A DNA stretch of 64,000 bases from Acutalibacter sp. Its GTDB lineage: Bacteria; Bacillota; Clostridia; Oscillospirales; Acutalibacteraceae. How positions within the stretch are numbered: the stretch's first letter is position 1; every line of letters begins with the position of its first letter. The stretch spans positions 1 to 64,000 of the forward strand of contig JAFLRP010000129.1 in NCBI GenBank assembly GCA_022511515.1, given 5' to 3'. This document shows, in pieces, positions 1 to 64,000 of this stretch. The notes under the pieces are model-generated. The model did not search any database. It worked only from the letters and a program-made list of their open reading frames with translations, and had not been told where the DNA came from. The translations under genes and the position numbers were made by a program.

Positions 1-780
1 TTTGCCTTTACTGGCAATAAATTCGAGTTCCGCTCGCTGGGTTCGGCCATTTCCATCGCCTGCCCCAACATCATGCTGAACACCATGGTGGCGGAGGAAC
101 TCAGGCAGTTTGCCGACGAGCTGGAATCGGCGGAGGATTTGAAATCCGCCGTGACGGAGCTGGTCCGCCGGGTGATGAAGGAGCACAAGCGCATCATCTT
201 CAACGGCGACGGCTACTCCGAGGAATGGGTGAAGGAAGCGGAGCGCCGGGGACTTCTGAACCTGCGCACCACTGTGGACGCGCTGCCCCGGTATCTGGAC
301 AAAAAGAACATCGACCTGTTCACCAGCCACAAAATTTATACGGAAGCCGAAATGACGGCCCGATATGAGACCATTTTGGAAGAATATGTGAAGACCCTGC
401 ACATTGAAGCAGTGACCTTCATCAGCATGGCGCGGCACAAGGTGATCCCCGCCGTCAGCGGATATCTGCGCGATCTGGCAGGAGCTGTCAGCGCCAAGCG
501 GGAGATTTTGAAGGACCTGCCCTGCACGGCGGAGACCGACCTGCTTCAAAAACTTTCCGCCCTGCTGGACGAAGCCTACGCCCAGACGGAAACATTGAAC
601 GCGGCGCTGGACGTCCCTGAGGCCGCCGATCCCGACGTGCTGAAGGCCGCCGCCTATTACCGGGACCACGTTATTCCGGTGATGGAAACGCTCCGCGCCA
701 CCGTCGATAAGTTGGAGGAAAACGTCTCCGCCGAGCGCTGGCCTTACCCCACCTACGCGGAGCTGATGTTCAACGTGTAA
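1..780 (+). CDS. glnN: Glutamine synthetase type III, C-terminal part (cut by window start)
   Basis: The reading frame is open from base 1 and ends at TAA 778-780, so only the last 259 residues are present. The first residues (FEFRSLGS, then CPNIMLNTMVAEEL) match the catalytic-domain end of the large type III (GlnN) glutamine synthetases, and the rest is the helical C-terminal extension special to that type, including HKIYTEAEM and a long alpha-helical tail. The enzyme makes glutamine from glutamate, ammonia and ATP in the cytoplasm. A strong hairpin terminator follows 31 bases after the stop. The active-site half lies outside the window, so catalytic integrity cannot be judged. Confidence 0.93.
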   Translation, partial: FAFTGNKFEFRSLGSAISIACPNIMLNTMVAEELRQFADELESAEDLKSAVTELVRRVMKEHKRIIFNGDGYSEEWVKEAERRGLLNLRTTVDALPRYLDKKNIDLFTSHKIYTEAEMTARYETILEEYVKTLHIEAVTFISMARHKVIPAVSGYLRDLAGAVSAKREILKDLPCTAETDLLQKLSALLDEAYAQTETLNAALDVPEAADPDVLKAAAYYRDHVIPVMETLRATVDKLEENVSAERWPYPTYAELMFNV

Positions 781-810
781 GAAAGCCGTGCTTGAAAGAG
801 AACATGATAA

Positions 811-843
811 AAAACCGCTCTGGCGCTGCCAGAGCGGTTTTTT
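811..843. terminator. Bidirectional intrinsic terminator after glnN
   Basis: Perfect 14-bp stem AAAACCGCTCTGGC / GCCAGAGCGGTTTT with loop GCT, flanked by A and T runs. It sits between glnN (plus) and the convergent lipoprotein gene (minus) and can serve both. Confidence 0.9.
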
Positions 844-874
844 GGAAACTGGCGAAGCAAAGCGCTCCCCATTT

Positions 875-2266
875 TTACCACAGCTTGCCCTCTTTCTCGT
901 AGGCGGTATTCCAATACTCGTCCAGCCAATTCAGCAGGTCCTCTTTGGAAAGCTCGCCGGCGATGAATCTGCGGAGCTTCTCCTCCTGCTGCTCCCGGAA
1001 TCCCTCGTAGGCCTGATACATGGCGGGCGGGACAGCATAGCGGTACCAATCGCCGCGGCCGGCCATTTCGATCTCCGTTGCCAGATTCCCTTCGGTCAGG
1101 GATTCCTCCAGAGCGGAAGCCTCCAAATGAATGGGCAGCGTGCCGCATTCTTTGGCGTAGTGGGTGTTGTTGTCCGCGTTGGACAGGAATGTGAGGAAAT
1201 GGACGGCGATCTCCTCCTCTTTTGCCTTGGAAGAAACGCCCCAGCCCACAAAATATTCGGGAGAGAAGCTGGCAGTGCCGCTCAGACCTCGGGGGAAAGC
1301 CCCCATGGCCCAACTGCCCTCCGGCATGGTTTCCCGCAGAGTTTCCGAAATGGCACGGGGAGCCAGCAGAAGTCCTGCTTTTCCCTCTTGGAATGCCTGA
1401 ATTGCTTGATCTGTTGTCCAGTCTGTCGTGCCCTCCAGTGCCATCGTCATCACGTGCAAAAACTGATCCGCACCGGCGGAGGCCTTTTCCGTGGAGAAAA
1501 TGGATTTCCCCTCGGCTGCCAGAGAATAGTACGCCGCTCCGGGGTCCGCCAAACGGCTCTGATTGAGGGAACTCCACACGATGGCGTCAAAGTAAAAGCC
1601 CAGCCTGTCCCGGCCGGCAAACGCCAGCAATCCTCTGTCGCCCAAGCGATCAATGGCGCCGGTCACCGGGTCGCCGTAGGCGTTGACGCCGCCGGAAATT
1701 TCGTTCCAGGTACGGCAGTTTACATAATCTCTTATCTCCTTGTCCGCGTTGTATTCCTCGAACCAATCCAAGCGGTAATACAAGAGCTCCTGCACGAAAT
1801 CGTTGGGGATCAGATAGGTGTGCAGCAGGCCCATGGAGCCCACGGCGGTCCGTGCCGCCTGAGTCAGCGTGGCGCTTTCTTTCCACACGGTCATGTAGGG
1901 ATAGATGTCCGCAAGCGCGCCCTCCTGTACCAGCGCTACCTGATGGCCGCTGTTGATCTCACCGATGTCAACTTCCCCGGCCTTCAGGGCGTTTTCCAAT
2001 TCCGATTCCCCGGAAAAGGCGCGTATCTCAATATTTGTGTTGGGAAAATCGGCTTGATATTTTTCGGCGATCTCCGTGAGCACAGCCGTCCGGCGGTCGT
2101 CCGGCTGCAGCACGCCCAGCACAAGAACAACCTCCCTGCCGTCGTTGTGCAAGGTGGCAAGGGGTTCTTCCTCGGTTTCCTGCTCCGGCTGCGAGCAAGC
2201 TCCCAACAGAGAAACGCAAAGCAGTGCCGATAGCAAGAGCGCTATGATCCTTTTCCACTTCATCAT
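875..2266 (-). CDS. Extracellular solute-binding lipoprotein (ABC importer family 1 type)
   Basis: A 463-residue protein starting at ATG 2266, chosen because AAGGAG ends about 7 bases upstream; a longer frame to 2305 lacks a ribosome site. It opens with MMKWKR, a hydrophobic signal segment and the lipobox LLGAC, so the mature protein should be a lipid-anchored surface protein with Cys as first residue. The body resembles sugar-type periplasmic binding proteins (segments TEIAEKYQADFPNTNIEIRA and YPYMTVWKESATL). No ABC permease or ATPase is next to it here, so substrate and partner are unknown. Its own promoter lies at 2295-2323. Confidence 0.8.
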   Translation of the reverse strand: MMKWKRIIALLLSALLCVSLLGACSQPEQETEEEPLATLHNDGREVVLVLGVLQPDDRRTAVLTEIAEKYQADFPNTNIEIRAFSGESELENALKAGEVDIGEINSGHQVALVQEGALADIYPYMTVWKESATLTQAARTAVGSMGLLHTYLIPNDFVQELLYYRLDWFEEYNADKEIRDYVNCRTWNEISGGVNAYGDPVTGAIDRLGDRGLLAFAGRDRLGFYFDAIVWSSLNQSRLADPGAAYYSLAAEGKSIFSTEKASAGADQFLHVMTMALEGTTDWTTDQAIQAFQEGKAGLLLAPRAISETLRETMPEGSWAMGAFPRGLSGTASFSPEYFVGWGVSSKAKEEEIAVHFLTFLSNADNNTHYAKECGTLPIHLEASALEESLTEGNLATEIEMAGRGDWYRYAVPPAMYQAYEGFREQQEEKLRRFIAGELSKEDLLNWLDEYWNTAYEKEGKLW

Positions 2267-2294
2267 ATGAGATACTCCTTTTGTCGTTGCTCCT

Positions 2295-2323
2295 ATTATA
2301 CTCAAGGAATCGGAAAATTACAA
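2295..2323 (-). promoter_or_regulatory. SigmaA-type promoter of the solute-binding lipoprotein
   Basis: Read on the minus strand: TTGTAA (2323-2318), a 17-bp spacer, then TATAAT (2300-2295), 29 bases before the start codon. It separates the lipoprotein from the upstream fucosidase-cutC-transglutaminase genes. Confidence 0.65.
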
Positions 2324-2352
2324 GGGCGGTATATGTAAAGCTATATAGCTTG

Positions 2353-4818
2353 TCATATATTTCGCAATTCTTCCAGTAATCGGAGAAGCAGGCTTCCCGT
2401 GCCCACATTGTAACCCGCGCAGCCGTACAGCCCGTTTCCCTGCCGGTCGGCAAGGAGAATCAGGGGCAGCTTGTCCGGCTCAACGAACATTCTCCGCGCC
2501 AGCATGGAGACGGTGTCCCGAAAATCCCCCTGCCACAAGTGATGATTCGGAAGCAGGGCGAGGGCCTTTTGCAGGGTGGGGTCTTGCTCCTGCTCCGCGC
2601 TTACTAAAATGAAATGCAGCCCGCAGTTCCATTGGGAGAACGATACCGCCGCTTCCCGGAGCTCGTTCAAGATGTGCTCGGTGGGCTCGCGGCCGACCTC
2701 CAGCCAGAACAAGAGGGAGATCGGGTGCCGCTCCAGCAGCTTTGCGCTGAGGATTTCCCGGCCCTCCCGGTCTTGCAGGGAAAAGGGCGGTAAAGCCCGG
2801 GCCGTCAAAAAGTCGGTATTTTTTCCTTGCCGGAAATTCAAATCTATCTGCCGTATCTCTCCCGCACACAAAGAAAATTCCAACTGCCTTGCCAACTGAT
2901 TGCCGTTTGGCAGCCGATTGGCGGTCAGCACCCGGTATGTTCCGGGCGGCAGAGAAAAGGTCAGGCTTTCCCCCGCCGGAATTTTTTCCCCGCTGATGGG
3001 GATTTCCCGCCCGGCTTCCAAACGAGTAAGGGAAAGATTTTGGAAAAAGGAAGCCTCCTGCCCCGCCGGGGCGGAGAGAAGCAGTGTTCCCCGTTCTGTT
3101 TTTCCGTCGGCGGCATAAAAATCACCGTCACGGTAGTATTCCGGCGAACCGTCCGCAGGCGATAGCCGGGCGGGAATGCCCATGCTCCTGCACAGCGCGC
3201 AGAACAGCACGGCCTTTCCGGTTTGTGAGGACGCGCCTGTCCGCAGCACTGCCCCGGGAGAAGCCGGCAGCGCGGGATAATCTTCCCGTTCCCGGACATT
3301 TTTCTTGATCCAATCCCAAATGCTTGCCGGATCTTCCCGGAATTTTTCCTGTTCCTCCGGGGAAAAAGCGGCAGAAAAATTTTCCCGCCACGGGCGCAAG
3401 GGCTCCAACCCAATTCGGGGACAAAGGAGCGCGGAAGAAAAGAGTTCCGGCGGGAAGTCCCGCTCCCATCGAAATGCCGGGAGACTGTCAAGGAGCACGT
3501 CCCGGGGCAACTCGACCGCCTGATCCTTTTCGGTGAGAGTTTCAAAAATTCTTTTCTCTTGTTCCGAGAGAATCTGTTTCTCTTCCGCCTGCAGCCGGGC
3601 CGCTTTCTGAGCCCGCAATTTTCCTGCGGCGTCCAGCCATTCCCGGCGTCTTTTTTGCTGTTCGGGGGAAAGCGGGGCAGGGTATCCGTCAGCGCCTGCA
3701 GGAGAGACAAAATCAAAGTCTGTCCAATCAGTTTTTTGATCTGCCATTTCCTGTAACATCAGCGTGACTTTTTGGGTCTCCCCCACATGGAAAAGAGTTT
3801 CTGCTCTGTCTTTGCCGTAAGCTGCCGAGACTTTCACACTGCCCAGTCCCAGCCGAAGTTTTACCTTGCCGCCCTGATCGGTTTTCAGGACGGCGATTGC
3901 AGAGAAATACGCCATATTGAGCAGGGAAAAAGTCACGTCAACACCTGCGGCAGGCCGCCCGGATTTTTCCACTACAGTGACCTCTATCTCCGCCGTTTCC
4001 GCATACCTCGACGTGACGGCTTCATATACCACGCCCTGCTCCGTCCACAGATTTGCAGGCTCGGTATCCGGGAACAGAAAAGAAAAATCCTCTTTATTGC
4101 CCGATGCAAAAGTTCTCGAGCGGATCATCATAGCCCGGGCGGCAGCGGCGGTAAACCAGCCTCTGTCCAGCTCCGGCTCCGGCTCGCAAGCCCCCAGATA
4201 CCGCCAATTTTCGCCGTCGAACACCTCCACCCAGGCGTGATTGTCGTCGCAGTGGGACCACCAGGGCACATAGACCTGCCGGGCACAAATTCCCACGCTG
4301 CGCAGAGCGTTCACGGCGAAGGTGGATTCCTCTCCGCAGCGCCCGTACCCGCAGCGGTACACAGACAGTGCGGAAGCCGTCCTGTCGTCTGTGGAGCGGT
4401 AGGTGACCTCTTCGGCACACCAGCGGTTGACCTCCAATATGGCGTCACGCAGGGAAAGATTCCGCACTCTGTCTGCAAGTTTTTCATAAAAGAAGCCCCG
4501 GCAGTCGGACAATTCTTCTGTATTGATGCGGGGATAGAGTACGCCTGTGAGAAACAGATGTTCCGGCAAAGCGGCGCACCAGTGGAATTCTTTTCGCACT
4601 CGCAAGGCGTGCCGTACCGTGTGCAAAAACAGGGACAGGTCGTAGTCCGCAAAATCGGATAAGGGCATGGTGGCAAAGACGAAGCGAAGATATTTCGCTT
4701 CCTCCGCTGTACCTTGCCTCAACAACTGTTCCGCTTGCTCAACCATTTCTCCCAGCGTCTCCCGGCGCTTCTCCCAAAGGTGCGACCTGTATTGTTCCAT
4801 TTGCTCAGAAAAACTCAT
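2353..4818 (-). CDS. Transglutaminase-like protein with thioredoxin-like C-terminus
   Basis: An 821-residue protein. Residues ~115-215 form a transglutaminase/protease-like core: GRCGEES gives Cys161, DDNHAWVEVF gives His194, and Asp201 follows in the usual Cys-His-Asp order. Residues ~270-355 look like a beta-rich domain. Around 520-570 is a second transglutaminase-like stretch (SSQTGKAVLFCALCRSMGIPAR) in which Thr-Gly stands where the catalytic Cys would be, so it is probably inactive. Residues ~690-821 look like a thioredoxin/AhpC-type fold (LPPFSLQDREG, LLFWLEVGREP) without a CxxC. No signal peptide is visible, so a cytoplasmic role is likely. The start overlaps the cutC stop by four bases (ATGA). 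The substrate is unknown. Confidence 0.72.
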   Translation of the reverse strand: MSFSEQMEQYRSHLWEKRRETLGEMVEQAEQLLRQGTAEEAKYLRFVFATMPLSDFADYDLSLFLHTVRHALRVRKEFHWCAALPEHLFLTGVLYPRINTEELSDCRGFFYEKLADRVRNLSLRDAILEVNRWCAEEVTYRSTDDRTASALSVYRCGYGRCGEESTFAVNALRSVGICARQVYVPWWSHCDDNHAWVEVFDGENWRYLGACEPEPELDRGWFTAAAARAMMIRSRTFASGNKEDFSFLFPDTEPANLWTEQGVVYEAVTSRYAETAEIEVTVVEKSGRPAAGVDVTFSLLNMAYFSAIAVLKTDQGGKVKLRLGLGSVKVSAAYGKDRAETLFHVGETQKVTLMLQEMADQKTDWTDFDFVSPAGADGYPAPLSPEQQKRRREWLDAAGKLRAQKAARLQAEEKQILSEQEKRIFETLTEKDQAVELPRDVLLDSLPAFRWERDFPPELFSSALLCPRIGLEPLRPWRENFSAAFSPEEQEKFREDPASIWDWIKKNVREREDYPALPASPGAVLRTGASSQTGKAVLFCALCRSMGIPARLSPADGSPEYYRDGDFYAADGKTERGTLLLSAPAGQEASFFQNLSLTRLEAGREIPISGEKIPAGESLTFSLPPGTYRVLTANRLPNGNQLARQLEFSLCAGEIRQIDLNFRQGKNTDFLTARALPPFSLQDREGREILSAKLLERHPISLLFWLEVGREPTEHILNELREAAVSFSQWNCGLHFILVSAEQEQDPTLQKALALLPNHHLWQGDFRDTVSMLARRMFVEPDKLPLILLADRQGNGLYGCAGYNVGTGSLLLRLLEELRNI

Positions 4819-5564
4819 GCTCTGTCCAATTCCTTCCGGGCCTTGCGGATGTTTTCCTCTGAAGTGCGCCAGATTTCATATTCACTGAGACCGGGCAAGC
4901 CCATATTGACTCCCGCCTTTCGGTAGACCATGCCGCTTTCCAGCACTTCCTTGCCGCTCATGTGAAAGCTCCCCGCCTGAGGGATTTCCTCCCGCACTTT
5001 GCGGATAACTTCCGCGTTCACCCCCGCGCCCAAAAGAAGTTCCACTTCCCCCGCTCCGGCAAACAATTCTTTTAAGAGTTTGAGCCCTTCCACACAAGAG
5101 GGTGCTTGCCCGGAGGTGAGAATACTGTCCACGCCCCATTCCCGGCAGTTTTTGAGCGCCGCAAAGGGGTCCTTGCACACATCAAAGGCCCGATGCAGAG
5201 CAAACCTCTTTCCATGGCTGTGGGCAAGAACAATAAGTTGTTCCATGCGGGGACCGTCCAGTTCCCCCTCGGCAGTCAAAAAACCGCTGACAATGGCGTC
5301 CGCCCCGGCATCCAGCAGGGCTTCTCCATCTTCCAAGATGAGAGAAATTTCCCGCTCTGTGTAAAGGAAATCCCCGAATCTGGGGCGCAGAAGGGCATGG
5401 ACCGGCAGTCCCGTTTCCCGTTTCACCGCTTTCAGCAGCGAAAGAGACGGGGTGGTGCCGCCGATGACCAAATTGGCGCAGAGCTCCAGCCGGTCAGCGC
5501 CGCCGGCTTTCGCCGCCAGCGCCGATTCCACGCTGTCCACACAGACTTCCAAAACGTTTTTCAT
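4815..5564 (-). CDS. cutC: CutC family protein
   Basis: A 249-residue TIM-barrel protein of the CutC family over its full length. It starts MKNVLEVCVDSVESALAAKAG and has the family segments GGADRLELCANLVIGGTTPS, HALLRPR, FHRAFD-like ALHRAFDVCKDP and ILTSGQAPS. The family was named for copper homeostasis, but its biochemical function is not settled, and nothing nearby argues for copper handling. It lies 16 bases downstream of the fucosidase gene and overlaps the transglutaminase-like gene by four bases, so the three are probably one transcript. Confidence 0.9.
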   Translation of the reverse strand: MKNVLEVCVDSVESALAAKAGGADRLELCANLVIGGTTPSLSLLKAVKRETGLPVHALLRPRFGDFLYTEREISLILEDGEALLDAGADAIVSGFLTAEGELDGPRMEQLIVLAHSHGKRFALHRAFDVCKDPFAALKNCREWGVDSILTSGQAPSCVEGLKLLKELFAGAGEVELLLGAGVNAEVIRKVREEIPQAGSFHMSGKEVLESGMVYRKAGVNMGLPGLSEYEIWRTSEENIRKARKELDRA

Positions 5565-5580
5565 CTTGGTATTTCCTTTG

Positions 5581-6900
5581 TTACTCTTTTAACGTGATTT
5601 CCAGCACGGTGTCCACCGGGTCGGGCAGAACGGGATTCGCCCCCAAATCGGCAAAGACGATATCCGGGTAGTTGTCGTAGATCCAGCTCTTGGCGATGGG
5701 CGCTTCTGCGCCGGTGGCCAGCCAGCGGATGCAGTCCACTTCCTCCCGGCGGAGACCCATCAGAGGCATGCAGCCCACGGTGTTTTCAAAGATGTGCCAG
5801 TAGAGCTTGTTTCCCTTTCGGGTGATCCTGCCCACGTCGGGCTTTTTCAGATTCGCCTTGCCGCAGCCGTAAATGCTGTCGGAATTTTTCTCCATCCATC
5901 CGCCGATATCGGCCAAAATGGACAGGGATTCCGGCGGGATATTGCCCTTTGCGTCGGGACCCACGTTCAAAAGGAGATTGCCGCCCTTGGACACGCACTC
6001 CACCAGCTTTTTGATGAGCATGGAGGAAGGTTTGAAAAATTTGTCGGTCTCGCAGTAGCCCCAGTTGTTGTTCATGGTGACGCAGGCTTCCCAAATGAGA
6101 TCGTTTCCGTTTTTGTCCTGCAGGCCGTCGGGGGGAATGATCTGCTCAGGGCTGGCGAAATCCCCGTGATAAGGGGTTGGATTTCCCTCCCACAGGGAGC
6201 CGAAGCCCTCGCCGCTGACTTCCAGCCGGTTGTCGATAATGACGCCGGGCTGGAGGGTGCGCACCATATCCACCAGCTCCGTGGCCCGCCAGGTCTCGCC
6301 CCGCATGGCGTTCTCTCCCTCGCCGTAGGAGAAATCGAACCAGAGGATGTCGATTTTCCCGTAATTGGTGCAGAGCTCCCGCACCTGATTGTGGAGGTAC
6401 TCCAAATAGCGGTCAAAATTTCTGTTTTCGTTGCCGTAGGCGGGATTGTCCCGCATGGGATGGTTCATGTCGCCGTAGTGGGGATAGTCGTCGTGGTACC
6501 AGTCCAGGAGAGAATAGTAGAATCCCACCTTCAACCCTTCCGCCCGGGCAGCTTCCACGTATTCGCCCACCAAATCCCGGCCGCACTTGGTGTTGGTGGA
6601 CTTGAAGTCCGTGTATTTGCTGTCGAAGAGGCAAAATCCGTCGTGGTGCTTGGCCGTCAGCACCATGTACTTCATGCCGGCGTTTTTGGCAGCTCTCGCC
6701 CATTTTTTCGGGTCATAGTCCACCGGGTTGAACTCCTCAAAATACCGCATGTAGTCCTCTTTGGGAATGCGCTCCTGACTGCGCACCCATTCCCCTCTGG
6801 CGGGGATGGCGTACAGACCCCAGTGAATGAACATGCCAAACCGCGCCTGTGTGTACCACTCCATGCGCTTTTCGTATTCCGCTCTGTTGAATTGATACAT
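5581..6900 (-). CDS. GH29 alpha-L-fucosidase
   Basis: A 439-residue protein whose start at 6900 (MYQFNRAEYEKRMEW) is fixed by GGAGG just upstream; the frame remains open to 7092 but without a ribosome site. GH29 hallmarks are FGMFIHWGLYA (~21-31), MVLTAKHHDGFCLFDS (~79-94, paired His) and the nucleophile region DILWFDFSYGEG with Asp189 as likely nucleophile. It would release terminal L-fucose from glycans. There is no signal peptide, so it is probably cytoplasmic and acts on imported oligosaccharides, which would fit mucin or milk glycan use in the gut (inference). It heads the group with cutC and the transglutaminase-like gene. Confidence 0.9.
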   Translation of the reverse strand: MYQFNRAEYEKRMEWYTQARFGMFIHWGLYAIPARGEWVRSQERIPKEDYMRYFEEFNPVDYDPKKWARAAKNAGMKYMVLTAKHHDGFCLFDSKYTDFKSTNTKCGRDLVGEYVEAARAEGLKVGFYYSLLDWYHDDYPHYGDMNHPMRDNPAYGNENRNFDRYLEYLHNQVRELCTNYGKIDILWFDFSYGEGENAMRGETWRATELVDMVRTLQPGVIIDNRLEVSGEGFGSLWEGNPTPYHGDFASPEQIIPPDGLQDKNGNDLIWEACVTMNNNWGYCETDKFFKPSSMLIKKLVECVSKGGNLLLNVGPDAKGNIPPESLSILADIGGWMEKNSDSIYGCGKANLKKPDVGRITRKGNKLYWHIFENTVGCMPLMGLRREEVDCIRWLATGAEAPIAKSWIYDNYPDIVFADLGANPVLPDPVDTVLEITLKE

Positions 6901-7048
6901 AATAACTCCTCCATGATCCGTGATAGGATTTCTGCTTTCAATATAGCATACCAATGAACGGAACGCAATGACAAAAAAGTACGGCGCACTTCCGAAGAAA
7001 CGCGCCGCAAAAAAAGGAGTTTGTATGAAGTCTGTATGGATCGATTTT

Positions 7049-8332
7049 TTAGATGGCGTCCAGCGCTTGAGCCAGATCGGCGATGAGGTCATCCACGTGC
7101 TCCGTGCCGATGGAGAGCCGAACCGTGCTGGGCCGGATGCCGGTGGAAAGAAGCTCCTCCTCCGTCATTTGAGAATGGGTGGTGGAAGCCGGATGAATCA
7201 CCAGAGACTTCACGTCCGCCACATTGGCGAGGAGGGAGAAGATCTCCAGGCTGTCCACAAAGCGCTTGGCCTCCTCCGTGCCGCCCTTCACGTCCACGGT
7301 GAAGATAGAAGCACCGCCTTTGGGGAAATACTTTTTGTACAGCTCATAGGAGGGATTCCCGGGGACGGAGGGGTGGTTGACCCGCTCGATCTTCGGGTGG
7401 TTTTTCAAGAATTCCACGATCTTCAGGGTGTTCTCCACATGGCGTTCCACCCGGAGAGATAAAGTCTCCAGCCCCTGCAGGAACAGGAACGCATGGAATG
7501 GGGAAATACACGCGCCGGTGTCCCGGAGCAAAATTGTCCGGATATAGGTGACAAAAGCCGCCGGACCGGCTGTCTGGGTAAAGGACACGCCGTGATAGCT
7601 GGGATTGGGCTCTACAAACTGAGGGAATTTCCCGGAAGCCGCCCAGTCGAATTTGCCGGAGTCCACGATGACGCCGCCCAGCGCCGTTCCGTGACCGCCG
7701 ATAAATTTCGTGGCGGAATGGACCACGATGTCCGCGCCGTACTCGATGGGGCGCAGCAGGTACGGGGTGGCAAAGGTGCTGTCGATGACCAGCGGGATGC
7801 CGTGGGAATGGGCGATATTTGCCACCTTTTCGATATCGATGAGATTGGCGTTGGGGTTGCCGATAGTCTCGATGAAGATCAGTTTGGTGTTGTCCTGCAC
7901 CGCTTTCTCAAACGCACCCTCCTGCTCCGGGTCCACAAAAGTGGCGGTGATGCCGTTCTGGGGCAGGGTATGTTCAAAGTAATTGTAGGTGCCGCCGTAC
8001 AGCGTGGACGCCGCCACCACATGGTCTCCCTGCTGGGCAAGGGCAAGCACGGTGTAGGAGATGGCCGCAGCGCCGGAAGCCACTGCAAGCGCGGCAGAAC
8101 CGCCCTCCAAGGCGGCAATGCGCTGCTCGAAAATATCCTGGGTGGGGTTATTCATACGGGCGTAAATGTTGCCCGTATCCCGCAGGGCGAACAGATCCGC
8201 GGCGTGGTCGCAGTTATCGAACACGAAAGAAGTGCTGGCGTAGATGGGCACTGCCCGGGCGCCCGTAGCAGGGTCGGGTTTTTCCTGGCCCGCATGGAGC
8301 TGCAGCGTTTCAAAATGAAGTTTTTTGTCCAT
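7049..8332 (-). CDS. metY: O-acetylhomoserine sulfhydrylase (aminocarboxypropyltransferase)
   Basis: A 427-residue PLP enzyme of the Cys/Met metabolism family. It begins with KLHFETLQLHAGQ and has the PLP-lysine motif SATKFIGGHG (Lys209) and VIHPASTTH near the C-terminus. The start KLHFETLQLHAGQ, length and the GTALGGVIVDSG segment fit the MetY (O-acetylhomoserine + sulfide to homocysteine) branch better than cystathionine gamma-synthase. AAGGAG lies 8 bases before the ATG. It is monocistronic, behind a perfect consensus promoter overlapped by a 31-bp palindromic operator (8371-8401), so it is probably repressed, plausibly in response to sulfur supply. Confidence 0.92.
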   Translation of the reverse strand: MDKKLHFETLQLHAGQEKPDPATGARAVPIYASTSFVFDNCDHAADLFALRDTGNIYARMNNPTQDIFEQRIAALEGGSAALAVASGAAAISYTVLALAQQGDHVVAASTLYGGTYNYFEHTLPQNGITATFVDPEQEGAFEKAVQDNTKLIFIETIGNPNANLIDIEKVANIAHSHGIPLVIDSTFATPYLLRPIEYGADIVVHSATKFIGGHGTALGGVIVDSGKFDWAASGKFPQFVEPNPSYHGVSFTQTAGPAAFVTYIRTILLRDTGACISPFHAFLFLQGLETLSLRVERHVENTLKIVEFLKNHPKIERVNHPSVPGNPSYELYKKYFPKGGASIFTVDVKGGTEEAKRFVDSLEIFSLLANVADVKSLVIHPASTTHSQMTEEELLSTGIRPSTVRLSIGTEHVDDLIADLAQALDAI

Positions 8333-8370
8333 AGGAAATTCTCCTTTTTCAAGTGTATCTTTTCCGGCAT

Positions 8371-8428
8371 ATCATACCAATTCCTATCGAATTGGTATGA
8401 TTATAGTCTTTCCCCCATGCCTTGTCAA
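8371..8428 (-). promoter_or_regulatory. metY promoter with overlapping palindromic operator
   Basis: Minus-strand TTGACA (8428-8423), exactly 17 bp, TATAAT (8405-8400). Immediately downstream and touching the -10 is a perfect inverted repeat: 13-bp arms ATCATACCAATTC / GAATTGGTATGAT with a 5-bp centre (8371-8401). It covers the likely transcription start, a classic repressor position. The TACC...GGTA core resembles sites of Rrf2-family regulators (CymR/IscR type), which control sulfur genes in Bacillota; that assignment is inference and no such regulator gene is in the window. Confidence 0.85.
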
Positions 8429-8441
8429 GGCTTTTTCCGAG

Positions 8442-10745
8442 TTACTGACCTCTCAGCTCCGTTCTTCTGATCTTGCCGCTGATGGTCTTGGGCAGGTCGT
8501 CCCGGAATTCCACGATGCGGGGGTACTTGTAGGGGGCGGTGTGCTTTTTCACATAGCCCTGAATTTCCTTGACCAGATCGTCGCTCTTTTCCGTGCCCTT
8601 TGTCAGCACCACAAAGGCCTTGACCACCTGTCCCCGGATGGGATCGGGGGCGGCGGTGACGGCGCATTCCAGCACATAGGGCAGCTCCATGATGACGCTT
8701 TCGATTTCAAAGGGCCCGATGCGGTAGCCGGAGGATTTGATCACGTCATCGGTACGTCCCACATACCAGAAATAGCCGTCCTCGTCTCGCCAGGCGGTAT
8801 CGCCCGTGTGGTACATGCCGTCGTGCCAGGCTTCTTTTGTCAATTCTTCGTTCCGATAATAGCCCTTGAAAAGCCCGCAGGGCGTGTGTTTGTCGGTGCG
8901 GATGACAATTTCTCCGGTTTCGCCCACCGGGGCGGGAGTACCGTCAGGCAGGACGATATCCACGTCGAACAGGGGATTGGGCACGCCCATAGAGCCGGGC
9001 TTGGGCACGGTGCCGATGGGATTGTAAATGGCCAGGGTGGTCTCCGTCTGGCCGAAGCCCTCCATGAGAGACAGCCCCGTGGCCCGCTTCCACTGCTCGT
9101 AGACTTCCGGATTCAGCGCTTCTCCGGCGGTGGTGGAATACTCGATGGAGGACAGGTCGTATTTGCTCAAATCCTCTTTAATAAAGAAGCGGTACATGGT
9201 GGGCGGGGCGCAGAAGGTGGTGATGTTGTACTTCGCGAACATGGGCAGGATATCGTGGGCGTCAAACTTGTCAAAGTCATAGGTAAAGATGGCGGCCTCG
9301 CACATCCATTGGCCGTAATATTTGCCCCACATGGCCTTGCCCCAGCCGGTGTCGGAAATGGTGAAATGCAGTCCCTCCGGGTTTACATTGTGCCAGCACT
9401 TGGCGGTGGTGTAGTGGCCCAGAGCGTATTTGTAGCTGTGCTCGGCGATCTTGGGATAGCCCGTAGTGCCGGAGGTGAAATACATCAGCATGGTGTCGTT
9501 GCCGCAGGGAGAATTTTCTGTTCTCTCGTACACGTCGGAGAAAGCTTCCACTTCCTTGTCGAAGTCGTGCCAGCCTAACCGGTTCTCCCCCACCATGATC
9601 TTAATTGCCAAGGTGTCGCTGTCCTTGGCGGCACGGTCGGCTTCGTCGGCAGTCTGCCCGTCGGCAGTGCAGAAAATGGCCTTGACCCCAGCCGCCTTGT
9701 AGCGGTACTCAAAATCGTGCTCCATCAGCAGATTGGTGGCGGGGATGATCACCGCGCCGATCTTGTGCAGCGCAGTGATGACGTACCAGAATTGGTAGTG
9801 GCGCTTCAGCACCACCATGACCTTATCTCCCTTTTTGATCCCCAGAGATTCCAGATAGTTAGCGGTCTTGTTGGACAGTCTTTTAATGTCGCCGAAGGTG
9901 AATCTGCGCTCGGTCTTGTCGGCGGAAACGTGGAGCATGGCAAGCCGGTCGGGCTCCCGCTCCGCCAGCTTATCCACGATGTCAAAGGCAAAATTGAATT
10001 TGTCTTCGTTTGGGAATTCGATGTGCTTCAATACTCCGTTTTGGTCCATCTCCATCTTCACAAAGGGAGTGGCCACGGTCTCTCTGTCCTGCCGGGCCAG
10101 CTTCTGATCGATGAGCTTTTGGAAGCGGTCCTGCTCCGGGGCAAATTCTTCCGCGCCCTTCAAAACCACGGCGTAAAGCTCACAGTCCTTGCCGCCGGTG
10201 GCGATCATGCCGTGGGGCGTGCTGGAATTATAGTAGATAGAATCGCCCTCGTGAAGCACTTCGATGTGCGAGCCCACCTGCATCTTCATGGAGCCTTTCA
10301 GCACGATATCAAATTCTTGTCCCACATGGGTGGAAAGCTTGATAGCCACATTCTGCTCCGCTTCGGAATAGGGCATAACTACATGGAAAGGCTCGGCGGT
10401 TTTGTTCTTAAAGAGCGGCGCCATGTTCAGATATTTGAAGCCCTGCCGCCGAGTGATGGGCAGACCCTCCCCTTTCCGGGACAGAGTGTAGCTGGACAGA
10501 GTGGGGCTCACGCCCTTGATCAGGTCGGTGGGATCGATGCCGAAGCGGCTGGCGCATTTGTAAATGAAGGTGAAGCTGAAATCCGCTTCGCCGCTTTCAC
10601 AGCGCAGGTATTCTTCCTTGGACACGCCGGTGCATTTGGCCATTTCCTCCTGAGACAGTCCCATAATCTCCCGCATGGTGCGGATGCGCTCCGCCACCTC
10701 GGAAAGCTGGGCTTTCAGATCGGTTTTTTCTACTGTGTTTGCCAT
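8442..10745 (-). CDS. XRE-cupin-AMP-dependent acyl-CoA ligase fusion
   Basis: A 767-residue three-part protein. Residues ~17-75 are an XRE-type helix-turn-helix (IRTMREIMGLSQEEMAKCTGV); ~120-200 a cupin_2 domain (FDIVLKGSMKMQVGS, STPHGM); ~250-767 a complete ANL adenylating enzyme with A3 MYFTSGTTGYPK (421-432), GFGQTETT, YHTGDTAWRDEDGYFWYVGR and the C-terminal PKTISGKIRRTEL lysine motif. HTH plus cupin is the usual layout of small-molecule-sensing repressors, so this may be an acyl-CoA synthetase that also senses its substrate or binds DNA (inference). The start at 10745 is set by AAGGGGG upstream; the frame continues to 10922 but runs through a T-box leader. The acid substrate is not predictable. 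Confidence 0.85.
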   Translation of the reverse strand: MANTVEKTDLKAQLSEVAERIRTMREIMGLSQEEMAKCTGVSKEEYLRCESGEADFSFTFIYKCASRFGIDPTDLIKGVSPTLSSYTLSRKGEGLPITRRQGFKYLNMAPLFKNKTAEPFHVVMPYSEAEQNVAIKLSTHVGQEFDIVLKGSMKMQVGSHIEVLHEGDSIYYNSSTPHGMIATGGKDCELYAVVLKGAEEFAPEQDRFQKLIDQKLARQDRETVATPFVKMEMDQNGVLKHIEFPNEDKFNFAFDIVDKLAEREPDRLAMLHVSADKTERRFTFGDIKRLSNKTANYLESLGIKKGDKVMVVLKRHYQFWYVITALHKIGAVIIPATNLLMEHDFEYRYKAAGVKAIFCTADGQTADEADRAAKDSDTLAIKIMVGENRLGWHDFDKEVEAFSDVYERTENSPCGNDTMLMYFTSGTTGYPKIAEHSYKYALGHYTTAKCWHNVNPEGLHFTISDTGWGKAMWGKYYGQWMCEAAIFTYDFDKFDAHDILPMFAKYNITTFCAPPTMYRFFIKEDLSKYDLSSIEYSTTAGEALNPEVYEQWKRATGLSLMEGFGQTETTLAIYNPIGTVPKPGSMGVPNPLFDVDIVLPDGTPAPVGETGEIVIRTDKHTPCGLFKGYYRNEELTKEAWHDGMYHTGDTAWRDEDGYFWYVGRTDDVIKSSGYRIGPFEIESVIMELPYVLECAVTAAPDPIRGQVVKAFVVLTKGTEKSDDLVKEIQGYVKKHTAPYKYPRIVEFRDDLPKTISGKIRRTELRGQ

Positions 10746-10792
10746 TGGGTGATTCCCCCTTGTGTAAAGTATTTGCCGGGTTCTGCGGGCAA

Positions 10793-11115
10793 GAAAAAAC
10801 GCCTCAAAGGATTTTGGAAAAAAGTCCTTTGAGACGGAACGGATTCCGCGGTACCACTCAAATTGCGCTTTCGCGCCCCTCTTCAGGCTCCGGCAAGCCC
10901 TATGCGTTAACGTGGCATACACGGGAGACGTCTACTGCCCGGGATTTTTGAAACCGCCGCGGGTTCGGGTCTCCGGCTCGGAAGGGATAGGCTGGGTCTT
11001 CTTTTTCTGAAAACCCGGAAACCGCCTTGCCGGCTCGCACCTGCCGCCGGCTCTCTGAAAAGGGAATGGCTTCCCGCCGTCTTCGTCACAGCCTTTCGGA
11101 TATTGCATTGAATAT
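10793..11115 (-). ncRNA. T-box riboswitch leader before the XRE-cupin-ligase gene
   Basis: Minus-strand leader with the T-box signature GAGTGGTACCGCGG (10859-10846), the stem I landmark AGAGAGCCGGCGGC with GGTGCGAGCCGG, and a terminator hairpin CTCAAAGGA / TCCTTTGAG (10803-10833) followed by a T run. Uncharged tRNA should favour readthrough into the gene at 10745. The base of stem I pairs GGCTG with CAGCC; the 3' side of the specifier loop reads GAAGACC before CAGCC, so GAC (Asp) or ACC (Thr) are candidates, but the loop is atypical and I do not assign the amino acid. Confidence 0.85.
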
Positions 11116-11122
11116 TGGGGTT

Positions 11123-11151
11123 ATTCTACACTACATTTTGCAAGTTGTCAA
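11123..11151 (-). promoter_or_regulatory. Promoter of the T-box leader
   Basis: Minus-strand TTGACA (11151-11146), 17-bp spacer, TAGAAT (11128-11123), placed just before the predicted 5' end of the T-box leader. Confidence 0.7.
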
Positions 11152-11240
11152 GCGCTAATTTGCAAAATTTCGATTATGCCTTTTTGACAGGACAGGACCC
11201 GTTTCGCGAAAAAGTTCACAAAACTCCTGCCTTTCCTGCA

Positions 11241-11269
11241 TTGACAACGTATGAACAAAAGGATAAACT
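11241..11269 (+). promoter_or_regulatory. Promoter of the MerR-family gene
   Basis: TTGACA (11241-11246), 17-bp spacer, TAAACT (11264-11269), 21 bases before the start codon. The spacer is the normal 17 bp, not the stretched 19-20 bp typical of MerR-activated promoters. Confidence 0.6.
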
Positions 11270-11290
11270 AAATGGCAGGAGGAAGTTTTT

Positions 11291-11650
11291 ATGCAATATA
11301 CAATCTCACAAATGGCGGAACTTTTTCATGTAAAGCCCCACACTCTGCGGTTTTACGAGCAGGAGGGCATCTTAAAGCCCGAGCGGACGGAAAGCGGCAT
11401 TCGGGTCTACTCCGAGGAGATGAAAACGCAGATGGAAATGGCCATGTGCTTGAAAAGCACCGGGATGTCTCTCAAGGATATCCGGCGGTATTTCGATTTG
11501 GTCAAGACGGGAGACAGCACGCTGGAGCAGAGATTGGAGATATTCCTGGAGCACAGACGGCATGTGCAGGAGGAAATCGAAGCCCTGCAAAAGAATCTTG
11601 CAAAAATTGAGCACAAAATCGAGTGGTGTCAAAACATGCTGGAAAAATAA
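11291..11650 (+). CDS. MerR-family transcriptional regulator
   Basis: A 119-residue regulator. The N-terminal winged helix is clear (YTISQMAELFHVKPHTLRFYE, then GIRVYSEE), followed by the dimerisation coiled coil (~75-115, EHRRHVQEEIEALQKNLAKIE). It ends soon after the coiled coil at EWCQNMLEK with one Cys, so there is no large effector domain; this resembles the AdhR/NmlR group that senses aldehydes or electrophiles through a Cys, but that is only a possibility. AGGAGG stands directly upstream. Its flanking genes are on other transcripts, so its target is unknown. A hairpin with stem GAAAACGGGCGGG / CCCGCCTGTTTTC at about 11660-11700 follows but has no clear T run. Confidence 0.85.
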   Translation: MQYTISQMAELFHVKPHTLRFYEQEGILKPERTESGIRVYSEEMKTQMEMAMCLKSTGMSLKDIRRYFDLVKTGDSTLEQRLEIFLEHRRHVQEEIEALQKNLAKIEHKIEWCQNMLEK

Positions 11651-11914
11651 AACACAGTCGTGAAAACGGGCGGGGGAATGGATTCTCCCGCCTGTTTTCG
11701 GGTAAAAATTCGGCGAAATTTCCAAAATTTTTTTACCACTCGGGCCAGTACCTGCCAAAAAAGGAAAAATGTGAACAGAAAGTGACAAATGTATTGATTT
11801 TCCTTATTGGAAAAGATATACTTATTTCATTCCCCTACTTTATTTTGCGGTCAACGATTTAGTCAACTGGAAGAAAGCCGGGGATAATTTTATTTCACTA
11901 GGAGTGTGAATGTT

Positions 11915-13348
11915 GTGGACAAGTTCTTCAAAATCACAGAACGTGGTTCCAATGTACGCACCGAAATCATCGCGGGTCTGACGACCTTCTTCGCGATGGC
12001 GTACATTGTGATCACCAACCCGAACCAGATCGTCAGCTTCAGCCATCTGGCCGAGGGCGCCGATCCCGCATTCCAGCAGATTTGGAACGCGGTCTATGTG
12101 GCCTCCCTGCTGGGTGCTATCGTGGGCACACTGCTGATGGCGCTTTACGCCAAAATGCCGTTTGCTCAGGCTTGCGGTATGGGCCTCAACTCGTTCTTTT
12201 TTGTATCGTTCATCCTGCCCCACGTGATTATGGGCGACGGCAGTGAGGGCCTGATTCAGGGCTATCAGTCCGGTCTGGTCATCATTCTGGTTTCCGGCTT
12301 GATCTTCCTAGTGCTGTCCCTTTCCGGTCTGCGCAGCAAGATTGCCAAGGCATTGCCTGACTGCCTGAAGAAAGCCATTCCCGCCGGTATCGGCCTGTTC
12401 ATCGCTTTCCTGGGCTTCCAGAACGCAGGCATTCTGCAGGCCAATCAGTACACCCTGCTGCAGTTTGTGGACATTCACGGCGCCATCGTGGGCGAGGGCA
12501 TCATGGCTATTATGCCTGCTCTGCTGGCTCTGCTGGGCTTCCTGGTCATCGCCATTCTGGAAAAGTACCATGTAAAGGGCTCTGTTCTGATCTCCATCGT
12601 GGCCATCACCATTCTGTATTACATTGTGACCGGCACGGCTCCTGCCTTTGATATGGGCCAGGTCGGCCAGACCTTTAAGGACTTTGGTTCCATCGGCATC
12701 ACCGGCGTATTTAAGGGCTCCTCCTGGGCTGACGCCTTCAGTGGTCCTGCCATTGGCGGTGTGTTCTCCGCCATTATGCTGATCGTCACCTTCTGCCTGG
12801 TGGATATGTTTGACACCATCGGCACCCTGTACGGCACTGCTTCTCAGGCCGATTTGCTGGACAAGGACGGCGACCCCGTCAACGTCAACGAGTGCATGGC
12901 CAGCGATTCCATCGCCACCGTGGCCGGTTCCGTATTCGGCACCTCCACCGTCACCACCTTTGTGGAGTCCGCTTCCGGCGTTGCCGCCGGCGGCCGCACC
13001 GGCCTGACCTCTCTGGTCGTGGCCATCTGCTTCGCTCTCTGCCTGTTCCTGAGCCCCCTGGCTTCTCTGGTTCCCTCCTGCGCCACCGCTCCCGCTCTGA
13101 TCTATGTGGGCGTGCTGATGCTCAAAGGCTTTGCCAAGGTGGATATGGATGACATGCGCAGCGCGGTTCCCGCTTTCCTGGCGCTCATCATGATGCCCCT
13201 GACCTACTCCATCTCCAACGGTATCGGCATCGGCGCTATCGCCTATGTGGTGATTACCCTCTGCACCGGCAAGTATAAGAAGCGCGACATTCCGGTCACT
13301 ATCATTGCGGCGCTGTTCATTCTGAAGTTCCTCGCCGTCTCCATGTAA
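11915..13348 (+). CDS. NCS2/AzgA-family purine permease
   Basis: A 477-residue polytopic membrane protein of the AzgA-like (COG2252) branch, which imports hypoxanthine, guanine or adenine by proton symport. It opens MDKFFKITERGSNVRTEI and has AGLTTFFAMAYIVITNP in the first membrane span, QACGMGLNSFF, the MFDTIGTL signature and TTFVESASGVAAGGRTGL. I place the start at GTG 11915, 10 bases after AGGAG; the frame's earlier GTG at 11906 is only one base from the ribosome site. I looked for a purine riboswitch in 11651-11914 and saw none. A strong terminator follows. Confidence 0.9.
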   Translation: MDKFFKITERGSNVRTEIIAGLTTFFAMAYIVITNPNQIVSFSHLAEGADPAFQQIWNAVYVASLLGAIVGTLLMALYAKMPFAQACGMGLNSFFFVSFILPHVIMGDGSEGLIQGYQSGLVIILVSGLIFLVLSLSGLRSKIAKALPDCLKKAIPAGIGLFIAFLGFQNAGILQANQYTLLQFVDIHGAIVGEGIMAIMPALLALLGFLVIAILEKYHVKGSVLISIVAITILYYIVTGTAPAFDMGQVGQTFKDFGSIGITGVFKGSSWADAFSGPAIGGVFSAIMLIVTFCLVDMFDTIGTLYGTASQADLLDKDGDPVNVNECMASDSIATVAGSVFGTSTVTTFVESASGVAAGGRTGLTSLVVAICFALCLFLSPLASLVPSCATAPALIYVGVLMLKGFAKVDMDDMRSAVPAFLALIMMPLTYSISNGIGIGAIAYVVITLCTGKYKKRDIPVTIIAALFILKFLAVSM

Positions 13349-13382
13349 TCGGTAGTCGGATTGTCTAAACTGTTTTAAGATT

Positions 13383-13424
13383 AAAACACGGTGTGTCCCA
13401 ATCGGGACACACCGTGTTTTCTTT
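13383..13424. terminator. Strong bidirectional terminator after the purine permease
   Basis: Perfect 17-bp stem (arms 13383-13399 and 13404-13420, AAAACACGGTGTGTCCC) with loop AATC, followed by CTTTT. Shared with the convergent gene ending at 13450. Confidence 0.92.
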
Positions 13425-13449
13425 TGCAAAACAATATGACTCCCGGCGG

Positions 13450-13992
13450 TCACCACTCCACTTCGATCACACAGCGATCCGCCCCCGTTTTGATGCTTTC
13501 CAGCAAGGTGACCTTTACGTCTGCCTGAAACACTTCATGGAAAATTCCCTCGGCATTCCCCAAGGTGCAGTAGCACCATGTTTTTGATAATTCCTGCGGC
13601 ACTCTTTTTACGCAGGCGCAATAGCATTCCGGGTAGCAAAACCGGATTTTACAGTCGGATATGTATTCCAGAGAAGCAAAGGTCTCTCCCTGATTAAAGG
13701 CATTCACAAATTCTTGGATACTATCTGACTTCTTCAAATATTTCAAGAGCTTTCCCGCAATGGATTTGCCGTCATTGCATCTGCATTCTTTTCTGATCCC
13801 AATGATCGTATCGGTATCAAAATGTTCTTCCAGATAGCCGCAAACAGCTTTCGCCCACTGATATTTCTTCTCAATATCGGCGCTCTTTGACAGCGGATAC
13901 TTTTCTTCAAATTCCCTTGCCGTATCAGCTCCAATATGCTTTTCCAGGCTATCGGCCAACCGAACGGAATGTGCATTATCGTTTTTTGTCAT
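13450..13992 (-). CDS. Cys-rich conserved hypothetical protein (possibly 4VR/DUF6144-like)
   Basis: A 180-residue protein starting at ATG 13992 behind AAGGAG; an upstream extension overlaps sir2 and is not used. It has CRCNDG, CYPECYCACVKR and WCYCTLGNAEGIFHEVF, then TLLESIKTGADRCVIEVEW. The end (Gly-rich turn, hydrophobic strand, G-x-x-x-C) resembles the small-ligand domain of 4-vinyl-reductase/hydrolase-type proteins; I am not certain of the family. Many Cys residues suggest metal or cluster binding. It is third in the xth-sir2 operon (10-base gap) and is visibly AT-richer than its neighbours, perhaps acquired. Confidence 0.6.
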   Translation of the reverse strand: MTKNDNAHSVRLADSLEKHIGADTAREFEEKYPLSKSADIEKKYQWAKAVCGYLEEHFDTDTIIGIRKECRCNDGKSIAGKLLKYLKKSDSIQEFVNAFNQGETFASLEYISDCKIRFCYPECYCACVKRVPQELSKTWCYCTLGNAEGIFHEVFQADVKVTLLESIKTGADRCVIEVEW

Positions 13993-14002
13993 TGTTTTCT
14001 CC

Positions 14003-14740
14003 TTACAGCCCTGTTGCTTCCGCCAAAACCTCAGACAAATCCTCCCGGAACACCAGATCGGCGTGGTCGTCGTAGGGTGTTTCGTCACGGTTCAGGAGCA
14101 CTAACTTGGCACTGCGAGAAAGGTAATTGACCAGCCCCGCCGCCGGGTAGACCACTAAAGACGTGCCGCCCACTAAGAGCAGGTCCGCCTGCTCCACATA
14201 TTCCACAGCCCGCACCAGGTTATTCTGGTCCAACTGCTCGCCGTACAGCACTACGTCCGGGCGGATTGTCCCGCCGCAGGTGCATTTGGGAACGCCTGCG
14301 CCCCCCAGCACAATGCTCATGTCGTAAGTCTTTCCGCAGGACAGGCAAAAATAGCGGTTTTCGTTGCCGTGGAGCTCGATCACATTCTTGCTGCCCGCCA
14401 TCTGGTGTAGCCCGTCAATGTTCTGGGTGATTACCGCGTCCAATTTTCCCTCTTGCTCTAACTTTGCCAGCGCGTAGTGGGCGGGGTTGGGCTTGGCGTC
14501 TGGGTACAGCATCACTCTGCGCATAAAGTCGTAGAATTCCGACCTGTGCTCCACGAAATACCGATGGGACAGCATTTCCTCGTAGGAAATGCCCTGCTGC
14601 TTTTCTCTGTATAGCCCGTAGGCGCTGCGGAAATCGGGAATGCCGCTGGCAGTGGAGACCCCCGCTCCGCCCAAAAACACCGTGTGCTTGCTTTCTCTCA
14701 GCCATTGTTTCAGAGTTTCCATGTTTTTGATTTCGCTCAT
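14003..14740 (-). CDS. cobB: NAD-dependent protein deacylase, Sir2 family
   Basis: A 245-residue sirtuin with all core motifs: FLGGAGVSTASGIPDFRS (NAD site, ~19-36), TQNIDGLHQMAG, the catalytic His in IELHGNENRYF and the zinc-binding pairs CLSC and CTCGG. It removes acetyl or other acyl groups from lysines using NAD. It is co-directional with xth (4-base gap upstream) and with the Cys-rich gene downstream, so the three probably share a transcript. No acetyltransferase or acyl-CoA synthetase partner sits in this operon. The assignment to the family is firm; the acyl preference is not visible. Confidence 0.93.
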   Translation of the reverse strand: MSEIKNMETLKQWLRESKHTVFLGGAGVSTASGIPDFRSAYGLYREKQQGISYEEMLSHRYFVEHRSEFYDFMRRVMLYPDAKPNPAHYALAKLEQEGKLDAVITQNIDGLHQMAGSKNVIELHGNENRYFCLSCGKTYDMSIVLGGAGVPKCTCGGTIRPDVVLYGEQLDQNNLVRAVEYVEQADLLLVGGTSLVVYPAAGLVNYLSRSAKLVLLNRDETPYDDHADLVFREDLSEVLAEATGL

Positions 14741-14744
14741 ACCT

Positions 14745-15503
14745 TTACTCCTTTATAATCAGCTCCACCGGGCAATGGTCGCTGCCCTGCACCTCAGCCA
14801 AGATCAGGCTGTCTATGAGCATTTCCTCCAAGCGCTCGTCCGCCAAAAAATAATCGATGCGCCACCCGGCGTTGTTCTCCCGGGCGTGATACATGTAGCT
14901 CCACCAGGAATAGGCTCCCTTCTGCTCCGGGTAGAAATGCCGGAAGGTATCGATAAACCCGCTGGCCAGCAGCTCGCTGAACTTGCCCCGCTCCTCGTAG
15001 GTGAATCCGGCGTTCCCAATGTTTGGCTTGGGATTTTTCAAGTCGATGGGGCGGTGAGCCACGTTCATATCCCCGCAGACGATAACGGGCTTCTTTTCCC
15101 GCAATTCCGTGAGATACGCCCGGAAGCTGTCCTCAAATTCCATGCGGAATGGGAGCCGTGTCAACTCCCGCTGGGCGTTGGGCGTGTAAACCGTCACTAA
15201 AATGAATTTCTCATACTCAGCGGCGATAACCCTGCCCTCGCCGTCGAATTCCTCCTGTCCAATCCCGTAGGTGACGGACAAGGGCTCTGTTTTGGAAAAC
15301 ACTGCCGTGCCGGAGTAACCCTTGCGGGTAATAGCGGAATTCCAGTATTCGTGGTAGCCGGGGAAATCAAAATCCGCCTGCTCCCGCTGCATTTTTGTCT
15401 CCTGCAGGCAGATGACATCCGGGGCTTCCGCCTGCAAAAATTCCCCGAATCCCTTGTTCATGCACGCCCGCAAACCGTTGACGTTCCAAGATACCAGCTT
15501 CAT
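14745..15503 (-). CDS. xth: Exodeoxyribonuclease III (AP endonuclease)
   Basis: A 252-residue enzyme from ATG 15503 (MKLVSWNVNGLRA); an ATG two codons earlier is only 2 bases from AGGGG and is less likely. The endonuclease/exonuclease/phosphatase motifs are complete: WNVNGLRA, LQETKMQ, GDMNVAH, a GWRIDYFL-type segment and the terminal GSDHCPVEL. It cuts DNA at abasic sites in base-excision repair. First gene of the xth-sir2-Cys-rich operon. Confidence 0.94.
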   Translation of the reverse strand: MKLVSWNVNGLRACMNKGFGEFLQAEAPDVICLQETKMQREQADFDFPGYHEYWNSAITRKGYSGTAVFSKTEPLSVTYGIGQEEFDGEGRVIAAEYEKFILVTVYTPNAQRELTRLPFRMEFEDSFRAYLTELREKKPVIVCGDMNVAHRPIDLKNPKPNIGNAGFTYEERGKFSELLASGFIDTFRHFYPEQKGAYSWWSYMYHARENNAGWRIDYFLADERLEEMLIDSLILAEVQGSDHCPVELIIKE

Positions 15504-15646
15504 TTGCATTTCCCCTTTTCAGTCGGTCTATAATTTTTTCTTAATTTTTTCCAAATATCGGGATTTTCCCCCCGAAATATGTTATACTTTGTTTGTACTT
15601 TATTCAGTCTTTCTGAATTTTAACTTGCGTATAAGGAGACAAAACC

Positions 15647-16174
15647 ATGAAAAATCCCATTGTGACTATTGAAACCACCCGCGGCACCATGAAGGCGGAG
15701 CTGTATCCCGACATTGCCCCCAACACCGTGAACAACTTCATTTCTCTGGTGAAGCAAGGCTTTTACGACGGCACCATCTTCCACCGCGTCATCCCCGGCT
15801 TTATGATCCAGGGCGGCGACCCGGAGGGCACCGGCATGGGCGGCCCGGGCTACGGCATCAAGGGTGAATTTGCCGGAAACGGCGTGAAGAACGATTTGAA
15901 GCACACCACCGGCGTGCTGTCCATGGCCCGTTCTATGCGTCCCAACAGCGCCGGGTCCCAGTTCTTCATCATGGTGGCCGACGCTCCCCATCTGGACGGT
16001 CAGTATGCCGCTTTCGGCAGACTGATCGAGGGGATTGAAGTAGCGCAGGCCATTGTCTCCGCAGACCGCGACCCCGCCGACCGTCCCTATGAGGATCAGA
16101 TCATGGAACGTATCACCGTGGAGACCTTCGGCGAGGAGTACCCCGAACCCGTGACCGGCCCAGAACACGGTTGA
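15647..16174 (+). CDS. Cyclophilin-type peptidyl-prolyl cis-trans isomerase
   Basis: A 175-residue single-domain cyclophilin without signal peptide, so cytoplasmic. Active-site segments are FHRVIPGFMIQGGDPEGTGMGGPGY (read as FHRVIPGFMIQGGD then TGMGGPGY), MARSMRPNSAGSQFFI and the HLDGQYAAFGR equivalent of the cyclophilin HLDGKHVVFG motif. AAGGAGA is 7-8 bases before the ATG. An extended -10 (TGTTATACT, 15580-15588) lies about 60 bases upstream. It assists proline isomerisation in protein folding. Monocistronic. Confidence 0.94.
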   Translation: MKNPIVTIETTRGTMKAELYPDIAPNTVNNFISLVKQGFYDGTIFHRVIPGFMIQGGDPEGTGMGGPGYGIKGEFAGNGVKNDLKHTTGVLSMARSMRPNSAGSQFFIMVADAPHLDGQYAAFGRLIEGIEVAQAIVSADRDPADRPYEDQIMERITVETFGEEYPEPVTGPEHG

Positions 16175-16185
16175 TTTTTTCTTCC

Positions 16186-16228
16186 GTGAAGATAGTTTCT
16201 CAAAATAATTACTGAACGGCCCGACCGC
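16186..16228 (+). repeat. 43-nt dispersed repeat, copy 1 (most diverged)
   Basis: Begins GTGAAGATAGTTTCTC and ends ACTGAACGGCCCGACCGC. It matches copies 2 (28573-28615) and 3 (38936-38978) at both ends, GTGAA..G.TTTC and ACTGA..CCCGAC, but needs small gaps in the middle. All three are intergenic. Confidence 0.5.
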
Positions 16229-16327
16229 TTCTTTTTACCGGGAAGAAAGTTTTATCGGGCAACAGCTACTCAACCCGATCGCGGCTTTCTGCTTGCCAAA
16301 CTTTTCTATATTATACTGCACTTTTCT

Positions 16328-16377
16328 CCCTGCTGTCCACTGTTTCGGAAAACGAAACGGACGGCAGGGGGCTTTTT
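16328..16377 (+). terminator. Hairpin terminator upstream of dinB
   Basis: Stem CCCTGCTGTCC...GTTTCG / CGAAACGGACGGCAGGG (one U-G pair, one 3-base bulge), loop GAAAA, followed by GCTTTTT. It probably ends transcription coming from the cyclophilin side. Between 16229 and 16327 I see no gene. Confidence 0.65.
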
Positions 16378-16428
16378 GTCTTCCAAAGTAAAAGAAAACA
16401 AAAAGATAAAAAATTCAAAAATTTCCTC

Positions 16429-16456
16429 TTGACATTGCGAACAGTTGTTCTATAAT
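16429..16456 (+). promoter_or_regulatory. dinB promoter with embedded LexA (SOS) box
   Basis: TTGACA (16429-16434), 16-bp spacer, TATAAT (16451-16456). Between them lies CGAACAGTTGTTCT (16438-16451), whose GAAC-N4-GTTC dyad fits the Bacillus-type SOS box CGAACRNRYGTTYC with two mismatches. A bound LexA would cover the spacer and block RNA polymerase, so dinB and the genes after it should be DNA-damage induced. Confidence 0.82.
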
Positions 16457-16503
16457 AGAAAACAGAAAAACGAACATACATTTGGTAATTGGAGGTGATC
16501 TTT

Positions 16504-17712
16504 GTGGAAAACGGCATTCTGCACGTGGATATGAACAATTTCTACGCTTCTGTGGAAACGCTGTACGCCCCGGAGTACCGGGACGTTCCCATGGCTGTGG
16601 CCGGGGACAAGGAAAGCCGCCACGGGATCATCCTCGCCAAAAATATGCTGGCAAAGCAGCGGGGCGTGCAGACCGCCGAGCCCATCTGGCAGGCAAAGAA
16701 AAAGTGCCCCGACCTGCGGCTGGTCCCGCCCCATTTCGAGCGGTATTCCCACTTTTCCCGGCTGGCCAAAAAAATCTACTGCGAATATACCGACTTGGTG
16801 GAAAGCTTCAGTCCGGACGAGTGCTGGCTGGACGTGTACGGCAGCGAGCGCCTTTTCGGCAGCGGCGAAAAAATCGCCCAGCAGATCAGGCAGCGCGTGA
16901 AAGACGAGCTGGGACTCACCGTGTCCATTGGGGTATCCTTTAACAAGGTATTCGCCAAGCTGGGCAGCGACTACAAAAAGCCCGACGCCGTTACGGTGTT
17001 CGGCAGAAGTCAAATGGAAAGCGTCATTTGGAAGCTGCCCTGCGACGCTTTGCTGTTTGTGGGACCGCACACGGAAAAGACTCTGAAAAAATTCGGTATC
17101 CGCACCATCGGCGACATTGCCCGGCTGGAGCTTTCCGCCATGCGCAGCATGCTGGGGCGCGCAGGGGAAACGCTGTGGCTCTACGCCAACGGACTGGATG
17201 ATTCCCCCGTCTGCCCGGCGGGTCACCGGGAAGCGCCGAAATCCATTGGAAACAGCGTGACTCTGCCCCACGACATCGTGACGGAGCAGGAAGTGAGAGA
17301 GACTTTTCTCCTGCTGGCAGAGACCGTCGCTGCCCGGCTTAGATCGGAGGGGGTCAAGGCGGGTGAGGTGCAGATCACCGTGAAAAGCAGTGAGTTTGAG
17401 GAATTTCAGCGGCAATGCAAAATCGAACCGGCAGCCTGCGATTCCCGCTCCCTGTACCAAGCTGCATTATCCCTGTACCACCGGGAAAACAAGCGTTGGG
17501 CGGTGCGGCTCTTAGGCATCCGGGCGGGAAAGCTCGTCCCGGCGGAGGAGGTCCAAATCTGCCTGTTCGACAACGATGGTGACCGGGAACGGCTGGAGCG
17601 TCTGGAAACTGCCGTGGATGACCTGCGGGAGCGGTTCGGCAAAGGAAGCGTCTCCCGAGCAATGACAATCCATTCCAAAAAACATGAGGAAAATTCGGAA
17701 AACGGAGGATAA
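16504..17712 (+). CDS. dinB: DNA polymerase IV (Y family)
   Basis: A 402-residue translesion polymerase. The start is GTG 16504 (MENGILHVDMNNFYASVE), 8 bases after GGAGG; the TTG at 16489 lies inside the ribosome site. Catalytic residues are visible: Asp and Phe-Tyr in HVDMNNFYASVE and the second acidic pair in FSPDECWLDV. KLGSDYKKPDAVT and the little-finger domain follow. It copies past damaged bases at low fidelity. It is under a LexA box and is 5 bases from ridA, so it heads an SOS operon. Confidence 0.94.
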   Translation: MENGILHVDMNNFYASVETLYAPEYRDVPMAVAGDKESRHGIILAKNMLAKQRGVQTAEPIWQAKKKCPDLRLVPPHFERYSHFSRLAKKIYCEYTDLVESFSPDECWLDVYGSERLFGSGEKIAQQIRQRVKDELGLTVSIGVSFNKVFAKLGSDYKKPDAVTVFGRSQMESVIWKLPCDALLFVGPHTEKTLKKFGIRTIGDIARLELSAMRSMLGRAGETLWLYANGLDDSPVCPAGHREAPKSIGNSVTLPHDIVTEQEVRETFLLLAETVAARLRSEGVKAGEVQITVKSSEFEEFQRQCKIEPAACDSRSLYQAALSLYHRENKRWAVRLLGIRAGKLVPAEEVQICLFDNDGDRERLERLETAVDDLRERFGKGSVSRAMTIHSKKHEENSENGG

Positions 17713-17717
17713 GGAAA

Positions 17718-18077
17718 ATGAGCGATATCGTAAGACTGGACGTGAACGAAGAATGGGCTCACGCAGGCATTATCAAGGCGGGAGATTTCTGCTTTCTGGG
17801 CTACTGTGTGGGAAACGTGGGCGGCACGGTGGAGGAGCAGGTAAACGGCGCTTTTGACCACATGGAGCGGCGGCTGGCGCTGTGCGGACTGACGCTGGAA
17901 AACGTGGTGAAGATGGACTGCCTGTTCCGGGACGTGCAGAACATCCCCGTCATGGAAAAGGTGATCAAGGAGCGGTTTCACGGGAACTATCCCGTGCGCA
18001 AGTCCATTCAGACCGCCTTTGCCGACCTGGACGCTTTGCAATTTCAGGTAGACGCCGTCGCCTACTGCCCGGACTGA
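17718..18077 (+). CDS. RidA/YjgF-family protein
   Basis: A 119-residue single-domain protein of the Rid family, whose founding member hydrolyses reactive enamines and imines produced by PLP enzymes. The family shape is seen: AGDFCFLGYCVGN early, then GTVEEQVNGAFDHMERRL, ALCGLTLENVVKMDCLFRDV (read in two parts) and the end YPVRKSIQTAFADL with LDALQFQVDAVAY. The canonical RidA Arg in the final strand (R-x-x-x-x-V) is seen only as Pro-Val-Arg-Lys-Ser, so the deaminase activity is not certain. It lies between dinB and the radical-SAM gene and is presumably co-transcribed, an unusual partner for DNA repair genes. Confidence 0.85.
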   Translation: MSDIVRLDVNEEWAHAGIIKAGDFCFLGYCVGNVGGTVEEQVNGAFDHMERRLALCGLTLENVVKMDCLFRDVQNIPVMEKVIKERFHGNYPVRKSIQTAFADLDALQFQVDAVAYCPD

Positions 18078-18131
18078 TTCCTCAGACACCCGGGAAGATT
18101 TCGCCAAACGAAAAGGAAAGGGGCTGACCCC

Positions 18132-19430
18132 GTGGACTTACTGGACAAATTGGAAATATTGACCGACGCCGCCAAGTATGACGTGGCGTGTACCTCCAGC
18201 GGCGTGGACCGCCCGGGCCAGCCGGGGAAGCTGGGGAACGCGGTGAAGGCAGGCATCTGCCATAGCTTTGCCGCCGACGGCCGATGCATCTCGCTCTTGA
18301 AGGTGCTCATGAGCAACGACTGCGCTTACGACTGCTCCTACTGCGTGAATCGGCGCTCCATCGACAGCCGGCGTACCACCTTTACCCCGGAGGAGCTGGT
18401 CAGCCTGACCATTCAGTTTTACCGCCGCAATTACATCGAGGGACTATTTCTCAGCTCCGCTGTGGTGAAGAACCCGGACTACACTTGCGAGCTGATGCTG
18501 CGGGCGTTGAAAAAGCTGCGGGAGGAGGAAAACTTCTGGGGATACGTCCACGTGAAGGCCATCCCCGGGGCCAACCCCCGTCTCACAGAGCAGCTTGGCT
18601 TTTACGCCGACCGCATGAGTGTGAATATCGAGCTGCCCTCCCAGAAAAGCCTTGCCCTTCTGGCGCCCCAAAAGAGTAAGGAGAAAATCCTGGCCCCCAT
18701 GAGCCAGATTCGGGACGGCATCCGGGAAAATACCGCCGATCTGGTAAAGTACAAAGCGGCGCAGAAATTCGTCCCTGCCGGTCAGTCCACCCAAATGATC
18801 ATCGGCGCTTCCCCGGAAACAGATCGGCAAATCCTTTCTCTCACAGAAGGGTTGTACAAGAAGTACAGCTTAAAAAGAGTGTTTTTCTCCGCCTACATGC
18901 CCATGGTGGACGACAGGAATCTGCCTGCCAGAGACACCCCGCCGCCCCTCCTGCGGGAGCATCGGCTGTATCAGGCGGATTGGCTTTTGCGGTTTTACGG
19001 CTTTCAGGCGGCGGAAATTCTGGACGAGGAGCACCCGGATTTCAATCCCCTCTTAGACCCCAAATGCAACTGGGCGGTGAATCATATGGAGCACTTCCCG
19101 GTGGAGATCAACCGGGCGCCCTACGAAATGCTGCTGCGGGTGCCGGGGATCGGGGTGAAAAGCGCCCGGCGCATCCGGGACGCCCGACGGTACGCCAAGT
19201 TGGATTTCGACGCATTGAAAAAGTTGGGCGTGGTGCTGAAACGGGCAAAATACTTTATCATCTGCAACGGGAAATCCATCTCTCCCTTGCCCACGGACAA
19301 CCCGGCGGTGATCGCCGGGGCAGTCAGCGAACGGGGCTTTTCTCAGCGGGAGCTGGCACCGCCGGAGCAGCTTTCCCTATTTGCGCCCATCAAGGAGGAC
19401 CGCATCAAATGTCTGACAGGTCAAATTTAG
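18132..19430 (+). CDS. Putative DNA modification/repair radical SAM protein (TIGR03916 type)
   Basis: A 432-residue protein from GTG 18132. The radical-SAM cluster site is in SNDCAYDCSYCVNRR (C-x3-C-x2-C), followed by a partial SAM barrel (GLFLSSAVVKNPDYT, SVNIELPSQ). Near the C-terminus is a helix-hairpin-helix DNA-binding motif, LLRVPGIGVKSARRI. Known families of this layout are always paired with a TIGR03915 protein, as here, and are thought to repair or modify DNA; the chemistry is undescribed to my knowledge. It has the Fe-S/SAM features of a spore-photoproduct-lyase-like enzyme but is a separate family. Its 3' end overlaps the next gene by 22 bases. Confidence 0.88.
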   Translation: MDLLDKLEILTDAAKYDVACTSSGVDRPGQPGKLGNAVKAGICHSFAADGRCISLLKVLMSNDCAYDCSYCVNRRSIDSRRTTFTPEELVSLTIQFYRRNYIEGLFLSSAVVKNPDYTCELMLRALKKLREEENFWGYVHVKAIPGANPRLTEQLGFYADRMSVNIELPSQKSLALLAPQKSKEKILAPMSQIRDGIRENTADLVKYKAAQKFVPAGQSTQMIIGASPETDRQILSLTEGLYKKYSLKRVFFSAYMPMVDDRNLPARDTPPPLLREHRLYQADWLLRFYGFQAAEILDEEHPDFNPLLDPKCNWAVNHMEHFPVEINRAPYEMLLRVPGIGVKSARRIRDARRYAKLDFDALKKLGVVLKRAKYFIICNGKSISPLPTDNPAVIAGAVSERGFSQRELAPPEQLSLFAPIKEDRIKCLTGQI

Positions 19431-20158
19431 TCTATCGCTACGACGGCACGTTTCCCGGCTTTCTCTGCTGTGTGGCGGAGTGCTTTCAGGATAAAAGCTT
19501 GCCCCAGGGCATCCAGCCGCTGGACGAGCCTCAGGCCACCCTATTCCCCGTGAAGGTCATCGACACGGATTTTTCTCTGGCCCAGCGGGTGGAGCGGTCT
19601 ATCCCCAAAAAAATCTCTCCTCAAGCCTATCACATGGTACGCAGCGCTTTTCTCTCCTGCGCGGAGGAGAAGGAGCTGAAAATTCTCCGCTTCCTGCTGC
19701 TGGGCTACAAGCACGGGGCGAAGGTCACGGGGCTGGCCGCCAATGAGGACGTTCACGCCATGAACAAGGCCCTGCTGTATCTGCAGAACGAGGCCCATTC
19801 CCACATCGAATTTCTGCGCTTTTCCGATTTGGGCGAGTTTTTAGCAGCGGAGATCACCCCCAACAACAACGTGCTGCCCCTGATCGCTCCCCATTTTTGC
19901 GACCGCTTTTCCGGGGAGAACCTGATGATCTACGACAAAACCCATCACCTGGGCTTTCTCTACCGCAAGTCAGGCCACCGGGAGTTTTTTCAGGCGGACA
20001 GTATCGATCTGCCCCCGCCGGACGAAGACGAGGAGCGCTACCGAGCGCTGTGGAAGCGCTTCCACGACGCCATCGCCATCGACGGGAGAAAAAATCCCAA
20101 GCTCCAAAAGGGCCACATGCCCATGCGCTACTGGCCCAACATGACGGAATTTCAATGA
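19409..20158 (+). CDS. TIGR03915-family probable DNA repair protein
   Basis: A 249-residue protein starting at ATG 19409 (MSDRSNLVYRYDGTFPGFLCC), 11 bases after AAGGAGG; the frame stays open far upstream inside the radical-SAM gene but that part is a shadow. Family traits are the opening YDGTFPGFLCCVAECF, the central region with FLLLGYKHG and VHAMNKALLYLQNEAHSHIEFLRFSDLGEF (read in parts), and the end PHFCDRFSGENLMIYDKTH then GHMPMRYWPNMTEFQ. In some genomes this protein is fused to a uracil-DNA glycosylase domain; here that domain is absent. It overlaps the radical-SAM gene, so the pair is translationally coupled and sits in the dinB SOS operon. Confidence 0.88.
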   Translation: MSDRSNLVYRYDGTFPGFLCCVAECFQDKSLPQGIQPLDEPQATLFPVKVIDTDFSLAQRVERSIPKKISPQAYHMVRSAFLSCAEEKELKILRFLLLGYKHGAKVTGLAANEDVHAMNKALLYLQNEAHSHIEFLRFSDLGEFLAAEITPNNNVLPLIAPHFCDRFSGENLMIYDKTHHLGFLYRKSGHREFFQADSIDLPPPDEDEERYRALWKRFHDAIAIDGRKNPKLQKGHMPMRYWPNMTEFQ

Positions 20159-20316
20159 GAAAAGGGAAAAAGGGAATTCTTCGCTTGCCTCTCCATAGCG
20201 AATGATAGATTTTTCACATCTTTCATGGTAAAATGATTTTCATAGCGTTACATTTCAAGCTGATGTCTGCCCGACAAAATTGGGAGTTCTTCATTTCATG
20301 GCAAGGGAGTGTTTGT

Positions 20317-20988
20317 ATGAACAGGCTAATTTTGGAAGCGAATGATTTCTTAAAGAGCGGAAAATTTGAGTACGCATTTTGCGGCGGGCAGGCAATTGAT
20401 TTGTTCTTGGGATATGAAAGCCGGGTACATGGCGACATTGACATTTGCTCCTATTGGAGCGACCGTGACAAGATCATTCTGTTTATGCAGGCGCATGGAT
20501 TTCACGTCTATGAAATGCTCGGCGGCGGCAGGGCGCACCGTATTACCGACATCTCCAAGCAAATGTACCAGAAGCGCAATATTTTTTGCTATAAAGAGAG
20601 CTGTCCGTTGGTGAAAATTTATCCTCACGATGAGAATGACTGTTGCCAGATTGAGTTTTTCCACATCGGACAGACCGAGTTTGACTTTATTGAGTTTCTT
20701 TTCAACGACAGATCGGAAACTCAATTTGAATATGCCCGCAATCGGGAGATCAAGCGGGAGATCGGTAAAGCGGTTCTTTCTTCAGACGGCGTGCCGTATC
20801 TCTCTCCTGAAATCTGTCTGCTCTATAAGTCTACCGATACGGAGCGTGAAGGCTATCAGCAGGACTTCGAGCTTACATATCATGCTATGAACTTAGAGCA
20901 GCGGGACTGGTTGAAAGACGCACTTGTCAAGATGTATCCGCAGGGGCACAAATGGCTGAATGATGGCCATGGAACAGATGGAAGATGA
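20317..20988 (+). CDS. Nucleotidyltransferase-like protein (ANT/MNT fold)
   Basis: A 223-residue protein from ATG 20317 with GGGAG upstream. FCGGQAIDLFLGYESRVHGDIDI holds the GG...D-x-D signature of small nucleotidyltransferases, related in type to the aminoglycoside 2''-adenylyltransferases and to uncharacterised MNT domains. EFFHIGQTEFDFIEF and PYLSPEICLLYKS match the C-terminal part of these proteins, where a Lys often closes the site. Substrate unknown; an antibiotic-modifying role is possible but not shown. It is clearly AT-richer than both neighbours, which suggests recent acquisition. No promoter is obvious in 20159-20316. Confidence 0.65.
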   Translation: MNRLILEANDFLKSGKFEYAFCGGQAIDLFLGYESRVHGDIDICSYWSDRDKIILFMQAHGFHVYEMLGGGRAHRITDISKQMYQKRNIFCYKESCPLVKIYPHDENDCCQIEFFHIGQTEFDFIEFLFNDRSETQFEYARNREIKREIGKAVLSSDGVPYLSPEICLLYKSTDTEREGYQQDFELTYHAMNLEQRDWLKDALVKMYPQGHKWLNDGHGTDGR

Positions 20989-21009
20989 ACGTTATCGACA
21001 TACTGTAAT

Positions 21010-21050
21010 CTGAAAGGACTGCCCTGTTTCCGGGACAGTCCTTTCAGTTT
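21010..21050. terminator. Bidirectional terminator between converging genes
   Basis: Stem CTGAAAGGACTG / CAGTCCTTTCAG (21010-21021 with 21036-21047), extended by CCC/GGG with one bulge, then TTT. It serves the nucleotidyltransferase-like gene (plus) and rsgA (minus). Confidence 0.82.
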
Positions 21051-21057
21051 GTAAGGC

Positions 21058-22098
21058 CTATCTATCGTACTTCTTTCGCAGCCGCTGCCGGCGTTCGGCG
21101 GATTTTTTCAGTTGCCGCATACGGCGGACATCCTCTTTTTTGCCGGTGAAGATCGCTTCCCGTTGTAGCTGCTGATAGCTTTTCCAGCGCTGGGGAGACA
21201 ATGTGCCCTGCCGGAGGGCTTCTTGAACGGCGCAGCCCGGCTCACTTTCGTGGCGGCAGTCGGAAAATCTGCACTTTTTTGCCAGCTCCTCCACGTCGGG
21301 AAAGGCTTCCTGTAAGCCCTCTGATACGTCCCACATGCCCAACTGCCGCATGCCTGGAGTGTCGATGACCAGCGCGCCGCAGGGGAGACAAAACAGTTGC
21401 CGGTGGGTGGTGGTGTGCCGCCCCCGGGAATCCGATTCCCGCACTGCCCCGGTGGCCATCAGCTCCTCGCCGGCCAAAGCGTTTAAGAGACTGGACTTCC
21501 CCACGCCGGAGGAACCCAAGAAGACCAGGGTCTCCCCGGGCCGCAGGTAGGGGGCCAGTAAATGAAGTCCCTGCCCCGTTTTGGCGCTGACGGGAATCAC
21601 CTCCACGCCGGGGGCGGTCTCCTGCGCCGCCAGAATTTCCGGCGTGTGGTCCCCCGGCAGGTCTGATTTCGTCAGCACCACCACCGGGCGGGCGCCGCTT
21701 TGCCACGCTTGGGCAAGATACCGCTCCAACCGGTTCACGTTGAAATTTTCATTTAAGGACTGCACTACAAACACGGTGTCGAAATTGGCCGCCACCGCCT
21801 GCTCCACCGGATGGCCGGGAGTGGGATCCAGCCGGGAAAAGAAGGTCCGCCGGGGCAGGGTGTGCAAAATCACGCTGTCCCCCGCCGGATTGTACTGAAG
21901 CTCCACAAAGTCCCCCACCGTGGGAAAAGTTTCATCCAGTCCGTCAAAATAGCGGCTGGATTTCAGTCTGCCGTAGCAGCTTCCCTGCCGACAAATCAAC
22001 TGATACCGTTCCTTATGGACTGCCGTCACCCGGGCAATCTCTCCGCTTTCCGCAGAAAGTCCTGCCCGGTCGAATCCGAATTCTTTCCAATATTCCAT
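21058..22098 (-). CDS. rsgA: Ribosome small subunit-dependent GTPase A
   Basis: A 346-residue circularly permuted GTPase that helps late 30S subunit maturation. Order seen: OB-fold N-terminus (~20-85), G4 VLTKSDLPG, then G1 FLGSSGVGKSSLLNAL, G3 DTPGMRQLG, and the zinc motif with CRFSDCRHESEPGC. AAGGAG lies 7 bases before the ATG. A second short frame (22150 to 22013, 45 codons, own ribosome site AAAGGAG) overlaps the start and may couple translation; see the leader entry. Confidence 0.95.
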   Translation of the reverse strand: MEYWKEFGFDRAGLSAESGEIARVTAVHKERYQLICRQGSCYGRLKSSRYFDGLDETFPTVGDFVELQYNPAGDSVILHTLPRRTFFSRLDPTPGHPVEQAVAANFDTVFVVQSLNENFNVNRLERYLAQAWQSGARPVVVLTKSDLPGDHTPEILAAQETAPGVEVIPVSAKTGQGLHLLAPYLRPGETLVFLGSSGVGKSSLLNALAGEELMATGAVRESDSRGRHTTTHRQLFCLPCGALVIDTPGMRQLGMWDVSEGLQEAFPDVEELAKKCRFSDCRHESEPGCAVQEALRQGTLSPQRWKSYQQLQREAIFTGKKEDVRRMRQLKKSAERRQRLRKKYDR

Positions 22099-22306
22099 TC
22101 AACTTCTCCTTGTATCGTTTTCGTCTTTCCTCTTTCGTAACCAATCTCATAACACATCTCTCCTTTCTGAAAATGGGCGCAAAAATGCCGCAGCAAGCAG
22201 CCTTTTCCATGACTGCTTCCTGCGGCTTGCCGTCGTCTTTCTTTTCAGCGCACCGAAGCGATATTCACGAAAGGTCGCTTTCAGCGGCGGGTTTCCCCCG
22301 CCCGTA

Positions 22307-22339
22307 TTAAATTTTGGCACCTTTCCAAACATTTTTCAT
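22307..22339 (-). CDS. Possible 10-residue leader peptide upstream of rsgA
   Basis: ATG 22339 to TAA 22307 encodes MKNVWKGAKI, with AAAGGAG 10 bases upstream and a fair promoter (TTGCGT, 17 bp, TAAACT on the minus strand) before it. It is followed by GC-rich inverted repeats (GGGCGGG...CCCGCC). A conserved-looking ribosome site on so short a frame suggests a leader, but there is no alignment to support it. The rest of 22099-22440 contains no other gene I can support. Confidence 0.3.
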   Translation of the reverse strand: MKNVWKGAKI

Positions 22340-22417
22340 ACGAACATCACTCCTTTCAAAGGATTACAAATAGAGTTTATCATAATGATTCCGGAAACGC
22401 AAGGGCTTTCGGAAACA

Positions 22418-22455
22418 GAAAGGGCGTGTCCTCGACAATGAGGTCACGCCTTTTT
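22418..22455 (-). terminator. Hairpin terminator after the His-rich lipoprotein operon
   Basis: Minus-strand stem GGCGTGACCTC / GAGGACACGCC (one A-C mismatch) with loop ATTGTC followed by CTTT. It lies 12 bases past the lipoprotein stop; the T run is short. Confidence 0.55.
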
Positions 22456-22466
22456 CAAATCTCATT

Positions 22467-22841
22467 TCAGTGATGGCTGCCGCTGTTGTGCTGCTGTTCC
22501 TTGTGGCTGCTTTCCGCCGTGTGGCCGCTGTGGTGATGGCTTGCTTCCGTGCAGTCCAGGGAGCAGTTGTGATAGTGGTCGTAGTCCGTACAGTCTGCCG
22601 GACAATGGTGGAAATGGGTCTCGTCCGTGCAGTTTTTGTCTGTGCAGCCCATACTGTTTAGAAAGGCCACGGTGATTTCATCGTGATGGGACTGGGAGGA
22701 CACATCGGAAAGTTCGGACTGTGCGGAGCTGCCCGGTGTTTCGGCCCGGGAGGGAACCTCCGGGCTGTTTGGAATATTTGCCGTACAGCCTGTCATCAGC
22801 AGCAAAAGAACCAATACGACAATAGAATAATAATTTTTCAT
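22467..22841 (-). CDS. His/Cys-rich lipoprotein
   Basis: A 124-residue protein with a signal peptide (MKNYYSIVVLVLLLLMTGC, lipobox LMTGC), a Ser/Pro-rich linker and a C-terminal half packed with metal ligands. From residue ~68 units of the kind GCTDKNCTDETHFHHC, PADCTDYDHYHNC and SLDCTEASHHH recur about every 13-15 residues, each with Cys-Thr, an acid and a His cluster; the tail ends HNSGSHH. I recognise no named family. Binding of zinc, copper or nickel at the cell surface is the natural inference. It is third in the BlaI-M56 operon (32-base gap), whose M56 protein also has a His-rich tail. Confidence 0.75.
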   Translation of the reverse strand: MKNYYSIVVLVLLLLMTGCTANIPNSPEVPSRAETPGSSAQSELSDVSSQSHHDEITVAFLNSMGCTDKNCTDETHFHHCPADCTDYDHYHNCSLDCTEASHHHSGHTAESSHKEQQHNSGSHH

Positions 22842-22873
22842 GTTCTACCTCCATTTTCCTCCTGTTATCGGTT

Positions 22874-23998
22874 TCAGTGATGCGCATCAACGTGGTGGCC
22901 GGAGCTGTGACGGCTGCCCGTGCCGCCCACAGTCTGGACAGGGTGCTGAGAGCTTGTCTTTTCGCTGTCGGAATCTTCCTCGGGTAAAATTTCACTGGTG
23001 TCCGGGGCAGGGTCTATCAACACGTCCTCCGGCGAAACAGGGGGAACGACGGTATAGTACTCGTTTTTCGGCACGGTCATCAGGCAAAGTACTGCGGCAG
23101 CAGCGGCCGTAATTGCCAGCAGGGTGACCCACTTCGCCGGCTTTTGATACTCCATCACGTTCTTGATGCGATGTTTTACGCCGATCTCTCCAAAAGCCAG
23201 CGGACAGGCGGCGATCCCCTGACGGCGAGCCGCACAGCGGAGAAGGGCCTCCGCATAGGCTCTGCGCTCCTCCTTTTCCAGCCCCCGGATGACCCTCTCG
23301 TCGCAGGCCAGCTCCATATCCCTGCACAGCAATCCGTTAGCCACCCAAATCAGCGGATGGAACCAATAAACTGCCAGCAGGACAAATCCCAGCAGCTTCC
23401 ACCAGTGATCTTTTCGGCGGATATGGGCTCTTTCATGGGCGATGACGTGGTCTCTGTCTGCCTCCGCCAGAGAGTAGGGCAGATAGATCGTCGGCCGGAA
23501 AATGCCCAGCACAAAGGGAGAATCCACCCTTTCGCTCTGCTTGATGTTGTCCCGCAGCAGCGTGGCCGTGGCGACGCGGCGTTTCAACAGCAGATAACGG
23601 ATGATTCCGTAGAGCAGTATGAGGGCAGCCCCTACCGCCCACAGCCGGGAAAGGACAAACGACCACACTTGGGCGGGGTTCACGCTGTCGCCGGGAGCGG
23701 GAGACAGTGCGCCTGAGAGAATAGGATTGACCAGCCGATCCACGGTGCCGATTCCGCTGTGGATTTCCGGGGAAGCTGCGTAGAGAATCTCATGAGGCAG
23801 GGGCTGGGCGCTGGGGATCAGGCTCAGGGCGCTTTCCAAAGAGAAAGGACAGAGGAGACGCAGTCCAACAAGCCCCCACAAGATGCAGAAAATCCGCCTG
23901 GGCGCTTTCCGGAATACCAGCCGCATCAGGAGAACCGCCAAAATCAGCCAGCTTGCTGTAATGCTGAGGTTTACCAGATCCAAAAAGAACACTTCCAT
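22874..23998 (-). CDS. BlaR1/MecR1-like M56 membrane metallopeptidase with His-rich tail
   Basis: A 374-residue membrane protein. N-terminal spans at ~10-28, ~35-55 and ~110-135, then the M56 zinc site VIAHERAHIRRKDHWWK (HExxH) and ELACDERV (downstream acidic ligand), and a further span ~295-315 (LLAITAAAAAVLCLM). BlaR1 has a penicillin-sensing C-terminal domain; this protein instead has a ~55-residue acidic linker ending in RHSSGHHVDAHH. It should cleave or inactivate the adjacent BlaI-type repressor in response to a signal, and the His tail suggests that the signal may be a metal ion (inference). It is 11 bases from blaI. Confidence 0.88.
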   Translation of the reverse strand: MEVFFLDLVNLSITASWLILAVLLMRLVFRKAPRRIFCILWGLVGLRLLCPFSLESALSLIPSAQPLPHEILYAASPEIHSGIGTVDRLVNPILSGALSPAPGDSVNPAQVWSFVLSRLWAVGAALILLYGIIRYLLLKRRVATATLLRDNIKQSERVDSPFVLGIFRPTIYLPYSLAEADRDHVIAHERAHIRRKDHWWKLLGFVLLAVYWFHPLIWVANGLLCRDMELACDERVIRGLEKEERRAYAEALLRCAARRQGIAACPLAFGEIGVKHRIKNVMEYQKPAKWVTLLAITAAAAAVLCLMTVPKNEYYTVVPPVSPEDVLIDPAPDTSEILPEEDSDSEKTSSQHPVQTVGGTGSRHSSGHHVDAHH

Positions 23999-24009
23999 GG
24001 TCTTCCCCC

Positions 24010-24360
24010 CTATCGCTCCAACATGCGGAGGATCTCCTTGACCTCGTCCTCAGACAGTTTCTGACGGCGGGCAAAAGCGGCAACAAAGGCCGGCAGAGAA
24101 CCCTCAAAGGTCTTTTCCAGCATCTCATCCATTTGGGCCACCTGAATGTCCTCTTTGCTGAACAGGGATGTGACCGTGGCGTTTTCGTTTTTCACCACGC
24201 CCCTGTCGGAAAGGCGGCGGATCACCGTGAAGGTGGTAGTCCTGCTCCAGCCCAATTCCTCTTTACAGATTTTGGCCAGTTGGGTGCTGTTGATTGGCTC
24301 ATGTTTCCACAAGATCAGGCAAAACCGGTATTCGCTTTCAAAGACTTTCGGTGATTCCAT
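24010..24360 (-). CDS. BlaI/MecI/CopY-family repressor
   Basis: A 116-residue winged-helix repressor of the Penicillinase_R family: SEYRFCLILWKHEPINSTQLA, then GWSRTTTFTVIRRLSDRGVV (recognition helix) and a C-terminal dimerisation helix (SEDEVKEILRMLER). The CopY-type CxCx4CxC copper site is absent, so it is BlaI-like and needs the M56 partner to be relieved. GGAGG lies before the ATG. Two matching dyads at 24390-24405 and 24414-24429 in its promoter make autorepression very likely. Confidence 0.9.
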   Translation of the reverse strand: MESPKVFESEYRFCLILWKHEPINSTQLAKICKEELGWSRTTTFTVIRRLSDRGVVKNENATVTSLFSKEDIQVAQMDEMLEKTFEGSLPAFVAAFARRQKLSEDEVKEILRMLER

Positions 24361-24389
24361 AGCGCTTCCTCCCAGTGTTAAACGCTTGC

Positions 24390-24441
24390 GTCTAACGCGT
24401 TCGACTAAAATAAGTCTAACACATTAGACCTCATTTGTCAA
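24390..24441 (-). promoter_or_regulatory. blaI-operon promoter with two operators
   Basis: Minus-strand TTGACA (24441-24436), 17 bp, TAGACT (24418-24413). Operator 1, GTCTAACACATTAGAC (24414-24429), is a perfect 6+4+6 dyad spanning spacer and -10. Operator 2, GTCTAACGCGTTCGAC (24390-24405), has the same 6+4+6 form with one mismatch and lies past the start site. Centres are 24 bp apart. Confidence 0.83.
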
Positions 24442-24469
24442 CCGAATTTTTAAAAATGGCACAGCAAAA

Positions 24470-24508
24470 AAAGACAAGCAGAGAAATCTCCGCTTGCCTT
24501 TTCGTTTC
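24470..24508 (-). terminator. Terminator of mrp
   Basis: Minus-strand stem GGCAAGCGGAGA / TCTCTGCTTGTC, 12 pairs counting two G-U, followed by seven T. The plus-strand equivalent has A-C mismatches, so it is directional for mrp. Confidence 0.75.
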
Positions 24509-24522
24509 TGTGATAAAGATTT

Positions 24523-25365
24523 TTACTGCTCTCTCACGGGCAGGGTTTCCAGCAAGTCTGCGGCGCTGTCCAGCCAATCTCCCTCGAACAGCTCCACCGT
24601 GCCGTAGTCGCAGGCGGCGGCCAGCTTGGGCTCGATGGGCAGCTTGCCCAGTACCTTCAAATCGTACTTTGCCGCCACTTCGTCGATATGGCTTTCGCCG
24701 AAGACAGAGAACTGCTTGCCGCAGTCCGGGCAGGTAAAGTAGCTCATATTTTCCACCAATCCCAGCACCGGCACATCCATCAGCTTGGCCATTTCCACGG
24801 CCTTGGAGACGATCATGCTCACCAGCTCCTGGGGGGAAGTGACGATGATGATGCCGTCAAGAGGCAGGGACTGGAACACAGTCAGGGGAGCGTCCCCTGT
24901 TCCGGGAGGCATATCCACGAACATGTAGTCCACATCGCCCCAAATGACGTCCGTCCAGAACTGCTTGATGGCTCCGGCGATGACGGGACCTCTCCACACC
25001 ACGGGTTTCGTTTCCTCGTCCAGCAGGAGGTTGACGCTCATGACCTTCACACCGGTTTTGCTCTCCACCGGGTAAATGCCGTTTTCATCGGACAGCGCCC
25101 GCTGCTTCAGGCCGAAGCACTTGGGGATAGACGGGCCGGTGATGTCGGCGTCCAGCACCGCTACCTTTTCTTCCCGGCGGCGCAGATTGACTGCCAGCAG
25201 GGACGTGACCAGGGATTTTCCCACGCCGCCCTTGCCGCTGACCACGCCGATAACCTTTTTCACGTGGCTCAAGTCGTTCGTCTTTTCCAAAAAGCTCTGG
25301 GGTCCCTGCCGGGAGGGGCAATCCACCCCGCAGGAGGAACAATCATGGGTACAATTCTCAGACAT
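24523..25365 (-). CDS. mrp: Mrp/NBP35-type iron-sulfur carrier ATPase
   Basis: A 280-residue P-loop protein that holds and delivers Fe-S clusters. N-terminal cysteines CTHDCSSCGVDC may bind a cluster; the deviant Walker A is VSGKGGVGKSLVT; DADITGPSIPK follows; FVDMPPGTGDAPLT is the Mrp Walker B region; and the essential C-x-x-C is seen in YFTCPDCGKQF. Monocistronic, with a terminator after it. Confidence 0.93.
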   Translation of the reverse strand: MSENCTHDCSSCGVDCPSRQGPQSFLEKTNDLSHVKKVIGVVSGKGGVGKSLVTSLLAVNLRRREEKVAVLDADITGPSIPKCFGLKQRALSDENGIYPVESKTGVKVMSVNLLLDEETKPVVWRGPVIAGAIKQFWTDVIWGDVDYMFVDMPPGTGDAPLTVFQSLPLDGIIIVTSPQELVSMIVSKAVEMAKLMDVPVLGLVENMSYFTCPDCGKQFSVFGESHIDEVAAKYDLKVLGKLPIEPKLAAACDYGTVELFEGDWLDSAADLLETLPVREQ

Positions 25366-25453
25366 TTTTTACTTGTCTCCTTCCAAAAATTTTTCTATGA
25401 TTCGGTTTCTATTCCTTCGATAGTTTTTCCTTTTCAGAATAGTGGAACCGTTC

Positions 25454-26374
25454 TTACAAGTATCGCAAAACCGCTTGCTCCGCGTCTAACTCCGCCCTCC
25501 GTCCGATGGGGAGAATGGCGTGATTTTCGCCATGGCCGAAGTCGTCGCAGTACACCACGGGAATGTGATGCCGTTCCCCCAAGACCTGCAGTCTGGCGTA
25601 AAGCTGAGGGCGGGGTTCATCGGAGAAATTGCCGAAAAGCAGGCCGGTACAGGACTTCATGAAATCACTCTGCTCGATGTGTCCCAACACGGCGCTGATA
25701 TGATTTTCCCCGCCGAATTTTTCGTGGTCCTCCAAAAACAGCACATGGGGCTCGTTCAGATCGACAGGAAAATATTTTGTCCCCAGCAGCAGGCAGAAAT
25801 TCGTGGTGTATCCGCCCACCAGTACGCCTTCCGCCTTGCCGGGAGTCAGGGCGCGCCAAGAGGAATTCTTTTCGTGGACGGTCATATCATCGCTCAAAAT
25901 ATGCCCCTGAAAGTGATGTCGGTTGTACTCGGTGGGTTCGGTGAAACAAACCGGATTCTGCCCGTAATAGGTCTCCAGCCCCGTCAGCGCCCACACGGCG
26001 TTTAAGAGGGTGGTGCCGTCGCTGTAGCTGCACATCCGCTTAGGGTGTTGCCGGAACAGGTCAAAATCCACATAGGGCAAAAGCTCGTTGCCGGCCTCTC
26101 CCCCGCCGAACAAAATCAAGTCCACAGAGGAGTCGGCGGCAAGCTGATTCAAGTCAGCCGCCCGTTCCGTGTCGGAGGCCAGATAGCCCCAGGTGTCCTT
26201 GTAGAGATTCTCCCCGGTCACCACCCGGAAGCCCTGCCGCTCCATTTCACTGATGATATTCTTGTATTCCCGGCTGGGCTTGACCTCCTGCCCCGGGGCG
26301 GCCTCATACAGCGGAATATGGCTGGGCGAGCAGATGCCAATGGTCCCGCCCGCTTTCAGACAAGGTGCAATCAT
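25454..26374 (-). CDS. S66-family peptidase (LD-carboxypeptidase / MccF-like)
   Basis: A 306-residue serine peptidase family protein. GGTIGICSPSHIP opens it, the nucleophile elbow is MCSYSDGTTLLNAV (Ser in YSD), LFLEDHEKFGGE carries the catalytic Glu, and DDFGHGENHAILPIG the catalytic His. LdcA members trim D-Ala from muropeptides during wall recycling; MccF members cut microcin C. No wall-recycling or microcin genes lie beside it, so the substrate is open. No signal peptide. It stands alone between mrp and ispDF. Confidence 0.87.
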   Translation of the reverse strand: MIAPCLKAGGTIGICSPSHIPLYEAAPGQEVKPSREYKNIISEMERQGFRVVTGENLYKDTWGYLASDTERAADLNQLAADSSVDLILFGGGEAGNELLPYVDFDLFRQHPKRMCSYSDGTTLLNAVWALTGLETYYGQNPVCFTEPTEYNRHHFQGHILSDDMTVHEKNSSWRALTPGKAEGVLVGGYTTNFCLLLGTKYFPVDLNEPHVLFLEDHEKFGGENHISAVLGHIEQSDFMKSCTGLLFGNFSDEPRPQLYARLQVLGERHHIPVVYCDDFGHGENHAILPIGRRAELDAEQAVLRYL

Positions 26375-26437
26375 GTTTTCTCAACTCTTTCCTCAGTTTC
26401 TCATTGTACACACTTTTCCTCAATTACACAAGATCTC

Positions 26438-27610
26438 TCAGCATTCTTCCAACAAAGCCACAGCGGAGGCCGCCATGCCCTGGCCTGTTCCCGTGAAGCC
26501 CAGCCCCTCCTCGGTGGTGGCTTTCACGCTGATTTTTTCCATTTCTACTCCGCAGGCCGCAGCTAAGTTCTGCCGCATCTCCATAATATAGGGGGCAATT
26601 TTCGGGCGCTGGGCAATGAGGGTACCGTCCACATTGCCGATGGCGTAACCGTTTTCCTTCAGCAATTTACACACTTCGCTGAGCAGCTTCAGACTGTCCG
26701 CCCCCTCAAATTTGGGGTCGGTGTCGGGAAACAGCTTGCCAATGTCTCCCAGTGCCGCCGCGCCCAACAAGGCGTCTGCCACGGCGTGGGTCAGCACATC
26801 GGCATCGGAATGTCCCAAAAGCCCCAGCTCAAAGGGAATCTCCACGCCGCCCAAAATCAGTTTTCTGTTTTCCACCAAACGGTGCACATCGTATCCATAG
26901 CCGATCCTCATTTTTTTGACCTCTCTCTCATGACTGCTTTCCGCAAATGCTTGGAGAATTGCCATATCCTCCGGAGTGGTAAGCTTGCTATTCCGATAAT
27001 CTCCCATGGTCAGCTTAACCCTGCCGCCGGCGGATTCGATCAATTGGCAATCGTCGGTATAGGATTTTCCTCTTTCCTCCGCCTGCCGCAGAGCGGACAG
27101 GTACAGTTCCTTGCGGAAGGCCTGGGGCGTCTGCACGGCGAAAAGTTTTTCCCTCGGCGGCGTTTCCTCCACGAAATCCTGTCCGATTTTACAGGTGTCC
27201 TTTGACGGCACTGCCGCCGTGGCCGCGCCGTATTCCAGCGCGTCGCTGCAGACTCGCCCGATCACTTCCGGCGTGACAAGAGGACGGGCGCCGTCATGAA
27301 TTAAAACATACTCCCACGTCGGCTGTAAAGCCGATGTACCGAAAAAGACCGATTCCTGCCGGGTTTTCCCGCCGGAGACAAAGGACACCGGCAAAGAAAT
27401 GCCGGCTGCGGCTTTTTCCATTTCCGGCTTATCCCTGTCCCGGCACACCACTACGATTTCCCCTACTTGCGGGCTCTTTTCCAACGCTTCCAACGACCAG
27501 CGGAGCACCGGCTTTCCGCCCAGAGTTTCCAGCACCTTGGAGCGCGACCTGCCCATGCGGGTGGAATTTCCCGCCGCCACAATCACCGCGCCGAATCTTT
27601 TTTCCATCAT
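26438..27610 (-). CDS. ispDF: Bifunctional IspD/IspF enzyme of the MEP isoprenoid pathway
   Basis: A 390-residue fusion. Residues 1-~225 are IspD (CTP + methylerythritol phosphate): [12 protein letters not shown], the HDGARPLV site, [10 protein letters not shown] and the TDDCQLIE motif. Residues ~234-390 are IspF (cyclodiphosphate synthase): [12 protein letters not shown] with the metal ligands Asp and His, [22 protein letters not shown], and the end [14 protein letters not shown]. The two halves carry out the third and fifth steps of the pathway. The start is one of two adjacent ATGs at 27610/27607. Directly upstream lies the structured leader element (27621-27770) that also precedes the gene at 60936. 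Confidence 0.95.
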
Positions 27611-27620
27611 TATGTTCCTT

Positions 27621-27770
27621 GCTTTCGCTTCAGCGAAAGCCTCCTTTCCATTGGGAATTGCGGATGGTTTTGCGAAGCAAAATTGCTGCCTTCATATACG
27701 GCAGCAAAAGCCGCAAAACCGGAAGGTTGAAAACTTGTTTTCAACCTTTGTCACCTCTGTTTTCCGTATG
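27621..27770 (-). repeat. Structured leader element, copy A (before ispDF)
   Basis: Read on the minus strand: closing strand CATACGG (27770-27764); perfect 12-bp hairpin AAGGTTGAAAAC-AA-GTTTTCAACCTT (27748-27723); CCGGTTTTGC (27722-27713); closing partner CCGTATATG (27701-27693, two bases bulged); GGCAGCAATTT; hairpin TTTTGC-TTC-GCAAAA (27682-27668); CCGCAATTCCCA; the ribosome site GAAAGGAGG; and a terminal hairpin GCTTTCGCT-GA-AGCGAAAGC (27640-27621), 10 bases from the ATG. The same order occurs in copy B with compensatory changes. GGTTTTGC can alternatively pair with GCAAAACC. Confidence 0.8.
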
Positions 27771-27844
27771 GGTCTTCATCTCCCTGTCCCGGAATAAAAG
27801 CAAAACAACAGGACAGTCTATCAGAGAAAGGAGAAGCTTTCTTT

Positions 27845-28531
27845 ATGGAATACTTGCAAATATTGGGGACTACCATGCTGTCTCTGGTCGTCCTGTTCAT
27901 TCTTACAAAGCTTATGGGAAACAAGCAGATTTCCCAGCTCACCATGTTTGACTATATCACCGGCATCACCATCGGCTCTATTGCGGCAGAACTGGCCACC
28001 GAGCTGGAGGAGCCTGACCGGCCTTTATTGGCCATGATCATCTACGGACTCATTGCCGTGCTGATTTCCTTCTGCTCCTCCAAGTCCAATTTCCTGCGGG
28101 GCATTTTAGGCGGGAAGCCCATCATTCTCCTGCAAAACGGCGTGCTGGACAAGAAAAAGCTGAAACAGGCCAAGCTGGATATCAACGAGTTTTTGACTAT
28201 GGCGCGGCTGGCGGGATTTTTTGATCTCAGCCAAGTGCAGACCGCCGTCTTCGAGCAAAACGGCAATGTCAGCTTTTTGCCGAAAGCCCAGTATCGTCCG
28301 GCCAATCCCAACGACATGAAGCTGCCAGTCCAGGGAGAAGACCTCCTGTGGAACGTGATCGTGGACGGCAACGTGATGGAGCGGGAATTACAGCTCGGTG
28401 AGAAAGACACTCACTGGCTGCAGGAGGAACTGAAGCGGCAAAATTTCAACAATCCCAAAGAAGTATTCCTCGCTACACTGGACAAAAACGGAACTCTCAC
28501 CTGCTTTTCCAAGCCGGGGGAGAAACCTTGA
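27845..28531 (+). CDS. YetF-like membrane protein (DUF421)
   Basis: A 228-residue protein. Three membrane spans lie in the first ~85 residues (LGTTMLSLVVLFILTKLMG; MFDYITGITIGSIAAELA; LLAMIIYGLIAVLISFC), then two YetF/DUF421 soluble repeats: GKPIILLQNGVLDKKKLKQA, INEFLTMARLAGFFDLSQVQ and VFEQNGNVSFLPK. The family has been linked to membrane charge or spore-related roles in Bacillus, but its activity is not settled. AAAGGAG lies 11 bases before the ATG. Divergent from ispDF, followed by its own terminator. Confidence 0.9.
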   Translation: MEYLQILGTTMLSLVVLFILTKLMGNKQISQLTMFDYITGITIGSIAAELATELEEPDRPLLAMIIYGLIAVLISFCSSKSNFLRGILGGKPIILLQNGVLDKKKLKQAKLDINEFLTMARLAGFFDLSQVQTAVFEQNGNVSFLPKAQYRPANPNDMKLPVQGEDLLWNVIVDGNVMERELQLGEKDTHWLQEELKRQNFNNPKEVFLATLDKNGTLTCFSKPGEKP

Positions 28532-28537
28532 TAAAAA

Positions 28538-28566
28538 GTCGGCTGTCACTCTGACAGCCGCTTTTC
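28538..28566 (+). terminator. Terminator of the YetF-like gene
   Basis: Perfect 9-bp stem CGGCTGTCA / TGACAGCCG (28540-28548 and 28552-28560), loop CTC, then CTTTTCTTT. Confidence 0.85.
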
Positions 28567-28572
28567 TTTCCC

Positions 28573-28615
28573 GTGAAAATAGATTTCACAACACGAAACT
28601 CACTGACCCGACCAC
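28573..28615 (+). repeat. 43-nt dispersed repeat, copy 2
   Basis: Starts GTGAAAATAGATTTCAC (itself able to form a small hairpin GTGAAA/TTTCAC) and ends ACTCACTGACCCGACCAC. It matches copy 3 without gaps at 32 of 43 positions by my count. Confidence 0.6.
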
Positions 28616-28643
28616 AGTTGACCATGCGTATCACACATGCGCA

Positions 28644-30443
28644 TCACATGGGATCTTCTGCAAAGGAAAGCTGATCCGCGTTTTCCGTCGGCTTGCTCAC
28701 CTCGGGCAGGCTGTACTTTTCCTGATAGGCGTCAAAGGCCTGTGCAAATTTCCTGTCGCCGCCGGACTTCACCTTGTTCAGATAACCGTGGGCGTCCATT
28801 ACGGAATCCTTGACTTGGAGCACCGTCACGGCGATGTTGGAACAGTGGTCGGAAACGCGTTCGTAATTCGTCAGCAGATCGGACAGGACAAAGCCCAATT
28901 CAATGGTGCATTTTCCCTCCTGCAGCCGCCGAATATGCCGGCCTTTCAGTTCCAATTTCAGGCCGTCAATGACCTGTTCGATGGGCTCTACCTGGCTGGC
29001 CAGAGCGGTATCGTCCTTTTCAAAGGCTTCCACCGTGACATCCAAAATATCCATGATAGCCCGGGTGATCACCACCAGCTCCCGTTGAGCGGCTTCTGAG
29101 AAATGCAGTTTCTTATCGTCGATCTCCTTTGCCGCCCGGAGAATGTTCACCGCGTGGTCGCCGATGCGCTCGAAATCACCGATGTCGTGGAGCAGCTCCG
29201 CCGCCCGGTTGCTGTCAAGGCGGGACAGATCCTTACTGCTGAGCTTCACTAAGAAAGTGCCCAGCTCGTCCTCGTACCGATCCATCTCGTTTTCCATCTC
29301 GGTGACGGAATCCGCGATTTTTTCATCGTAGGCGTCCAAAAGCCCGATGGCTGCCAGCATGGAATCTCTGGCCATCTTTGCCATACGCACCGTGGCGTTT
29401 CGGCACTCCACCAAAGCAAAGGCGGGGGACTGGAGCAGACGCTGATCCAGCAGCACTTCTTCGGTATTTTTGTCCCGAATGGTGATTTTCGCCAGCTTTT
29501 CCAACTGCTTGGAGAAGGGCAGCAAAATCACGGTATTGATGACGTTAAAGAGGGTGTGTACAAAAGCGATGCCCAATGCGCCGATAGGGGAATCCACAAA
29601 TTCAAAGCGGAACACGGCGTGGAGAAGATAGAAAACAGACAGGCTGATCACCGTGCCCAGCAGCTTGAAATAAAGGCTTACCACTGCCACGCGCTTGCCG
29701 TTTTTGTTGGCGCCGATACAGGAAATCAGCCCGGTGATACAAGTGCCGATATTGAGACCTGTGATGATGGGGATCGCCATGCCGTAAGTGATGCTGCCGG
29801 TCATGGACAAGGACTGCAAAATACCGATGGACGCCGCCGAGCTCTGGATGATGCCGGTGACCACCGTGCCCAGTAAAATGCCCATCAAGGGGTTGTTGAA
29901 CATCACCAGAATGTCCTGGAAAATGGGCATATCCGCCAAAGGACTGACAGAGCTGCTCATAAAGGTCATTCCCGTCATCAGAACGGAAAAGCCCAGTAAA
30001 ATCGAGCCGATATCCCGCTTTTTCCCCTCTTTGTGGGCCATGACGAGAAAAATGCCGAGCAAGGCCACCAGCGGAGAGAAGGATTCCGGCTTCAGCATGC
30101 GCAGGAAGAAGCTTTCGCTTTGAATGCCGGCAGCGCTCAAAATCCACGCAGTCAACGTCGTACCGACGCTGGAGCCCATGATGACCCCCACCGTCTGGCT
30201 CAGCTCCATGATGCCGGAGTTCACCAGACCCACCAACATCACCGTCATGGCGGAAGAGGACTGAATGGCGATGGTGATCGCCGCGCCCAACGCCATGCTC
30301 TTGAGCTTATTGGAAGTCATGGATTTTAACACATGCTCCAGCTTGCCGCCCACCATTTTTTCCAGACCGGAGGACATGACATTCATGCCGTACAGGAAAA
30401 AGGCCAGCCCTCCTAACAGTGTAAAAATGGAAAAGATATCCAT
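28644..30443 (-). CDS. Na+/phosphate cotransporter (NptA/PNaS family) with PhoU-like domain
   Basis: A 599-residue membrane protein. The first ~330 residues hold the two inverted PNaS repeats with the QSSSA signatures (AITIAIQSSSAMTVM and a GIIQSSAASIGILQ counterpart). The last ~230 residues form a helical PhoU-like domain (FERIGDHAVNILRAA, YERVSDHCSNIAVTV), which in this group is thought to sense or regulate phosphate uptake. It takes up inorganic phosphate with sodium. It lies 140 bases downstream of, and in line with, a two-component system whose promoter has a Pho-type box, which supports a phosphate role. An inverted repeat TCGTT-ATGC-AACGA (30502-30515) lies in its upstream gap. Confidence 0.93.
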   Translation of the reverse strand: MDIFSIFTLLGGLAFFLYGMNVMSSGLEKMVGGKLEHVLKSMTSNKLKSMALGAAITIAIQSSSAMTVMLVGLVNSGIMELSQTVGVIMGSSVGTTLTAWILSAAGIQSESFFLRMLKPESFSPLVALLGIFLVMAHKEGKKRDIGSILLGFSVLMTGMTFMSSSVSPLADMPIFQDILVMFNNPLMGILLGTVVTGIIQSSAASIGILQSLSMTGSITYGMAIPIITGLNIGTCITGLISCIGANKNGKRVAVVSLYFKLLGTVISLSVFYLLHAVFRFEFVDSPIGALGIAFVHTLFNVINTVILLPFSKQLEKLAKITIRDKNTEEVLLDQRLLQSPAFALVECRNATVRMAKMARDSMLAAIGLLDAYDEKIADSVTEMENEMDRYEDELGTFLVKLSSKDLSRLDSNRAAELLHDIGDFERIGDHAVNILRAAKEIDDKKLHFSEAAQRELVVITRAIMDILDVTVEAFEKDDTALASQVEPIEQVIDGLKLELKGRHIRRLQEGKCTIELGFVLSDLLTNYERVSDHCSNIAVTVLQVKDSVMDAHGYLNKVKSGGDRKFAQAFDAYQEKYSLPEVSKPTENADQLSFAEDPM

Positions 30444-30583
30444 TACAGCTTGTCTCCCTCAAATAGTGAATGATTCATTGCGTTCATGATCCTATTACAG
30501 ATCGTTATGCAACGACATATTACCATACAAAGAGAGCAAGTTCAATGGGTAAAATGGAAAAAACGGTGAAATTTCAGCAGGGC

Positions 30584-32065
30584 TTATTTCGGCGGATCAT
30601 TTCCCTGTCCAAGGGCGGGTGAAACCGGCAGCTCGAACCAAAAGGTGCTGCCCTCTCCCAGTTGGCTCACCACGCCGTAAGCGCCGCCGTGGAGTTCCAG
30701 AATGTGCTTGACGATGGAAAGCCCCAGCCCAGTGCCCACCTGAGCCCGCTTGTGCTCCCTATCCACCTTGTAGTACCGTTCCCAAATATCCCGAAGTTTC
30801 TCCTCCGGAATGCCCTCGCCGGTATCGGTGACAGACACCCGGACCTTGCCGTTTGCCACGGTCTGCTCCAAGGCGACGGTTTTGTCCTCTCCGGCATAGG
30901 TGATGGCGTTGTTTACGAGATTATAGACCACCTGGGAAATTTTCAGCTCGTCCGCCGTGACGAACACGTCCTCCTCCGCCAAGAAGGGGAAGCTGTACCC
31001 CGCCAGCTTGTCGTACCGATGGAGAATGGCCCGGATGCTTTCCGTCAAATTGAACCGGGTCACGTCCAACGCCATCACGCCGGCTTCCAGCCGGGACAAA
31101 TCCAAGAGATCGTTGACAAGGTTTGTCAGCCGTTCCGTTTCGTCGATGATGATCTGTACATTTTCCGGAGTATTCTCTCCGGGCAGGTCGCGCATGACCT
31201 CGCCGTAGCCCCGGATCATGGTGAGAGGCGTACGCAGGTCGTGGGAAACGTTTGCCAGTAATTCCCGGCGCAGTCCCTCCACTTTGGAAAGCTCCTCAGC
31301 GGCATAATTCAGTGTCTGCGCCAGCTCGCTGACTTCCTTAGAGCCGCTTTCCGCGAACCGGATATTATAGTTGCCCCTTGCCAGCTCCTTGGCAGCTTCG
31401 TTCACCGCCGCCACCGGGCGGGAAATCCTCCGGGCGATGAACAGCGCCAAAATGCCTCCCAGCAGCACCATGATGACCGTCACGCAAACGAGCTGTACCT
31501 GCAGCGTCTCTACAGTGGCGTCCACCGGGGTGATTTCGCTTTCGATCAGCAGCATTCTATTGAAGCCGGACTGGGTGCGGACAATATCCACATAGAGAAT
31601 GACGTCGGGACGCACGCCGTCCTCATAGGCAAAGGGAGAGGAATACACGGAAAGCCGGTTGCCTCCCTCCAAATTCACCTCGTTGAACAGCACCCTCAAG
31701 TCGTTGCGGGTCATGGTCTCCAGCAGGCAATCCCGCTGGGAATGCTTCCAAGCGCTGTACTGAGTGCCCATCTCGTCCGTGACAACGATGTTGATGCTGC
31801 GCTCGTTGGACAGATTTCTCACCTGAGTGTCCAGTCCGCTGTCCTCCAGTATGCGCTCGATCAGCTCTGCCGTATTTTTAACCTCCGAGGTCTTAATTGT
31901 CCGATAGAATGCCCCTAAAAAGGCAATTTGAAATACCCACAGCAACACGGCAATGATAAGAATGAATACGCCGAAACCCAGAGCGATCTGCCATCGGATC
32001 TTCAGGGGTTTTTTGGGCGGTTTTTCCCCCGGAAGAAACTGGGGAACCTGCATATCATTCATCAT
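30584..32065 (-). CDS. Sensor histidine kinase, PhoR-like
   Basis: A 493-residue kinase. Membrane spans at ~27-55 and ~195-218 enclose an extracellular sensor of ~140 residues; HAMP ~215-270 (RRISRPVAAVNEAAKEL); HisKA with the phospho-His in ANVSHDLRTPLTMI; HATPase_c with the N box VVYNLVNNAITYA, the G1 box VTDTGEGIPEE and GTGLGLSIVKHI. It overlaps the response regulator by four bases (ATGA), so the two form one unit. With the Pho-type box and the phosphate transporter downstream, phosphate starvation is the best guess for its signal (inference); VanS-like kinases have the same architecture. Confidence 0.92.
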   Translation of the reverse strand: MMNDMQVPQFLPGEKPPKKPLKIRWQIALGFGVFILIIAVLLWVFQIAFLGAFYRTIKTSEVKNTAELIERILEDSGLDTQVRNLSNERSINIVVTDEMGTQYSAWKHSQRDCLLETMTRNDLRVLFNEVNLEGGNRLSVYSSPFAYEDGVRPDVILYVDIVRTQSGFNRMLLIESEITPVDATVETLQVQLVCVTVIMVLLGGILALFIARRISRPVAAVNEAAKELARGNYNIRFAESGSKEVSELAQTLNYAAEELSKVEGLRRELLANVSHDLRTPLTMIRGYGEVMRDLPGENTPENVQIIIDETERLTNLVNDLLDLSRLEAGVMALDVTRFNLTESIRAILHRYDKLAGYSFPFLAEEDVFVTADELKISQVVYNLVNNAITYAGEDKTVALEQTVANGKVRVSVTDTGEGIPEEKLRDIWERYYKVDREHKRAQVGTGLGLSIVKHILELHGGAYGVVSQLGEGSTFWFELPVSPALGQGNDPPK

Positions 32066-32745
32066 AGCACCTCAAAACGGTAGCCCACGCCCCGGAGGGT
32101 CACGATAAACTTGCTGTAAGGACCGAGGGATTTGCGCAGCAGCTTGATGTGGGTGTCCAGTGTTCTGTCGTCCCCGTAAAAATCGTAGCCCCACACGTTG
32201 GTGATCAGCATTTCTCTGGTCAACGCCAGATTTTTGTTGTGGACCAGATAGGCCAGCAGATCGTATTCCTTGGGGGAAAGCTCTGTGCGTTCTCCGTCCA
32301 CCGTGACAATGCGGGCATCAAAATCGATGACTAAACCCTCAAAGGCGATCACATTCCGCCGGGGAGCGTCGGTCTGGGGCCGGACCCGGTTCATGATGGC
32401 ATTCACCCGCATCATCAGCTCCTTGGGAGAAAAGGGCTTGACCACATAGTCGTCCACGCCCAGCTCAAAGCCGTGAATTTTGTCGTACTCCTCTCCCCGG
32501 GCGGAAAGCATCAGCACCGGAGCGGAGCATACCCGGCGAATTTCCGCCACGGCGGAAAAACCGTCTAATTCCGGCATCATCACGTCCATGATGATGATGT
32601 CGAACTTCTCCGGTTCTCTCCGGCAAAGCTCCACCGCCTGCATGCCGTTTTCCGCTTCTGTGACCTGATGTCCCTCAAATTCCGCGTACTTGCGGATGAG
32701 CGTTCTGATCTTCTCTTCGTCGTCTGTCACCAAAATGCGATACAT
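32062..32745 (-). CDS. OmpR/PhoB-family response regulator
   Basis: A 227-residue regulator. The receiver domain has acidic DDEEK, phospho-acceptor Asp in IIIMDVMMPELDG, and the conserved Thr/Ser and Lys in MLSARGEEY and VVKPFSPKEL. The C-terminal winged helix is OmpR-type (LSPKEYDLLAYLVHNKN, VWGYDFYGDDRTLDTHIKLLRKSL in parts). AAAGGA precedes the ATG. A direct-repeat Pho-type box 70-85 bases upstream suggests that it is itself PhoP/PhoB-like and autoregulates. Confidence 0.93.
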   Translation of the reverse strand: MYRILVTDDEEKIRTLIRKYAEFEGHQVTEAENGMQAVELCRREPEKFDIIIMDVMMPELDGFSAVAEIRRVCSAPVLMLSARGEEYDKIHGFELGVDDYVVKPFSPKELMMRVNAIMNRVRPQTDAPRRNVIAFEGLVIDFDARIVTVDGERTELSPKEYDLLAYLVHNKNLALTREMLITNVWGYDFYGDDRTLDTHIKLLRKSLGPYSKFIVTLRGVGYRFEVL

Positions 32746-32801
32746 AAAACCCGTCCTTTCTCTTTCAAAGCACTCAAAAACGCCGTATGTTCTATTTCCA
32801 T

Positions 32802-32830
32802 TAAATACCGGCTCTGTGAAATTCCTGTGA
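32802..32830 (-). promoter_or_regulatory. Pho-type box and -10 before the response regulator
   Basis: On the minus strand GTCACA-GGAAT-TTCACA (within 32831-32814) is a direct repeat with an 11-bp period; it fits the Bacillus PhoP box TT(A/T/C)ACA in one unit exactly and in the other at 5 of 6. TATTTA (32807-32802) follows 6 bases later as -10, so the box replaces a -35, the usual layout for PhoP/PhoB activation. Confidence 0.6.
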
Positions 32831-33035
32831 CGGTTTTCTCATGTTCCCTTGAACCTGTCCCAAAAGAACGGCAAGACCACCTGCTCAGATATATTCAGTA
32901 TATTCCGGAAGAGACTATTTTTCAAGCTCTCCCTTGCCCCCGGCCGAAGTACCATTCGCCGAGGAAAAGAAAAGAAGCGGAACATTTCACAAAAGACTTT
33001 CGCTTCCGTGCAGTAAGGTTCCAAACTGCGAAGAA

Positions 33036-33072
33036 GCGCTTCTCACTTCCAAAATGAGTGAGGAGCGCCTTT
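33036..33072 (+). terminator. Terminator-like hairpin in the 32.75-33.2 kb gap
   Basis: Stem GCGCTTCTCACT / AGTGAGGAGCGC (12 pairs, one U-G) followed by CTTTTACTTTT. No gene precedes it on the plus strand. The gap 32746-33199 (454 bases) otherwise holds the Pho-type box, the promoter at 33100 and no open frame I can support; a small RNA ending here is possible. Confidence 0.45.
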
Positions 33073-33099
33073 TACTTTTCAGCGATACCGCCGTGAGGG

Positions 33100-33127
33100 T
33101 TGACATTTTCAGGAAAAGTGATAAAAT
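33100..33127 (+). promoter_or_regulatory. Promoter of the cytidylate-kinase-like gene
   Basis: TTGACA (33100-33105), 16-bp spacer, TAAAAT (33122-33127), 73 bases before the ATG. Confidence 0.6.
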
Positions 33128-33199
33128 GATTATTTAAGATATCTAACTTTCCTGTATGACAGAGAAAAAATTTGGAATTTCTTACAAGGGGGAAATCGT

Positions 33200-33820
33200 A
33201 TGTTGCCTGTTATTACCATTGCCCGTCAGTATGGAAGCGGAGGTCATGAGGTCGGCGAAAGGCTGGCGCAAAAGCTGGATATTCCTTTTTACGATAAGGC
33301 GCTGATCGCCATGGCGGCCAAGCAGAGCGGAATTTCCCCGGAGGTCTTTGAGCGTGCCGATGAAAAAGCCACCAGCAGCTTGCTGTACTCCATGGTCATG
33401 GGCGGCGGGTACGGCTTTGGCTCTCGTGTTCCGGGGCTGGGCGATATGCCCATCAACGACAAGCTGTTCCTCATCCAGTCTGACATTATCAAGAAAGCGG
33501 CGGAGGAAGGTCCCTGTGTGATCATCGGCCGGTGTGCCGACTATATCCTGCGGGAGCATCTCAACTGCTTCCATGTGTTCATCCATGCCGACAAGGACGC
33601 CCGTGTGAAGCGCATCGTAAGGAAGGAGCTTTGCGAGGAGAAGAAGGCCCCTGATTTCGTGACAAAAAAGGATAAGCAGCGGGCCAACTACTACAATTTC
33701 TATTCCAACAACCGCTGGGACGACCTGAACAATTACGATCTCACGGTGAACATGTCTCGATTCTCCATCGAGCAGGCGGTGAACCTGATCGCCGAAGCCG
33801 CCGGCAAGCTGGATAAATAA
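33200..33820 (+). CDS. Cytidylate kinase-like family protein
   Basis: A 206-residue P-loop protein of the cytidylate-kinase-like family (Cytidylate_kin2): ITIARQYGSGGHEVGERLA is its altered P-loop, then FYDKALIAMAAKQSGIS, VIIGRCADYIL and HADKDARVKRIV, ending with a lid-like ARG/Lys-rich part (KDKQRANYYNFYS). Members differ from true Cmk and their substrate is unknown. Monocistronic: own promoter, then a strong terminator. Confidence 0.9.
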   Translation: MLPVITIARQYGSGGHEVGERLAQKLDIPFYDKALIAMAAKQSGISPEVFERADEKATSSLLYSMVMGGGYGFGSRVPGLGDMPINDKLFLIQSDIIKKAAEEGPCVIIGRCADYILREHLNCFHVFIHADKDARVKRIVRKELCEEKKAPDFVTKKDKQRANYYNFYSNNRWDDLNNYDLTVNMSRFSIEQAVNLIAEAAGKLDK

Positions 33821-33835
33821 CATGCTTTCGACTGG

Positions 33836-33870
33836 AAACGGCCGGAGAGGAAATCCTCTCCGGCCGTTTT
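33836..33870. terminator. Bidirectional terminator between converging genes
   Basis: Perfect 15-bp stem AAACGGCCGGAGAGG / CCTCTCCGGCCGTTT with loop AAAT, then T. Serves the kinase-like gene and the GNAT gene. Confidence 0.92.
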
Positions 33871-33886
33871 GCATACAGAATACCAT

Positions 33887-34393
33887 CTATTTCGTTTGAT
33901 AATACCGGTAATACTTAAAATCGTACCGCTCATTTGTGACATGGACTAACAGGGATCGCGTATCGATCAGTTGATAGCCGCACCGCTCCAACACATGCTG
34001 AGATTTGACATTCTCCACACCGACTGTGCCGATCAAATAGGGAATCGGATACTGTTCCAGCGCCCATTCGGTCACTTTTTTCGCCGCTTCCGTGGCATAT
34101 CCGTGCCCCTGATATTCCGGCAAAAGCTGGTAAAAGATTTCCGGCTCATGCAGGTCGTCATGTTGTCCCGCACCTACCGTCCCCAGAAATGTTCCCGTCT
34201 GCTTATCAAAAATACCGAAAGAGACCAATCCGTTTACAATGTCCCTCTCGGAATATTGGGAAATCAACCAATCCAAAAATCCTTTTCCGCTTCCGAAACA
34301 AGTTTTTTGCACATCGTTCAGCGACCGTTCGAATTCCGGGTAATCGCCTTCGCACAGGTCCCGAATCACAAGCCGTTCCGTTATCAGTTTCAT
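33887..34393 (-). CDS. GNAT N-acetyltransferase (RimJ/RimL type)
   Basis: A 168-residue acetyltransferase. LITERLVIRDLCEGDYPEF is the RimJ/L-type start, FLGTVGAGQ and the acetyl-CoA motif LLPEYQGHGYATEAAKKV follow, then NVKSQHVLERCGYQL. ATG 34393 is chosen over GTG 34396: it overlaps the upstream stop as TGATG and has GAGGTGG before it. Substrate unknown. Last gene of the PRTase-comEC-holA group and more AT-rich than the rest. Confidence 0.85.
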   Translation of the reverse strand: MKLITERLVIRDLCEGDYPEFERSLNDVQKTCFGSGKGFLDWLISQYSERDIVNGLVSFGIFDKQTGTFLGTVGAGQHDDLHEPEIFYQLLPEYQGHGYATEAAKKVTEWALEQYPIPYLIGTVGVENVKSQHVLERCGYQLIDTRSLLVHVTNERYDFKYYRYYQTK

Positions 34394-35028
34394 CACACCA
34401 CCTCATCCCGTTCTGTCTGCTGCTGCAGACGCTCCCGCAGCTCCGTAAGCTCCTCCTCGGAATACAGGGCGTTCAGCGCCTGCAGGAGGCCGACCGCGGA
34501 AAGATACGCGGGCAATCCCAATTCCCTTTGCAGCGCTTTTCTCCGCCGGGCGCTGTCCTCTCGGCCGGAAAGACCCATCTCAAACAAGTCGGCTTTCGTC
34601 AGCCGCCCTCCTGCCGGGTGCTGCGCGTCGGGCTCCGCCCCTCCGTCCGTCAAAAGGGTCGCCCCTGCCCGGCGCAGCGCTTCCTGAAGGGTTTGCAGGT
34701 CCATGCCCTCCACGCCCAGCGTGCCTGCCTTGGAGGGCGCTGTTTTCCGTTTTTCTTTCCCCGGCATATCGGGGATGTAGGCGTGCTTCAGTTGAGAAGG
34801 AGGAATACAAGAGGAGATCTTGCCCCGGATCACAAAGCCCGCCCCGTCGCTGTCCGTCAGGACTACCAATCCTTGTTTTTCCGCCAGACGGCGCAGGTAT
34901 TTCATTTTTTCCCTGTCCCGGAAAATGCCGAACCCGTCGGTGACAACGATGATGCCGTCTATGAGGGCAGAGAGCTTGATCTTGTCGTATTTTCCCTCCA
35001 CCACCACGGCTTCCTTGATGCGGATCAC
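34393..35028 (-). CDS. Ribonuclease M5-like Toprim protein (DUF4093)
   Basis: A 211-residue protein. Residues ~1-110 are a Toprim domain with EAVVVEGKYDKIKL (catalytic Glu) and LTDSDGAGF (D-x-D); DUF4093 follows (GVEGMDLQTLQEALR, KADLFEMGLSG). RNase M5 trims 5S rRNA precursors; it is normally next to rsmA, which is not seen here, so a related role is possible. It overlaps holA by four bases (ATGA). Confidence 0.88.
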   Translation of the reverse strand: MIRIKEAVVVEGKYDKIKLSALIDGIIVVTDGFGIFRDREKMKYLRRLAEKQGLVVLTDSDGAGFVIRGKISSCIPPSQLKHAYIPDMPGKEKRKTAPSKAGTLGVEGMDLQTLQEALRRAGATLLTDGGAEPDAQHPAGGRLTKADLFEMGLSGREDSARRRKALQRELGLPAYLSAVGLLQALNALYSEEELTELRERLQQQTERDEVV

Positions 35029-36107
35029 GGTGTGCGTTCCCCCTTTGCCGCCAAAAGCAGCTTAGCGATGAGCCTTTCCAAAATCATTTGATCCGAAAGA
35101 CGGGAGCCTTTCAGGGCCATATCCGCTTCCAGAAGCAGGTCCAAACTCTTGCGGAGAGCCTCCGGCTTGATCTTTCTCACATTTCGCTCAGCGTTTCGCA
35201 AGGGAAACTCCCGGTAGTAGCTGCCGTAATCCTGAGCGTCTACGGCACGTTTTCCGCTTTCCAGCGCCGCCTGCACCCGATACATATCCACATAGGCGGA
35301 GGAGAGGGATCCCAAAATATTGACGGCTTTTTCCTTTTGGTAAAACAGCAGGTCCAACAGCTCATATGCCTTTTCGTAATTTCCCGCCACCAGCGCGTCG
35401 GCCATGCGGTAGGTCTGAGTCTCCATGGTTTTCGGCACAAGCTCCTCGATCATTTCCGCCGTGATCTCCGGCGGGTTTTCCCCGGAGGGCATTGCTGCCG
35501 CTTGTCCTAACGCGTAGGCACAGAGCTTTTCCATTTCGTGGAGCAGGCCGGTCACGTCCTGTCCGGCATACTCCATGATACGGAAAGTATTCCGTTTTGA
35601 GAGGACACAGCCCGCCTTTTCCGCTTCCCGCAGCAGCATCTTTTGCAGTTCTGCCTCGGTGCGCCGCTTGCAGAGCACCACGGTGCCCTTTTCCCTCACG
35701 GTTTTCTGAAATTCCTGCCACTTTTTCGCCTTTTTCTCATCGCTGTACTGCAGGGTGGGGTACCAGAAGACAAGGCTGGTGGTGTCGGGGGTCTCGTCCA
35801 AAAGCTCGTACAGCTTTTTCAGGTCACTGCTGTTCTTTCCCTCCACATCAAAATCCGCAACGGCCACGCATTTATGCTCGGCAAAAAAGGGCGCGGCCTG
35901 AGCGGCATCGAAAATACTGTCTATCTCAGCCTCGTTTGTGAAAGTATGGCTGTTGAACTCGGGGAACGGCTCGCTTTCCGCCTTTTTGAGAATTCGTCCC
36001 GCCGCCCGCTTCACCAGATACTTTTCCTCTCCGGCAATCAGATAGAGCCGGGAAAAAATCCCGCCGGCAAGCTGCTGTTTCAGTTCCGTTTCTGTTATTT
36101 CAGGCAT
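35025..36107 (-). CDS. holA: DNA polymerase III subunit delta
   Basis: A 360-residue clamp-loader subunit. YLIAGEEKYLVKRAAGRIL is its N-terminal degenerate nucleotide-binding region, VAVADFDVEG and DTTSLVFWYP follow, then the C-terminal helical collar (YRMADALVAGNYEKAYELL, LLEADMALKGSRLSDQMIL). It opens the beta clamp during replication. Its start overlaps comEC by 13 bases. The comEC-holA order is common in Bacillota. Confidence 0.92.
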   Translation of the reverse strand: MPEITETELKQQLAGGIFSRLYLIAGEEKYLVKRAAGRILKKAESEPFPEFNSHTFTNEAEIDSIFDAAQAAPFFAEHKCVAVADFDVEGKNSSDLKKLYELLDETPDTTSLVFWYPTLQYSDEKKAKKWQEFQKTVREKGTVVLCKRRTEAELQKMLLREAEKAGCVLSKRNTFRIMEYAGQDVTGLLHEMEKLCAYALGQAAAMPSGENPPEITAEMIEELVPKTMETQTYRMADALVAGNYEKAYELLDLLFYQKEKAVNILGSLSSAYVDMYRVQAALESGKRAVDAQDYGSYYREFPLRNAERNVRKIKPEALRKSLDLLLEADMALKGSRLSDQMILERLIAKLLLAAKGERTP

Positions 36108-38371
36108 AGACTGTCCCCCCTGAATCGCAAGGTTCCGTCCGGCAGCAGGTCGATGAGAAGCCCCACGCCGTCCGGCAGCAAGTACTGTCCCGGCAGTTGT
36201 TCTGCCAAAACGTCCCTGCTGTGTTCTTCTATTATATCATCATTCTGCAAAACCGTAAATGAGGAATTGATTTCCGTCCGCTCCGCCGTGGTAAACAGCA
36301 ACTGGCAGCTCCCCGCGCCGGTCTGTCCCGTTTCCACGATGGCGGAAACGCTGCCCGCCCTCACGGTCAGTCTGGACATATCCTCGGCGAAGGTGATCTT
36401 CACGCCGCCCAGCACTTCTACGGTTTCTCCCTCCTCCGGATACAGGCGCTTTGCCCGGCCGGAAAGGAGCTGCAGCTCCCTCCCCAAATAGGCGTCCTTC
36501 GGCAGCGCCAACTGTTCCACTGAAAATCTTTCCAGCACCTGAGCAGCCGCTTCCCTTGCATCCCGATCCCGGACGGGCAGACAGAGCAGCTCCACCTTTC
36601 TCACATTGTGCCGGAGCAGCAATTCCCTTGCCGCTCCGGTTTGAAAACCGCCCAAGGTCAAAACCGCCGCTCTGTCCCCCTGCAAAATCACCACGCAGGA
36701 GGAATCCGCCGCAGCCGCCATGGTCACCGTGCCCGTCAGGGAAATGGCCGCAAGGGCTCGTCCGCTGCCGAAAAGCAGCAGTAAGCTTGCCAGAACAACG
36801 CAGGCCGCCCGCCGGCCCCGTTTCAGGAGGAATCCTGCCAGCACCACCAATGCGATCCCCGCTGCGCCTACCATCCAAATAGGATCGGACAGGTCAAGCA
36901 CCGTATGGCGGATTTTAGAGAGCTGTCCGGCAATTTTTATGGAAATTCTTGCCAGCCATCCGGCGCAAAAGAAGAAGGGTGCGGAAAGACCGGACAACAC
37001 CGGCAGCAGCCCGAGAAACGCCGCAGCCAGTGAGCAGTACAGCAGCGCAGTACAGGGAAACACCAACAGCAGACTGGACAGAGGCGCAAGCAATGTCAAG
37101 CTTTGAAAGACCGCAAACTGTACCGGCAGCGTAAAGAGGATGGCGGAAAGCGTCACGCTGAGTGATGACGCTACGGGCGCTGCCATCCGAATGATCCGTG
37201 GGTGATGCTCCACAAGTCCCATCAGTCCGGCAGTCATAGGGCCTGAGAGCACCAAAATCCCCAGTGTGGCCAGAACAGACAGCGCAAATCCCACATCTCC
37301 GCCGGAAAAGGGGTTTCTAACGCAAATCAACAAGACGGCAAAGCCGAGGGAATTGACGCCGTCCGCCCGTTTGCCGAGACAGTTTGCCAGCAGCGCCAGC
37401 AGGTACATGATGCCGCTGCGCACTGCCGACACGGGGAAGCCGGTCAGCGCCAGAAAACCGAGAATCGCCCCGGCAGTCAGCAGGTTTTTGACCCGTTTTC
37501 TCAAAAGGGGCAGCGAGCCGAAAATCAGGGATAAAAATCCGCCCAGCGCCGCCATATGCAGTCCGGAAATCACCAATAGATGAGAAGCCCCGATTTCCTG
37601 AAAATCGCCGTACACCTCATCGAAAACCTGCTCCCGTTCTCCCAGCAGCAGGGCACGAATCATGCCGCTTTCCTCTCCCGGTAGCCGGCGCTCAAACTGC
37701 CGCGCCAGAATGCGGCGAAATTCGGCAAAAAGCTTTCCCGGCGGGCTTGCCGTATTGGGAACGATCGCCACCGAATCGTAATTTGAGATGTATGCCCCTG
37801 CTGAAATACCTTCTGCCAGCCGGGAATTTCGGCTGGAGTACAGGGTTCCCGCATCGCTGAAGGAAAAAATCTTCACCGTGCATTCCAGGCTGTCGTAGGG
37901 ACGGCATCCAAAGGGCATGGCGGTGGAAATGCGGAGGGTCAAATCGGGAATGTCCCGGCTTTGCCCGTCTGCTGACAGTCTCTCTACCCGCACCTGATAA
38001 TAGTAGCGCTGATACTGTTCTCTGGGATAGTCCAGTACGATTCCCCGAATACGGGCGGTGCTCCCCGCGAGCTCCTCTGCCGGGGCGACGGTGGTCTCAT
38101 AGGCCCGGACATATCGAAGCATACAGAACCCGCTGACCAGCAGCGCCAATGCGAAACATACCGCGCGGGGAAGCAAAACACCCGAGGTCTCAGACCTCGG
38201 GTGCTTCATTCGTTTGCATACCACACGTACCGCTGCCAAAACGGACAGCAGTCCTATGCCCAGTCCGAGACAGATCGTTGCCGCAGACAATACGAGATCG
38301 GCATCCATACAGGCAGCCAAAATCACGGCCAGAAACGATACTCCTCCCAGCAGGGCAAAGGGGCGCTTCAT
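36095..38371 (-). CDS. comEC: ComEC/Rec2 DNA-import channel protein
   Basis: A 758-residue membrane protein. It opens with two spans, has an OB-type extracellular domain (~95-230), and then the Competence domain with GEREQVFDEVYGDFQEIGASHLLVISGLHMAALGG (in parts) and many membrane spans to ~540. The last ~210 residues are metallo-beta-lactamase-like in position, but the metal motif HxHxDH seen in active ComEC nuclease domains is missing: the equivalent stretch reads LCLPVRDRDAREAAA. So DNA transport could be intact while the nuclease part is degenerate. It begins directly after the PRTase stop. Confidence 0.92.
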   Translation of the reverse strand: MKRPFALLGGVSFLAVILAACMDADLVLSAATICLGLGIGLLSVLAAVRVVCKRMKHPRSETSGVLLPRAVCFALALLVSGFCMLRYVRAYETTVAPAEELAGSTARIRGIVLDYPREQYQRYYYQVRVERLSADGQSRDIPDLTLRISTAMPFGCRPYDSLECTVKIFSFSDAGTLYSSRNSRLAEGISAGAYISNYDSVAIVPNTASPPGKLFAEFRRILARQFERRLPGEESGMIRALLLGEREQVFDEVYGDFQEIGASHLLVISGLHMAALGGFLSLIFGSLPLLRKRVKNLLTAGAILGFLALTGFPVSAVRSGIMYLLALLANCLGKRADGVNSLGFAVLLICVRNPFSGGDVGFALSVLATLGILVLSGPMTAGLMGLVEHHPRIIRMAAPVASSLSVTLSAILFTLPVQFAVFQSLTLLAPLSSLLLVFPCTALLYCSLAAAFLGLLPVLSGLSAPFFFCAGWLARISIKIAGQLSKIRHTVLDLSDPIWMVGAAGIALVVLAGFLLKRGRRAACVVLASLLLLFGSGRALAAISLTGTVTMAAAADSSCVVILQGDRAAVLTLGGFQTGAARELLLRHNVRKVELLCLPVRDRDAREAAAQVLERFSVEQLALPKDAYLGRELQLLSGRAKRLYPEEGETVEVLGGVKITFAEDMSRLTVRAGSVSAIVETGQTGAGSCQLLFTTAERTEINSSFTVLQNDDIIEEHSRDVLAEQLPGQYLLPDGVGLLIDLLPDGTLRFRGDSLCLK

Positions 38372-38911
38372 TTACTTGAAGAACAGGGGCAGGGGCTCCA
38401 GATAGATGATATCTGTCCGGTCCTTGGCATCGCCCTCAGCCAGCACGGCGGCCTTGCCCACCACGTTGCCGCCGATGGTGTGAAGCAGTTCCTCCAGGGC
38501 GGCCAGAGATTCACCGGTGGAGATCACATCGTCCACGATCAGAATGCGCTTGCCGTTCAGATTGTCGCAGTCCGCCTTGGACAGGTACAGTTTCTGGACA
38601 TGATCGGTGGTGATGGACTTCACCTCCACGTGGATGGGGTCTTCCATATAGGCCTTGATCCCCTTGCGGGCCACCACGTAATTCCGGCAGCCGATCCTTG
38701 CCATTTCATAGGCCAGAGGAATTCCCTTGGATTCCGCAGTGACGATCACATCGTGCTCCGGGCACTTTTCCAGCAATGCCCTGGCGGCGCATTCCGTGAT
38801 CTCCACATCGCTGAACATCACAAAACCCGCAATGTCCATATGCTCGTTGATGGGGCAGATGGGCAGCTCCCTGTCAACCCCGGCGATCTTCATCTTGTAA
38901 ACCTCTCCCAT
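38372..38911 (-). CDS. Phosphoribosyltransferase family protein (adenine PRTase-like)
   Basis: A 179-residue protein from ATG 38911 (MGEVYKMKIAGVDREL), 8 bases after GGAG; GTG 38920 overlaps the ribosome site. The PRPP motif is RILIVDDVISTGES, with VTAESKGIPLAYEMAR and ARKGIKAYM before it. It is like Apt and the PRTases of purine salvage or regulation, but has an ~25-residue N-terminal addition and KLYLSKADCDNLNG, so the base is uncertain. First gene of the comEC-holA group. Confidence 0.86.
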   Translation of the reverse strand: MGEVYKMKIAGVDRELPICPINEHMDIAGFVMFSDVEITECAARALLEKCPEHDVIVTAESKGIPLAYEMARIGCRNYVVARKGIKAYMEDPIHVEVKSITTDHVQKLYLSKADCDNLNGKRILIVDDVISTGESLAALEELLHTIGGNVVGKAAVLAEGDAKDRTDIIYLEPLPLFFK

Positions 38912-38935
38912 AAATAGCACTCCTTTTTTCTTGAC

Positions 38936-38978
38936 GTGAAGCCGGTTTCCGCAATACGAAAATCACTGACCCGACTGC
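38936..38978 (+). repeat. 43-nt dispersed repeat, copy 3
   Basis: Starts GTGAAGCCGGTTTCCGC and ends ATCACTGACCCGACTGC. CCCGACTG pairs with CAGTCGGG 35 bases further on, giving a possible hairpin. Confidence 0.6.
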
Positions 38979-39072
38979 AAATTTCCATATATCTTATCCT
39001 CATTATACGCAACAGTCGGGTAAATTGCAAGAAGAATCCGTCAAAATTTCATAGTTTTCTGTGAAAAACTGC

Positions 39073-39429
39073 TCAGTTTCCCGCAGTCGGGAAGGGCGGC
39101 CAGCCCATTACGCGCTTGCCCAGCATGTGGAAATGCAGGTGCTGCACGCTCTGCATGCCGTCTTTGCCGCAGTTGTTCACGATGCGGAAACCGTTTTCCA
39201 GTCCCAGTTCTTTTGCCAGAATGGCGGCGACTTCAAAAATGTGCGCCACCACGCCGCTGTTTTCTGCCGTGATCTCCTTTGCGGAAGCAATGTGCTCCTT
39301 GGGAATCAGCAGCACGTGAACAGGGGCTTGGGGGTCCAAGTCGTAAAAGGCCAGAACGGTTTCGTCTTCGTACACCTTGTTGGAGGGAATTTCCCCCTTT
39401 GCGATCTTACAAAAAATGCAATCTTCCAT
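39073..39429 (-). CDS. HIT-family nucleotide-binding protein
   Basis: A 118-residue protein of the HinT group: CIFCKIAKGEIPSNKVYED opens it (Cys-x-x-Cys present), HVLLIPKEHIASA follows and the catalytic triad is SVQHLHFHMLG. It hydrolyses AMP-linked amines such as aminoacyl-adenylates. It lies 34 bases after alaS in the same direction, so it is likely to be co-transcribed. Confidence 0.94.
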   Translation of the reverse strand: MEDCIFCKIAKGEIPSNKVYEDETVLAFYDLDPQAPVHVLLIPKEHIASAKEITAENSGVVAHIFEVAAILAKELGLENGFRIVNNCGKDGMQSVQHLHFHMLGKRVMGWPPFPTAGN

Positions 39430-39463
39430 AATGGATATGCTCCTTTTCTGCGATTCTTCTCGA

Positions 39464-42097
39464 TCAAGCGTTTAATTGGTTCTGCACCAATCCCGGAACA
39501 GCTTCCAGCGCTTCGTCCAGCTTGGTCTGATCCTTTGCGCCCGCCATGGCGAAATCCGGTCTGCCGCCGCCGTTACCGCCGGTAATCATGGCGACCTCTT
39601 TCACCAGCATACCGGCTTTTATTCCTTTGTCTTGGGCAGCTTTACTGCAAACTGCGGCTAGCGTTGCCTTGCCGCCGCTAACCCCCGCAAACACCGCAAC
39701 CATAGGTTCGGACCGTTCCTTTACTTTGTCGCACAGCGCCCGGAGAGCGTCGCTGTCCGTACCGGAAAGCAAGGCGTACAGTACCTTGACCCCGCCGATC
39801 TCCTGCGCATTTTGGAACATGCCGTCCAGGTTGGCTGCAGCGACCTTGGCGTTCAAGGTCTCAATGGTCTTTTCCCGCTCTTTTGCTTCCGCCATGACCT
39901 GTCTCGCTCTGGCGGGAAGTTCCGCCGGATTCAGCACTTTCAGAGCCTGAGCGGTCTCCATGATGGAAAGCTCCTGAGCCGCCATCACGGCAAGCACGCC
40001 GGCACCGGTGACGCCCTCGATTCTCCGCACACCGGAAGCCACGGAGGATTCGGACACGATTTTGAACAGTCCCAAGCGGGAAGTGTTGTCCATGTGGGTG
40101 CCGCCGCAGAATTCCTTGGAGAAGCCGTCTTCCACGGAGACCACCCGCACCACGTCGCCGTATTTTTCGCCAAACAGCGCCATGGCCCCGCTCTTTCTGG
40201 CTTCCTCAATGGGCATTTCCTCCATGGTCACGGGAATCGCCTTCAAAATCTCGTCGTTGACCAGCGTTTCCACCGCCAGCAGTTCCTCGGGAGTCATGGC
40301 GGAGAAATGGGTAAAGTCAAAGCGGACATGCTGCTCGTTCACCAGTTGTCCCGCCTGCTCCACGTGGTCGCCCAGCACTTTTCTTAGAGCCGCCTGCAGC
40401 AGGTGAGCCGCCGTGTGATTGCGCATGATAGCCTTTCTCCGCATGGAGTCCAAAGAGGCTTCCACCTTGTCCCCTACCCGCAGAGTGCCTTCTGCCACCA
40501 CACTGCGATGGAGGTAAATGCCCTCGAATTTGGTGGTGTCGATCACGTCCACGGACACGCCTTCCGATTCCAGCACGCCGCTGTCGCCCACCTGACCGCC
40601 GCCCTCGCCGTAGAAGGGCGTGGCGTCCAGCACCACGGAAATTTCATCGCCTGTTTCAGCGGAATCCACCCGTTCCCCGCTCTTGATGATGGCCAGCACT
40701 TTAGCGGGAGTTTTCAGTTCCGTATAGCCTACAAACTCCGTGACGGGCAGTCCGGCCGCAGCAGTGTTCTCGCCTTTCCAAGCGTCCGCGCCCGCGTCCT
40801 TTCGGGCATTTCTGGCCCGCTCTTTCTGCTGGCGCATCAGCTCCCGGAAACGCTCCTCGTCCACTTCCATGCCGCGCTCCGCCAAAATCTCTCTGGTCAG
40901 GTCCAGCGGGAAGCCGTAGGTGTCGCTGAGAGTAAAGGCACTGTCGCCGGAGAACACCTTGGAGTCTGCCTTGTCGATAAAGCTGTTTAAGAGGGAAAGG
41001 CCCTGATCGATGGTTTTTGAGAAGCTGTCCTCCTCAAAGGAGATCACCTTTTTGATGGTGGCAGCCTTCTCCAAAAGCTCGGGATAGGCTTTGCCGTTTT
41101 CCACTAAGACGGTATCGGCCAGCTCCGACAGGAAGGGCTCGTTGATTCCTAGAAGTTTGCCGTGACGGGCAGCCCGGCGGAGAAGCCGGCGGAGCACATA
41201 GCCCCTGCCCTCGTTGGAGGGCAGCACGCCGTCGCCGATCATGAACACAGTGCTGCGGATATGGTCGGTGATGATGCGCAGAGAGATGTCTGTCTTTTCG
41301 TTTGTTCCGTATTCCACCCCGGAAATGCGGGAAACGTGCTTCATGATGTTCTGCACCGTGTCTACCAGGAACAGGTTGTCCACGCCCTGCATGACACAGG
41401 CTAAGCGCTCCAGACCCATGCCGGTGTCGATATTTTTCTGAACAAGGTCGGTGTAGTTGCCCTGGCCGTCGTTGTTAAACTGGGAGAATACCAGATTCCA
41501 AATCTCCACATAGCGGTCGCATTCGCAGCCCACCCGGCAATCGGGCTTGCCGCAGCCGTGTTCGGGACCACGGTCAAAGTAGATTTCCGAGCAGGGGCCG
41601 CAGGGACCGGCGCCGTGCTCCCAGAAATTGTCCTCTTTGCCCATGCGGCGCATGTGATCCTCCGGCACGCCGATCTCCTTGGTCCAGATGTCCCAAGCCT
41701 CGTCGTCCGTCTCATAGACGGTGACGTGCAAAAGCTCTTTGGGCATTTCCAGCACCTCGGTGAAGAATTCCCAGGCCCACTGGATGGCCTCCCGCTTGAA
41801 ATAGTCGCCGAAGGAGAAATTGCCCAGCATTTCAAAGAACGTGCCGTGGCGGTCCGTGATGCCCACGCTGTCGATATCCGGCGTGCGGATGCACTTCTGG
41901 CAGGTGGTCACCCTGTTTCTGGGCGGGGTGATCTCCCCGGTGAAGTATTTCTTCATGGGCGCCATGCCGGAATTGATGAGCAGCAGGCTGTTGTCTCCCT
42001 GGGGGATCAGGGAAAAACTGGGCAGCCGCAGATGGTTCTTGCTTTCAAAAAACTCCAGATATTTTTGCCGTAATTCATTCAGTCCTGTCCATTGCAT
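39464..42097 (-). CDS. alaS: Alanine-tRNA ligase
   Basis: An 877-residue class II synthetase. Start ATG 42097 (MQWTGLNELRQKYLEFFESK) is preferred, 9 bases after AAAGGA; ATG 42106 abuts it. Class II motifs, HGTFFEMLGNFSFGDYFKREA and the GNFSFGDY/GMGLERL regions are present; the editing domain has HTAAHLLQAAL and FCGGTHMDN; a C-Ala domain ends with NGGGRPDFAMAGA. It charges tRNA-Ala. It follows the M42 gene by 20 bases and so lies under the same T-box. Confidence 0.97.
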   Translation of the reverse strand: MQWTGLNELRQKYLEFFESKNHLRLPSFSLIPQGDNSLLLINSGMAPMKKYFTGEITPPRNRVTTCQKCIRTPDIDSVGITDRHGTFFEMLGNFSFGDYFKREAIQWAWEFFTEVLEMPKELLHVTVYETDDEAWDIWTKEIGVPEDHMRRMGKEDNFWEHGAGPCGPCSEIYFDRGPEHGCGKPDCRVGCECDRYVEIWNLVFSQFNNDGQGNYTDLVQKNIDTGMGLERLACVMQGVDNLFLVDTVQNIMKHVSRISGVEYGTNEKTDISLRIITDHIRSTVFMIGDGVLPSNEGRGYVLRRLLRRAARHGKLLGINEPFLSELADTVLVENGKAYPELLEKAATIKKVISFEEDSFSKTIDQGLSLLNSFIDKADSKVFSGDSAFTLSDTYGFPLDLTREILAERGMEVDEERFRELMRQQKERARNARKDAGADAWKGENTAAAGLPVTEFVGYTELKTPAKVLAIIKSGERVDSAETGDEISVVLDATPFYGEGGGQVGDSGVLESEGVSVDVIDTTKFEGIYLHRSVVAEGTLRVGDKVEASLDSMRRKAIMRNHTAAHLLQAALRKVLGDHVEQAGQLVNEQHVRFDFTHFSAMTPEELLAVETLVNDEILKAIPVTMEEMPIEEARKSGAMALFGEKYGDVVRVVSVEDGFSKEFCGGTHMDNTSRLGLFKIVSESSVASGVRRIEGVTGAGVLAVMAAQELSIMETAQALKVLNPAELPARARQVMAEAKEREKTIETLNAKVAAANLDGMFQNAQEIGGVKVLYALLSGTDSDALRALCDKVKERSEPMVAVFAGVSGGKATLAAVCSKAAQDKGIKAGMLVKEVAMITGGNGGGRPDFAMAGAKDQTKLDEALEAVPGLVQNQLNA

Positions 42098-42117
42098 CTT
42101 GATCATTCCTTTCTGAT

Positions 42118-43152
42118 TTAGTCAACCGTGAATTTCCACAGAAGCTTCAGGGTATTTTCCACGCCGTCGATGTGAGAGCGCTCGTACCCGTGGGAGGCGT
42201 ACACGCCCGGACCGATCAGCCCGTGGCGCACATCATATCCGGCGGAAAGAGCCGCTTCCGCGTCCGAACCGTAGAAGGGGTACACGTCCACGGCGTAAGC
42301 CGCCTCGGCTTCTTTTGCTGCGTTTACAAGGGCAGTCGTCACCGTGTAATCGTAGGGCCCGCCGGAATCCTTGGCGCAGATGGAGACCTCGCGCTCCGTG
42401 CACTTCAGTCCGTCACCCACACAGCCCATGTCCACGCTGACGATCTCGGACACGTCCTCCGGCACATAGGCCGCCGCGCCGTGGCCGACCTCCTCGTAGA
42501 CCGTGAAATGCAGGTAGACCTTGCGCTTTGGGTCCGCCTTTTTCTCTTTTAGCTCCTTGGCATAGCCCAGCAGGATCGCCGCGCTCAGCTTGTCGTCCAA
42601 AAAGCGGCTTTTGATGTACCCGCTCTCCGTGATGACCGTGCGGGGGTCAAAACAGACAAAGTCGCCCACTTCGATTCCCAGCGCTCTCGTTTCATCGGCG
42701 CTTTTCACCGGCTCGTCGATGAGCACTTCCACGGTGTCGAATTTGCGTTTTGCCGCGCCGTAGTCCCGGTTGACGTGAACGGACGCGTTGCAAAGCTGCA
42801 GGCAGCCCGTATATACCTTGCCCTCCCGGGTGTAAATGCGGCAGTTTTCGGCTTCGCAGTTTTCGGCTCGCAGGCCGCCCACCGGGGAGAGCCGCAGCCG
42901 TCCGTTGCCTTTGACCTCCTGAATGACCGCGCCCAGCGTGTCCACATGAGCCATCAAAAGAAGGCCGTCCAATCTTTCCGGCGCTCCGCCGCCCAGGCAG
43001 ACCGTCACGCCGCCCTTGCGGGTTTTTTCCGGGGCATAGCCCAGCCGAGCCAGCTCCTCCCTGAGATAATCCGCCGCCCGCTCGGTAAAGCCGGACGGGC
43101 TGTCGATGGCGCAAAGCCGTTTGACCTGTTCCATGGTGTATTCCGTGTTCAT
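42118..43152 (-). CDS. M42-family metallo-aminopeptidase
   Basis: A 344-residue zinc or cobalt aminopeptidase. Metal motifs are LMAHVDTLG (His-x-Asp), FLDDKLSAAI, the catalytic Glu pair EEVGHGAA and the end ASHGYERSHIDGVE with the last His ligand. It trims N-terminal residues from peptides in the cytoplasm. It is the first gene after a T-box leader with probable Ala specifier and precedes alaS, so peptide breakdown and Ala-tRNA charging are tuned together. Confidence 0.92.
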   Translation of the reverse strand: MNTEYTMEQVKRLCAIDSPSGFTERAADYLREELARLGYAPEKTRKGGVTVCLGGGAPERLDGLLLMAHVDTLGAVIQEVKGNGRLRLSPVGGLRAENCEAENCRIYTREGKVYTGCLQLCNASVHVNRDYGAAKRKFDTVEVLIDEPVKSADETRALGIEVGDFVCFDPRTVITESGYIKSRFLDDKLSAAILLGYAKELKEKKADPKRKVYLHFTVYEEVGHGAAAYVPEDVSEIVSVDMGCVGDGLKCTEREVSICAKDSGGPYDYTVTTALVNAAKEAEAAYAVDVYPFYGSDAEAALSAGYDVRHGLIGPGVYASHGYERSHIDGVENTLKLLWKFTVD

Positions 43153-43189
43153 AGGTTCCGTCCTTTCTCCTTACAAAAATGTTCCTGAC

Positions 43190-43466
43190 AAAAAATATAG
43201 ACCTGCCGCTCCCGCATGGGACGGACAGGTCCGTGGTACCACCCAAATTGCCGAAGTTATCGCCGTTAGACGATTCCTTTTGGCCGCTCAATTTCTTCGT
43301 TAACGCCGAATTACGCCGCCGCTCCTCGCGGCAGCCGTGCACAGTCATCTCAAGACGACCGTCAAAAGACGGGAGCGGCCTGTGTCCTTTCCCAAACGGC
43401 TTGCACCCACCGCCGTCTCTCTGCATGGTGCCCGGAACACATCTTCTCCGCACGGATTCTTTTATT
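43190..43466 (-). ncRNA. T-box riboswitch leader (probable Ala specifier) before the M42-alaS operon
   Basis: Minus-strand leader with GGGTGGTACCACGG (43244-43231), the stem I AGAGAGACGGCGG with GGGTGCAAGCCG, and a terminator with GACCTG / CAGGTC and TATATTTTTT (43236-43190). The specifier side reads CAGGCCGCTCC opposite GGAGAAGA; with GGAG/CTCC pairing the exposed codon is GCC (Ala), in accord with alaS downstream. Confidence 0.92.
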
Positions 43467-43473
43467 TGGCTTC

Positions 43474-43502
43474 ATTATAGTCTGTTCCTGAAAAACTGTC
43501 AA
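43474..43502 (-). promoter_or_regulatory. Consensus promoter of the M42-alaS T-box operon
   Basis: Minus-strand TTGACA (43502-43497), 17 bp, TATAAT (43479-43474): both hexamers perfect. Confidence 0.88.
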
Positions 43503-43529
43503 TCCCTCTTTTTCGGTGGGATGAAAATA

Positions 43530-43559
43530 TTGACAAACCATGCCATTTCTCGCTATACT
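43530..43559 (+). promoter_or_regulatory. Promoter of the MATE gene
   Basis: TTGACA (43530-43535), 18-bp spacer, TATACT (43554-43559), 70 bases before the ATG and divergent from the T-box promoter 28 bases away. Confidence 0.75.
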
Positions 43560-43629
43560 GTGTGATGGCCGTTTTCTTTTGAAAGGGAAAGCAGGCTTCT
43601 TTTGAGGGGAAGAAAGGGGAAAGGTTCTT

Positions 43630-45033
43630 ATGGAAAAAATCGAGCAGCGGGGGAATGGCTTCTATTCCCAGATCGGCAAGCTGGTCATTCCCATCATCCT
43701 GCAAAATCTCTTGAGCGCGGCGGTGAATTCCGCCGACGTGGTCATGCTGAATTTCGTGGGGCAGTCCAGCATTTCGGCGGTATCTCTTGCCGCCAACTAC
43801 ACCAGCATTCTGTTCATGGTGTTCTACGGGTTGGGCACCGGCGCCACCATGCTGTGCGCCCAATATTTCGGCAAAGGAGACCAGAAGGCCATCGACGCGG
43901 TGGAGGGCATCGCGCTGCGGTTTTCCATCGCTGTCGCCGTGATTTTCGCCGCCGCCGCGTTCACCATTCCGGAAGTGATGATGTGGGGATTTACCACAGA
44001 CCCGGAGCTCATTGAAATCGGCGCGGACTACCTGCGCATTTTGGGCGTCGCCTACCTGTGCTGGGGTCTGACGGAGGTCTATCTCTCCGTCCTGCGCAGC
44101 ATCGGGCGGGTGGCCATCACCACGGTTCTGAACACCTTTGCTTTTACCTTGAATATCGTTCTGAACGCCGTGTTCATCTTCGGGCTGTTTGGCGCGCCGA
44201 AAATGGGTGCCGCCGGCGTGGCATTGGCCACTTCTATTTCTCGCTTGCTGGAGCTGGTGCTCTGTATCATTGTCTCCATCCGCAGTCAGAACGTGAAGCT
44301 CCGGCTTTCCTATATGTTTATCCGCAGCAAGGAACTGCTTTCCGACTTTATGAAAATGGCCATGCCTGCCCTGGCCAACGACGTGGTGTGGGGACTGGGC
44401 TTTTCCATGTACTCCGTGATTATCGGGAGATTTTTGGGCAGCGACGCCGTGGCCGCCAATTCTCTGGCAGTGGTGGTCAGAAACTTCGGCACCATTCTCT
44501 GCTTCGGCATGGCAAATGCCGGAGGGATTTTGTTGGGACAAAAATTCGGCGACAACAAGATGGAGGAAGCGGAATCCGATGCCAGGAAAATCGTGAAGCT
44601 CACGGTCATCACCGGGGCCATCGGCGGGCTCATTGTATTGGCCTCCATGCCGCTGGTGCTGGGCTTTGCGGATTTGACGGAGACCGGCAAGCATTACTTA
44701 AAGGTCATGCTGCTGATCAATTCCTATTACGTCATGGGCGCCGCCGTGAACACCACCCTGATCGCCGGCGTGTTCCGTGCCGGAGGCGACAGCCGGTTCG
44801 GCCTGATTTGCGATTTCATCGACATGTGGGTCTATGCCGTGCCGCTGGGATTCTTCGTCGCCGCAGTATTGAAACTGCCGCCCCTGTGGGTCTATTTTAT
44901 CCTCTGCACGGACGAATTTGTCAAGTGGCCCTGGGTCATTCACCGCTACCGCAGCAAGAAGTGGATGAAGAATATCACCAGAGACAATCTGTTTGAGGAG
45001 CCACCCAAGCCCGAGGAACAGGGCGCGGAATAA
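43630..45033 (+). CDS. MATE-family multidrug/cation efflux transporter
   Basis: A 467-residue membrane protein with about twelve spans in two MATE repeats. FYSQIGKLVIPIILQNLLSAAVNSADVVMLNFVGQ (in parts) is the first repeat start, GLGTGATMLCAQYFGKGD is the conserved loop, and the second repeat begins near FMKMAMPALANDVVWGLGF. It uses Na+ or H+ gradients to expel cationic compounds; substrate not predictable. No regulator is adjacent. Monocistronic, with promoter and terminator. Confidence 0.93.
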   Translation: MEKIEQRGNGFYSQIGKLVIPIILQNLLSAAVNSADVVMLNFVGQSSISAVSLAANYTSILFMVFYGLGTGATMLCAQYFGKGDQKAIDAVEGIALRFSIAVAVIFAAAAFTIPEVMMWGFTTDPELIEIGADYLRILGVAYLCWGLTEVYLSVLRSIGRVAITTVLNTFAFTLNIVLNAVFIFGLFGAPKMGAAGVALATSISRLLELVLCIIVSIRSQNVKLRLSYMFIRSKELLSDFMKMAMPALANDVVWGLGFSMYSVIIGRFLGSDAVAANSLAVVVRNFGTILCFGMANAGGILLGQKFGDNKMEEAESDARKIVKLTVITGAIGGLIVLASMPLVLGFADLTETGKHYLKVMLLINSYYVMGAAVNTTLIAGVFRAGGDSRFGLICDFIDMWVYAVPLGFFVAAVLKLPPLWVYFILCTDEFVKWPWVIHRYRSKKWMKNITRDNLFEEPPKPEEQGAE

Positions 45034-45043
45034 AAAACGACGT

Positions 45044-45088
45044 AATAACTGCCGAAAAGCATCTGCTTTCCGGCAGTTATTTTTTGTG
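45044..45088. terminator. Bidirectional terminator between MATE and murF
   Basis: Stem AATAACTGCCG / CGGCAGTTATT with inner AAAGC/GCTTT and one mismatch, loop ATCT, then TTTTTT. Confidence 0.85.
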
Positions 45089-45094
45089 TTGCTC

Positions 45095-46471
45095 TTAAGA
45101 AAATTTTTCTTTCAGAGAAGCCACGATTTCATCGGTTTTCATGCTGCGGGAGCCCTTGACCAGCACTGCGTCTCCGGGTTGCAAGGTCTCTTTCAAAAAC
45201 GTGCTCGCTTCCCCGTTATCGGCAAACCAGAGGGCGCTTTGCCCGTACCCGGCGGCGATCTCCTTTGCCAGCTCGCCCACGGCGACCAGCAGGTCTACGC
45301 CTTTTTCTCTTGCGTATGTTCCCACCTCAAAATGGCCCTTTGCGGCAAAATCCCCCAGCTCCAGCATATCGGCCAGCACGGCCACGGTTTTGCCGGGATT
45401 TCCCCGGGTAGTCAGCACGTCGATGGCGCTTCGCATGGAATCGGGGCTGGCGTTGTAGCTGTCATCGATCAGGGTCAGTCCCCCGCAATCAAAAATCTGC
45501 TGGCGCATGGCGGGAGCTTTGTACGCGCCGATGGCTCGGGCAGCGTCCTCGGCGGGGACTTTCAAGTACCTCGCCACCGCAAAGGCCGCCAACGCGTTGC
45601 GGACGTTGTGCCGTCCGGCGGCGGGGACAAACAGCTTCTGATGTTCTCCTCCCGGCCCGGTGCAGGTGAAGAACGTGCCCCCGTCCGCTTCCCGCAAGTC
45701 GGAAGCCGTCCAATCGCAGGGGAAATCGACGCCGAACGTCACGACTTTATGAGGGCAGGTTTTTTTCAAACCCGGCAGCAGGTCGTCGTCGCCGTTGACA
45801 AAGAGTGCCCCGTCTTCTGGGAGGTAGTCCGCGATATGGGCCTTTTCCGTGAGTATATTTTCCCGGGTTTTCATGAATTCGATGTGGGACACGCCGATAT
45901 TGGTCATCACCGCGCAGGTGGGTTTTACCACAGCGGCAATGCGCTCCATTTCTCCGGGCATACTGACGCCCATTTCCACCACGGCGGCGGTATGTTCTTT
46001 TTTCAGCCCGCAGACAGTGATGGGCACGCCCACCTGACTATTTTGATTCCCGGCGGTCTTGTGGACATTTCCGGCGGCGCTCAGGGCCTGAGCCACCATT
46101 TCCTTGGCGGTGGTTTTCCCCACGCTGCCGGTGATACCCACCACGGGAATGTCGAATTGGCTTCTGTACCAGGCCGCCGTTTTTTGCAGGGCGGCACGGC
46201 AATCGTCCACCAGCACCAGCGGGCGGTTTTCCCAAGTGACCTTCTGTTCTGTGCGAATGTCCTCTTCGGTGAAAGAGGCCGCACCGCCGCTGTCAAAGGC
46301 CGTCTCAATATAGCGGTGGCCGTCGGTTTTTTCTCCCCGAATGGGAACAAACATCACGCCGGATTTCACTTCCCGGCTGTCCGTGGCGAAAGACGTCACG
46401 ACCGTGTCCTCCTGCCCGCAAAGCAGGGTTCCCCCGGCGGCCTTGACAATTTCAGAAACCTTTAGTCTCAT
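45095..46471 (-). CDS. murF: UDP-MurNAc-tripeptide-D-Ala-D-Ala ligase
   Basis: A 458-residue Mur ligase from ATG 46471 (MRLKVSEIVKAAGG), six bases after GAGGAG; the longer frame to 46510 is not needed. GITGSVGKTTAKEMV is the ATP loop, DSREVKSGVMFVPI the N-terminal substrate region, VVEMGVSMPGEMERI and the domain 3 DDSYNASPDSM follow. It adds D-Ala-D-Ala to the peptidoglycan precursor. It lies 35 bases after murE. Confidence 0.95.
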   Translation of the reverse strand: MRLKVSEIVKAAGGTLLCGQEDTVVTSFATDSREVKSGVMFVPIRGEKTDGHRYIETAFDSGGAASFTEEDIRTEQKVTWENRPLVLVDDCRAALQKTAAWYRSQFDIPVVGITGSVGKTTAKEMVAQALSAAGNVHKTAGNQNSQVGVPITVCGLKKEHTAAVVEMGVSMPGEMERIAAVVKPTCAVMTNIGVSHIEFMKTRENILTEKAHIADYLPEDGALFVNGDDDLLPGLKKTCPHKVVTFGVDFPCDWTASDLREADGGTFFTCTGPGGEHQKLFVPAAGRHNVRNALAAFAVARYLKVPAEDAARAIGAYKAPAMRQQIFDCGGLTLIDDSYNASPDSMRSAIDVLTTRGNPGKTVAVLADMLELGDFAAKGHFEVGTYAREKGVDLLVAVGELAKEIAAGYGQSALWFADNGEASTFLKETLQPGDAVLVKGSRSMKTDEIVASLKEKFS

Positions 46472-46506
46472 ATGCTTCTCCTCGATGTGTAAAGCGATAT
46501 AGTTTA

Positions 46507-47976
46507 TCAAGTATTTTCAGATTTCATGCTGTCCAGCAGTTCTTGGATGACCACCCGCTCGTCAAAGGGGTACTTCTTCCCCTCAATTTCCTGATAGTCT
46601 TCATGGCCTTTTCCCGCCAGCACCACGATATCCCCGTCCTCAGCGTTTTCCAGACACCAGCGGATGGCCTCCCGGCGGTCGGGAATGGTGATATATTCCC
46701 CACCGGTTTTGGCCATGCCGACCTTGATATCCTCGATGATATCATTCACGTTTTCAAACCGGGAATTGTCCGCCGTCAGCACGGAAAGGTCCGCCAATTT
46801 TCCGCTGACCTCGCCCATCTCGTACCGACGGATCTTCGGGCGGTTGCCCCCAGCGCCGAACATGCAGATCAGCCGATGGGGATCGTATTCCCGCAGAGTG
46901 GTGAGGATGTTCTCCATGCCCACGCCGTTGTGGGCGTAATCCAGCAGCAGGGTATAATTTCCCGGCACGGGCACGGGCTCTATCCGACCCTTGACCTTGA
47001 CGGTGCTGAGTCCCCGCTTCACGGCGGATTCCGGGACGCCCAACACATGGCAGCAGCCGATGGCCGCCAAGGCGTTGTAGGCGTTGAATTTACCGGGAAT
47101 GCCCACCTCGGCGGTAAAATTCATGGCCCCGGAAACCTCAAAGGCGATGCCCAAAAAACCGGGGCGGTTCAGGTGGCGGCAGTCCGCCCCTCTGAGCCAC
47201 GCTTCTTTCCCAAAGCCGAACGTCTTGACCTCGCAGGTGTGTCCCCGCAAAATGCCCTCTAAATTGGGATCGTCCAGATTCATCACGCCGGTTTTGCACA
47301 TGGAAAAGAGCAGGGCTTTGCTCTCCATGTACTCCTGCATATCCTTGTGCTCCACCCCGCCGATGTGGTCCTCGGAGAAGTTGGTAAACACGCCCACTGT
47401 AAAGGGGAAACCGTACACTCTCTTGTCCTTCAGGCCGATGGAGGAAGCCTCCATCACGCAGTATTCGCAGCCCTCATTTGCCATTTGCCGCAGATATTTC
47501 TGGACGTCGTAGCTCTGGGGCGTGGTGTTTTCCGTCTTGATAACCGTGTCACCGATCTGCACCCCGATGGTGCCGATGATGCCGGTCTTGTGCCCGGCGG
47601 CTTCCAGAATGGAGCGCACCATGTAGGCTGTGGTGGTTTTTCCCTTGGTGCCGGTAATGCCGATGACCTTGATGTCCCGTTCTGCGGGATTGCCGAAAAA
47701 CTTCGCGCTCAGCACCGCCAGAGCCGCCTTGGTGTCCGGTACGATCACCACCGGGACGTCCCCCGCGTCCACCGGCTCTTCCGCAACGATGGCCTGCGCT
47801 CCGGCTGCCGCCGCCTGCGGTACGTAGTTATGTCCGTCAGAGGACGACCCGCGAAGGCACACGAACACACAGCCCGGTTTGGCCTGTCTGGAATCGTACA
47901 CCACGTCGGTCACTTCCCTGTCGGTTATTCCTGTTTCAACCTCTCCCAGCACGCGTAAAAATTCAGATAACAGCAT
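46507..47976 (-). CDS. murE: UDP-MurNAc-L-Ala-D-Glu-diamino acid ligase
   Basis: A 489-residue Mur ligase: TDVVYDSRQAKPGCVFVCLRG, ATP loop GITGTKGKTTTAYMV, NTTPQSYDVQKYL and LLDYAHNGVGMENIL. The diamino-acid-selecting loop, DNPR in meso-DAP enzymes, reads DNSRFEN here: the Arg is kept, the Pro is Ser. meso-DAP is therefore likely but not proven. Part of a murE-murF pair away from the usual dcw cluster. Confidence 0.94.
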   Translation of the reverse strand: MLLSEFLRVLGEVETGITDREVTDVVYDSRQAKPGCVFVCLRGSSSDGHNYVPQAAAAGAQAIVAEEPVDAGDVPVVIVPDTKAALAVLSAKFFGNPAERDIKVIGITGTKGKTTTAYMVRSILEAAGHKTGIIGTIGVQIGDTVIKTENTTPQSYDVQKYLRQMANEGCEYCVMEASSIGLKDKRVYGFPFTVGVFTNFSEDHIGGVEHKDMQEYMESKALLFSMCKTGVMNLDDPNLEGILRGHTCEVKTFGFGKEAWLRGADCRHLNRPGFLGIAFEVSGAMNFTAEVGIPGKFNAYNALAAIGCCHVLGVPESAVKRGLSTVKVKGRIEPVPVPGNYTLLLDYAHNGVGMENILTTLREYDPHRLICMFGAGGNRPKIRRYEMGEVSGKLADLSVLTADNSRFENVNDIIEDIKVGMAKTGGEYITIPDRREAIRWCLENAEDGDIVVLAGKGHEDYQEIEGKKYPFDERVVIQELLDSMKSENT

Positions 47977-48039
47977 GGTCCTCCATCCTTTCCTGAAATC
48001 GGTTTCATGATACGCTTTTCCCGTAAAAATGTCAATGAA

Positions 48040-49197
48040 TCAGCCCACTGTTTCCCCGCCGCAGAGCAGCCGGTACAGGGTGGGATCGACATGAAATTCC
48101 TCCATGGCCCGCTTGACTTCCAGGAGCGCCTTTTGCCGGCTTTGCTCCGACTTTTCCGGCGCTTTCACCGCCCGAATCAGGATATTCTTGGGCGTGTGGG
48201 ATAAATCCACAAATTCCAAAAGCTGGGCGTGATACCCGGCGTATTCCAGCAGATTCCCTCGGATAGCGTCGGTCAGCAATGCAGCGAACCGCTCTCCCAC
48301 AATGCCGTATCTTGTGAGCAGCGACAGCTCCTCGGTGTGAAGCTGACCGTTCAGCTCGTGCTGACAGCAGGGAACGGAGAAAATCATCTTGCTCCCCCAT
48401 TGAACCGCGTTGTACAAGGCGTAGTCCGTGGCCGTGTCGCAGGCGTGGAGGGTGAGGACCATATCCACGTCGAAGGGGCGGGAAAAACCGCCGATATCCC
48501 CCACCTGAAAAGTCAGGTTTTCGTAGCCGTATTTTTTCGCCGCCGCGTTGCAATTTTTGATCACATCTTCTTTCAGGTCAAGCCCGATCATGTTCAGGGA
48601 AATCCCCCTCACATTGTGAAGATAGTGATACACGATAAAGGTGAGGTAGGATTTTCCGCAGCCGAAGTCGATGATATTGAGATGGGTCAAATTCTGCTTT
48701 CGCACCGCGTCGTCGATGACCTCCAAAAAGCGGTTGATCTGCCGGTACTTGTGGTACATGGGCTTGATCACTTTTCCCTCTTTGGAAAAAATGCCCATGT
48801 CCACCAGCGGCGGGATCACTTCCCCCTCCGGCAGGAGATACTTTTTTATCCTGTTGTGAGAAAGATCCTCCTGTACAGGGACCTCTCCGCTTTTCCGGCG
48901 GTTATAGAGAACTTTCCCCTTTTTCGTGACGCGCACGGCCATTTCAAAGCCCCCGGCCCAAGCGTTCAACTGCCGGAACTCGGCCATCATTTCCAGACAG
49001 ATTTCTCCCAATTTTTCCGAGGGAATATTCTCGTGAAAAGCCTGCTTTTCGGTGAACCGCTCCACCTGATACCCCGTCTCGATGGCGCGGATGACCGCCC
49101 GCCCATAGGGCGTTTCCGGGTAAGCGGGAACGCTCAGCACGATTTTTGAGGGCTCTGCCACCGCGATTTTCTGTATCGTTTCCCGTAAGCTGTCCAT
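48040..49197 (-). CDS. Class I SAM-dependent methyltransferase (Trm13-like/DUF2431-like group)
   Basis: A 385-residue protein from ATG 49197 (MDSLRETIQKIA), with GGAAAAGGAA upstream; the frame to 49236 lacks a site. Residues ~150-320 are the methyltransferase: NIIDFGCGKSYLTFIVYHYL is the SAM motif I, GLDLKEDVI the acidic loop, and TLHACDTATD then SVPCCQHELNGQ are features of a large uncharacterised bacterial family. The ~140-residue N-terminal part is specific to it. An RNA substrate is possible. Not obviously linked to its mur or ilv neighbours. Confidence 0.8.
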   Translation of the reverse strand: MDSLRETIQKIAVAEPSKIVLSVPAYPETPYGRAVIRAIETGYQVERFTEKQAFHENIPSEKLGEICLEMMAEFRQLNAWAGGFEMAVRVTKKGKVLYNRRKSGEVPVQEDLSHNRIKKYLLPEGEVIPPLVDMGIFSKEGKVIKPMYHKYRQINRFLEVIDDAVRKQNLTHLNIIDFGCGKSYLTFIVYHYLHNVRGISLNMIGLDLKEDVIKNCNAAAKKYGYENLTFQVGDIGGFSRPFDVDMVLTLHACDTATDYALYNAVQWGSKMIFSVPCCQHELNGQLHTEELSLLTRYGIVGERFAALLTDAIRGNLLEYAGYHAQLLEFVDLSHTPKNILIRAVKAPEKSEQSRQKALLEVKRAMEEFHVDPTLYRLLCGGETVG

Positions 49198-49267
49198 TTC
49201 CTTTTCCTTTCTCAAAGTTGAAATATTCCAATTCATTATATTCGGTTTTCTCCCGCAAAATCAACTG

Positions 49268-49305
49268 AAAACCGCAAAGCCGGAAAGAATGGCTTTGCGG
49301 TTTTT
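49268..49305. terminator. Bidirectional terminator at the ilvN end
   Basis: Perfect 14-bp stem AAAACCGCAAAGCC / GGCTTTGCGGTTTT with loop GGAAAGAAT, flanked by A and T runs. Confidence 0.87.
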
Positions 49306-49310
49306 GCTTA

Positions 49311-49775
49311 CTACTCCAGAGCGATGACCCCGGTGCGGGTGACCTCCTTCACACCGAAGGGGCGCACCAAATCAAAGAGGGTGTCGCATTTTTCCGGGTC
49401 ACCGGCAAATTTCAGGGTGACGGAATTCTTGCTGACACTGGCCACTTCCGCCTTCATCAGCCTGGCAATTTCATTGATCTCCCCGAAATTTTGGGTATCG
49501 CAGCCGATGCGGACCAGCATCAGCTCCGCCTGCACCGCGTCCGCTCCAAGGGAGCGCACCTTGATGACGGGAATGATTTTATTGAGCTGCTTTTCCATCT
49601 GCTCCAGAATGTAATTGTCTCCGTGTCCCACAATGGTCATTCTGGACACGCCGGGATTTTCCGTAGCGCCCACCGCCAGGCTGTCGATATTGTAACCCCG
49701 CCGGGAAAAGAGGGACACCACCCGGGACAGAACGCCGGGGCGGTTTTCCACCAGCACAGAAAGGGTATATTTCAT
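49311..49775 (-). CDS. ilvN: Acetolactate synthase small (regulatory) subunit
   Basis: A 154-residue subunit from ATG 49775 (MKYTLSVLVENRPGVLSRV), with AAGGAG 7 bases upstream; the longer frame to 49892 has no site. The ACT domain is clear (VLVENRPGVLSRVVSLFSRRGYNIDSLAVG), followed by the C-terminal ACT-like half (RPFGVKEVTRTGVIALE). It activates and gives valine feedback to IlvB. Usually it abuts ilvB; here 401 bases with a structured insert lie between. Confidence 0.94.
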   Translation of the reverse strand: MKYTLSVLVENRPGVLSRVVSLFSRRGYNIDSLAVGATENPGVSRMTIVGHGDNYILEQMEKQLNKIIPVIKVRSLGADAVQAELMLVRIGCDTQNFGEINEIARLMKAEVASVSKNSVTLKFAGDPEKCDTLFDLVRPFGVKEVTRTGVIALE

Positions 49776-49914
49776 TTTTTCGCTCCTTTCCGACGAAATA
49801 TACTTGCAAAACAAAATCAGATTATATAATCGGCAAAGATGTCTTTTTCCCTGAAATACTGCTTTCGCACATGCTGATTTGTACGCTTTCACTAATATTG
49901 CCGTGTGCGATTTT

Positions 49915-50115
49915 CTTTTTTAAGGGGCTTCGTTCTCGCCTGTCGGCTCGGTCGGCGCTGGACGCTCTCCACCGGAGAGCAGCGCCCCTTGCCCCACTTT
50001 TTGATTGCAGCCAGCTATCCCCTTGCAAAAGGAGGGCGTGGGGGCGAAGCCCCCTAAAGAAATTGCGCAAGAAGATACCGAGGATAGGCAAGCGCTAACA
50101 TGCGCAACGGGAACC
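49915..50115. repeat. GC-rich structured insert between ilvB and ilvN
   Basis: This stretch holds strong inverted repeats: GGGGGCTTCGCCCCC (about 50040-50056), GGCGCT...AGCGCC around 49953-49987 with inner CTCTCC/GGAGAG, and a perfect-looking array of GC-rich arms. No protein frame here looks real. Similar GC-rich intergenic blocks occur in gut Clostridia genomes to my recollection, but only one copy is in this window. The rest of 49776-50176 shows no gene. Confidence 0.5.
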
Positions 50116-50176
50116 ACTATGGAAAAGATGTTTTTCCACAAAATATTGGGCAATCTCCGTCTTATGAAAGGAAATA

Positions 50177-51829
50177 CTACACCGTCGGAGTCTCCGGGTC
50201 TACCCGGCAGACCAGCACATAGGGGGTGGGAGCGGCCAGCATTTCTCTGGCCAGTTCTTCCGCTTGGGCGTTGTTTTCCGCCAGCGCCGCCGGAATGCCG
50301 TAGGCTTTGCACAGCGCTACAAAGTCCGGGTTGCCGTCCATATGGGTGGCGATATGTCGTCCGCCGTACTTCATGTTTTGATATTCCCGCACCATGCCAA
50401 GCCGCCGGTTGTCCATGACGATTATCTTGAGCTGAGCATGACAGGCACAGATCACCGCCAGCTCGCTGAGACTCATTTGGAACGCGCCGTCGCCGCAGAT
50501 GGCCGCCACCTGCCGCCGGGGCTCCGCCAGTTTCGCCCCCAAAGCGGCGGGCAGGGCGTATCCCATGGTGCCCAAGCCCCCGCTGGTGAGAAACCGCCCG
50601 GAGCGCTGGGTGAAATGGATCGCCGCCCAAATTTGGCACTGTCCGGGGTCGGCGGCCAGAATGGCGTCCTCGTCCATGAGCTGGGACAGGGTGCGCAAGA
50701 AAGAGCGAGGCTCCACTGCGTCTTCCCTGTCCTCTCCCCGGGGGATATATTGCCGCTTGTATTCCAGTACCTGCTGCCGCCATTCCCGGCAGTCCCCGGG
50801 CTTCGCCCGCTCCGTCAAGTCACGGAGCACTTGCCGGATATCCCCCACAATGGGAATATCCACCCCCATATTTTTCCCGATTTCCGCCGGGTCCACATCG
50901 ATATGAACGATCTTCGCCTGCTCCGCGATTTGGTTTGGCAGCGCGATGGCACGGTCTCCCACCCGGGCGCCGCAAAGCAGGATCAGGTCCGCTTCCCCAA
51001 TGGCACGGTTGGCGTAGCTCCTGCCGAATTTGCCGATCATGCCAAGATAGACGACGCCTTCCTTCCCCGCTCCGATCTCCCAGCTATTCCCGGTGTTGGA
51101 CATGGCCCCCAGCCCCATCATGGTAGAGACCACGGGGATTCCCGTTTTTTCCGCAAAGGCATTCAATTCTTCTCTTGCTCCCGCCAGCAGCACACCGCCG
51201 CCGCAGCATAATATCGGGCGCTTGGCTTCACTGATGGCCTGCACCGCTTTTTTGATTTGCACGGGATGGCCGGACAGCGTGGGCTTGTAGCCGATGATGT
51301 CCGCCTTGTCCGGGTAATGGAAGCTTTCCATCCATTGCTCCTGCACGTCCTGAGGCACGTCAATGAGCACCGGGCCGGGCCGCCCGGTGGAAGCGATGTG
51401 AAAGGCTTCCCGAAACACTTGGGGAATGTCCTGTGCCGAAGTTACCAGATAGCTGTGTTTCGTAAAGGATTCGCAGGCGCCGGTAATGTCCGCTTCCTGA
51501 AACACGTCCCGCCCCAACTGCTCCAGATTCACCTGCCCGGTGATGGCCACCATGGGAACGGAATCCATGTAAGCGGTGGCAATGCCGGTGATGAGATTGG
51601 TCGCGCCCGGTCCCGAGGTGGCAATGCACACCCCCGGCTTTCCCGAAATTCTCGCGTAACCGCTGGCCATGTGGGCGGCATTCTGTTCGGAACGCACCAG
51701 CACATGGCGAATGGAGGAATCATACAACGCATCGTAAAAAGGGCAAATGGCGGCGCCGGGGTAGCCAAACGCGATCTCCACCCCTTCCGCTTCCAGGCAC
51801 TTTACCATAAGCTGCGCGCCACTGAACAT
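50177..51829 (-). CDS. ilvB: Acetolactate synthase large (catalytic) subunit
   Basis: A 550-residue ThDP enzyme. The catalytic Glu is in VRSEQNAAHMASGYAR; ATSGPGATNLITGIA and GQVNLEQLGRDVFQEADI are typical of anabolic acetohydroxyacid synthase; the ThDP-Mg motif is CGDGAFQMSLSELAVI...VMDN. It joins two pyruvates (or pyruvate and 2-ketobutyrate) in branched-chain amino acid synthesis. Upstream of ilvN in the same direction; no T-box or leader is seen ahead of it. Confidence 0.94.
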   Translation of the reverse strand: MFSGAQLMVKCLEAEGVEIAFGYPGAAICPFYDALYDSSIRHVLVRSEQNAAHMASGYARISGKPGVCIATSGPGATNLITGIATAYMDSVPMVAITGQVNLEQLGRDVFQEADITGACESFTKHSYLVTSAQDIPQVFREAFHIASTGRPGPVLIDVPQDVQEQWMESFHYPDKADIIGYKPTLSGHPVQIKKAVQAISEAKRPILCCGGGVLLAGAREELNAFAEKTGIPVVSTMMGLGAMSNTGNSWEIGAGKEGVVYLGMIGKFGRSYANRAIGEADLILLCGARVGDRAIALPNQIAEQAKIVHIDVDPAEIGKNMGVDIPIVGDIRQVLRDLTERAKPGDCREWRQQVLEYKRQYIPRGEDREDAVEPRSFLRTLSQLMDEDAILAADPGQCQIWAAIHFTQRSGRFLTSGGLGTMGYALPAALGAKLAEPRRQVAAICGDGAFQMSLSELAVICACHAQLKIIVMDNRRLGMVREYQNMKYGGRHIATHMDGNPDFVALCKAYGIPAALAENNAQAEELAREMLAAPTPYVLVCRVDPETPTV

Positions 51830-51869
51830 AACTGGCTCCTTTCATTTTCGGCTCTGCTGTTTCCCGGTC

Positions 51870-52550
51870 TTATTTTGTCTCGTCCAGGCCGAAATGCTCG
51901 GCCAAAATATGAAGCACCTCTTCCCGGGTGTCGTGTTCAAAATCGGACCGGGTATAGGTGAAAAACCCGGTGTGTTCCCAGTCGATCTCCATCGGGGGCC
52001 GATACGTCAGCCACGACTGGAAATTCTCCCGCGTGGCGGCGGGGTCCTTGCACTTCTCGATCTCCGCAAGCATGAATTGCTTGTCCTCGTCTTCGCGGTC
52101 AAAAAAATACTTCGAGCACGCGTCGGGCGGGTCGCAGCACAGGATTGCCACATGGCGCTCGTCTGAGATCTCCCGCAGCACGTCCGGCGGGATATTCGTG
52201 TCGACGATGATCTTCTTCCCGCTCGCCGCCATCTGGAGCAGCATCAAAATCTCAACTTCCACGCACTCGCGCTGCACTTCCTGTGTCCAGCGCCAATGCT
52301 CCTCGGCTGTCATATTGAGCCATTCTTCCCAGCCGCTCATGGTGTCAAAATAGCAAAGCCCCGGCTGCTCCCAGCGGGACAGGACCTCCCTTGGGAACGC
52401 GCCGTGATAATTCTCTCCGCAGTGGATCATATCGTACCGCTCCGAGAGGAGTCTCACCATAGTGGATTTCCCCGCGTAGCTGTGTCCGTTGATAAAATAG
52501 ACATTTCGCAAATAGTGTTTCACCAAATTAGCACTGATTTCCAGTTTCAT
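51870..52550 (-). CDS. P-loop nucleoside/nucleotide kinase-like protein
   Basis: A 226-residue protein with Walker A GHSYAGKST (~22-30), a MIHCGENYHG segment and IIVDTNIPPD in the position of a Walker B-type strand, followed by AILCCDPPDACSKYFFDRED. It has the size and order of small kinases or zeta-toxin-like phosphotransferases, but I do not recognise a named family. It lies 40 bases upstream of ilvB and 25 downstream of tsaD. Confidence 0.6.
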   Translation of the reverse strand: MKLEISANLVKHYLRNVYFINGHSYAGKSTMVRLLSERYDMIHCGENYHGAFPREVLSRWEQPGLCYFDTMSGWEEWLNMTAEEHWRWTQEVQRECVEVEILMLLQMAASGKKIIVDTNIPPDVLREISDERHVAILCCDPPDACSKYFFDREDEDKQFMLAEIEKCKDPAATRENFQSWLTYRPPMEIDWEHTGFFTYTRSDFEHDTREEVLHILAEHFGLDETK

Positions 52551-52575
52551 ATGTCCTCTCTTTTCTTCTGTCGCG

Positions 52576-53583
52576 TTACAGTTCGATCGACCGGGCGGCG
52601 CAGGCGTTTAAGTCCATACCCGCCGTATTTCCGGCCAAATATTCATAATAGCCCTGCGAGGCAATCATCGCGGCGTTGTCGCCGCAAAGGCTCAGTTCCG
52701 GCATGTACAATTTCCTGCCGGTCTTTTTGCAGAGGGATTGAAGCTCCCTGCGCAGCAGCCGGTTGGCGGAAACGCCCCCGGCGATCACCAGCTTGTCCGC
52801 GCCGGTCTCCTCGGCGGCTTTTTGGAAATTCTCCGTCAAGCAGCGCACCACCGCCCGGCGGTAGGAAGCGCACAGGTCGGGAATGTTCACTTCTTCCCCT
52901 TTTTGCTCCGCGTTGTGCAGCAGGTTGATGACAGCCGTTTTCAGCCCGGAAAAGCTGAAATCCAGCGGCGCGCCTTCCACTCTGGGATGGGGAAGCTGGT
53001 AAGCCTTATCGTTGCCGCCTTCGGCAATGCGGTCCAGCTCCACGCCGCCGGGATAGGGAATGCCCATGGTGCGGGCGGCTTTGTCGAAGGCTTCGCCGGC
53101 CGCATCGTCTCTGGTACGGCCCAGTACCCGGAGGTCGGTGTAGTCTTTCACCTCGATGATGTGAGAATGCCCGCCGGACACCACCAAACAGAGAAAGGGC
53201 GGGGTAAGTTCGGGGGAGGTCAGGTAATTGGCGGCGATATGTCCCCGCAAATGGTGGACGGGAATCAGCGGCAGCCCGGTGGACAGGGACAGCCCTTTGG
53301 CAAAATTCACGCCCACCAGCAGCGCCCCGATGAGTCCCGGCGCATAGGTGACAGCGATCCCGTCCAGATCGTCCCAGTTCTTTCCGCTCTGCTCCATGGC
53401 TTCCCGGACAACGCCCACAATGGCCTCACTGTGGCGGCGGGAAGCGATCTCCGGCACCACACCGCCGTATATGCGATGTTCTTCCACTTGCGAAGCGATA
53501 ACAGAGGATAAAATTTTCCTGCCGTCCTCCACCACCGCAGCAGCAGTTTCATCGCAAGAGGATTCAATTCCTAAAATTAGCAT
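52576..53583 (-). CDS. tsaD: tRNA N6-threonylcarbamoyladenosine transferase
   Basis: A 335-residue ASKHA-fold enzyme. LGIESSCDETAAAVV is the start signature, HLRGHIAANYL holds the metal His pair, VVSGGHSHIIEV, GGVSANRLLRREL and CGDNAAMIASQGYY are present. It transfers threonylcarbamoyl to A37 of ANN-decoding tRNAs. rimI lies just upstream; tsaB and tsaE, usual neighbours, are not in the window. Confidence 0.97.
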   Translation of the reverse strand: MLILGIESSCDETAAAVVEDGRKILSSVIASQVEEHRIYGGVVPEIASRRHSEAIVGVVREAMEQSGKNWDDLDGIAVTYAPGLIGALLVGVNFAKGLSLSTGLPLIPVHHLRGHIAANYLTSPELTPPFLCLVVSGGHSHIIEVKDYTDLRVLGRTRDDAAGEAFDKAARTMGIPYPGGVELDRIAEGGNDKAYQLPHPRVEGAPLDFSFSGLKTAVINLLHNAEQKGEEVNIPDLCASYRRAVVRCLTENFQKAAEETGADKLVIAGGVSANRLLRRELQSLCKKTGRKLYMPELSLCGDNAAMIASQGYYEYLAGNTAGMDLNACAARSIEL

Positions 53584-53608
53584 ATCGTTCTCTCCATATG
53601 GTTCTCTT

Positions 53609-54046
53609 TTATCTAAAAAATTTGGTCAAAATCAGCGCATCTTCTTGGGGATCGGTGTAAAAGTTTTTTCTCCGACCGACCTCTTGAAAGCCCATGCTTT
53701 GATATAAAGAAATAGCGCTTTCATTGGAAGCGCGGACCTCCAGCGAGAGGAATTCGCCGCCCCGCCGTCTTGCTTCCTCTTCCAAAGCGCAGAGCAGGGC
53801 TTTTGCCGCACCTTTCCGCCGATGCTGAGGGAACACGGCAAGGTTGTCGAGATAACACTCGCCCCCGGCGCAGTGCATTCCACTGTACCCTAAGATATCT
53901 CTCCCCTCTACTGCGGTGAAAAAAGCGGCAACGGGGTTTGTAAGTTCCTCCAGCAGGGCTTCCCTGCTCCACGGGCGGGAAAAGCAAATTTTTTCAAGCT
54001 CCGCCAGCTTCTCCGTGTGTTCCGTTGTCATGGGAAGAATTTCCAT
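53609..54046 (-). CDS. rimI: Ribosomal protein S18 N-acetyltransferase
   Basis: A 145-residue GNAT enzyme. ATG 54046 is preferred over GTG 54049. FSRPWSREALLEELTNP, LAVFPQHRRKGAAKALLCALE (acetyl-CoA loop) and LEVRASNESAISLYQSMGFQEVGRRKNFY (in parts) mark the RimI group. It acetylates the N-terminal Ala of S18. It lies 25 bases before tsaD, a common pairing. Confidence 0.92.
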   Translation of the reverse strand: MEILPMTTEHTEKLAELEKICFSRPWSREALLEELTNPVAAFFTAVEGRDILGYSGMHCAGGECYLDNLAVFPQHRRKGAAKALLCALEEEARRRGGEFLSLEVRASNESAISLYQSMGFQEVGRRKNFYTDPQEDALILTKFFR

Positions 54047-54064
54047 CACTTCGTTCTCTCCTGC

Positions 54065-54520
54065 TTAGGACTTATCTCGCTCAAAGGGAAGCATCTGTAG
54101 CACGTAGTCCTGAAAGAATATTTCCAATTCCTCTTGGAGCTTGTCCCGGCAGCGGCGATAGGCCTCCAGATCCTGCCCGTAGGGGTCTTCGATGCGGATG
54201 GGCGTATAGATCTTCTGAGCGGGCACGCCGGCCTGCTCCAAAATGTAGCCGTGGGTCTGGGACATGGTGAAAAACAGGTCCCAGACGGGAATCTCCTCCC
54301 CCGTCAGCCGCCTGGCCTCGTGATCCTTGATGGAAATGCCGATCTCCTCACAGGCGAGGACGGCATTTTCCGCGGCGGGATTGCCCTCCACGGCGGAAAG
54401 CCCGGCGCTTTGGCACAGCACTCTTTCCTCTAATCCCTTTTCCTGTATCATTCGGCGGAACATGCCCTCCGCCATGGGACTTCGGCATGTATTGCCGGTG
54501 CAGACAAATAATATCTTCAT
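54065..54520 (-). CDS. Low molecular weight protein phosphatase (Tyr/Arg)
   Basis: A 151-residue enzyme: P-loop VCTGNTCRSPMAEGMF (C-x5-R-S) and the general acid Asp in IEDPYGQDLEAY. In Bacillota one subgroup (YwlE) removes phosphate from arginine, another from tyrosine. The P-loop Thr of CTGNTC is the residue that favours phospho-Arg in YwlE, so a protein-arginine phosphatase is likely but not certain. It is 15-20 bases from rimI. Confidence 0.9.
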   Translation of the reverse strand: MKILFVCTGNTCRSPMAEGMFRRMIQEKGLEERVLCQSAGLSAVEGNPAAENAVLACEEIGISIKDHEARRLTGEEIPVWDLFFTMSQTHGYILEQAGVPAQKIYTPIRIEDPYGQDLEAYRRCRDKLQEELEIFFQDYVLQMLPFERDKS

Positions 54521-54596
54521 ATTTTTTCCTTATCTGTTCATATCGTAAGCGCAAAACGCACATTCCCATAAAATTCTGAGTAAAATCTGTCGAACT

Positions 54597-57164
54597 TTAC
54601 TCTTTCGCGTCGTACCAGGTCTTTCCAGCGTGGGCGTCGGCCACCATGGGCACGGACAGCTCCACCGCCTGCTCCATCTCCTCGGTGAGAAGGCCCTTGA
54701 CCTGCTCTGCTTCCTCCTCCGGGCATTCCACGATCAGCTCGTCGTGGACCTGCAAAATCAGCTTCGCCTTGAGGTTTTCCCGTTCCAGCCGATTGCAGAC
54801 ACGGATCATGGCGATTTTGATCACGTCCGCCGCCGCTCCCTGAATGGGCATATTTCTGGCCACCCGCTCCCCAAAAGCCCGCATGTTAAAATTGGTGCTT
54901 CTGAGCTCCGGCAGGTATCTTCTGCGGCCGAACACCGTCTCCACATAGCCGTTTGCCTTGGCGTCCTCGGCAACTTTCTGCATATAGGCGTCCACGCCGG
55001 AATAATTCCGCAGATATTCCTTGATATAGTCCCCCGCCTCCTTCACCGAAACACCGATGTCCTTGGAAAGGGAGAACGCGCCGATGCCGTAGACAATGCC
55101 GAAATTCACCGCTTTCGCCCGGCGGCGCATTTCCGGCGTCACCATATCCTGGGGCAGCCCGAACACTCTGGCGGCGGTGGAGGAGTGAATATCTCTGCCC
55201 TCCAAAAAGTCCTCCCGCATGGCGTTGTCGTTTGCCACATGGGCCAGCACCCGCAACTCAATCTGGGAGTAGTCCGCGTCCACCAGCACGCCGTTTTCCG
55301 CCGCAAAGAATTTCCGCAGTTCTCTGCCGATGGCGGTGCGCACCGGGATATTTTGCAAATTGGGCTCGGTGCTGGAAATCCGCCCGGTGCGGGTCTCGGT
55401 CTGATTGAAGTTGGAGTGGATGCGCCCGTCCGGGCCGATCACTTTCAGCAGCCCGTCGCAATAGGTGGATTTCAGCTTTGCCACCGTGCGGTATTTGAGA
55501 ACATCGTCCACCACCGGATGGTATCGCAATTCTTCCAGCACGTCGGCGTTGGTGGACCAGCCGCTTTTCGTCTTTTTGCCGTGGGGCAGCCCCATCTTCT
55601 CAAACAGCGCTTCGCCCAGCTGCTTGGGGGAGTTGATATTGAAGTCGTACCCTACCTGCTCCACAATGGATTCGCGGAGCGACCTGACCTGCCGCTCCAT
55701 TTCCTCACCGTAAGTCTCGATGCTGGCCCTGTCCACGTAGAAGCCCACATGCTCCATCTGTGCCAGCACGTAAGCCAGAGGAATTTCGATAGTTTCCAGC
55801 AGCTCCCGCTGGCGGTTTTCGTCGATGGCTCTCATCAGCGCCGCGCAGAGCTTTGGCATGACAGCGGCGCAGTTCAGCTCCGGCCGGTCAAAATCCGGCA
55901 GAGATACGCCGTATTCCGCCGCCAGACGCAGCACGTCGTAACCGGAGGCAGAGGGGTTCAGGAGATATCCCGCCAGCGCCGTGTCGAAGCTGACGCTTTC
56001 CATCTTGCAGCCCAGTTCCAGCGCCTTACGGTGCAAGAGCTTACTATCGTGAGTGAATTTCCGAATGTGCTTGTTCCCGAAAAACGCCTTTAGAAAAGCT
56101 TCATCGGGCGTGACCTGAATCAGCTTTCCCTCCATGGCAAAAATAAGGTTTTTTAACTGGCCGTCATTCCAATCACAGGCGAAATAGGCCTCTTCCTCAT
56201 CTTCCAGCCGGGGGAGCAGGAAAGCGCCGCCGGTCAGCTCCTCCACTTCCGGTTTTTCCGCTGTGTCGTTCTGCTCCGCCGCTTGTACCGCCCCTGCGTT
56301 CAGGCCGAATTTTTCCAGCAGGGAGAAAAGTTCCAGCTTCACCATGGCGGCCGCCGCCTTTTGAGGCTCGCCTGCCGTTTTCACATAGTGGGAAAGGTCT
56401 GTATCGATGGGGGCATTCTTACGGATGGTGCCCAGATCATAGCTCAAAAAGGCGTTTTCCTTAGATTTTTCCAGCTTGTCCTTCACGCCGGGCTTGATGT
56501 CCAGTTCATCCAAGTGGTCGTAGATATACTGCACGCTGCCGAATTTTTGGATCAGCTCCCCCGCGCCTTTCGGACCGATTCCAGCCACGCCGGGAATGCA
56601 GTCGGAGGAATCTCCCTGAATGGCTTTCAAATCAATCATCTGCTGGGGCGTGACCCCGTATTCTTCCTGAATTTTTTCCTCGTTGTACAGCGTCACCTGG
56701 GGCTGGCCGAATTTGGTGGTGGCCAGCCGCACCGTAGTGCTGCCGGAAACGAGCTGCAGGCTGTCCCGGTCGCCGGTGGCGATGAGGCAGGTGTCCCCCT
56801 GTCTCTCGCAAGTGTCCGCCAGCGTGCCCAAAATATCGTCCGCTTCCCAGCCCTCGCAGGAAACGATGCGGTAGCCCAAATCGGTCAGCAATTCCTGCAA
56901 GACGGGAAGCTGCTGGGCCAATTCCGGCGGCATTCCTTTTCGATTTGCTTTATATCCGGCGTACTGCTTGTGCCGGAAAGTGGGGGCGTGCCGGTCAAAG
57001 GCAATGGCCACGGCCTCCGGCTCTGTCTCGTCCAAGAGCCGTTTCAGCATGGTGAGAAAGCCGTAAATGCCGTTGGTAAAGTCTCCGTTTTTCGTGGACA
57101 ACAGCTTGATCCCGTAAAAGGCGCGGTTCAGAATACTGTTGCCGTCTAACACCAGAAGTTTCAC
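54597..57164 (-). CDS. polA: DNA polymerase I
   Basis: An 855-residue protein. Residues 1-~290 form the 5' nuclease (VLDGNSILNRAFYG, DETEPEAVAIAFDRHAPTFRH in parts, GDSSDCIPGV). The middle ~310-470 is the 3'-5' exonuclease fold but the D-x-E of the proofreading site is missing (ACDWNDGQ in that place), as in Bacillus Pol I. The polymerase domain is intact: FNQTETRTGRISSTEPNLQNIP (in parts), DYSQIELRVLAH, RRRAKAVNFGIVYG and VHDELIVEC. It fills repair and Okazaki gaps. Overlaps dusB by four bases. Confidence 0.97.
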   Translation of the reverse strand: MKLLVLDGNSILNRAFYGIKLLSTKNGDFTNGIYGFLTMLKRLLDETEPEAVAIAFDRHAPTFRHKQYAGYKANRKGMPPELAQQLPVLQELLTDLGYRIVSCEGWEADDILGTLADTCERQGDTCLIATGDRDSLQLVSGSTTVRLATTKFGQPQVTLYNEEKIQEEYGVTPQQMIDLKAIQGDSSDCIPGVAGIGPKGAGELIQKFGSVQYIYDHLDELDIKPGVKDKLEKSKENAFLSYDLGTIRKNAPIDTDLSHYVKTAGEPQKAAAAMVKLELFSLLEKFGLNAGAVQAAEQNDTAEKPEVEELTGGAFLLPRLEDEEEAYFACDWNDGQLKNLIFAMEGKLIQVTPDEAFLKAFFGNKHIRKFTHDSKLLHRKALELGCKMESVSFDTALAGYLLNPSASGYDVLRLAAEYGVSLPDFDRPELNCAAVMPKLCAALMRAIDENRQRELLETIEIPLAYVLAQMEHVGFYVDRASIETYGEEMERQVRSLRESIVEQVGYDFNINSPKQLGEALFEKMGLPHGKKTKSGWSTNADVLEELRYHPVVDDVLKYRTVAKLKSTYCDGLLKVIGPDGRIHSNFNQTETRTGRISSTEPNLQNIPVRTAIGRELRKFFAAENGVLVDADYSQIELRVLAHVANDNAMREDFLEGRDIHSSTAARVFGLPQDMVTPEMRRRAKAVNFGIVYGIGAFSLSKDIGVSVKEAGDYIKEYLRNYSGVDAYMQKVAEDAKANGYVETVFGRRRYLPELRSTNFNMRAFGERVARNMPIQGAAADVIKIAMIRVCNRLERENLKAKLILQVHDELIVECPEEEAEQVKGLLTEEMEQAVELSVPMVADAHAGKTWYDAKE

Positions 57165-58150
57165 GTTGCAGCGCTCCCTTCATCTTGATTCATTTGATAA
57201 ATCTCGCCCAATAAAGTGTCCAGCTCAGAGAGAGTGGTGAGCTGTCCCGCCCGGCGGCGGAATTCCGCCGCCCCTCGCATGCCGTGGATATACCAGCCCA
57301 CGTGCTTTCTGGCTTCCCGCATGCCCCGGGATTCTCCCTTCTCCTCGCACAGAAGTCCGATGTGTTTGCGTACCGTGACGATCCACTCGGCTAAACCCGG
57401 CGGGGGAAGAATAGAGCAGGACTCCGTCAGATAGGCGTTGATCTCCCGGAAAATCCAGGGATTTCCCAAGGCCCCTCTGCCCACCAGTACCATATCGCAG
57501 CCCGTCTGCTCCAGCATGAGGGCGCAGGACTGGGCGCCGGTCACGTCGCCGTTGCCGATGACGGGAATTTCCACCGCTTTTTTGACCTCACGGATGATAT
57601 TCCAGTCGGCTTTGCCCTGATAGAGCTGGTCTTTCGTCCGCCCGTGAACGGCGATGGCGTCCGCTCCCGCCGCTTCACAGCGCTTGGCCACCTCTACGGC
57701 GTTGATATTGTTTTTGTCCCAGCCCGCCCGGATCTTCACGGTGACGGGCACGTTCACCCGCTTTTTTACTGCCGCCACGATCTCACCGCATTTTTTGGGG
57801 TCTTTCATCAATGCGCTGCCCGCCCCGCCGCCTACGATTTTCGGCACGGGGCAGCCCATGTTTAAGTCGAAGCCGTCCGGCTGAAAGGGCAGCAGTTTTT
57901 CCGCCGCCAGAGCCAAAGTATCCGCCTCATCGCCGAAGAGCTGCAAAAAGACGGGCCGGGGGTCGCGGCTCAAATCCGCCAGAGCGGCAGTCCGCTTATC
58001 TCCGTATTCCACAGCCTTCGAGCTGATCATTTCCGTGACGGCATAGGCCGCGCCCATCTCCCGGCAGATTTTTCGGTAGGCGGCGTCGGTCACGCCGGCC
58101 ATAGGGGCAAGGGCGGCTTTTCCCTGTATCTCAATCGTTCCGATTTTCAA
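57161..58150 (-). CDS. dusB: tRNA-dihydrouridine synthase
   Basis: A 329-residue FMN enzyme: LAPMAGVTDAAYRKICRE, the catalytic Cys in DLNMGCPVPKIVGGGAGSALM (in parts), KIRAGWD, AVHGRTKDQLYQGKADW and VIGNGDVTG. It reduces uridine in tRNA D-loops. It overlaps polA as ATGA and so is upstream in the same transcript. Confidence 0.94.
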   Translation of the reverse strand: MKIGTIEIQGKAALAPMAGVTDAAYRKICREMGAAYAVTEMISSKAVEYGDKRTAALADLSRDPRPVFLQLFGDEADTLALAAEKLLPFQPDGFDLNMGCPVPKIVGGGAGSALMKDPKKCGEIVAAVKKRVNVPVTVKIRAGWDKNNINAVEVAKRCEAAGADAIAVHGRTKDQLYQGKADWNIIREVKKAVEIPVIGNGDVTGAQSCALMLEQTGCDMVLVGRGALGNPWIFREINAYLTESCSILPPPGLAEWIVTVRKHIGLLCEEKGESRGMREARKHVGWYIHGMRGAAEFRRRAGQLTTLSELDTLLGEIYQMNQDEGSAAT

Positions 58151-58171
58151 TGTGTTCTTCCTCTTCTACTT

Positions 58172-58819
58172 TTACTTTAAAACTTTGGAAAATACCATTT
58201 GAGAGCTCTCGGAAAACTTCAAGCCCGCTTCCCGGGTGTAGTCCTGCTCCTCTAAGGTCAACCCGTAAGAGGGCAGGAATTCCTTCATGAAGTAATCCGC
58301 TTCCGGCAGGTGCAGGTCGGCGATGGACTGGGTGATAGTTTGCTCCGCCTTGCGGAAATCATGATTGCCGCTGCGCCGCTCCTCCACGCACTTGATGACA
58401 GCGGAAATTTTGTCTGCCGCCTTGACCAGAGTTTTCAGTTCTTCGTCCTGTTCGCCGCCCATGGTCATCAGCGCCCGATAGGACGGCCGCAATTCCTCCG
58501 GCAGCATGGAGACAAGGTGCTCCACCGCCATTTCTTCCACCTCGGCATAGGCGTTCCGGATTTCCTCAGAATGGTACTTGACCGGGGTGGGCATGTCCCC
58601 GGTGATGATTTCCGAGGTGTCGTGGAACATGGCGAGGCTGGCGGCACGCTCCGCGTCGTAGTGTTTCCCGAATTTCTCGTTGCCGACGGTGGCCAGCGCG
58701 TGAGCGATCAGCGCCGTTTCCAGACTGTGCTCACAAATATTTTCGCTGCGGGTATTCCGCATCAGCCCCCAGCGGTTGATATATTTCATACGGGACAGCA
58801 TGGCAAAAAACGGATACAT
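58172..58819 (-). CDS. HD-domain 5'-deoxynucleotidase (YfbR-like)
   Basis: A 215-residue protein from ATG 58819 (MYPFFAMLSRMKYI), 7 bases after GGGAGG. The HD metal site is seen in ENICEHSLETALIAHAL and AMFHDTSEIITGDMPTPVKYH, the YfbR signature, with AADKISAVIKC later. It dephosphorylates deoxynucleoside monophosphates. Just upstream of dusB by 21 bases. A perfect 14-bp palindrome TATAGTATACTATA lies at 58866-58879 in its promoter region. Confidence 0.9.
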   Translation of the reverse strand: MYPFFAMLSRMKYINRWGLMRNTRSENICEHSLETALIAHALATVGNEKFGKHYDAERAASLAMFHDTSEIITGDMPTPVKYHSEEIRNAYAEVEEMAVEHLVSMLPEELRPSYRALMTMGGEQDEELKTLVKAADKISAVIKCVEERRSGNHDFRKAEQTITQSIADLHLPEADYFMKEFLPSYGLTLEEQDYTREAGLKFSESSQMVFSKVLK

Positions 58820-58932
58820 GGGGAAACCTCCCATCGGTAATTCATTCGTTTATAAAATTCGTCCTTATAGTATACTATATCTCCGGGAAAACGGCAAGCC
58901 GGCAGATATTGTGATTCCGATTACTCTATCCA

Positions 58933-59409
58933 TTATAACTCAAACAGGAATTGCTCATAATCCTTTACAAAGTACCGGATATTCGTTCTTCCCTTTTGCA
59001 GAACAGTATGCCCCTCTGCTTCTAACTTTTCCTTTTGCGCTTCCACGCCGCCGGGATATTTGGGATTCAGCTCGCCGTTGGCTTTCAGCGTTCTCCACCA
59101 GGGCGTTTCGTCCTCCTTACGCTGGTGGCTGGCCCACGCCGCGATGGATACAAAAATCCCTGCCGTGATGGGCTCTGTAAAATCTGCGCCGCTCAACTTC
59201 GCAAAGTATTCCCGCAGCTTTCCCACGGTGATGATTTTCCCGTAAGGAACCTGCTTCATTGCCCTGTCGTAGTCCATAGGCGGGGCAAAATACATTCTGT
59301 TTCCGCCGTACTTCTCAATGCTCTTTTTATCCGTGATGATCTGAAACTTCGGCATGTCCCTGCTGTCTTGCAGCATGGCGTTAAAATCCTTCTTTTCTTC
59401 GTGTGCCAT
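58933..59409 (-). CDS. Alkyltransferase-like DNA repair protein (ATL, MGMT fold)
   Basis: A 158-residue protein from ATG 59409 (MAHEEKKDFNAML), behind GGAGG. After an N-terminal extension, residues ~65-158 match the DNA-binding half of O6-methylguanine transferases: QVPYGKIITVGKLREYFAKL (helix-turn-helix region) and TPWWRTLKANGEL. The active-site PCHR is replaced by PWWR, as in ATL proteins, which bind alkylated guanine but cannot transfer the group and instead flag it for nucleotide-excision repair. The extension is unlike classical short ATLs. Confidence 0.78.
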   Translation of the reverse strand: MAHEEKKDFNAMLQDSRDMPKFQIITDKKSIEKYGGNRMYFAPPMDYDRAMKQVPYGKIITVGKLREYFAKLSGADFTEPITAGIFVSIAAWASHQRKEDETPWWRTLKANGELNPKYPGGVEAQKEKLEAEGHTVLQKGRTNIRYFVKDYEQFLFEL

Positions 59410-59485
59410 TGTGACGCACCTCCTTGCTGAAAGCATACCCCTTGCCATTCCACCGTGCAATGAGACAGTTTCAAAAAATCAAAAT

Positions 59486-60019
59486 TCATTTTTCCCCACC
59501 GAAGGAATTGAACCAGGCCCGCTCCGCAAAGGGCTTTTTCTTTACCGCAACAGGAGCGGATTCCGCAGTCCCGATGGGCAGAAAGCAGATGAGCTCGTAT
59601 TCCTCAGGGACGTTCAAAATCTCTGCCATTTGCCGGCCGATTTGGTCCTCGTCCGTGATGTGCCCCTCATACCAGCAGCTTTGATAACCCAACGCGAAAG
59701 CGGCCAGCAGCATGTTCTCGATGGCGGCGGAATAGTCCTGCACGGCAAAGCACCTGTCCCGGTAGGCGATAATCTGCCGGGTCAGCACGCAAATGGCGGC
59801 AGGAGCAGTCTCCCCCACCGGGGGATCGATGACGCTGTGCAGTTTTTGGAGCACCGCAGGGTTGTCCACCGCGATCAGGCTGACGGTCTGCTTGTTGCAG
59901 CCGGAGGGCGCGGCCAGCCCGGCCTCCATGATTTTCACAAGGTCCTCTCTGGGCACGGGATCGGGCCGATACTTCCCCCGATAGCTGTGTCTGTTCAAAA
60001 TCGCTTCCAGGACGTTCAT
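59486..60019 (-). CDS. Nitroreductase-family flavoprotein
   Basis: A 177-residue protein from ATG 60019 (MNVLEAILNRHSYRGKYRPD), behind GGAGGAG. HSYRGKY and APSGCNKQTVSLIAVDNP are the FMN-binding signatures; ENMLLAAFALGYQSCWY is the second half. It reduces quinones, nitro compounds or flavins with NAD(P)H; substrate unknown. Divergent from a redoxin gene with a shared, symmetric promoter region. Confidence 0.88.
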   Translation of the reverse strand: MNVLEAILNRHSYRGKYRPDPVPREDLVKIMEAGLAAPSGCNKQTVSLIAVDNPAVLQKLHSVIDPPVGETAPAAICVLTRQIIAYRDRCFAVQDYSAAIENMLLAAFALGYQSCWYEGHITDEDQIGRQMAEILNVPEEYELICFLPIGTAESAPVAVKKKPFAERAWFNSFGGEK

Positions 60020-60063
60020 GCAATTTCTCTCCTCCCGTTTTCTCAGGGCACTTTTCACAGAAA

Positions 60064-60109
60064 AGTATACCACAATTTCCTTGTCCTGTCACTGCCAACG
60101 TGGTATACT
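60064..60109. promoter_or_regulatory. Mirror-symmetric divergent promoter, nitroreductase and redoxin
   Basis: AGTATACCAC (60064-60073) and GTGGTATACT (60100-60109) form a perfect 10-bp inverted repeat, 26 bases apart. Each arm contains a -10: TATACT on the minus strand (60069-60064, with GTGACA as -35, 17-bp spacer) and TATACT on the plus strand (60104-60109, with TTGTCC at 60081-60086, 17-bp spacer). Confidence 0.65.
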
Positions 60110-60147
60110 GAAATGAAACAAATGAAATGATTGAGAGGATTTTGCAC

Positions 60148-60690
60148 ATGGAAAAAGCCATTGATTTTCGTTTCAACACCCCCACGGAGACCGGCCTGCT
60201 GCTGTCGGCGGAGGTCAAAAAGGCAAAGTACACCTACCTGATTTTTCTCCGCTACTACGGCTGCACCAGTTGTCAGGTGGACCTGATGGACCTGTCCGCT
60301 GCGTATGACAAATTCGTCGAAAAGGACGCCCAGATTTTCGTAGTGCTGCAGAGCAAGCCGGAAATTTTGGCTCAGGGAATCGAGACCCAGGGCATTCCCT
60401 TCAAGCTCATCAGCGACCCGGAGCAGAAGCTCTACCCCCTCTACGACGTGCAGGCGGTGGACGGCTATGAAGCCATGCAGGCGGGCATAACGCCGGAAGC
60501 CGGCCAAAAGTTTGCCGCAAAGATGGAGCGGGGCGCCGCCGCTGGCCTTTCTCACGGCGAGTACGAGGGCAACGAGTACCAGCTCCCCGGCTATTTCCTC
60601 ATTGACGCAGATATGAACCTCTTAAAATCTCACCGCGCCAAAAACATGGCGGATATGCCCGTGGGCGCGGAATATTTGGAATTGCTTTAA
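60148..60690 (+). CDS. Redoxin / AhpC-TSA-like thioredoxin-fold protein
   Basis: A 180-residue protein from ATG 60148 (MEKAIDFRFNTP), 8 bases after GAGAGGA; the earlier ATG 60127 lacks a site. LIFLRYYGCTSCQVDLMDLS holds a CxxC at the start of helix alpha-1, as in redoxins; FVVLQSKPEIL and ISDPEQKLYPLYDV match the peroxiredoxin-like body, and GYFLIDADMNLL the end. It probably reduces disulfides or peroxides. The nitroreductase partner and shared promoter suggest joint stress control. Confidence 0.82.
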   Translation: MEKAIDFRFNTPTETGLLLSAEVKKAKYTYLIFLRYYGCTSCQVDLMDLSAAYDKFVEKDAQIFVVLQSKPEILAQGIETQGIPFKLISDPEQKLYPLYDVQAVDGYEAMQAGITPEAGQKFAAKMERGAAAGLSHGEYEGNEYQLPGYFLIDADMNLLKSHRAKNMADMPVGAEYLELL

Positions 60691-60761
60691 CGAAATCTGT
60701 ACAAAATTCCCTCCCTGTGTTAGAATGCTCTTTAAGGCAACGGGGAGGGAAATCTTTTTTA

Positions 60762-60928
60762 CATCACGGGAGGTTAAAGATTGAAAACTTGTTTTCAATC
60801 TTCCGGTTTTGCAACCTTTGCGTGCCACAGGAGTTCGTCTAGCGACGACCTCCGTGATGGCAGCAATTTCGCTTTGCGAAACCGGTCGCAATTCCCAAAG
60901 AAAGGAGGGCTTTCGCTTAAGCGAAAGC
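60762..60928 (+). repeat. Structured leader element, copy B (before the GH-like gene)
   Basis: Closing helix CATCACGG-G-AGGT (60762-60774) with ACCTCCGTGATG (60848-60859); perfect 12-bp hairpin AAGATTGAAAAC-TT-GTTTTCAATCTT (60777-60802); CCGGTTTTGC (60803-60812); GGCAGCAATTT; hairpin TTTCGC-TTT-GCGAAA (60867-60881); CGCAATTCCCA; ribosome site AAAGGAGG (60901-60908); terminal hairpin GCTTTCGCTTAAGCGAAAGC (60909-60928). CCGGTTTTGC can instead pair with GCGAAACCGG (60876-60885) and so break the second hairpin. Same order and orientation to the gene as copy A. Confidence 0.82.
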
Positions 60929-60935
60929 AAAAAAA

Positions 60936-62699
60936 ATGGAAAAGTATCGGAATTTCAGGCTCTGCGGGTACGTTTACGCCTATTATTTGGACAAGACCAC
61001 GCCGGAACAAATGCAGAAAGACATTGAGTTTGCCAAGTATTACACCGGCATGGACAAGGTGTATCTGGAGACCCACCGGGCGCTGGTGGACATTCCCAAG
61101 GAGAAAATGCTGGCCGCCAAAAAGCTGTTTGAGGACAACGGCTTTGAAGTTTCCGGCGGTATCACCACAACGGTGAAGGTGGGTGACAACCCCAAGCCTG
61201 CCATCTTTGACTGCTTCTGCTTTTCCGACCCCGCCCACCGGGAGCGGTTTTTCCAGATCGTTCGGGACACTGCCGAGATGTTCGACGAAATCATTTTAGA
61301 CGACTACTTCTTCTCCTCCTGCCGGTGCAATCTGTGTATCGAGCAAAAGGGCGGCCGCTCTTGGGAGGAATTCAAGTTAGCACAGTTTGCGGAAGTCTCC
61401 CGGGAGGCCGTGGCGCTGGCAAAGAGCGTCAACCCCAACTGCAATTTCATCATCAAATATCCCAACTGGTACGAGAGTTACCAGACCACCGGCTACAACC
61501 CCGGCGTGCAGAAAGATATTTTCGACATGATCTACACCGGCACGGAATCCCGGAACAGCAATTTCAATCACCAGCATCTCCAGCGGTACATGAGCTACAG
61601 CCTCATGCGCTATCTGGAAAACGTGGCCCCCGGGCGCAACGGCGGCGGCTGGATCGATCTGGGCGGCGTGTCTGCCGACAAGAACATGTGGCTGGAACAG
61701 GCCAATCTCACCTTGTTTGCCGGGGCAAAGGAACTGATGCTCTTTAACTTTGAGTCCGTCACCCGGGGCGACAGTCTGCCCCCTCTGGGCACAGATTTGC
61801 GCCGGGTGGACGCGCTCTTGGACAAAGTGGGGATGCCTACCGGCGTCAGTGCCTACGAGCCCCACGATTCCGACGGCGAGGACCAGCTCATCACCTACAT
61901 CGGCATGTGCGGCATCCCCTTTGAGATGAAGCCGGAATTCGATTTTGACGCGGAAGTGCTGTTCTTAGCCGAAAATGCCGCCCATGACCCGCAGGTGGTG
62001 GAAAAGCTCAAGAAATACGTGGCAAACGGCGGCCGCGCGGTGATTACCAGCGGGTTCTTGAAAGCCACTTGGGACCGGGGCATCCGGGACATGACCAGTC
62101 TCATTCCCACAGGCCGCAGAGTTTCCGGCACCAAGTACCAGATCGACTATCTCAACATTTACGACGGGAGCATTCATGAAGCGGAAGAGCCCGCCACCTT
62201 TGAGGTATTCACCGCGAAAAACAACGCCACCTGGAATGATGTGCTCCTGCACGTCAACGATTTCTGCACTCCGGTTTTGACCCAGGATTTCTACGGCGAC
62301 GGCCTCCTGAACACCCTGATCGTCCCCGACAATTTCGGAGACCTCTACCGCATTCCCGGCGGAATTTGGGCGTTCATTTCCAAGGTCTTTACCCGGGGGC
62401 GCAAGCTGTTTTTGGGCACGAAGCCGAAGGCCAATCTCTTTACCTACGACAACGGCGTGTTCGCGGTGTACAACTACCACTCCTACAATTCACCGATAGA
62501 GCTGACGCTTCTCGACGACAACTACATTGGCTTTGAGGACTTGGAAACCGGCGCGCGCACCACAGAGCCTCACCATGTGAATCCCCTGCCCCGCCGGATG
62601 GGAGATTCCGCCACCTTCCGTCCCGAGCCGCTGGAGCGGGTCTTCCGCCTGCAGATCGCGCCGGGCGAATTTAAATTCTACAAGCTGATCAAAAAGTGA
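60936..62699 (+). CDS. Putative glycoside hydrolase-like protein (TIM barrel + GATase-like domain)
   Basis: A 587-residue protein with no signal peptide. Residues 1-~310 look like a (beta/alpha)8 barrel (YVYAYYLDKTTPEQ, EIILDDYFFSSCRCNLC, IIKYPNWYESYQTTGY); the paired DD and the C-x-C-x2-C cluster are notable. Residues ~345-440 resemble the glutamine-amidotransferase-like middle domain of GH42-type enzymes (LFLAENAAHDPQVVEKLKKY, GGRAVITSGFL), and ~490-587 a beta-sandwich. I do not recognise the CAZy family. The GGAGG is 27 bases from the ATG with a 20-base hairpin between; looped out, spacing is 7. It precedes a GH5 gene by 26 bases, so both likely act on one glycan. Confidence 0.62.
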   Translation: MEKYRNFRLCGYVYAYYLDKTTPEQMQKDIEFAKYYTGMDKVYLETHRALVDIPKEKMLAAKKLFEDNGFEVSGGITTTVKVGDNPKPAIFDCFCFSDPAHRERFFQIVRDTAEMFDEIILDDYFFSSCRCNLCIEQKGGRSWEEFKLAQFAEVSREAVALAKSVNPNCNFIIKYPNWYESYQTTGYNPGVQKDIFDMIYTGTESRNSNFNHQHLQRYMSYSLMRYLENVAPGRNGGGWIDLGGVSADKNMWLEQANLTLFAGAKELMLFNFESVTRGDSLPPLGTDLRRVDALLDKVGMPTGVSAYEPHDSDGEDQLITYIGMCGIPFEMKPEFDFDAEVLFLAENAAHDPQVVEKLKKYVANGGRAVITSGFLKATWDRGIRDMTSLIPTGRRVSGTKYQIDYLNIYDGSIHEAEEPATFEVFTAKNNATWNDVLLHVNDFCTPVLTQDFYGDGLLNTLIVPDNFGDLYRIPGGIWAFISKVFTRGRKLFLGTKPKANLFTYDNGVFAVYNYHSYNSPIELTLLDDNYIGFEDLETGARTTEPHHVNPLPRRMGDSATFRPEPLERVFRLQIAPGEFKFYKLIKK

Positions 62700-62725
62700 T
62701 AAGAATCTTGAGAGGAGAGAACACC

Positions 62726-64000
62726 ATGCGAGAGGTATTTTCCAAAGACAGAGTGACCGGATTCCTCCACGCCGATGGTCAGAAAATGGTCAACGGCAAG
62801 GGAGAGCAGGTCATTTTACGGGGTTGGGGTATGGGCAACTGGGACAATCCCGAGGGCTTCATGATCGGCGCGGCTGATGACTTTAATCTGTCCTTTGGCC
62901 ACGCGCCCATGGGCAGGATCGACCGAGGCCGGGCTTTAGAGCAGATCGTGCGGGAGACCTGCGGCAGCAAATATCTGGAGACCTTCTGGGACCGCTGGCA
63001 CCAGGCCTGGCTGAACGAGGGCGATATCAAGCTGCTGGCGGAGAGGGGGTACAATTCCGTGCGGCTGCCCATCCGCGCCTGCTCCTTCCTCAAAGAGGAA
63101 CCGGGCATCCAGTGGAATGAGGAGAGCTTTGCCATGCTCACTGATGTGCTGGATTGGTGCGAGAAATATCAGATTTATGCCATCATCGATGTGCATGCTG
63201 CCACGGCAGGACAATCCTGTCTGCCCTGCGACGACGGCGTGGACAACGCACCCCATCTTTTCATCGACGATGAAGCCATGGAGCGCATGTACATCTTGAT
63301 GGAGGAATTTGCCCGGCGGTACAAGGACCGTTGGATCGTGGGCGGCTACGACTGTATCAACGAGCCCTTGTCGGTGACGCCCCGCATGTTCAAGCTTCTG
63401 CCCAAATTAAAGGAATTCTACGCCGAGATGGTCCGCCGGTTCCGGGCGATCGACAAAAATCACATGTTCCTCTTGAACGGCACCCAGTTCTCCTCCCGGA
63501 TGGACGTGTTCGACCGGGAGTACGACCCCGAGTGTCATAACTGGGCCATCGCCATTCACGCCTACGCCATGGTCAGCCCCGAGCCCGCCGCTTTCTCCGA
63601 CGCTTTCAGAAAGTGCGAGGAGTGGAATGTTCCCCTGTGGCTGGGCGAGACGGGAACCTCTTTGGAATACGCTTGGCAGACCACGGTTTACGAAATGTTC
63701 CGGGAACGGGGCGCGGGATACAATTTGTGGAGCTTCAAGACCTGCGGTGATACGGGAGCCGCCAAGGTGCTGAAATTCGACCCGCCCGCCGGCTGGCAGC
63801 GCATTGTGGACTACGCCCTGAAGGGCGGAGCCAAACCCTCCTATGAGGAAGCCCAGAAAATCTTCGACGCTTATCTGGAAGCGGCAAAGTGCGAAAACTG
63901 CACGGAGGACGCCAGCTATCATCCCTATCTGCTGCGGGAGGGGGATTTTGAAATTCCCGCTGTCGGGTACAACGACCTGCCCGCCGACAGCCACCTTGGA
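62726..64000 (+). CDS. GH5-family glycoside hydrolase, N-terminal 425 residues (cut by window end)
   Basis: The frame starts at ATG 62726, after GAGAGGAGAG, and is open to the last base. Residues ~25-330 form a GH5 barrel: VILRGWGMGNW, GYNSVRLPIRAC, YAIIDVHAATAGQS, the acid/base Glu in GYDCINEPLS, AIHAYAM and the nucleophile Glu in WLGETGTSLEY. GH5 enzymes cut beta-linked glucans, mannans and related chains; the subfamily is not evident. No signal peptide, so probably intracellular with the upstream GH-like gene. Because the frame meets the window edge, the C-terminus is unknown. Confidence 0.9.
   Translation, partial: MREVFSKDRVTGFLHADGQKMVNGKGEQVILRGWGMGNWDNPEGFMIGAADDFNLSFGHAPMGRIDRGRALEQIVRETCGSKYLETFWDRWHQAWLNEGDIKLLAERGYNSVRLPIRACSFLKEEPGIQWNEESFAMLTDVLDWCEKYQIYAIIDVHAATAGQSCLPCDDGVDNAPHLFIDDEAMERMYILMEEFARRYKDRWIVGGYDCINEPLSVTPRMFKLLPKLKEFYAEMVRRFRAIDKNHMFLLNGTQFSSRMDVFDREYDPECHNWAIAIHAYAMVSPEPAAFSDAFRKCEEWNVPLWLGETGTSLEYAWQTTVYEMFRERGAGYNLWSFKTCGDTGAAKVLKFDPPAGWQRIVDYALKGGAKPSYEEAQKIFDAYLEAAKCENCTEDASYHPYLLREGDFEIPAVGYNDLPADSHLG

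What the first reader, a model, noticed from the sequence alone, without database searches (positions are those of the whole stretch)
27621..27770. Covarying structured leader element shared by ispDF and a glycoside-hydrolase-like gene
Copy A (27621-27770, minus) and copy B (60762-60928, plus) lie in the same orientation directly before a start codon and share five parts in order: a closing helix, a 12-bp hairpin, a small hairpin, the Shine-Dalgarno and a terminal hairpin. Where the copies differ the pairs are kept: hairpin 1 AAGGTTG/CAACCTT versus AAGATTG/CAATCTT; hairpin 2 TTTTGC/GCAAAA versus TTTCGC/GCGAAA; closing helix CATACGG versus CATCACGG with matching partners. Compensatory change indicates selection on RNA structure. 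The downstream genes (isoprenoid synthesis; glycan breakdown) share no clear pathway, so this could be an undescribed riboswitch or a mobile leader that carries its own ribosome site.
Basis: partly seen in the sequence, partly recalled or inferred. Interest (0 to 1): 0.87.

Follow-up and report, generated by a model that had tools for sequence, protein, structure and literature searches.

The report
Mobile hairpin leader inserted before genes
The window holds two of about 65 copies of an undescribed, hairpin-rich DNA element that inserts between a gene's ribosome-binding site and its start codon and brings a replacement binding site with it; relatives occur patchily across a whole bacterial order.

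Summary
The two leaders are real but are not a pair. They belong to a dispersed family with 68 non-overlapping covariance-model hits in this genome (65 with an ORF start at the 3' end), 42 in a sister species and further copies in about 17 genera of the order. Rfam has none. Almost every copy lies on the coding strand and ends 0-3 nt before a start codon. Downstream genes are unrelated (enolase, uvrB, purA, ispDF and others), which argues against an ordinary riboswitch. The native Shine-Dalgarno (SD) is usually still present just 5' of the element, and joining the flanks restores canonical SD-ATG spacing. Orthologues in the sister species lack the element, and the reverse also holds. So the element inserted between native SD and ATG and supplies its own SD. 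In the main type a hairpin between that SD and the ATG shortens the distance from about 32 to 12 nt, as shown for phage T4 genes 25 and 38. Covariation is very strong (40 of 41 pairs across the order), but G-U wobbles are no commoner than A-C mismatches (tRNA control 38:0), so the palindromes look maintained as DNA, not by RNA selection. The mobilising enzyme is unknown; Y1 transposase is absent from this genome.

The parts
27749..27759 (-). Native 5' flank of copy A with the probable original Shine-Dalgarno (CAGAGGTGACA), left stranded upstream of the element
   Evidence: Joining this flank to the last nt before the ATG gives SD-ATG spacing 7; the same pattern holds in most copies
27723..27748 (-). 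Copy A, hairpin 1 (11-bp perfect palindrome AAGGTTGAAAA/TTTTCAACCTT)
   Evidence: all 11 pairs covary across the order
27658..27716 (-). Copy A, core: closing helix (27709-27716 with 27658-27665) enclosing two hairpins (27683-27707 and 27668-27682)
   Evidence: Structure tested on A1 and A3
27640..27647 (-). Copy A, element-borne Shine-Dalgarno AAAGGAGG
   Evidence: SD core is among the most conserved unpaired positions in this genome's copies: A 0.99, A 0.91, A 0.94, G 0.99, G 0.97
27621..27640 (-). Copy A, terminal hairpin GCTTTCGC-TGAA-GCGAAAGC in the spacer between SD and start codon
   Evidence: 57 such SD-hairpin modules in this genome, 54 with an ORF start 7-16 nt downstream
27605..27620 (-). 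Copy A, tail (AAGGAACATA) and start codons 27608-27610 and 27605-27607; the second matches the start of the G015 orthologue
26438..27610 (-). Downstream gene of copy A: IspDF (MEP cytidylyltransferase plus YgbB/IspF)
   Evidence: PF01128 and PF02542
60768..60776 (+). Native flank of copy B with the original SD GGGAGG
60777..60928 (+). Copy B: hairpin 1 (60777-60802), core with an extra hairpin module, SD AAAGGAGG (60901-60908), terminal hairpin (60909-60928)
   Evidence: CM hit 122.9 bits at 60777-60944
60936..62699 (+). Downstream gene of copy B, 587 aa, no confident Pfam domain
   Evidence: 'glycoside-hydrolase-like' not confirmed
27845..28531 (+). Divergent neighbour gene WITHOUT an element here (GAGAAAGGAGAAGCTTTCTTT-ATG); its sister-species orthologue carries a type-beta element between SD and ATG
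   Evidence: L201/L316 comparison, 87% identity

Best explanation
This is a non-autonomous, dispersed, hairpin-rich mobile element that inserts in one orientation into translation-initiation regions, between the native SD and the native start codon, 0-3 nt from the ATG. It leaves the old SD stranded about 100-200 nt upstream and supplies a new SD near its 3' end. Type alpha then has a strong hairpin in the SD-ATG spacer, which folds a 32-nt gap down to about 12 nt so that the gene can still be translated; type beta has the SD 12-14 nt from the ATG without that hairpin. Shown here: dispersal, position, orientation, empty sites, conserved SD, covarying palindromes. Inferred: active transposition, use of the new SD, the hairpin bringing SD and ATG together, and a DNA-level role of the palindromes (single-stranded hairpins read by the mobilising enzyme). 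Not known: that enzyme and how gene starts are recognised.
For: 68 non-overlapping hits in this genome and 42 in sister species G015. A strict ATG-plus-ORF test at the 3' end is met by 55/68, against 3.7% for random positions. A blastn set whose query stops short of the start codon shows the same placement. Empty orthologous sites: eno, purA, uvrB, cinA, rlmH, pyrB, tex and tatD carry the element here but not in G015; about ten G015 insertions are absent here. Joined flanks give SD spacing peaking at 5-7 nt (29/46 here, 11/17 in G015), a flat distribution with shifted flanks, and 6-8 nt in native genes. Element SD core 91-99% conserved. Raw SD-ATG median 32 nt, 12 without the hairpin. Order-wide: 22/394 genomes, 17 genera, same architecture, 25 of 36 hits with a start codon at the 3' end. 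40/41 pairs with two-sided changes, 93.9% of cells paired against 68.5% in shuffles. GU:AC near 1 against 38:0 in tRNAs.
Against: No transposase, terminal inverted repeat or target-site duplication was identified, and no autonomous copy was seen. Two insertions (vatE, ispDF) are shared with G015, so some copies are old. In tatD the whole intergenic spacer differs, so not every case is a clean insertion. The tail up to about 2 nt from the ATG is conserved, so the exact 3' boundary is uncertain. A tandem array in G310 (L363) is not at an ORF start. A few decayed copies have lost the start codon or hairpin. The model includes the ATG as its last columns, which biases end alignment (the ORF after it is not modelled).
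Confidence: 0.77

Rival explanations
1. A cis-regulatory RNA leader (riboswitch, thermosensor or protein-bound operator) controlling a regulon; copies are kept for regulation.
For: Strict 5'-UTR position, strong covariation, conserved AATTCC...AAAGGA motif that can weakly pair the SD.
Against: Downstream genes share no pathway; nearly all tested sites are not shared between sister species; stems show no wobble preference, unlike tRNAs; no Rfam match.
Confidence: 0.1
2. A REP or IS200/IS605-type single-strand (Y1/HUH) element whose target is the SD sequence AGGAGG; a GGAG tetranucleotide lies 5' of the terminal hairpin as in REPs.
For: Fixed orientation, no target duplication, hairpins near both ends, GGAGG directly 5' of the element and of the terminal hairpin; DNA-type symmetry of the stems.
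Against: No Y1_Tnp (PF01797) in this genome (94% complete), in G008 (100%), or in the multi-copy genomes G439 and G501; present in several genomes with no or few elements. The 3' junction is tied to the ATG as much as the 5' junction is tied to the SD.
Confidence: 0.15
3. A classical MITE moved in trans by a DDE transposase, with insertions elsewhere removed by selection.
For: High copy number, palindromic, intergenic, non-coding.
Against: No terminal inverted repeats or consistent target duplication; selection alone does not explain placement within about 3 nt of the ATG with almost no copies in other intergenic sites.
Confidence: 0.07
4. Spread by gene conversion or recombination between leaders using SD and start-codon microhomology, without a dedicated transposition system.
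For: SD-like repeats at both sides; minimal SD-hairpin modules, nested copies (L064, L082, L223) and mixed modules fit recombination.
Against: Does not by itself explain spread into element-free genes with only about 6-8 nt of shared sequence, or near-perfect palindromes across the order.
Confidence: 0.15

Closest known systems
BOX elements of Streptococcus pneumoniae (PMC3049150)
   Same: Modular composite of hairpin units with optional internal modules; dispersed in one lineage; transcribed; can change downstream expression
   Different: BOX copies are not known to sit between SD and ATG in one orientation and do not supply the gene's SD; BOX ends resemble ISSpn2 ends, none found here
REP / GTAG-tagged palindromes with RAYT (Y1) transposases (PMC3733652)
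   Same: Short palindromes, many copies, G-rich tetranucleotide 5' of a hairpin (from own knowledge of REPs), DNA-type stem symmetry
   Different: 100-200 nt multi-hairpin unit, found before start codons; no Y1 transposase in this genome
Split (accommodated) ribosome-binding sites of phage T4 genes 25 and 38 (PMC3014915)
   Same: A hairpin between SD and AUG shortens the distance (27 to 11 and 22 to 5 nt there; about 32 to 12 nt here)
   Different: Single phage genes there; here a dispersed repeat installs the arrangement at about 55 genes
Correia elements, ERIC, MITEs (as reviewed in PMC3049150)
   Same: Small non-autonomous repeats in transcribed intergenic DNA
   Different: MITEs are characterised by terminal inverted repeats and target duplication, not seen here; not restricted to gene starts
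TAACTGA direct repeats of marine Beggiatoaceae (PMC4679880)
   Same: Lineage-specific multi-copy repeats, proposed post-transcriptional role
   Different: Short direct repeats, no SD cargo described in the abstract read here

Membership tests
Riboswitch / Rfam cis-regulatory family | Match to a described Rfam family | tested here: not met
   No gathering-level match in the window or in 17 further loci; only chance-level weak hits
Riboswitch / Rfam cis-regulatory family | Downstream genes share a pathway or ligand | tested here: not met
   Unrelated genes
Riboswitch / Rfam cis-regulatory family | Ligand-dependent change of structure or expression | not testable with these tools
   Needs in-line probing or reporters
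MITE | Terminal inverted repeats | tested here: not met
   5' end (AAGTTTGAAAAC) and 3' end (GGTYATAA) are not inverted repeats of each other (read)
MITE | Target-site duplication | tested here: inconclusive
   None consistent; a 2-nt AT beside type-beta copies cannot be excluded
MITE | Partner insertion sequence with matching ends | not tested
   No autonomous copy seen among fetched loci; no whole-genome scan for partners
REP / RAYT or IS200-IS605 derived element | Y1 (HUH) transposase in the genome | tested here: not met
   PF01797 absent in G000 and G008 and in several multi-copy genomes
REP / RAYT or IS200-IS605 derived element | Fixed target 5' of the element, one orientation | tested here: met
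   SD-like purine motif 5' of most copies (score 5.1 against 3.7 for random positions), one orientation
BOX-like modular repeat | Modular composition with optional internal hairpin units | tested here: met
   Optional hairpins and minimal forms
Accommodated RBS (T4 gene 25 type) | Hairpin between SD and AUG that shortens the spacing | tested here: met
   Geometry only: 32 to 12 nt, hairpin covaries
Accommodated RBS (T4 gene 25 type) | Destabilising the hairpin lowers translation | not testable with these tools
   Needs reporter fusions

The most novel reading that the evidence does not exclude
An order-wide class of mobile DNA element whose insertion machinery recognises translation-initiation sites themselves (the SD-spacer-AUG signature), possibly through ssDNA hairpins or an mRNA- or ribosome-linked step, and which carries a self-contained, hairpin-accommodated ribosome-binding site so that insertion even in front of essential genes is harmless.
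Probability: 0.4. Interest if true: 0.95.

Novelty: new variant of a known kind. Interest (0 to 1): 0.86.

Why it matters
Small repeats are usually found where they do least harm. This one goes to the most sensitive few bases of a gene, between ribosome-binding site and start codon, even in genes such as enolase, purA and ispDF, and replaces the site it displaces. It would be a natural source of ready-made split ribosome-binding sites, a lineage-wide rewiring of translation starts, a trap for gene-start annotation, and evidence for an unknown insertion-target mechanism. It also shows that strong covariation need not mean RNA selection: the wobble/mismatch ratio separates DNA palindromes from RNA helices.

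Tried and rejected
Two-copy riboswitch: rejected by copy number and gene content. Y1/RAYT mobilisation: not supported. Phage or plasmid origin: no matches in phage or plasmid records or viral contigs. Pattern scan of genome contigs gave mostly chance hits, but one true copy (L038) led to the SIG516 genome. Pattern was mis-registered and is ignored. Family-wide SD-hairpin pattern is too specific; the covariance model finds the wider spread. Literature searches found no description of such an element in the open-access library; subscription journals were not covered.

Full report
Observation. Copies A and B are as described in sequence. A blastn search of the own genome with copy A gives 54 matching pieces on many contigs, so this is a high-copy repeat. 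The terminal SD-plus-hairpin module alone occurs 53 times at up to 3 mismatches, with 0 matches of the reversed control pattern. A covariance model built from 16 copies finds 71 hits in this genome, 45 in sister species G015, 3 in G008, and single or few hits in some other members of the genus.

Placement. All fetched copies were compared with ORFs. Of 57 SD-hairpin modules, 54 have a start codon with an ORF of at least 60 codons 7-16 nt downstream, most often 13 nt. Of 68 non-overlapping model hits, 65 have an ORF start near the 3' end. Under the strict test (ATG, ORF of at least 100 codons or running off the contig, -6 to +3) it is 55/68 here and 22/42 in G015, against 3.7% for random positions. 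The start codons used are plausible in many cases because conserved Pfam domains begin at residues 1-8 (Hsp33, PurA, SPOUT methyltransferase, CinA, Rrf2, OTCace, IspD).

Genes. The downstream genes cover isoprenoid synthesis, glycolysis, purine and pyrimidine synthesis, DNA repair, chaperones, transport, iron, cell wall, regulators and unknowns. No pathway is shared. Copy B's gene has no confident Pfam domain, so 'glycoside-hydrolase-like' stays unconfirmed.

Insertion between SD and ATG. In most copies a purine-rich SD-like motif lies directly 5' of hairpin 1 (best match to AAGGAGG 5.1 of 7 against 3.7 at random positions and 4.7 in shuffled flanks). Joining the 5' flank to the last two nt and the ATG gives SD-ATG spacings of 5-7 nt in 29 of 46 copies here and 11 of 17 in G015, but a flat distribution for flanks taken 40 nt further upstream; native genes peak at 6-8. 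Orthologues in G015 of eno, purA, uvrB, cinA, rlmH, pyrB, tex and tatD have an ordinary SD and no element, and about ten element-bearing G015 genes have element-free orthologues here, many 80-96% identical in protein. One of these is the gene at 27845 in this window, next to copy A. Only vatE (78% identity, both with an element) and ispDF (a decayed remnant in G015, read) look shared. Loss in one lineage could explain an absence alone, but not the stranded native SD at canonical spacing; I therefore read these as insertions.

Anatomy. 5' to 3': hairpin 1 (about 10 bp, near-perfect palindrome), a closed core with two hairpins, optional extra hairpins, the strand AATTCC, the SD AAAGGA/AAAGGAGG, the terminal hairpin (type alpha), and a tail of consensus ATGGTCATAANT before the ATG. 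Type beta (many of the G015 copies) lacks the terminal hairpin and ends GGAATGGNGATTTTTATG. Minimal forms consist of SD, hairpin and tail only. Nested copies occur (L064, L082, L223). In the copies of this genome the SD core AAAGG is 91-99% conserved. The distance from the SD to the ATG is 32 nt (median), 12 nt with the hairpin excluded. T4 genes 25 and 38 use the same device, 27 to 11 and 22 to 5 nt (PMC3014915).

Breadth. The MAG SIG516 (Oscillospiraceae by its record title) has 17 hits. In 394 genomes of the order, 22 genomes in 17 genera have hits, several with 5-8, where the scan scored at most 8 candidates per genome. Architecture and tail are the same and 25 of 36 distinct hits have a start codon at the 3' end. 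No match in Rfam, phages, plasmids or viral contigs. The genome's own name was not available; I place it in the Clostridia by inference only.

Covariation and what it means. In the genus alignment 17 of 41 pairs have two-sided changes. In the order alignment it is 40 of 41, with 93.9% of cells paired (68.5% in shuffles; 36-50% when slid) and a covariation score of 0.546 against 0.166. These alignments were fitted to the model and lean towards it, but the margin is large. The changes are symmetric: G-U 53 versus A-C 41 here, 41 versus 24 in G015, 28 versus 25 across the order. tRNAs from the same loci give 38 versus 0 (the tRNA finder itself favours pairs). RNA helices tolerate wobbles, DNA palindromes do not gain from them. 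I infer that perfect palindromes are needed for spread as DNA, and that after insertion the stems decay without much RNA-level selection, while the SD is kept.

Mechanism, shown and inferred. Shown: dispersed copies, fixed orientation, insertion between SD and ATG, replacement SD, spacer hairpin. Inferred: transposition, function of the replacement SD, hairpin-accommodated initiation, DNA-level hairpin recognition. Unknown: the enzyme. The obvious candidate, a Y1/HUH transposase of the REP or IS200/IS605 kind, is absent from this genome and from G008, G439, G501 and G277.

Verdict. Filed conservatively as a new variant of small interspersed repeats, because copy number and palindromes fit that kind while the target site and the cargo do not fit any described family I could test.

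Noticed in passing
L188, L189, L190, L192, L194, L196, L197, L200-L204, L206-L210, L212, L213, L216 (G015): A second subtype (beta) without the terminal hairpin, in which ATTCC...GGAAT can pair around the SD; also at gene starts.
   Followed up: partly
L082:2650-2819, L064:3900-4000, L223:1203-1386: Nested or tandem insertions: a full element placed after an earlier minimal module, or directly after the SD of an earlier element.
   Followed up: partly
L100, L102, L105, L106, L109, L110, L113: Minimal modules: only SD, spacer hairpin and tail before the ATG; either deletion products through the two SD repeats or a separate mobile unit.
   Followed up: partly
L344, L348, L365, L225 and others across the order: The tail ATGGTCATAANTATG before the start codon is conserved across families and often puts a second in-frame ATG 12 nt upstream.
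   Followed up: no
L072:2680-2823 (-) and 2903-3030 (+): Two divergent genes, each with its own element, back to back.
   Followed up: no
L363 (G310 contig 11): Tandem related units not at an ORF start, an exception to the placement rule.
   Followed up: no
L012, L013, L229 (G026, G020, G022): Other palindromic repeats sharing the motif GCAATTTTGCTTCGCAAAACC upstream of genes with an ordinary SD; possibly a related family.
   Followed up: no
L071:49-191 and L085:1-84: Contigs C173 and C152 end in the same element copy, so repeats of this family break the assembly.
   Followed up: no
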